NCBI GenBank assembly: GCA_029239415.1
Contig: JAQZAY010000037.1
Coordinates: 1-18,758, forward strand
Direction of reading: 5' to 3'
DNA: 18,758 nt
Source: Pseudomonas sp.
GTDB lineage: Bacteria; Pseudomonadota; Gammaproteobacteria; Pseudomonadales; Pseudomonadaceae
Position 1 is the stretch's first letter. The number at the start of each line of letters is the position of its first letter. Positions 1 through 18,758 of the stretch are shown here, one piece after another. The notes beneath the pieces are model-generated. The model ran no database searches and was not told where the DNA came from. It worked only from the letters and a program-made list of their open reading frames with translations. The translations under genes and the position numbers were made by a program.

Positions 1-53
1 AACTCGTCCACGCACAGTTTCTTGCGCAGACGACGGGAGCGGTTAGTGGCCAT
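1..53 (-). CDS. yggL: YggL family 50S ribosome-binding protein (N-terminal fragment)
   Basis: Only the first 17 codons and two further bases are inside the window; the gene runs off the left edge. The start is ATG at 53-51, and reading the minus strand there is an AGAGGA ribosome-binding site a short distance upstream. The visible protein begins MATNRSRRLRKKLCVDE, a very basic N-terminus that I recognise as typical of the DUF469/YggL family of gamma-proteobacteria. YggL is known to associate with the 50S ribosomal subunit. The identification rests on these few residues, so it is good but not certain. It is divergent from the transporter gene on its right and shares the 352-base gap with it. 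Confidence 0.75.
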   Translation of the reverse strand, partial: MATNRSRRLRKKLCVDE

Positions 54-405
54 GAAACAATCCTCTTAGGTAATAACGCCGCGCAGTCTACCAGCTTCGC
101 GATCTCAGTGCGTGCTTACGCGCATGAAGGCGAAGGCCCTGGGGGACGTCGGCGGTAGCGGTGAGCGGTCGCACCAATTGCCCTCGCTTTGCGCATCAAA
201 GGCGTTTTCTCAGAACCTTCTAACTGCATGATTCGACGCGTTTTGTCCCAGAGAGGGTAGATTCACACCCATGCGCTCGCCGGGCCATTGATAATTCATG
301 TGCATCAATGTATGAAAACAAATCACTTATCGTTTCAAGATGTGTCAAGCACACTGACCCTACGTAAGCGAACAAGCAATCAATAAAATCGCTGGAGAAT
401 TAGCC
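54..405. other. Divergent intergenic region yggL / MFS symporter
   Basis: This 352-base gap holds no credible gene. The half next to yggL is GC-rich; the half next to the symporter (about 285-390) is AT-rich, as expected of a promoter and operator region. It contains the perfect inverted repeat at 286-310 (separate entry) and a small TGTG-N5-CACA dyad at 341-353. I could not settle on a sigma-70 promoter for the symporter. A TAAAAT at 384-389 is too close to the ribosome-binding site (GGAGAAT, 394-400) to be its -10. Confidence 0.6.
286..310. promoter_or_regulatory. Candidate LysR-type regulator site (CATTGAT-N11-ATCAATG)
   Basis: Two perfect 7-base arms, CATTGAT (286-292) and ATCAATG (304-310), are separated by exactly 11 bases, giving the T-N11-A arrangement of LysR-type recognition sites. 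The site ends 95 bases before the symporter ATG, a suitable place for an activator. The only LysR gene in the window lies about 2.2 kb away, convergent with the transporter and binding-protein genes. Assigning the site to that regulator is inference. Confidence 0.5.
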
Positions 406-1707
406 ATGTCATCCTCGTCCGCCCCTGCCGCGGCCTCTGGGCGCTCTCGCGCCGCAGCGGTGTTCCGAGTCACCTCGGGCAACTTCCTCGAACAATTCGA
501 CTTCTTCCTGTTCGGCTTCTACGCCACGCAGATCGCCTCGGCCTTCTTCCCCGCATCCAGCGAGTTCGCCTCGCTGATGATGACCTTCGCGGTGTTCGGC
601 GCCGGCTTCCTGATGCGTCCGCTCGGTGCCATCGTCCTGGGCGCCTACATCGACGATGTCGGGCGCCGCAAAGGGTTGATCGTCACCCTGTCGATCATGG
701 CCAGCGGCACCTTGCTCATCGTGCTGGTGCCCGGCTATGCGAGCATCGGCCTGTGGGCGCCTGCGCTCGTGTTGCTGGGACGACTGCTGCAAGGGTTCTC
801 CGCCGGTGCGGAGCTGGGCGGCGTGTCCGTCTACCTGGCCGAAATGGCCACGCCGGGGCGCAAGGGGTTCTACACCAGCTGGCAGTCCGGTAGCCAACAG
901 GTGGCGATCATCGTCGCGGCCGCGCTGGGGTACGCCTTGAACCAGGGAATGGCCCCTGCGCAGGTCGCCGAATGGGGCTGGCGCATTCCGTTCGCCGTGG
1001 GTTGCATGATCATTCCCTTCATCTTCCTGCTGCGCCGCAATCTGCAGGAAACCGAGGAATTCGCCCAGCGTGCCCATCGCCCGAGCATGCGTGAAGTGGT
1101 CGGCACCCTGGCGCAGAACTGGCGCACGGTGCTGGCCGGCATGCTCATGGTGGCCATGACCACCAGCGCCTTCTACCTGATCACCGTGTACGCACCGACC
1201 TTCGGCAAGACCGTGCTCAACCTCAGCACCACCGACGCCTTGCTGGTGACATTGCTGGTCGGGGTGTCCAACTTCATCTGGTTGCCGATCGGCGGCATGC
1301 TGAGCGACCGCTTCGGCCGCAAGCCCATGCTGGTAGCCATGACGGTGCTGACCATTTTCACGGCGTATCCCGCGCTGTCGTTCCTGGCCCAGGCGCCGAG
1401 CTTCGGCCACATGCTCGAAGTGCTGCTGTGGTTCTCGTGCCTGTATGCGCTCTACAACGGCGCGATGATTCCGGCGCTGACCGAAATCATGCCGGTCGAA
1501 GTCAGGGTCGCCGGGTTCTCCCTTGCCTACAGCCTGGCCACCGCGCTGTTCGGCGGCTTCACCCCGGCCATGTCCACCTGGCTGATCCACACCACTGGCG
1601 ACAAGGCCGCGCCTGCCTACTGGGTGACGTTCGCAGCGGTCTGCGCCTTGTGCGCCACCTTGGTCCTGTACCGCCGTCTGGCCCTGCGTCCGCAGTTGGC
1701 CGTGTAA
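406..1707 (+). CDS. citA: MFS citrate/tricarballylate-type proton symporter (MHS family)
   Basis: This 433-residue inner-membrane transporter belongs to the metabolite:H+ symporter branch of the major facilitator superfamily. It closely resembles the CitA/TcuC proteins that import citrate or tricarballylate with protons. Visible signatures are [20 protein letters not shown] near the N-terminus, motif A (G79[11 protein letters not shown]), the MHS signature [15 protein letters not shown] (about 125-139), GWRIPF (191-196), and a second motif-A-like loop [12 protein letters not shown] in the C-terminal half. About twelve hydrophobic segments span the full length, so it looks intact. ATG 406 is preceded by GGAGAAT at 394-400. 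A secreted solute-binding protein follows 62 bases later on the same strand and a LysR gene faces the pair. The exact substrate (citrate, tricarballylate, aconitate or another tricarboxylate) cannot be read from sequence. Confidence 0.87.
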
Positions 1708-1721
1708 TCGGCGATTTCATC

Positions 1722-1741
1722 CCCGGCGCGTCTGCGCCGGG
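1722..1741 (+). terminator. Strong GC hairpin between the symporter and binding-protein genes
   Basis: CCCGGCGC (1722-1729) and GCGCCGGG (1734-1741) form a perfect 8-base stem with the tetraloop GTCT, followed by CCTTTCGG. The stem is strong enough for an intrinsic terminator, but the T-tract is poor. It starts 15 bases after the symporter stop and ends 28 bases before the next ATG. It may be a partial terminator or an mRNA-stabilising hairpin that sets the expression ratio of the two genes. Confidence 0.45.
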
Positions 1742-1769
1742 CCTTTCGGCATCGAGCGAGTCAAGCCCC

Positions 1770-2549
1770 ATGAAACCGTTCCTCCTGTCCAGCAAGAGCC
1801 TGGCATTCGCCAGCCTGGTCGCCCTGAGCGCCACGGCGCATGCCGAGCACCTGACCGTGATGACCTCCGGCGGCTTCACTGCCGCCTACAAGGCGTTGAG
1901 CCCTGGCTACGCGGCCAAGAGCGGCGATACCTTGACGACGGTGTTGGGCCCTTCGATGGGCAAGACGCCTGAAGCGATCCCCAATCGCCTGGCGCGCGGC
2001 GAGCACGCGGACGTGGTGATCATGGTCGGCTATGCGCTCGACGAACTGATCAAGCAAGGCAAGGTCGACCCTGCCTCGCGGGTCGAGCTGGCCGATTCGC
2101 GCATCGGCATGGTGGTCAAGGCCGGCGCGCCGAAGCCTGCGATCGGTACCGATGCCGAACTTACGTCGGCGCTGCTGAAGGCCAAGTCGGTGGCGTATTC
2201 CGACAGCGCCAGTGGTGTGTACATCCAGGATAAATTGTTCAAGACGTTGGGTATCGAGCCGTCGATGCGTGGCAAGAGCACGATGGTCGAGAAGACACCG
2301 GTGGCTTCCCGCGTGGCCCAAGGCGACTACGAACTGGGCTTTCAGCAGGTGGCCGAGCTGCTGCCGGTGCCGGGCGTGACGTTCGCCGGCAAGATTCCCG
2401 AGAGCGTACAGTCGGTCACGCGATTCGCCGCCGGTATCCCGGTGAATGCCGAGCATCCGACGCAGGCCAAGGCCTTGCTGCGCTATCTGGCCTCGCCCGA
2501 GGTCCAAAATGCCGTGCGCGCCACCGGACTGGATTCAGTCGCTCGCTGA
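1770..2549 (+). CDS. Periplasmic ModA-like solute-binding protein, no ABC partner
   Basis: This 259-residue protein has a clear Sec signal peptide: a lysine-containing start, the hydrophobic stretch LAFASLVALSATAHA and a likely cut after residue 25 (AHA|EHLTV). The mature part opens with LTVMTSGGFTAAY and contains LARGEHADVVIMVG and VAYSDSASGVY, the pattern of type II periplasmic binding proteins of the molybdate-binding (ModA-like) fold. No modB/modC-type genes are nearby. Its only transport neighbour is the MFS symporter directly upstream, with which it probably forms a unit. The ligand is therefore more likely an organic acid than molybdate, but that is inference. The open frame extends further upstream inside the symporter gene; I chose ATG 1770 because it gives the signal peptide. 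The ribosome-binding site is weak. The last 15 bases overlap the 3' end of the convergent LysR gene. Confidence 0.8.
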   Translation: MKPFLLSSKSLAFASLVALSATAHAEHLTVMTSGGFTAAYKALSPGYAAKSGDTLTTVLGPSMGKTPEAIPNRLARGEHADVVIMVGYALDELIKQGKVDPASRVELADSRIGMVVKAGAPKPAIGTDAELTSALLKAKSVAYSDSASGVYIQDKLFKTLGIEPSMRGKSTMVEKTPVASRVAQGDYELGFQQVAELLPVPGVTFAGKIPESVQSVTRFAAGIPVNAEHPTQAKALLRYLASPEVQNAVRATGLDSVAR

Positions 2550-3443
2550 GTGCCGCCGCATGTCCCGGATGCGCTCGATCAGGTCGAGTGCAGCCGGGGT
2601 CAGCGTACGGCCGCGACGCTGGATCAGACCAACGTTCCTGAACACCTCAGGCTCGATCAACGGGATGCTTTTCAACAACGGATGCTCGCCGACGGGCATC
2701 GCGATGGACGGTACCGGGGCAATGCCCAGGCCTGCTTCCACCAGGCCGAGCATGGTGGTGACGTGGCGAGTGAGGCAGATACTGGGCCGCGCGGGTTGCA
2801 CGTTCACCAACGCCTGGTCCATCAAGAGCCGGTTGCCCGACGTTTCGTCCAGCCCGATGTGCGCATGGGTGAACATTTCCGCCCAGCTGACCTGCTCCCG
2901 GTCGGCCAGCACGTGATCCTTGCGACAGGCGATCACGTAACGTTCCTGCAACAGCAGCTCGAAATCCACCTCAGGCGCCAGGTTGCCGCTGAAGCTGACC
3001 CCGAAATCGGCTTCGCCGCACGCCACGGCCGTGTTCACGTCATTGGCGCTGGCATCCAGGAGCTTCACCACGATGTTCGGGTACGCCTGATGGAAGGCAC
3101 TGACCACGGTCGGCATGAAGTAATAGGCCGTCGAGGGGACGCAGGCGATGGTGACGCTGCCGATGCGCGACGAGCGTTTGTTGCCGATCGTCATCAGCGC
3201 CAGGTCCACCTCGTCCAGCACGCGCTCGGCCTGGGGCAGGAACGCCCGGCCGACCGTGGTCAGGCTGACCCGGCGCGTGGTGCGCTCGAAGAGCTTCACG
3301 TTCAGCGCGGTCTCGAGCTTCTCGATGCGTCGGCTGAGCGCAGGCTGGGTGATGCGGATGGCTTCGGCAGCCTTGCGAAAGCTGCCGTTCTCGACGACAG
3401 CGCGAAAGGCCTGCAGATCGTTGAGGTCGAAATTCAAGGACAT
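2535..3443 (-). CDS. LysR-family transcriptional regulator
   Basis: This is a 302-residue regulator of standard LysR length. Residues about 6-65 hold the winged helix-turn-helix (LQAFRAVVENGSFRKAAEAIRITQPALSRRIEKLE, then KLFERTTRRVSLTTVG). The rest is the effector-binding domain (from about SVTIACVPSTAYYFMP to the end) that senses a small co-inducer. It starts at ATG 3443 without an obvious Shine-Dalgarno. Its stop lies inside the last codons of the solute-binding gene, so the two genes overlap tail to tail by 15 bases. Position and partner genes suggest that it controls the symporter/binding-protein pair in response to the imported acid, by way of the inverted repeat at 286-310. LysR genes usually lie divergent from their targets; here the arrangement is convergent. 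Family assignment is secure; target and ligand are inferred. Confidence 0.93.
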   Translation of the reverse strand: MSLNFDLNDLQAFRAVVENGSFRKAAEAIRITQPALSRRIEKLETALNVKLFERTTRRVSLTTVGRAFLPQAERVLDEVDLALMTIGNKRSSRIGSVTIACVPSTAYYFMPTVVSAFHQAYPNIVVKLLDASANDVNTAVACGEADFGVSFSGNLAPEVDFELLLQERYVIACRKDHVLADREQVSWAEMFTHAHIGLDETSGNRLLMDQALVNVQPARPSICLTRHVTTMLGLVEAGLGIAPVPSIAMPVGEHPLLKSIPLIEPEVFRNVGLIQRRGRTLTPAALDLIERIRDMRRHSASD

Positions 3444-3469
3444 CGGGGCGCCGCAGTGAGGTCGGAGAA

Positions 3470-3485
3470 CGAAGGCCCGCCTTCG
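3470..3485. repeat. 16-base palindrome between the kinase and LysR genes
   Basis: CGAAGGC (3470-3476), CC, GCCTTCG (3479-3485) is a perfect palindrome in the 75-base gap. Read on the minus strand it is a 7-base stem followed by TTCTCC, so it may act as a weak terminator for the kinase transcript. It would also lie in the LysR mRNA leader if the promoter at 3509-3538 is real. No proper T-tract is present. Confidence 0.35.
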
Positions 3486-3508
3486 CAGGCGAGTCCTCGG
3501 AGTGCGCC

Positions 3509-3538
3509 ACTATACGCGCTAAGCGTTGCCGATCCCAA
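3509..3538 (-). promoter_or_regulatory. Candidate sigma-70 promoter of the LysR gene
   Basis: On the minus strand TTGGGA (3538-3533) and TATAGT (3514-3509) are separated by 18 bases. The -35 matches the consensus at four of six positions and the -10 at five of six. The -35 and most of the spacer lie within the last codons of the kinase gene. Transcription would start near 3502, about 60 bases before the LysR ATG. Confidence 0.45.
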
Positions 3539-6500
3539 GCGACCCGTCGACCGAGGCATGCGAACCATGCGCGGTGTGGGAGGGCGTCGGCCCGACGTGC
3601 GCCTGGAGAATGCCTTGCAAGGCACGCTCGACCCGGCGCATGTGCCGGGCCAGGGCCTGGCGGCGGCGTCTGAGTTGCAACGAAGTCGCCGTCAGTGCGT
3701 CACGCTGCACCGCTTCGCACGCCGCACACAAGGCGTCGGCACCCAGCAGGCGTGCCGGTCCGAGGACCTTGTGTGCCACCTCGGACAGCGCCTCGCGCTG
3801 CGTGTCGGGGTCGACGGCCATCAGCCCGAGGAGGTCCTGATGCAGGCAGTGTCGCAAGGTTTCCAGCAGGCGCTGACGCTCGTGGGGATCGTTGCCGTCG
3901 ATCGCGTCCAGCCCCGTCAGGTCGATTCGGGCGACCAGCGCAGGTGCTGGCAAAGGAGCGATGTGGGCCAAACGCCGACCCAGCGCCTGTAGATCGATGG
4001 GTTTGAACAGGCAGTCGTCCATGCCGGCTTCCAGGCACTGTTGAAGAATCTCCGGTTGGGCGTTGGCCGTGTAGCCAAGAAGCGTGCAACGGGGACGTCC
4101 TGTGCGGGCTTCCTCTTCACGGATGCGCCGAGCCAGCTGATAGCCATTCATGACCGGCATGTTGCAATCCACCACCAGCACATCGAAGAGGTTCTTGCGC
4201 CAGAGTGCGAGGCCTTCTTCCCCATGGCTCGCGCTTCGATGAGGGACGCCGAGGAAGGCCAGTTGCTGACCCAGCAGCAGGACATTGGCCGGATGATCGT
4301 CCACCACCAGCACGCGCAAGCGTGCATCCGGTGTTTCGATGCGAACGACCGGATCGGGCGCGGAGGCCGGCTCGACGGCCTGCAGTGGCACTGACAGACG
4401 GACCCGTGTCCCGACCCCGAGCAGGCTGTCCATGGTCAGGCTGGCACCCATCAGCTGGCAGATGGCCTGGCTGATCGCAAGGCCCAAGCCCGTCCCGGCA
4501 CGGGCGCGATCGCTGTCCGGATCGACTTGCGCGAAGGCGGTGAACAGGCGTTTGAGGTCTTCTTCGTGAATGCCGATGCCGCTGTCGCGCACTTCCAGCT
4601 CCAAATGCGTGGCCGCGGGATCGTCGGCCGCCTGCCGGCGCATGCTGATGCGCACCTGGCCATGATCGGTGAACTTGATGGCGTTGCCGATCAGGTTGCA
4701 CAGGACCTGCTTGAAACGCATCGGGTCGAGCAGGGCATGACAACGTGCGTCGGCCGCGATGTCCACTTCCAGCGCCAGCCCCTTCTGCCGTGCCAGCCCG
4801 TCGAACATGCTGGCCACGGCTTCCACCAGTTCGGCCACGGCAACCGGTTCCGGGCTCAAGCTCAGGTGGCCGGATTCGATCCGGACGAAATCGAGGATGT
4901 CGCCAATGAGCTTGAGCAGGTCCCTGGCGGAGCGGTGCGCCACGGCGATCGCTTCACGCTCCAGGCGGCCCTGATCGGCATGCTTGAGCGCCAGTTCGAG
5001 CATGCCGAGCACGGCGTTCATCGGGGTGCGGATCTCGTGGCTCATGGTCGCCAGGAACGTGCTCTTGGCCCGGTTGGCCTGGTCGGCACGCTGCTTGGCC
5101 AGACTCAGGTCCTGCACCAGCTTGCGACGATCGCTGATGTCGATCCAGCCGCAGATGATGCCTTGAACCTGCCCGAGCGAATCGCGATAGGGCAGGATCC
5201 AGTGGTAGATGGTCAGCTCGCGATCCTTCAGGCGCAGGGGACGATCGGTGATCAGGGGCTTGGCCTGCTCCAGGACCTTCAGGTAGTCGGCCTGGATCTG
5301 ACGCGTGTAGGCACAGTTGCTCATCACGCTGTCCTGCAGGCGCTTGCCGATGACCTGCTCGGCGCTCGCCTGGACGGTATCCAGGTAACTCTGGTTGCAG
5401 GTCTGCATGCGTCCTTCGCGGTCACGCACGTACATCGGGTGCGGGGTGCCGTCGAGCAGCGCGCGCATGAACGCCACCTGGTCGTTCAGGGCCCGCTCGG
5501 CCCGCTCGCGCTGGGCGATCTGGCGTCGCAGCCGGGTGTTCCAGATCAAAGACAGCACCAGCAGTAGCAGCGTACCGACGACGATCTGCAGGACGATGCG
5601 CTGGTAGGCCTGCCACTGCGTGTCGTCATGGTGGCTGTAGCCGCGCCAGCGACTGTTGATGACGCCCAGCTCCTCGGGCGAGATGCTCAGCAAGGCCTTG
5701 TCGAGAATCTGGGCCAGCTCCTTGCAGCGCAGGGGCGTCGCCATCGAGAACACCGCTGGCGCTTCGCTGACCGTGGTGCGCATGAGCAGCTCCGCATCGT
5801 TGGCCAGGGCATGATTGGCGTCGACCAGGGACGCGACGACGGCATCGACCTGGCCGTCCTTGAGCAGCGCGATCGCCTTGGGAGTACCGTCGGTGATGCT
5901 CTGCAGGATGTGCGGGTATCGTTGGGCCAGCTTTTCGGCCAGCGGCGTATCGCGCGGGATGGCCAGTCTGCGATGGGCCAGGTCGTCCAGCGAAGCCGGC
6001 TGTCGCTCGCCCTGCTTGCTGATCAGCACGTAGGAGGTTTCCAGGTACGGACGGCTGGCGCTCAACTGGTCGGCATGCCGCTCGGGATGGGCGATGGCGG
6101 CGATCACGTTGGCCTTGCCCTCCTTGAGCAGGCGCACCATGTCCTCGGTGCCGGTGGCCCGTATGACCTCGAAGCGCAGCCCGGTACGCAGGCGGATCAG
6201 CTCCAGGAGATCGGCGGCAATGCCACGGAAATTGTCGTGCTTGTCGAAGAACGTCAGCGGCGCGGCGGTTTCGTCGATTGCCACGCGCATGACCGGGTGT
6301 TCGTGCAGCCAGCGCTCCTCGCGGGGCGTGAGCTGCAGCTTGCGATCGGTCATCAGGGTGTCGCTGCCCGTGCTCCAGCGCTCGAAGATGTCCTTGCGCG
6401 TCAGCGCAGGCAGGCCGGAGAGGACGGCGTTGACCAGCGTCAGCAGTACCGTGTCGTCGCGTCGCAGTGCGAAACCGAAGCCGACCGCTTCATGCTTGCC

Positions 6501-7196
6501 GAAGTTGGCCATCGTCAGGTTCGGCAAATGGCCCTGGTTGAGCTGATAGAGCGTGGAAATGGTATCGCCGATGAACACGTCGGCCTGCCCGAAGGCCACG
6601 GCGTTCAGAGCGCTGGCTGGCGTAGGGTGGCTCTGCAGCGTGGCGCCGGGATAGGCTGCATGGACCTCGGCCGACGGCAGGTAGTGGTAGAGCATGCTCA
6701 GGCGCAGACCGGACAGCCCCATGTCCAGGGGCCGGTTTTCGTTTTCGCGCGTCACCAGCACGGGCTGGTCTGTCGCATACGGTACCGAAAGGCTCACGTC
6801 GGCAAAGGCCGCCTCGTAGCCATTGGCGCTGCCCAGCAAGTCGATCTGGCCATTTTTCAAGGCCTGGATCGCCGCCTGGCGATCCGCAAAGCGCAGGACC
6901 TTGATCGGCATGCCCAGGCTTGCGCCCAGGACCGCCGCATGGTCGGCGGTCAACCCTTGGTAATCCCGTCCCCCGGAGGTGATGTCGAAGGGCGGGTAAT
7001 CAGGCGCGGACGTCCCGAGGCGCAATTCACGACGCTCTTCGATCCAGCGCCGCTGCTGTGCATCCAAGATCAGCTTCACGGGCACCGGTCGACCCCGGTC
7101 GAGCAGCGTCAGCAGCGTGACGTCGTCGGCGGCCAGCAGGGTCGGGCACGCGGTCAGCAGCCACCCGACGCACACCAGTGCAACAGACCAACGCAT
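3519..7196 (-). CDS. BvgS/RocS-type hybrid sensor histidine kinase with tandem periplasmic domains
   Basis: This 1225-residue inner-membrane sensor runs a His-Asp-His-Asp phosphorelay. In order: signal sequence (1 to about 22, cut near LLA|ADD); two tandem SBP_bac_3 periplasmic domains (about 50-277 and 288-518); one membrane span (about 533-553); PAS (about 572-692, [16 protein letters not shown]); HisKA with H720 in SHEIRTP; HATPase (N-box [26 protein letters not shown]); receiver with D1010, T1043 and K1065; and a C-terminal HPt with H1142 ([12 protein letters not shown]). This is the BvgS architecture, shared by the Pseudomonas RocS/SadS sensors that control fimbriae and biofilm. The usual HPt lysine three residues after the histidine is leucine here. 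ATG 7196 lies 7 bases after the regulator stop, so the two genes are surely cotranscribed. The periplasmic ligand is unknown. Confidence 0.93.
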
Positions 7197-7203
7197 GACC
7201 GGA

Positions 7204-7824
7204 TCAGACCAGAGCGTTGCGTTTGGCGATGTCGATGAGTTCGACCAGCGAGTCGGCTCTCAACTTCTGCATGAGACGCTTCTTGTAGGTGCTGACCGTC
7301 TTGTTGCTGAGAAACATGCCCGAAGCGATTTCCTTGTTACTGCGACCTTGTGCAAAAAGTTGTAACACCATGAGTTCGCGGTCATTCACCAACTTGAATA
7401 ACGCCAAGTCACGGCTCTCACTTTCTTGGGCCGGATTGATGGCCTGGCTTGGGAAATAATTGTAACCAGACAGTACCGCCTTGATGGCGCTCAACAGTTC
7501 ACTCAAGTCTTCCTGCTTGCAGACGTACCCGGCGGCGCCAGAATGCATGCAGCGCACGGCGAACAGGGCAGGGGACTGGGCCGTCAGCACCAGCACCTTC
7601 AGGGGCAGCGCCATGGACTGAAAGCGCGACAGGACTTCCAGGCCATCCAGTTTCGGGATGCTGATGTCGAGAATGACCAAGTCCGGACGGCACTCGCGAA
7701 CCATCTGCATGGCATCCACGCCATTGTCGGACTCACCCACGACCTTGTAACTCTGGTTTTCCAGCAACATGCGAACGGCCAGGCGAATGACCGGATGGTC
7801 ATCGACAATGAAGACTGAATACAT
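7204..7824 (-). CDS. NarL/FixJ-type response regulator, BvgA/RocA-like
   Basis: This 206-residue cytoplasmic regulator has an N-terminal receiver (acidic pair D8-D9, phosphoacceptor D53 in ILDISIP, T81, K103) and a C-terminal LuxR-type helix-turn-helix (about 147-203: NDRELMVLQLFAQGRSNKEIASGMFLSNKTVSTYKKRLMQKL). It is the partner of the hybrid kinase that follows 7 bases downstream; the kinase HPt should phosphorylate D53. I chose ATG 7824 because the receiver begins at once (MYSVFIVDDHP) and GGAAAG lies about 7 bases upstream. A start at 7860 would add 12 residues without family precedent. The pair resembles BvgAS, EvgAS and RocS1-RocA1, but no fimbrial or virulence operon is in the window, so targets are unknown. 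The upstream region carries a direct repeat that may be an autoregulatory site. Confidence 0.92.
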   Translation of the reverse strand: MYSVFIVDDHPVIRLAVRMLLENQSYKVVGESDNGVDAMQMVRECRPDLVILDISIPKLDGLEVLSRFQSMALPLKVLVLTAQSPALFAVRCMHSGAAGYVCKQEDLSELLSAIKAVLSGYNYFPSQAINPAQESESRDLALFKLVNDRELMVLQLFAQGRSNKEIASGMFLSNKTVSTYKKRLMQKLRADSLVELIDIAKRNALV

Positions 7825-7913
7825 ATTAACTTTCCATAGATGTCGAAGGCAGGGCAGCACCTTAGCTCAGTTGTCAGATGGCGGACATGAGCGTTCGGGC
7901 TTTAAAGGTTATC

Positions 7914-7952
7914 TAGGAAATGGACTACAACAGAAAATCGCTAAGACTACAA
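7914..7952 (-). promoter_or_regulatory. Direct repeats upstream of the response regulator gene
   Basis: The minus strand carries TTGTAGTC twice (7952-7945 and 7930-7923), with starts 22 bases apart, about two helical turns, in an AT-rich stretch 99-128 bases before the regulator ATG. Just downstream is TTTCCTA (7920-7914), which resembles the heptad bound by Bordetella BvgA. This could be an autoregulatory site for the BvgA/RocA-like protein. I could not assign a convincing promoter here. Confidence 0.35.
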
Positions 7953-8043
7953 AATACGGATCCAGTCCACCCATTCGAATGCACAGTCATCGCCATGGGA
8001 GGGCGATCGTAGAGGGGGTGTGACCGGCTGCCACAGTGTCGGT

Positions 8044-8079
8044 CGCCTGCCAGGTGCCCACCTGAGGCGTGGGCAGGCG
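8044..8079 (-). terminator. Inverted repeat after dgt, possible terminator
   Basis: CGCCTGCC (8044-8051) and GGCAGGCG (8072-8079) form a perfect 8-base stem with a 20-base loop, 18-53 bases past the dgt stop. An alternative inner stem, GCCCAC/GTGGGC (8056-8061 with 8069-8074), competes with it. No T-run follows on the minus strand, so termination is uncertain. Confidence 0.3.
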
Positions 8080-8096
8080 CAAAGGCCTGGCGCGTC

Positions 8097-9428
8097 TTAC
8101 ACGCCGCTGGCGCGCCCGGTCATTTCACGCGCCATCTCGCTCGCGTAGCTGTCGGTCATGCCGGCGATGAAGTCGATCATGCGCAGAAAGGCCGCATGCA
8201 GCGACCCGTCGGGCGAAGGGGCGTTGTTGCCGAGCAGGTCGAGCACGCGGCGGCTCTTGAACGACGGCGAGCGACCTCCGTGCTGCTCCAGCGCCGCGCC
8301 GCAAAAGGCATTGAGCAGGATGTCCAGCGTGGTGTAGGCGCCGATCTCGTGCAGCGTCTTGCGCTTGTCCTGGAAGATCTTCTTGCGTGCCACGTCCTTG
8401 GCCTGCAGCACGCACTGCTTGGCTGGCCCGTGCATGTGCTCGACCAGATCGCCGCTCAGGCGGCCCTCGAGCAGCGCCGACTGCTGTTCGACGAAGGCAC
8501 GTGCCGCCGCATTGGTCAGGTGCTCGATGGCCTTGCCGCGCAGGATGGCCAACTTGCGCCGGCGCGAATCGTTCGGACCCAGTTGACGGTAGGTGTCGGG
8601 CAGGTCGTCGCCCACCAGGCTGAGCAGCAGGGCTTCGACTTCCTCGTACCCCAGCAGCTCCATTTCCAACCCGTCCTCCAGGTCGATCAGCGCGTAGCAG
8701 ATGTCGTCCGCAGCCTCCATCAGGTAGACCAGTGGATGGCGCGCCCAGCGCTGTTCGTCGAGCTGCGGCAGGCCCAGCCGTCCGGCGATCTGCTCCAGCA
8801 GCGGCAGCTCGCTCTGGTAGCAGCCGAACTTGTGCTTCTTGTAGCCCAGCGCGTCGGCGTGCCGCGCGCTCCAGGGGTACTTGAGGTACGTTCCCAAGGT
8901 GGCATAGGTCAGGCGCATGCCACCTTCGAACTGATGGTACTCGAGTTGAGTCAACACCCTGAAGCCCTGGGCGTTGCCTTCGAAATTGAGAAAATCGCCG
9001 CGCTGATCGTCGCTCATGTCGTCCAGCCAGCCGCGTCCGGCAGCCTGTTGGAACCAGTGGCGAATCGCATCTTCGCCCGAATGGCCGAACGGCGGGTTGC
9101 CGATGTCGTGGGCCAGGCAGGCCGATTGCACCACCATGCCCAGGTCGCTGGGTGCGCACCAGTCGGGCAAGGCATCGCGCAGCGTCTCACCCACACGCAT
9201 GCCCAGCGAACGACCCACGCAGCTGACTTCCAACGAGTGGGTCAGGCGCGTGTGGATGTGGTCGTTGCTGGTCACCGGATGGACCTGGGTCTTGCGGCCC
9301 AGGCGCCGGAACGCGCCGGAGAAGATGACGCGGTCATGATCTTTGTGGAAAGGGCTGCGGCCCAGTTCCTCAGGGCTGTACAGGGCCTTGCCCAGGCGTT
9401 CGCGGGTCAGCAGAGTCTGCCAGTCCAA
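8097..9428 (-). CDS. dgt: Deoxyguanosinetriphosphate triphosphohydrolase (dGTPase), HD family
   Basis: This 443-residue enzyme belongs to the family that hydrolyses dGTP (in some members other dNTPs) to the nucleoside and triphosphate, trimming dNTP pools. HD-domain metal ligands are visible: H64 in [10 protein letters not shown]107-D108 in [17 protein letters not shown], and the later aspartate in [19 protein letters not shown] (about 235-253). The opening [41 protein letters not shown] is typical of the family. The start codon is TTG (9428-9426), supported by GGAG at 9439-9436 and the conserved N-terminus. It lies 58 bases after three small membrane-protein genes on the same strand and may be cotranscribed with them. 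Family assignment is firm; substrate preference cannot be read here. Confidence 0.93.
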
Positions 9429-9435
9429 GGTCTAT

Positions 9436-9439
9436 CTCC
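9436..9439 (-). promoter_or_regulatory. Ribosome-binding site of dgt (supports a TTG start)
   Basis: The minus strand reads CGGAGATAGACC and then TTG. GGAG sits 7 bases before the TTG, an optimal spacing. No ATG or GTG nearby gives the conserved dGTPase N-terminus, so this site decides the start. Confidence 0.75.
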
Positions 9440-9486
9440 GGTCAGGTAAAGGTCTGGCTGCCCGCGACAGGGCACGTGTGCAACGT

Positions 9487-9819
9487 TCAGCGCCGTTGGC
9501 GACGCGCCTGAAGCACCAGGCGCGCTAGCGGGATCAGGGTGGCGCCGATGCGCACCAGGCGCGTCAGCTTGCCACCCCGCATGCCCTTGCCCGTCAGGAA
9601 GCCCAGGGCGCTGACGGCACTGACGCCCCACAGTGGGGCGTGGTTCAAGCCCATGCCACCTTGCAGCGAACTGCCCATGGAGCGCAAGCGGTGCAGCGGC
9701 GACAGCAGATGGGACGTCTCCTGACGGATCTCCTGGCGGTGCATCTCCATGCGCAGACGCAGCAAGGCCTTGCGCAGTTCGCGTGGATCGCGTGAGTCGG
9801 GAAGAGTAGGCAGGCTCAT
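9487..9819 (-). CDS. Small YqjK-like protein of the DUF883/YqjE cluster
   Basis: This is a 110-residue protein of uncertain family. It starts with a charged, helix-prone region (about 10-48: DPRELRKALLRLRMEMHRQEIRQETSHLLSPLHRLRSM). A glycine-rich and mildly hydrophobic stretch follows (about 50-100), and it ends in basic residues (LVLQARRQRR). Its ATG (9819-9817) overlaps the stop of the upstream YqjE-like gene as ATGA, so translation is probably coupled; GGGAGCG lies upstream. By position it corresponds to YqjK in the yqjD-yqjE-yqjK order of enterobacteria, but sequence similarity is not obvious to me. Function is unknown; a membrane-associated accessory role is inferred from its partners. 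Confidence 0.75.
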   Translation of the reverse strand: MSLPTLPDSRDPRELRKALLRLRMEMHRQEIRQETSHLLSPLHRLRSMGSSLQGGMGLNHAPLWGVSAVSALGFLTGKGMRGGKLTRLVRIGATLIPLARLVLQARRQRR

Positions 9820-10196
9820 GGCAACAGGCGCTCCCGGTCCTTGGCAAGTTCTTCGAGGGTGGCGTGGAACGGCGACGACTCGTCGAACACGGCAGCCTTC
9901 ACGCGCAGGCCGCAGACGAGCGTGGCCAGGGCGTAGAAGACGCACAGGCCGATGATGCCGGCCAGGCGATAGGTGTCCCAGACCAGTACCAGCAGCAAGC
10001 CCGACAGGGCGCACAGCAGCAGCAGGGCGAACAACAGCCCCAGGCCTGCGAACAACAGCAGCCTCAGCGAGCGAGCCTTCTGTTCCTGCAGTTCGATGCC
10101 GAACAGTTCCAGATGACCATGCAGCAGGCCGAGCACGGAGGCGCCGAGGCGCCGGGCCGTCGTGGCACTGCCGGTCTCCACTGTTTCCTTATCCAT
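9816..10196 (-). CDS. YqjE-like membrane protein (phage holin 3-6 superfamily)
   Basis: This is a 126-residue inner-membrane protein. An amphipathic N-terminus (SVLGLLHGHLELFGIELQEQKARSLRLL) leads into two long hydrophobic segments: residues about 46-73 (LLLFAGLGLLFALLLLCALSGLLLVLVW), then about 78-97 (LAGIIGLCVFYALATLVCGL). A charged tail follows (FHATLEELAKDRERLLP). The pattern and the HLELFGIELQEQK motif match the YqjE family. ATG 10196 follows the DUF883 stop by 9 bases with AAGGAACG upstream, so the genes form an operon. No enzymatic role is known; in enterobacteria the neighbouring YqjD anchors ribosomes to the membrane in stationary phase. Confidence 0.88.
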   Translation of the reverse strand: MDKETVETGSATTARRLGASVLGLLHGHLELFGIELQEQKARSLRLLLFAGLGLLFALLLLCALSGLLLVLVWDTYRLAGIIGLCVFYALATLVCGLRVKAAVFDESSPFHATLEELAKDRERLLP

Positions 10197-10205
10197 GGAC
10201 GTTCC

Positions 10206-10517
10206 TTAGCGGCGGTTGGCCAACAGACCGATCAGCAGACCGACGCCGGCGGCAATGCCGACCGCCTGCCAGGGTTTTTCGCGGATGTAGTCATCGGCGA
10301 CGCACAGGGCTTCTTCGCCACGCTGGCGTACCGTGTCATGGGTCGACTCAAGGGTCTGACGGGCTTGCAGCAGGCGCTCTTCGATCTGCCCGCGCAGCTC
10401 GGTCGCCTGGTCACCGGCGATGCCGGCGGTGTCGGTCAGCAGCTTTTCGGTGTCACGGATCAGCGCCTGGATATCGTTCCTGAGGATGTCTTGTGCCTGC
10501 TTTACCGAGGTGGTCAT
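10206..10517 (-). CDS. DUF883 (ElaB/YqjD family) membrane-anchored protein
   Basis: This 103-residue protein is a long amphipathic helix (about 1-75, rich in Q, E, R and L, consistent with a coiled coil). A C-terminal segment KPWQAVGIAAGVGLLIGLLANRR (81-103) forms one membrane anchor. The DDYIREKPWQAVGIAAGVGLLIGLL end is the hallmark of the ElaB/YqjD/DUF883 family. Escherichia coli YqjD is RpoS-dependent, sits in the inner membrane by this C-terminal anchor and binds ribosomes; a similar stationary-phase role is inferred here. ATG 10517 is preceded by GGGAGA; a longer frame starting at 10634 has no such site and no family support. It is the first gene of the YqjD-YqjE-YqjK-like run. The C-terminal anchor ends in NRR. 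Confidence 0.92.
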   Translation of the reverse strand: MTTSVKQAQDILRNDIQALIRDTEKLLTDTAGIAGDQATELRGQIEERLLQARQTLESTHDTVRQRGEEALCVADDYIREKPWQAVGIAAGVGLLIGLLANRR

Positions 10518-10589
10518 GCGTGTCTCCCTGAAAAGGTGTGTGGAGGGTTCGAGTCTCGGACCGCTTGGAAGGTTCAGCCTAAGGTCCTG

Positions 10590-10618
10590 GTATAGCCTTT
10601 GCTTTGTCCTTGCGCAAA
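10590..10618 (-). promoter_or_regulatory. Candidate stationary-phase (RpoS-type) promoter of the DUF883 operon
   Basis: The minus strand reads GGCTATACC at about 10597-10589, with -10 CTATAC at 10595-10590. That resembles the extended CTATACT -10 favoured by RpoS. The only -35 at normal spacing is the weak TTTGCG (10618-10613), as often at RpoS promoters. The start would lie about 65 bases before the DUF883 ATG. The match is short, so this is tentative. Confidence 0.35.
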
Positions 10619-10812
10619 ATCGTAGATGCCGCACCGGATGCGTGCATGGTTGTTCACACAGGGATCACACTCCTTACGAGACACCCCGTTCGGCCATCGG
10701 CCCGCCCTGCCACTGCATCCGTGCCCACCGACGCCGTTCGGAGCTGGCACTGAAACGGTGCAAGGCAAGGACCGCGTGAGCCTTAAGGGTGCTTTTTCAG
10801 GCAGACCATTCG

Positions 10813-12021
10813 ATGGAATCACTTCACCCGGCCACCGATGCGCTCATCCAGGGCGCCAATACACTGTTCCTTCTCATGGGCGCCATTCTGGTGCTGGCCA
10901 TGCATGCGGGCTTCGCCTTTCTCGAAGTGGGCACGGTGCGCCACAAGAACCAGGTCAATGCCTTGTGCAAGATCCTCAGCGACTTCGCCATCTCGGCCGT
11001 GGCCTACTTTTTCGTCGGCTACTGGGTCGCCTATGGGGTCGGTTTCCTGCAACCGGCCGCCGTGCTGACGCAGGAGCATGGCTATGCGCTGGTCAAGTGC
11101 TTCTTCCTGCTGACCTTCGCCGCGGCGATCCCTGCCATCATCTCCGGCGGCATCGCCGAGCGCGCGCGCTTCGCACCGCAGCTGTGCGCCACGGCCTTGA
11201 TCGTGGCGCTGGTCTATCCCAGCTTCGAAGGCATCGTCTGGAACGGCAACCTGGGCGTGCAGGCCTGGCTCACGGCCCGGTTCGGTGCACCGTTCCACGA
11301 TTTCGCAGGGTCGGTGGTGGTGCATGCCATGGGCGGCTGGCTGGCGTTGACCGCCGTCATCCTGCTCGGCGCGCGTCGTGGTCGCTACCGTGAAGGCCGG
11401 GTGGTGGCCTTCGCACCGTCGAGCATCCCGTTCCTGGCCTTGGGGTCGTGGATCCTGATCGTCGGCTGGTTCGGCTTCAACGTCATGAGCGCGCAAACGC
11501 TGGAAGGGGTCAGCGGTCTGGTGGCGATCAACTCGCTCATGGCCATGGTCGGCGGGACGCTGGCGACGCTGCTGGCCGGTCGCAACGACCCGGGCTTCCT
11601 GCACAATGGTCCGCTGGCGGGCCTGGTGGCGGTGTGCGCCGGGTCGGATGTGATGCACCCGGTGGGTGCGCTGGCCACCGGCTTGATCGCCGGCGTACTG
11701 TTCGTTTGGAGTTTCACGGCGGCGCAGAACCGCTGGAAGATCGATGACGTGCTGGGCGTCTGGCCGTTGCACGGCCTGTGCGGTGCCTGGGGTGGCCTGG
11801 CCTGCGGCGTCTTCGGCCTGACAGGCCTGGGTGGCCTGGGGGGCGTCAGCCTGATCAGTCAAGCAATCGGCAGCCTGGCGGGCGTGCTGGTGGCGCTGGT
11901 CGGGGGCTTTGCCGTGTATGGGGCGATCACATGGATGCACGGCCTGCGCCTGGATCAGGAGCAGGAGTTCCAGGGCGCGGACCTGGCCTTGCACCGGATC
12001 GGCGCCACCAGCCAGGAGTGA
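10813..12021 (+). CDS. amt: Ammonium transporter (Amt/MEP/Rh family)
   Basis: This 402-residue channel conducts ammonium or ammonia across the inner membrane. Key residues of the family are in place: D163 (DFAGS), the twin pore histidines H171 (VVHAMGG) and H320 (PLHGLCGAWGG), and the pore-gate phenylalanine region (FFLLTFAAAIPAII, about 97-110; GWFGFN, 218-223). About eleven hydrophobic segments are present. Unlike many AmtB proteins it has no cleavable signal peptide and begins directly at the first membrane helix (MESLHPATDALIQGANTLFLLMGAIL). I chose ATG 10813, with CAGGCAG just upstream. A GTG at 10789 has its only purine-rich stretch touching the codon. No glnK is adjacent, unlike the usual glnK-amtB pair, so its PII control must come from elsewhere. 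No well-formed sigma-54 promoter is seen. Confidence 0.93.
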   Translation: MESLHPATDALIQGANTLFLLMGAILVLAMHAGFAFLEVGTVRHKNQVNALCKILSDFAISAVAYFFVGYWVAYGVGFLQPAAVLTQEHGYALVKCFFLLTFAAAIPAIISGGIAERARFAPQLCATALIVALVYPSFEGIVWNGNLGVQAWLTARFGAPFHDFAGSVVVHAMGGWLALTAVILLGARRGRYREGRVVAFAPSSIPFLALGSWILIVGWFGFNVMSAQTLEGVSGLVAINSLMAMVGGTLATLLAGRNDPGFLHNGPLAGLVAVCAGSDVMHPVGALATGLIAGVLFVWSFTAAQNRWKIDDVLGVWPLHGLCGAWGGLACGVFGLTGLGGLGGVSLISQAIGSLAGVLVALVGGFAVYGAITWMHGLRLDQEQEFQGADLALHRIGATSQE

Positions 12022-12103
12022 TCGACCGGGTCTGCCCCAGGTGCGCAAGGGGAGCGATGGGCCTAGACTGACGGCTCGTTCGCGATCACGGGAGACGCTG
12101 TCC

Positions 12104-12340
12104 ATGCTGCCTGAATGCCAACTGTTCGGCACCCTGGGATGCCATCTGTGCGAGCTGGCCGAGGCCTTGCTCATGCCTTGGGTCGATCACGGTCTGCTGG
12201 TCGAGCTGGTCGACATCAGCGAGCACCCGGAGTCCTTCGAACGCTATGCCTGGCGCTTGCCCGTCCTGCGCCGCTGCGACACGGGCGCCGAACTCGACTG
12301 GCCCTTCGACGAGGCGCAGATCGCTGGCTTCTTGCGTTGA
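12104..12340 (+). CDS. Glutaredoxin-like (DUF836) small thiol protein
   Basis: This 78-residue cytoplasmic protein has the compact thioredoxin fold of the glutaredoxin/DUF836 family. It opens with CQLFGTLGCHLCELAEALL, with the CxxC pair C13/C16, a cis-proline candidate P53 in RLPVLRR, and a C-terminal DWPFDEAQIAGFL typical of the family. The active-site dipeptide HL differs from the PY of classical glutaredoxins, so the redox partner may differ. ATG 12104 follows GGGAGA. It lies 82 bases after amt on the same strand; the link to ammonium transport is not obvious. Its partner and substrate are unknown. Confidence 0.82.
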   Translation: MLPECQLFGTLGCHLCELAEALLMPWVDHGLLVELVDISEHPESFERYAWRLPVLRRCDTGAELDWPFDEAQIAGFLR

Positions 12341-12357
12341 GCGAAAGCCCTTGGTGT

Positions 12358-12386
12358 TTGACGGCATCGGGCAGGCTCTTTATCCT
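12358..12386 (+). promoter_or_regulatory. Sigma-70 promoter of the LexA-controlled gene
   Basis: TTGACG (12358-12363), a 17-base spacer and TATCCT (12381-12386) form a well-spaced promoter: five of six matches in the -35 and four of six in the -10. Transcription should begin near 12393, about 27 bases before the ATG at 12420. The start point falls inside the LexA box. Confidence 0.72.
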
Positions 12387-12400
12387 GTATGCCTATACAG
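12385..12400. promoter_or_regulatory. LexA-binding site (SOS box)
   Basis: CTGTATGCCTATACAG has the invariant CTG-N10-CAG ends and the wider CTGTAT/ATACAG arms of the gamma-proteobacterial LexA consensus (CTGTATATATATACAG); only the central four bases differ. It overlaps the -10 and the predicted start point of the promoter at 12358-12386, the classic position for steric repression. Confidence 0.87.
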
Positions 12401-12419
12401 TAAGGGTGGTAGAGAACTG

Positions 12420-12749
12420 ATGGTCAATGTCGAGCAATTGAAGGACAGCGTCAATCGCATGGAGGTGAGCAGCGTCCTCGAGGCGGCGCTGGAGCTGCGG
12501 CTCGACGGCCTGGTGGTCGGTGAGCGCACGCCGTTCGGCAAGGTGCACTTCAACACCTGCTTCGCCGAGGTCGAAGCGCTGTTCCAGCGCGCCGGGTATC
12601 ACCGTCCACTCGATGTGGTGGGTTACGAAGGCCAGGTCTATGCCCTGTATGACCCCAGTCGCTGGGAGGCGGTGCAGGTGCTGCGCTGGCTCAAGGAGCG
12701 CAGCGAGACGCCGTCTGCCGCTGGTGGCCAGGTCGCGCTTGGCGGATAA
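12420..12749 (+). CDS. Uncharacterised protein under predicted LexA (SOS) control
   Basis: I do not recognise this 109-residue protein. It has no signal peptide and no membrane segment, so it should be cytoplasmic. The N-terminal third is helix-prone and acidic (VEQLKDSVNRMEVSSVLEAALELRLDGLVVG). A mixed middle follows, with conserved-looking aromatic and glycine positions (TPFGKVHFNTCFAEVEALFQRAGYHRPLDVVGYEGQVYALYDPSRW), then an amphipathic helix (EAVQVLRWLKERSE) and a loose tail. ATG 12420 lies 19 bases after the LexA box; AGAGA just upstream is a modest ribosome-binding site. The promoter and SOS box predict strong induction by DNA damage. A small SOS protein could modulate a polymerase, RecA, cell division or nucleotide pools, but nothing in the sequence decides between these. 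The stop codon sits in an imperfect stem (12741-12766). Confidence 0.85.
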   Translation: MVNVEQLKDSVNRMEVSSVLEAALELRLDGLVVGERTPFGKVHFNTCFAEVEALFQRAGYHRPLDVVGYEGQVYALYDPSRWEAVQVLRWLKERSETPSAAGGQVALGG

Positions 12750-12780
12750 TGCCGCGTCTTATCGCCACCGAGTCGTTCCC

Positions 12781-13668
12781 ATGTCCGCGCCGTTCGATCC
12801 CGCCCTGCAGCAAGCCAGCACGGTCTGCCTTCCGCCTGGGGCTTGGGACACCGTGCTCGATTGCTTGAGCGAGCATTTCAAGGCGATAGGACGCCAAGGG
12901 TGGCTCGACCGTTTTCAGCGAGGGCGCGTGCTCGATGCCACAGGCCAGCCGGTGCCGGCGGATCTGCCCTACCGACGTGGTCTGCGCTTGCATTATTTTC
13001 GCGAAGTGCCGAACGAGCGCCCGATTCCGGTGCAGGAGATCGTCTTGCATATGGACGATCACTTGGTGGTGGTCGACAAGCCGCATTTCCTGCCGGTGAC
13101 GCCCACGGGTGAGTACGTCGAGCAGACCTTGCTGCGGCGCCTGATCCGCCGGCTGGACAACCCGCACCTGGTCCCCTTGCACCGCATCGATCGACACACG
13201 GCCGGGTTGGTGCTGTTTTCCAGCAACCCCCAGAGCCGCAGCGCTTACCAGCGGCTGTTTCCCGAGCGGCGCATCGACAAGCAGTACCAGGCCATCGCTC
13301 CGGCCTTGCCTGACTTGCCGGTGCCCTACGTTCACACGAGTCGTCTGGCCCATGGAGAACCGTTCTTCCGCATGCAGGAAGTCCCCGGCGTGCCGAACAG
13401 CGAGACCCAGGTCCGGGTGCTGGAAAAACGGGGTGAGTGGTGGCGCTATGGCCTGTCGCCGGTAACGGGCAAGACCCACCAGTTGCGGGTGCACATGGCC
13501 GCGCTGGGGGCTGCGATTCAATACGACCCGTTCTATCCGAACCTGGTCGCGCAGGCCGATGACTACGGCAGGCCGCTCAAGCTACTGGCCCAGCGGTTGA
13601 GCTTCACGGATCCGTTGAACGGGGAAGGGCGGGTGTTCGACAGCACCTTGACCTTGGACTGGGCCTGA
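12781..13668 (+). CDS. RluA-family RNA pseudouridine synthase
   Basis: This 295-residue enzyme isomerises uridine to pseudouridine in RNA. The catalytic motif is LHRIDRHTAGLVLF, with aspartate 137. The N-terminal region (about 21-75, AWDTVLDCLSEHFKAIGRQGWLDRFQRGRVLDATGQPV) looks like an S4-type RNA-binding module. VVVDKPHFLPVTP (about 96-108) and the C-terminal GKTHQLRVHMAALGAAI complete the RluA-family pattern. The specific target (rRNA or tRNA site) is not clear; it is not an obvious RluA, RluC or RluD copy. ATG 12781 is 31 bases after the SOS gene stop and has no strong Shine-Dalgarno. An imperfect stem spans 12741-12766, between the two genes. It may be cotranscribed with the LexA-controlled gene, in which case it would also respond to DNA damage. 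Confidence 0.9.
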   Translation: MSAPFDPALQQASTVCLPPGAWDTVLDCLSEHFKAIGRQGWLDRFQRGRVLDATGQPVPADLPYRRGLRLHYFREVPNERPIPVQEIVLHMDDHLVVVDKPHFLPVTPTGEYVEQTLLRRLIRRLDNPHLVPLHRIDRHTAGLVLFSSNPQSRSAYQRLFPERRIDKQYQAIAPALPDLPVPYVHTSRLAHGEPFFRMQEVPGVPNSETQVRVLEKRGEWWRYGLSPVTGKTHQLRVHMAALGAAIQYDPFYPNLVAQADDYGRPLKLLAQRLSFTDPLNGEGRVFDSTLTLDWA

Positions 13669-13736
13669 TAGGGCCGTCCTGGTTGCTCTGTGGCGTGTGG
13701 GGAGGGTGGTCTTTTCTGTCAACCGGCGGCGCCTGC

Positions 13737-13757
13737 ATCGCGGGCAAGCCCCACAGG
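13737..13757 (-). repeat. Truncated REP element, reverse orientation
   Basis: The minus strand reads CCTGTGGGGCTTGCCCGCGATG-like sequence. This is the Pseudomonas REP pattern (TGTGGGAGCGGGCTTGCCCGCGATG) with part of the 5' stem (about five bases, GAGCG) missing. Because one arm is lost it cannot form the full hairpin. It lies 65 bases from an intact REP of opposite orientation. Confidence 0.6.
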
Positions 13758-13822
13758 ATGTTTGCATAGGCATGCTTACCTCGACAGGCTACAGAGACCT
13801 GGGTGGGGGCTGCAGAGATCGG

Positions 13823-13855
13823 TGTGGGAGCTGGCTTGCCAGCGATGAGGCCCGG
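13823..13855 (+). repeat. REP element (Pseudomonas type)
   Basis: The sequence runs TGTGGGAG, then the perfect stem GCTGGC (13830-13835), TT loop, GCCAGC (13838-13843), then GATGAGGCCCGG. Against the common form GCGGGC-TT-GCCCGC both arms carry compensating changes, so the hairpin is kept. It sits in the gap between the convergent pseudouridine synthase and aer genes, a usual place for REPs, where it can shield transcript ends. Confidence 0.8.
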
Positions 13856-13898
13856 TCAATTACCCCCTCTCACTGGCCAGCCTGCCCCCTTCCAGCCC

Positions 13899-15464
13899 CT
13901 ACCGATTGAACCGCTCGACCAACGAGTACTGCCCCGTCGCCGTGCGCGTGAGTTCTTCACTCAACAGCGCCGAGCTCTGTGCCTGTTCGGCGGTCTGGTC
14001 AGCCAGTTGCGCGATGGTAGTGATGTTGCGGCTGATCTCGTCGGCCACGGCCGTCTGTTCTTCGGTCGCGGCCGCGATCTGGGTGGTCATGTCGGTGATG
14101 TGCGCCACCGCATCGCTGATGCCCGACAGCGCCCGGTCGGCCTCCATCACCCGCGCCACGCCTTCCTCGGCCTGGCGGTGCCCGGCCTCCATGGTCAGCA
14201 CTGCATTGTTGGCGGTCTGCTGCAGCTTGGCGATCAGGGTGTGGATCTGCCCGGTGGACTCGGCCGTGCGCTGCGCCAGCTGGCGCACTTCATCGGCGAC
14301 CACCGCGAAGCCGCGGCCCATCTCGCCCGCCCGCGCCGCTTCGATGGCGGCGTTGAGCGCCAACAGGTTGGTCTGGTCGGCGATGCCCTTGATCACATCG
14401 ACCACACCGCCGATCTCGTCGCTGTCCTTGGCCAACTGCGTGACGGTCTGCCCGGTCTCGCCGACGGCGGTGGACAGGCGCTCGATGGCCTCGCGGGTTT
14501 CCCCGGCGATCAGGCGGCCTTCGCCGGTCAGGCGATTGGCCTGTTGCGTGGCGTCGGCCGTGCGCTGTACGTGGGTCGCCACTTCCTGGGTGGTGGTGGC
14601 CATCTGGTTGACGGCCGTGGCCACCTGCTCGGTTTCCACGCGCTGGCGTTCCAGGCCGGTCGAACTCTGGTGCGCCAGGGCATCGGACTGCTTCGCCTGT
14701 TGGTTCAGGTGCTCGGCACTGTCCTGCAGGCGGGTCAGGCAGGTCTTCAGGCGCGCGTCCTGGCTGAGCATGGCCATTTCCAGGCGTGCCTGCACGCCGC
14801 GGCTGTCGGTGTACATCTGCGCGATCAGTGCGTCGGAGGTGGTCTGTTCGGCCAGGCGCAGCAGACGCTTGAGGCCCCGCTGCTGCCAGCTCAGGCCGAG
14901 CAATCCCAGAGGCACGCTCAAGGCGGCCGCCAGGGCAAAGCCCCAGCTCTGGCCCAGCCAGCTGCCGATCAGGAACCCGACCTGGCTGACCAGGATGAAA
15001 GGCAGCCAGTCCTGCATCACCGGCAGCCAGGTGTCCCGGCGCGGCACGGCGGACTTGCCCTGGGCCAGGCGCTGGTACAGCTGCTCGGCCCGGCGGATCT
15101 GTTCGGCGGTGGGCTTGATGCGCACCGACTCGAAGCCGATCACCTGATCGTTCTCGAAGATCGGGGTGACGTAAGCGTTGACCCAGTAGTGATCGCCCGA
15201 CTTGCAGCGGTTCTTGACGATGCCCATCCAGGGCTGGCCTTGCTTGAGCGTCTGCCACATGTGGGCGAACACGGCTTGTGGCACGTCGGGATGCCGTACC
15301 AGGTTGTGCGCCGCACCGATCAGTTCATCGCGCGTGAAACCGCTGATGTCGATGAAGTCATCGTTGCAATAGGTGATGACTCCCTTGGCATTGGTCGTGG
15401 AAATCAACCGCTGCTGGGCAGGGAAAGTCCGTTCTCTCTGGGTGATCGGCTGGTTGTTACGCAT
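13899..15464 (-). CDS. aer: Aer-type PAS-containing energy/aerotaxis receptor
   Basis: This 521-residue methyl-accepting chemotaxis-type receptor senses redox or energy state through an N-terminal PAS domain, probably FAD-binding. Residues about 12-120 ([61 protein letters not shown]) closely match Escherichia coli Aer, with N34 and W70 at the same positions. Two short hydrophobic segments (about 152-172 and 174-194) form a membrane hairpin with no periplasmic sensor domain. The rest is a long coiled-coil signalling domain with the conserved tip [35 protein letters not shown]. No C-terminal pentapeptide for CheR/CheB is seen. ATG 15464 is preceded by a weak ribosome-binding site. A FliA-type promoter upstream ties it to the flagellar regulon. 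It is the likely counterpart of P. putida aer-2. Confidence 0.92.
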
Positions 15465-15504
15465 CTGCTGTTCTATCCGCTCTGTCCGCGAAGGCTTTGG
15501 ACAG

Positions 15505-15531
15505 CTATCGGCACCCCGGCGCGTTTGTTGA
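15505..15531 (-). promoter_or_regulatory. FliA (sigma-28) promoter of aer
   Basis: On the minus strand TCAA (15531-15528) is followed after exactly 15 bases by GCCGATAG (15512-15505). This fits the flagellar sigma-28 consensus (TAAA or TCAA, N15, GCCGATAA) with one mismatch at the last base. Transcription should start near 15497, about 33 bases before the aer ATG. Chemoreceptor genes are standard FliA targets. Confidence 0.75.
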
Positions 15532-15646
15532 GCAGGATTTCTGGAAAAGTTCCCGAAGCGTGGCGTTTTTTCAGGCGGCCGCAGCCCGCAGACAAAGAGG
15601 GTGGGAGAAGAAAAGGGCAGAGGCCATGGCTGGAGAGGGTGAGGCG

Positions 15647-15679
15647 ACCTCCTGGAATCGCAGGGCGGCCCCAGGAGGT
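15647..15679 (-). terminator. Inverted repeat after acnA, possible terminator
   Basis: ACCTCCTGG (15647-15655) and CCAGGAGGT (15671-15679) form a perfect 9-base stem with a 15-base loop, starting 14 bases past the acnA stop. No T-run follows on the minus strand, so it may work as a processing or stability hairpin rather than an intrinsic terminator. Confidence 0.4.
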
Positions 15680-15692
15680 GAGCCCGATCGCC

Positions 15693-18434
<2,742 letters not shown>

Positions 18435-18502
18435 TGCCAACTCCTTCTGCGCCGGTGCCCGGCACATCGTGGAGTGTCGCCGGTGTCACCGCTCTGTATG
18501 AG

Positions 18503-18521
18503 GGTCCGCACGGCACGGACC
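18503..18521. promoter_or_regulatory. Inverted repeat in the acnA-rlmM divergent promoter region
   Basis: GGTCCG (18503-18508) and CGGACC (18516-18521) are perfect arms around a 7-base spacer, 69-87 bases upstream of the acnA ATG. The position suits an operator for acnA, but the bound regulator is unknown and a chance GC-rich dyad is possible. Confidence 0.3.
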
Positions 18522-18603
18522 AGGCTCGGGGGCCGGGCTGCGTCGCCCGACCTGACCCTACACTGGACCGGCCAGGCAGGTCGCAGGTTCAGATCGGTTC
18601 CTT

Positions 18604-18609
18604 TATCAT
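18604..18609 (+). promoter_or_regulatory. Candidate -10 element for rlmM
   Basis: TATCAT matches the sigma-70 -10 consensus at five of six positions, in the most AT-rich stretch of this gap and 74 bases before the rlmM ATG. No good -35 lies at the proper spacing, so the call is weak. Confidence 0.35.
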
Positions 18610-18683
18610 TCGCCGCCTTGTCGCCGCGGCCCTCGCGGTGGAACAAGGCGTGCGCCACCTGCGCCGCCGTCGTGGAGTGAAAG

Positions 18684-18758
18684 ATGGATACCCTGTTGAT
18701 GCATTGCCGGCCCGGTTTCGAGGGCGAGGTCTGCGCCGAGATCAGCGAGCACGCCGCC
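18684..18758 (+). CDS. rlmM: 23S rRNA (cytidine-2498 2'-O) methyltransferase RlmM, N-terminal fragment
   Basis: Only the first 25 codons are present; the gene runs off the right edge. ATG 18684 has GTGGAG about 7-12 bases upstream. The visible sequence MDTLLMHCRPGFEGEVCAEI followed by SEHAA is the N-terminus I know from RlmM (YgdE), which methylates the ribose of C2498 in 23S rRNA using S-adenosylmethionine. The neighbour acnA, divergent at 249 bases, fits the order seen in Pseudomonas. With so few residues the call rests mainly on this match. Confidence 0.8.
   Translation, partial: MDTLLMHCRPGFEGEVCAEISEHAA

Follow-up and report, generated by a model that had tools for sequence, protein, structure and literature searches.

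The small gene examined here was confirmed to be a strongly conserved, family-restricted SOS gene, whose membership in the SOS response had already been published for P. aeruginosa. It lies in a stretch of 18,758 nucleotides from Pseudomonas sp. (assembly GCA_029239415.1, contig JAQZAY010000037.1), called the window below, and encodes an acidic protein of 109 amino acids (pI 5.1, charge about -4). What the present analysis adds is that the LexA box is conserved in five genera and is lost together with the gene, that the gene can be identified with PA0922, that the neighbouring rluA-like gene is probably not the target of the box, and that one form of the locus contains umuDC.

To judge from sequence and gene order, the window gene is the orthologue of P. 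aeruginosa PA0922. The window protein was compared with P. aeruginosa WP_003086015.1, and 70 of 96 residues were identical (residues 1-96 of 109). On a P. aeruginosa megaplasmid the order was dinB, tRNA-Met, the box CTGTATATTCGTACAG, the gene for WP_003086015.1, another small gene and mprF, with CTGTATATTCGTACAG standing 52 bp before the start of the WP_003086015.1 gene. The equation with PA0922 rests on this dinB gene order, as the available part of PMC8944484, citing Cirz et al. 2006, describes PA0922 as divergent from dinB, preceded by a LexA box and a member of the LexA regulon. Therefore, the window gene is not new as an SOS gene. The first-pass annotation had called it undescribed, which does not hold for its SOS membership but holds for its function, since no paper naming a function was found in the literature searched. 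In the parts available of two further sources, PA0922 was up 3.7-fold in hydrogen peroxide, beside lexA at 4.0-fold (PMC1250226), and is listed with 8.9 among the gene-chip values for a rubB mutant (PMC12431658). The two orthologues differ in their surroundings: PA0922 is divergent from dinB with tRNA-Met between, whereas the window gene lies between glutaredoxin-like and rluA genes, and the sequence and spacing of the box are also unlike. The megaplasmid record (NZ_CP131792.1, 668047-676334, L247) is an 847-kb conjugative plasmid with a chromosome-like stretch that carries dinB, the PA0922-type gene and mprF.

The features read in the window are listed in Table 1. The TTGACG, N17, TATCCT promoter, the overlapping LexA box and the 109-residue open reading frame that the first-pass annotation had described were all present as it had placed them. 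The spacing between TTGACG and TATCCT was 17 bases, and TATCCT matches four of the six bases of what we take to be the -10 consensus. The LexA box CTGTATGCCTATACAG overlaps the -10 element by two bases and is followed by 19 bases and then the ATG at 12420. The start position was conserved, with GTG or TTG in place of ATG in some relatives. The median dN/dS of the small gene was 0.11 (2536 pairs with dS 0.1-1.5; first 92 codons), which indicates that the 109-codon frame is coding and is under strong purifying selection.

Table 1. Coordinates of the features discussed (window positions unless a locus is named)
Feature	Position	Strand	Remarks
Glutaredoxin-like (DUF836) gene, upstream	12104..12340	+	likewise placed in 79/80 named relatives
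-35 element TTGACG	12358..12363	+	read directly; TTGAC kept in relatives
-10 element TATCCT	12381..12386	+	read directly; final two bases common to LexA box
LexA box CTGTATGCCTATACAG	12385..12400	+	read directly; conserved in relatives
Gene for 109-aa protein, putative PA0922 orthologue	12420..12749	+	stop codon included (12747-12749)
GATAAT, possible own -10 of rluA-like gene	12745..12750	+	overlaps stop codon of small gene
RluA-family pseudouridine synthase gene	12781..13668	+	31 bp downstream of small gene
G127 box-umuD-umuC-PA0922-like-rluA unit	L236 (G127:C1:610500-617000), 2189-4302	one strand	

A bare match to CTGT-N8-ACAG is weak evidence, and the case for the box is comparative. CTGTATGCCTATACAG was the sole exact match in the window, and three further matches each had one mismatch. 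With one mismatch allowed, the four matches found compare with 6.5 expected by chance, so the looser pattern proves nothing. In G001, the nearest genome compared, which shares 100% of sampled words with the window, the exact pattern occurred 33 times versus 20 for a reversed-pattern control; thus over half of the bare exact matches may be due to chance.

The region upstream of the gene was compared in 80 named loci, which were the best 80 from a set of at least 156 relatives and hence close to the window. Upstream of the start, 76 of the 80 had a full CTGT-N8-ACAG no more than 166 bp away and all of them had one within 560 bp, in comparison with 2 of 2478 control windows of 166 bp taken from the same loci outside the upstream zone, mostly in coding DNA; the box is therefore not a chance match. 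In 61 of the 80 relatives TTGAC preceded the box by 27-28 bases, and in the window by 27. By title, 79 of these loci were Pseudomonas and one was Pantoea sp. Cy-639; single proteins among the listed relatives were named Pantoea sp. or Gammaproteobacteria, and we take the records so named to be misnamed Pseudomonas. The named loci are partly the same records as the genomes below, for instance L077 and G074.

The box was also examined in 86 genomes of five Pseudomonadaceae genera, these being loci returned by searches or chosen as divergent and not a random draw. This set excludes further loci of genomes already counted, the weak partial match L137, and G127, G062, G072 and G074. Both arms of the box were intact in 79 genomes and one arm base was changed in 7. 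By the search rule, a full box lay within 260 bp in 80 of the 86 (45 of 47 in genus group g1, 24 of 24 in g3, 8 of 12 in g128, 2 of 2 in g121 and 1 of 1 in g130), and the remaining 6 had one changed arm base. The full box of G574 (L157) at -182 is probably accidental, its site at -49 having one changed arm base, and for this reason 79 full and 7 near sites were counted. Sites with 7 or 8 of the 8 arm bases were common: 41 of the 531 control stretches, each of 260 bp, held such a site. The 7 near sites are given weight solely for their position, where relatives carry the full box, as judged by eye. The spacing from box to start ranged from 14 to about 200 bp and the neighbouring genes varied between groups while the box stayed, which argues that selection holds the box. 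The first-pass annotation had named loss of the box in relatives with the gene as a refutation of its claim; no such loss was observed in the 86 genomes, where the box was retained with the gene, 79 intact and 7 near.

Absence of the gene was informative as well. Within the genus, the small gene was present in 172 of 199 genomes and 27 showed no copy; the gene is therefore dispensable. Twenty of these 27 were listed and retested, and a profile search of the 20 gave nothing credible (best E 0.02, partial). The rluA-like gene was retained in all 20, and no exact CTGT-N8-ACAG was found in the region of about 1.5 kb before it in 19; the exception was L252, in which CTGTATCCCTTAACAG persists 561 bp before rluA and the small gene is absent. 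Because gene and box were absent together in 19 of the 20 genomes and rluA was kept in every one, the box goes with the small gene. A glutaredoxin-like gene was seen in the same region of about 1.5 kb in 10 of the 20; in L249 about 60 bases, holding neither small gene nor box, separate its end from rluA. In 16 of the 20, as in the window, GATAAT was found at most 70 bp ahead of rluA.

LexA control of the small gene is very likely, because the box was kept in 79 plus 7 of 86 genomes and was absent with the gene in 19 of 20, and the same claim in the first-pass annotation is supported, by a box kept across five genera, as strongly as sequence can support it. The presence of LexA was judged in G001, the nearest genome compared. 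The LexA-family model TIGR00498 matched G001 above its cut-off at two places, which leads us to expect RecA/LexA control. The exact pattern in G001 also preceded a YebG-like ORF and dinB (both named by eye) and lay 85 bp ahead of a partial match to the LexA/UmuD family. No exact CTGT-N8-ACAG was present in the 4 kb around either of the two LexA genes of G001 (L233 and L235), and the strict pattern thus misses expected targets. LexA on the box, which is of E. coli type and overlaps the -10 element, would block the sigma-70 promoter, and DNA damage would release the promoter through RecA-stimulated cleavage of LexA. Such repression and derepression very probably operate on the small gene in the window's species.

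Other LexA-type boxes were observed in G001. Two strong ones, 233 bp apart, precede an ORF named by eye as a Sir2-like deacetylase in L009 (G001:C47:81006-83725, positions 1501 and 1734), one precedes a topoisomerase III-like ORF (by eye) in L227 (G001:C90:43400-46400, position 1485), and one precedes an ORF of 82 amino acids in L226 (G001:C73:34100-37100, position 1497).

The gene was confined to one family in the samples searched. It was found in 24 of 25 genomes of group g3 and in 39 of 119 genomes of the family sample, belonging to 5 of 19 genera. The order sample gave 11 matches in 293 genomes (2 of 118 genera), all in the same family, and the class sample gave one in 274, which was G001 itself; the gene was found in no other family of either sample. 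No match to the window protein was found among the phages searched, and the plasmid search gave one match, the P. aeruginosa megaplasmid record with its chromosome-like segment. The protein searches give the best 120 of 353, 453 and 311 matches.

The neighbourhoods of the gene were compared between groups. In the window's group the order was glutaredoxin-like gene (79 of 80 named loci), small gene and rluA (80 of 80). In L171, L173, L174, L175, L200 and L202, which represent groups g3, g130, g121 and part of g1, the gene and a small lipoprotein-like gene were divergently oriented (judged by eye), and in G866 the PA0922-type gene was divergent from the Pol IV gene, dinB. In G127 the LexA box CTGTACATACATACAG was followed on one strand by umuD, umuC, the PA0922-type gene and rluA, the umu genes being assigned by Pfam (Peptidase_S24, E 3.7e-10; IMS, E 2.9e-35). 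The Pol V operon of this locus (L236) is thus placed between the LexA box and the PA0922-like gene. In 4 of the 80 named loci (L072, L077, L088 and L090) and also in G062, G072 and G074, a set that overlaps the named loci, box and gene were separated by a umuD-like gene alone. Among the 199 genus genomes, 17 had a umuD-like gene (E 1e-10 or better); it was beside the PA0922-type gene in 4 of them (G127, G062, G072 and G074) and elsewhere in 12, G013 being left out of this comparison. A polymerase gene shared one operon with the small gene in a single genome, G127, where it was umuC. A conserved operon with a polymerase, as would be expected of an operon accessory of translesion polymerases, was not found across the loci examined, and the umuD and umuC queries gave no match on the PA0922-type gene itself. 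The G127 locus resembles umuDC and rulAB operons in having a LexA box in front, with the small gene third in the unit after umuD and umuC, but most copies of the gene have no umuDC beside them. On a simple reading, one lineage would have gained umuDC downstream of a LexA box that was already there, and umuC would later have disappeared from some members.

Several side observations were made at these loci. In the umuD-like genes of L072 (about 2513-2944), L236 (3831-4271) and L237 (2019-2456), the position of the catalytic Ser is Asn, Gly or Thr and the Lys position reads Arg (aligned by eye), with both positions placed from what we take to be the UmuD motifs; these genes possibly encode uncleavable UmuD proteins. 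In L143 and L147 (group g128), the LexA-type site and the gene are separated by a proline-rich ORF of about 46 codons, like a leader peptide. In L238 (G065:C1:887000-892500, 1661-5115), umuD has a LexA-type box, the umuC match ends after about 48 codons and other ORFs follow it, which recalls the integron-like elements inserted in rulB that are described in the available part of PMC4542609.

The protein was then analyzed by family and structure searches. In 59 aligned members the invariant residues included H43, F44, N45, C47, E50, E52, R57 and G59, and further H61, V66, V67, G68, D78, R81 and W82; this conserved centre would suit a binding surface or an active site. The window protein matched no family in Pfam and NCBIfam, no Pfam family scored above cut-off in the 59 members, and no NCBIfam family did so in 4 relatives. 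PHROGs gave nothing above cut-off for the proteins scanned, and the PADLOC anti-phage defence models gave no family at E up to 1 for any of 4 proteins. The first-pass annotation had set the protein apart from DinI, SulA, YebG and RecX, and this is consistent with the searches: the models of DinI, YebG, SulA, RecX and ImuA, which Pfam and NCBIfam presumably hold, gave no match above cut-off. Csm6_6H matched 11 of the 59 members with a best E of 0.00083, and CotG_ExsB_Nterm matched 3 of 4 relatives with a best E of 0.0057; all these matches were below cut-off and were treated as noise. A candidate beta-clamp-binding motif, QGLLY near residue 70, fitted the pattern that we take to define such motifs and was rejected, as relatives read QGQAY and QGEIY (alignment by eye). 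Two AlphaFold models, built from 24 and 59 sequences, were of low confidence (pLDDT 47 and 60) and disagreed in secondary structure around residues 66-77; the sequences available were too uniform to support a prediction. Foldseek on the second model (pLDDT 60) gave a best E of 5.2, which is uninformative because the models are low in confidence and mutually different. The sequence search of solved structures gave a best E of 0.17.

The product, a small acidic protein with no recognised domain, would most likely bind another protein during damage tolerance, and the best candidate partners would be the Y-family polymerases Pol IV and Pol V or their regulators. A polymerase-side role is proposed because two unrelated polymerase neighbourhoods exist (dinB, and umuD-umuC in G127). 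Against this, each of these neighbourhoods is either rare or interrupted by a tRNA, and both might be due to common SOS control alone; a protein-binding role beside the translesion polymerases is a tentative suggestion, more likely wrong than right. The whole explanation, in which a core Pseudomonadaceae SOS gene under LexA control would supply a protein that binds a partner in damage tolerance, stands in our judgement evenly balanced between right and wrong. It is rather improbable that the protein is a Pseudomonadaceae-specific manager of SOS mutagenesis, binding and controlling Pol IV, and also Pol V where umuDC joined the operon; it would then take in Pseudomonadaceae a part comparable to that played by UmuD, or by DdrR in Acinetobacter, which we consider improbable to the same degree.

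Two other readings of the protein were weighed. The first takes residues about 2-46 as the last two helices and wing of a winged-helix-like SOS regulator, which could bind DNA as a secondary transcription factor or, like the RPA32 C-terminal domain, a protein; both this fold and this role we regard as unlikely. Residues 2-33 aligned with the RPA32 C-terminal winged helix at 12-14 bits (four PDB chains, all from a single protein; E 0.4-0.97), a match that at E 0.4 or worse is not significant and concerns a human-type eukaryotic protein. Sub-threshold matches were also obtained to Pfam RPA_C (2 of 59 members, best E 0.044), HTH_36 (1 of 59, E 0.11) and, in 1 of 4 proteins, a family of phage replication initiation proteins (E 0.038), families whose folds we take to be of the winged-helix or HTH class. 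However, none of these matches is significant, and the unrelated Csm6_6H and CotG_ExsB_Nterm scored as well or better, while an acidic protein is poorly suited to DNA binding. The databases label the relatives 'transcriptional regulator', but this name has no visible support in the sequences, as no domain was found behind it.

The second reading makes the protein a modulator of the RecA filament or of LexA, like DinI, RecX or PsiB, or a polymerase co-regulator like DdrR, and we think it quite improbable. A small acidic protein encoded behind a LexA box, and in a few genomes after umuD-like genes, would fit it, and the available parts of PMC10808703 and PMC7273328 present DdrR of Acinetobacter as a small genus-specific protein that acts with a UmuD homologue. 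By these descriptions, DdrR, a co-regulator with UmuDAb, resembles the present protein in being small, lineage-restricted, controlled by DNA damage and linked to a UmuD homologue. However, no match to families of such modulators was obtained above cut-off, 76 of the 80 named loci have no umuD-like gene, most Pseudomonas loci offer no UmuD partner, and Acinetobacter is listed in the same sources as having no LexA.

Returning to the reading in which LexA controls the small gene itself, the alternative that the box serves the downstream rluA-like gene, with SOS-induced RNA modification and the small ORF as a passenger, gains from the 31 bp between the two genes and their adjacency in 80 of 80 named loci, but is nearly refuted by the 20 gene-lacking genomes, which all keep rluA, have no exact box before it in 19 cases and carry GATAAT before it in 16, by other genera with gene and box in different surroundings, and by the strong purifying selection on the small ORF; rluA is thus probably not the target, and the alternative can hardly be right.

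According to the available part of a 2026 review (PMC13114513), the LexA regulon of P. aeruginosa comprises only about 15 genes. The presence and absence of the small gene within one genus make it easy to test, for which P. putida offers a convenient laboratory species. The box was kept, intact or with one arm base changed, in all 86 genomes, and the gene probably matters to survival of DNA damage.
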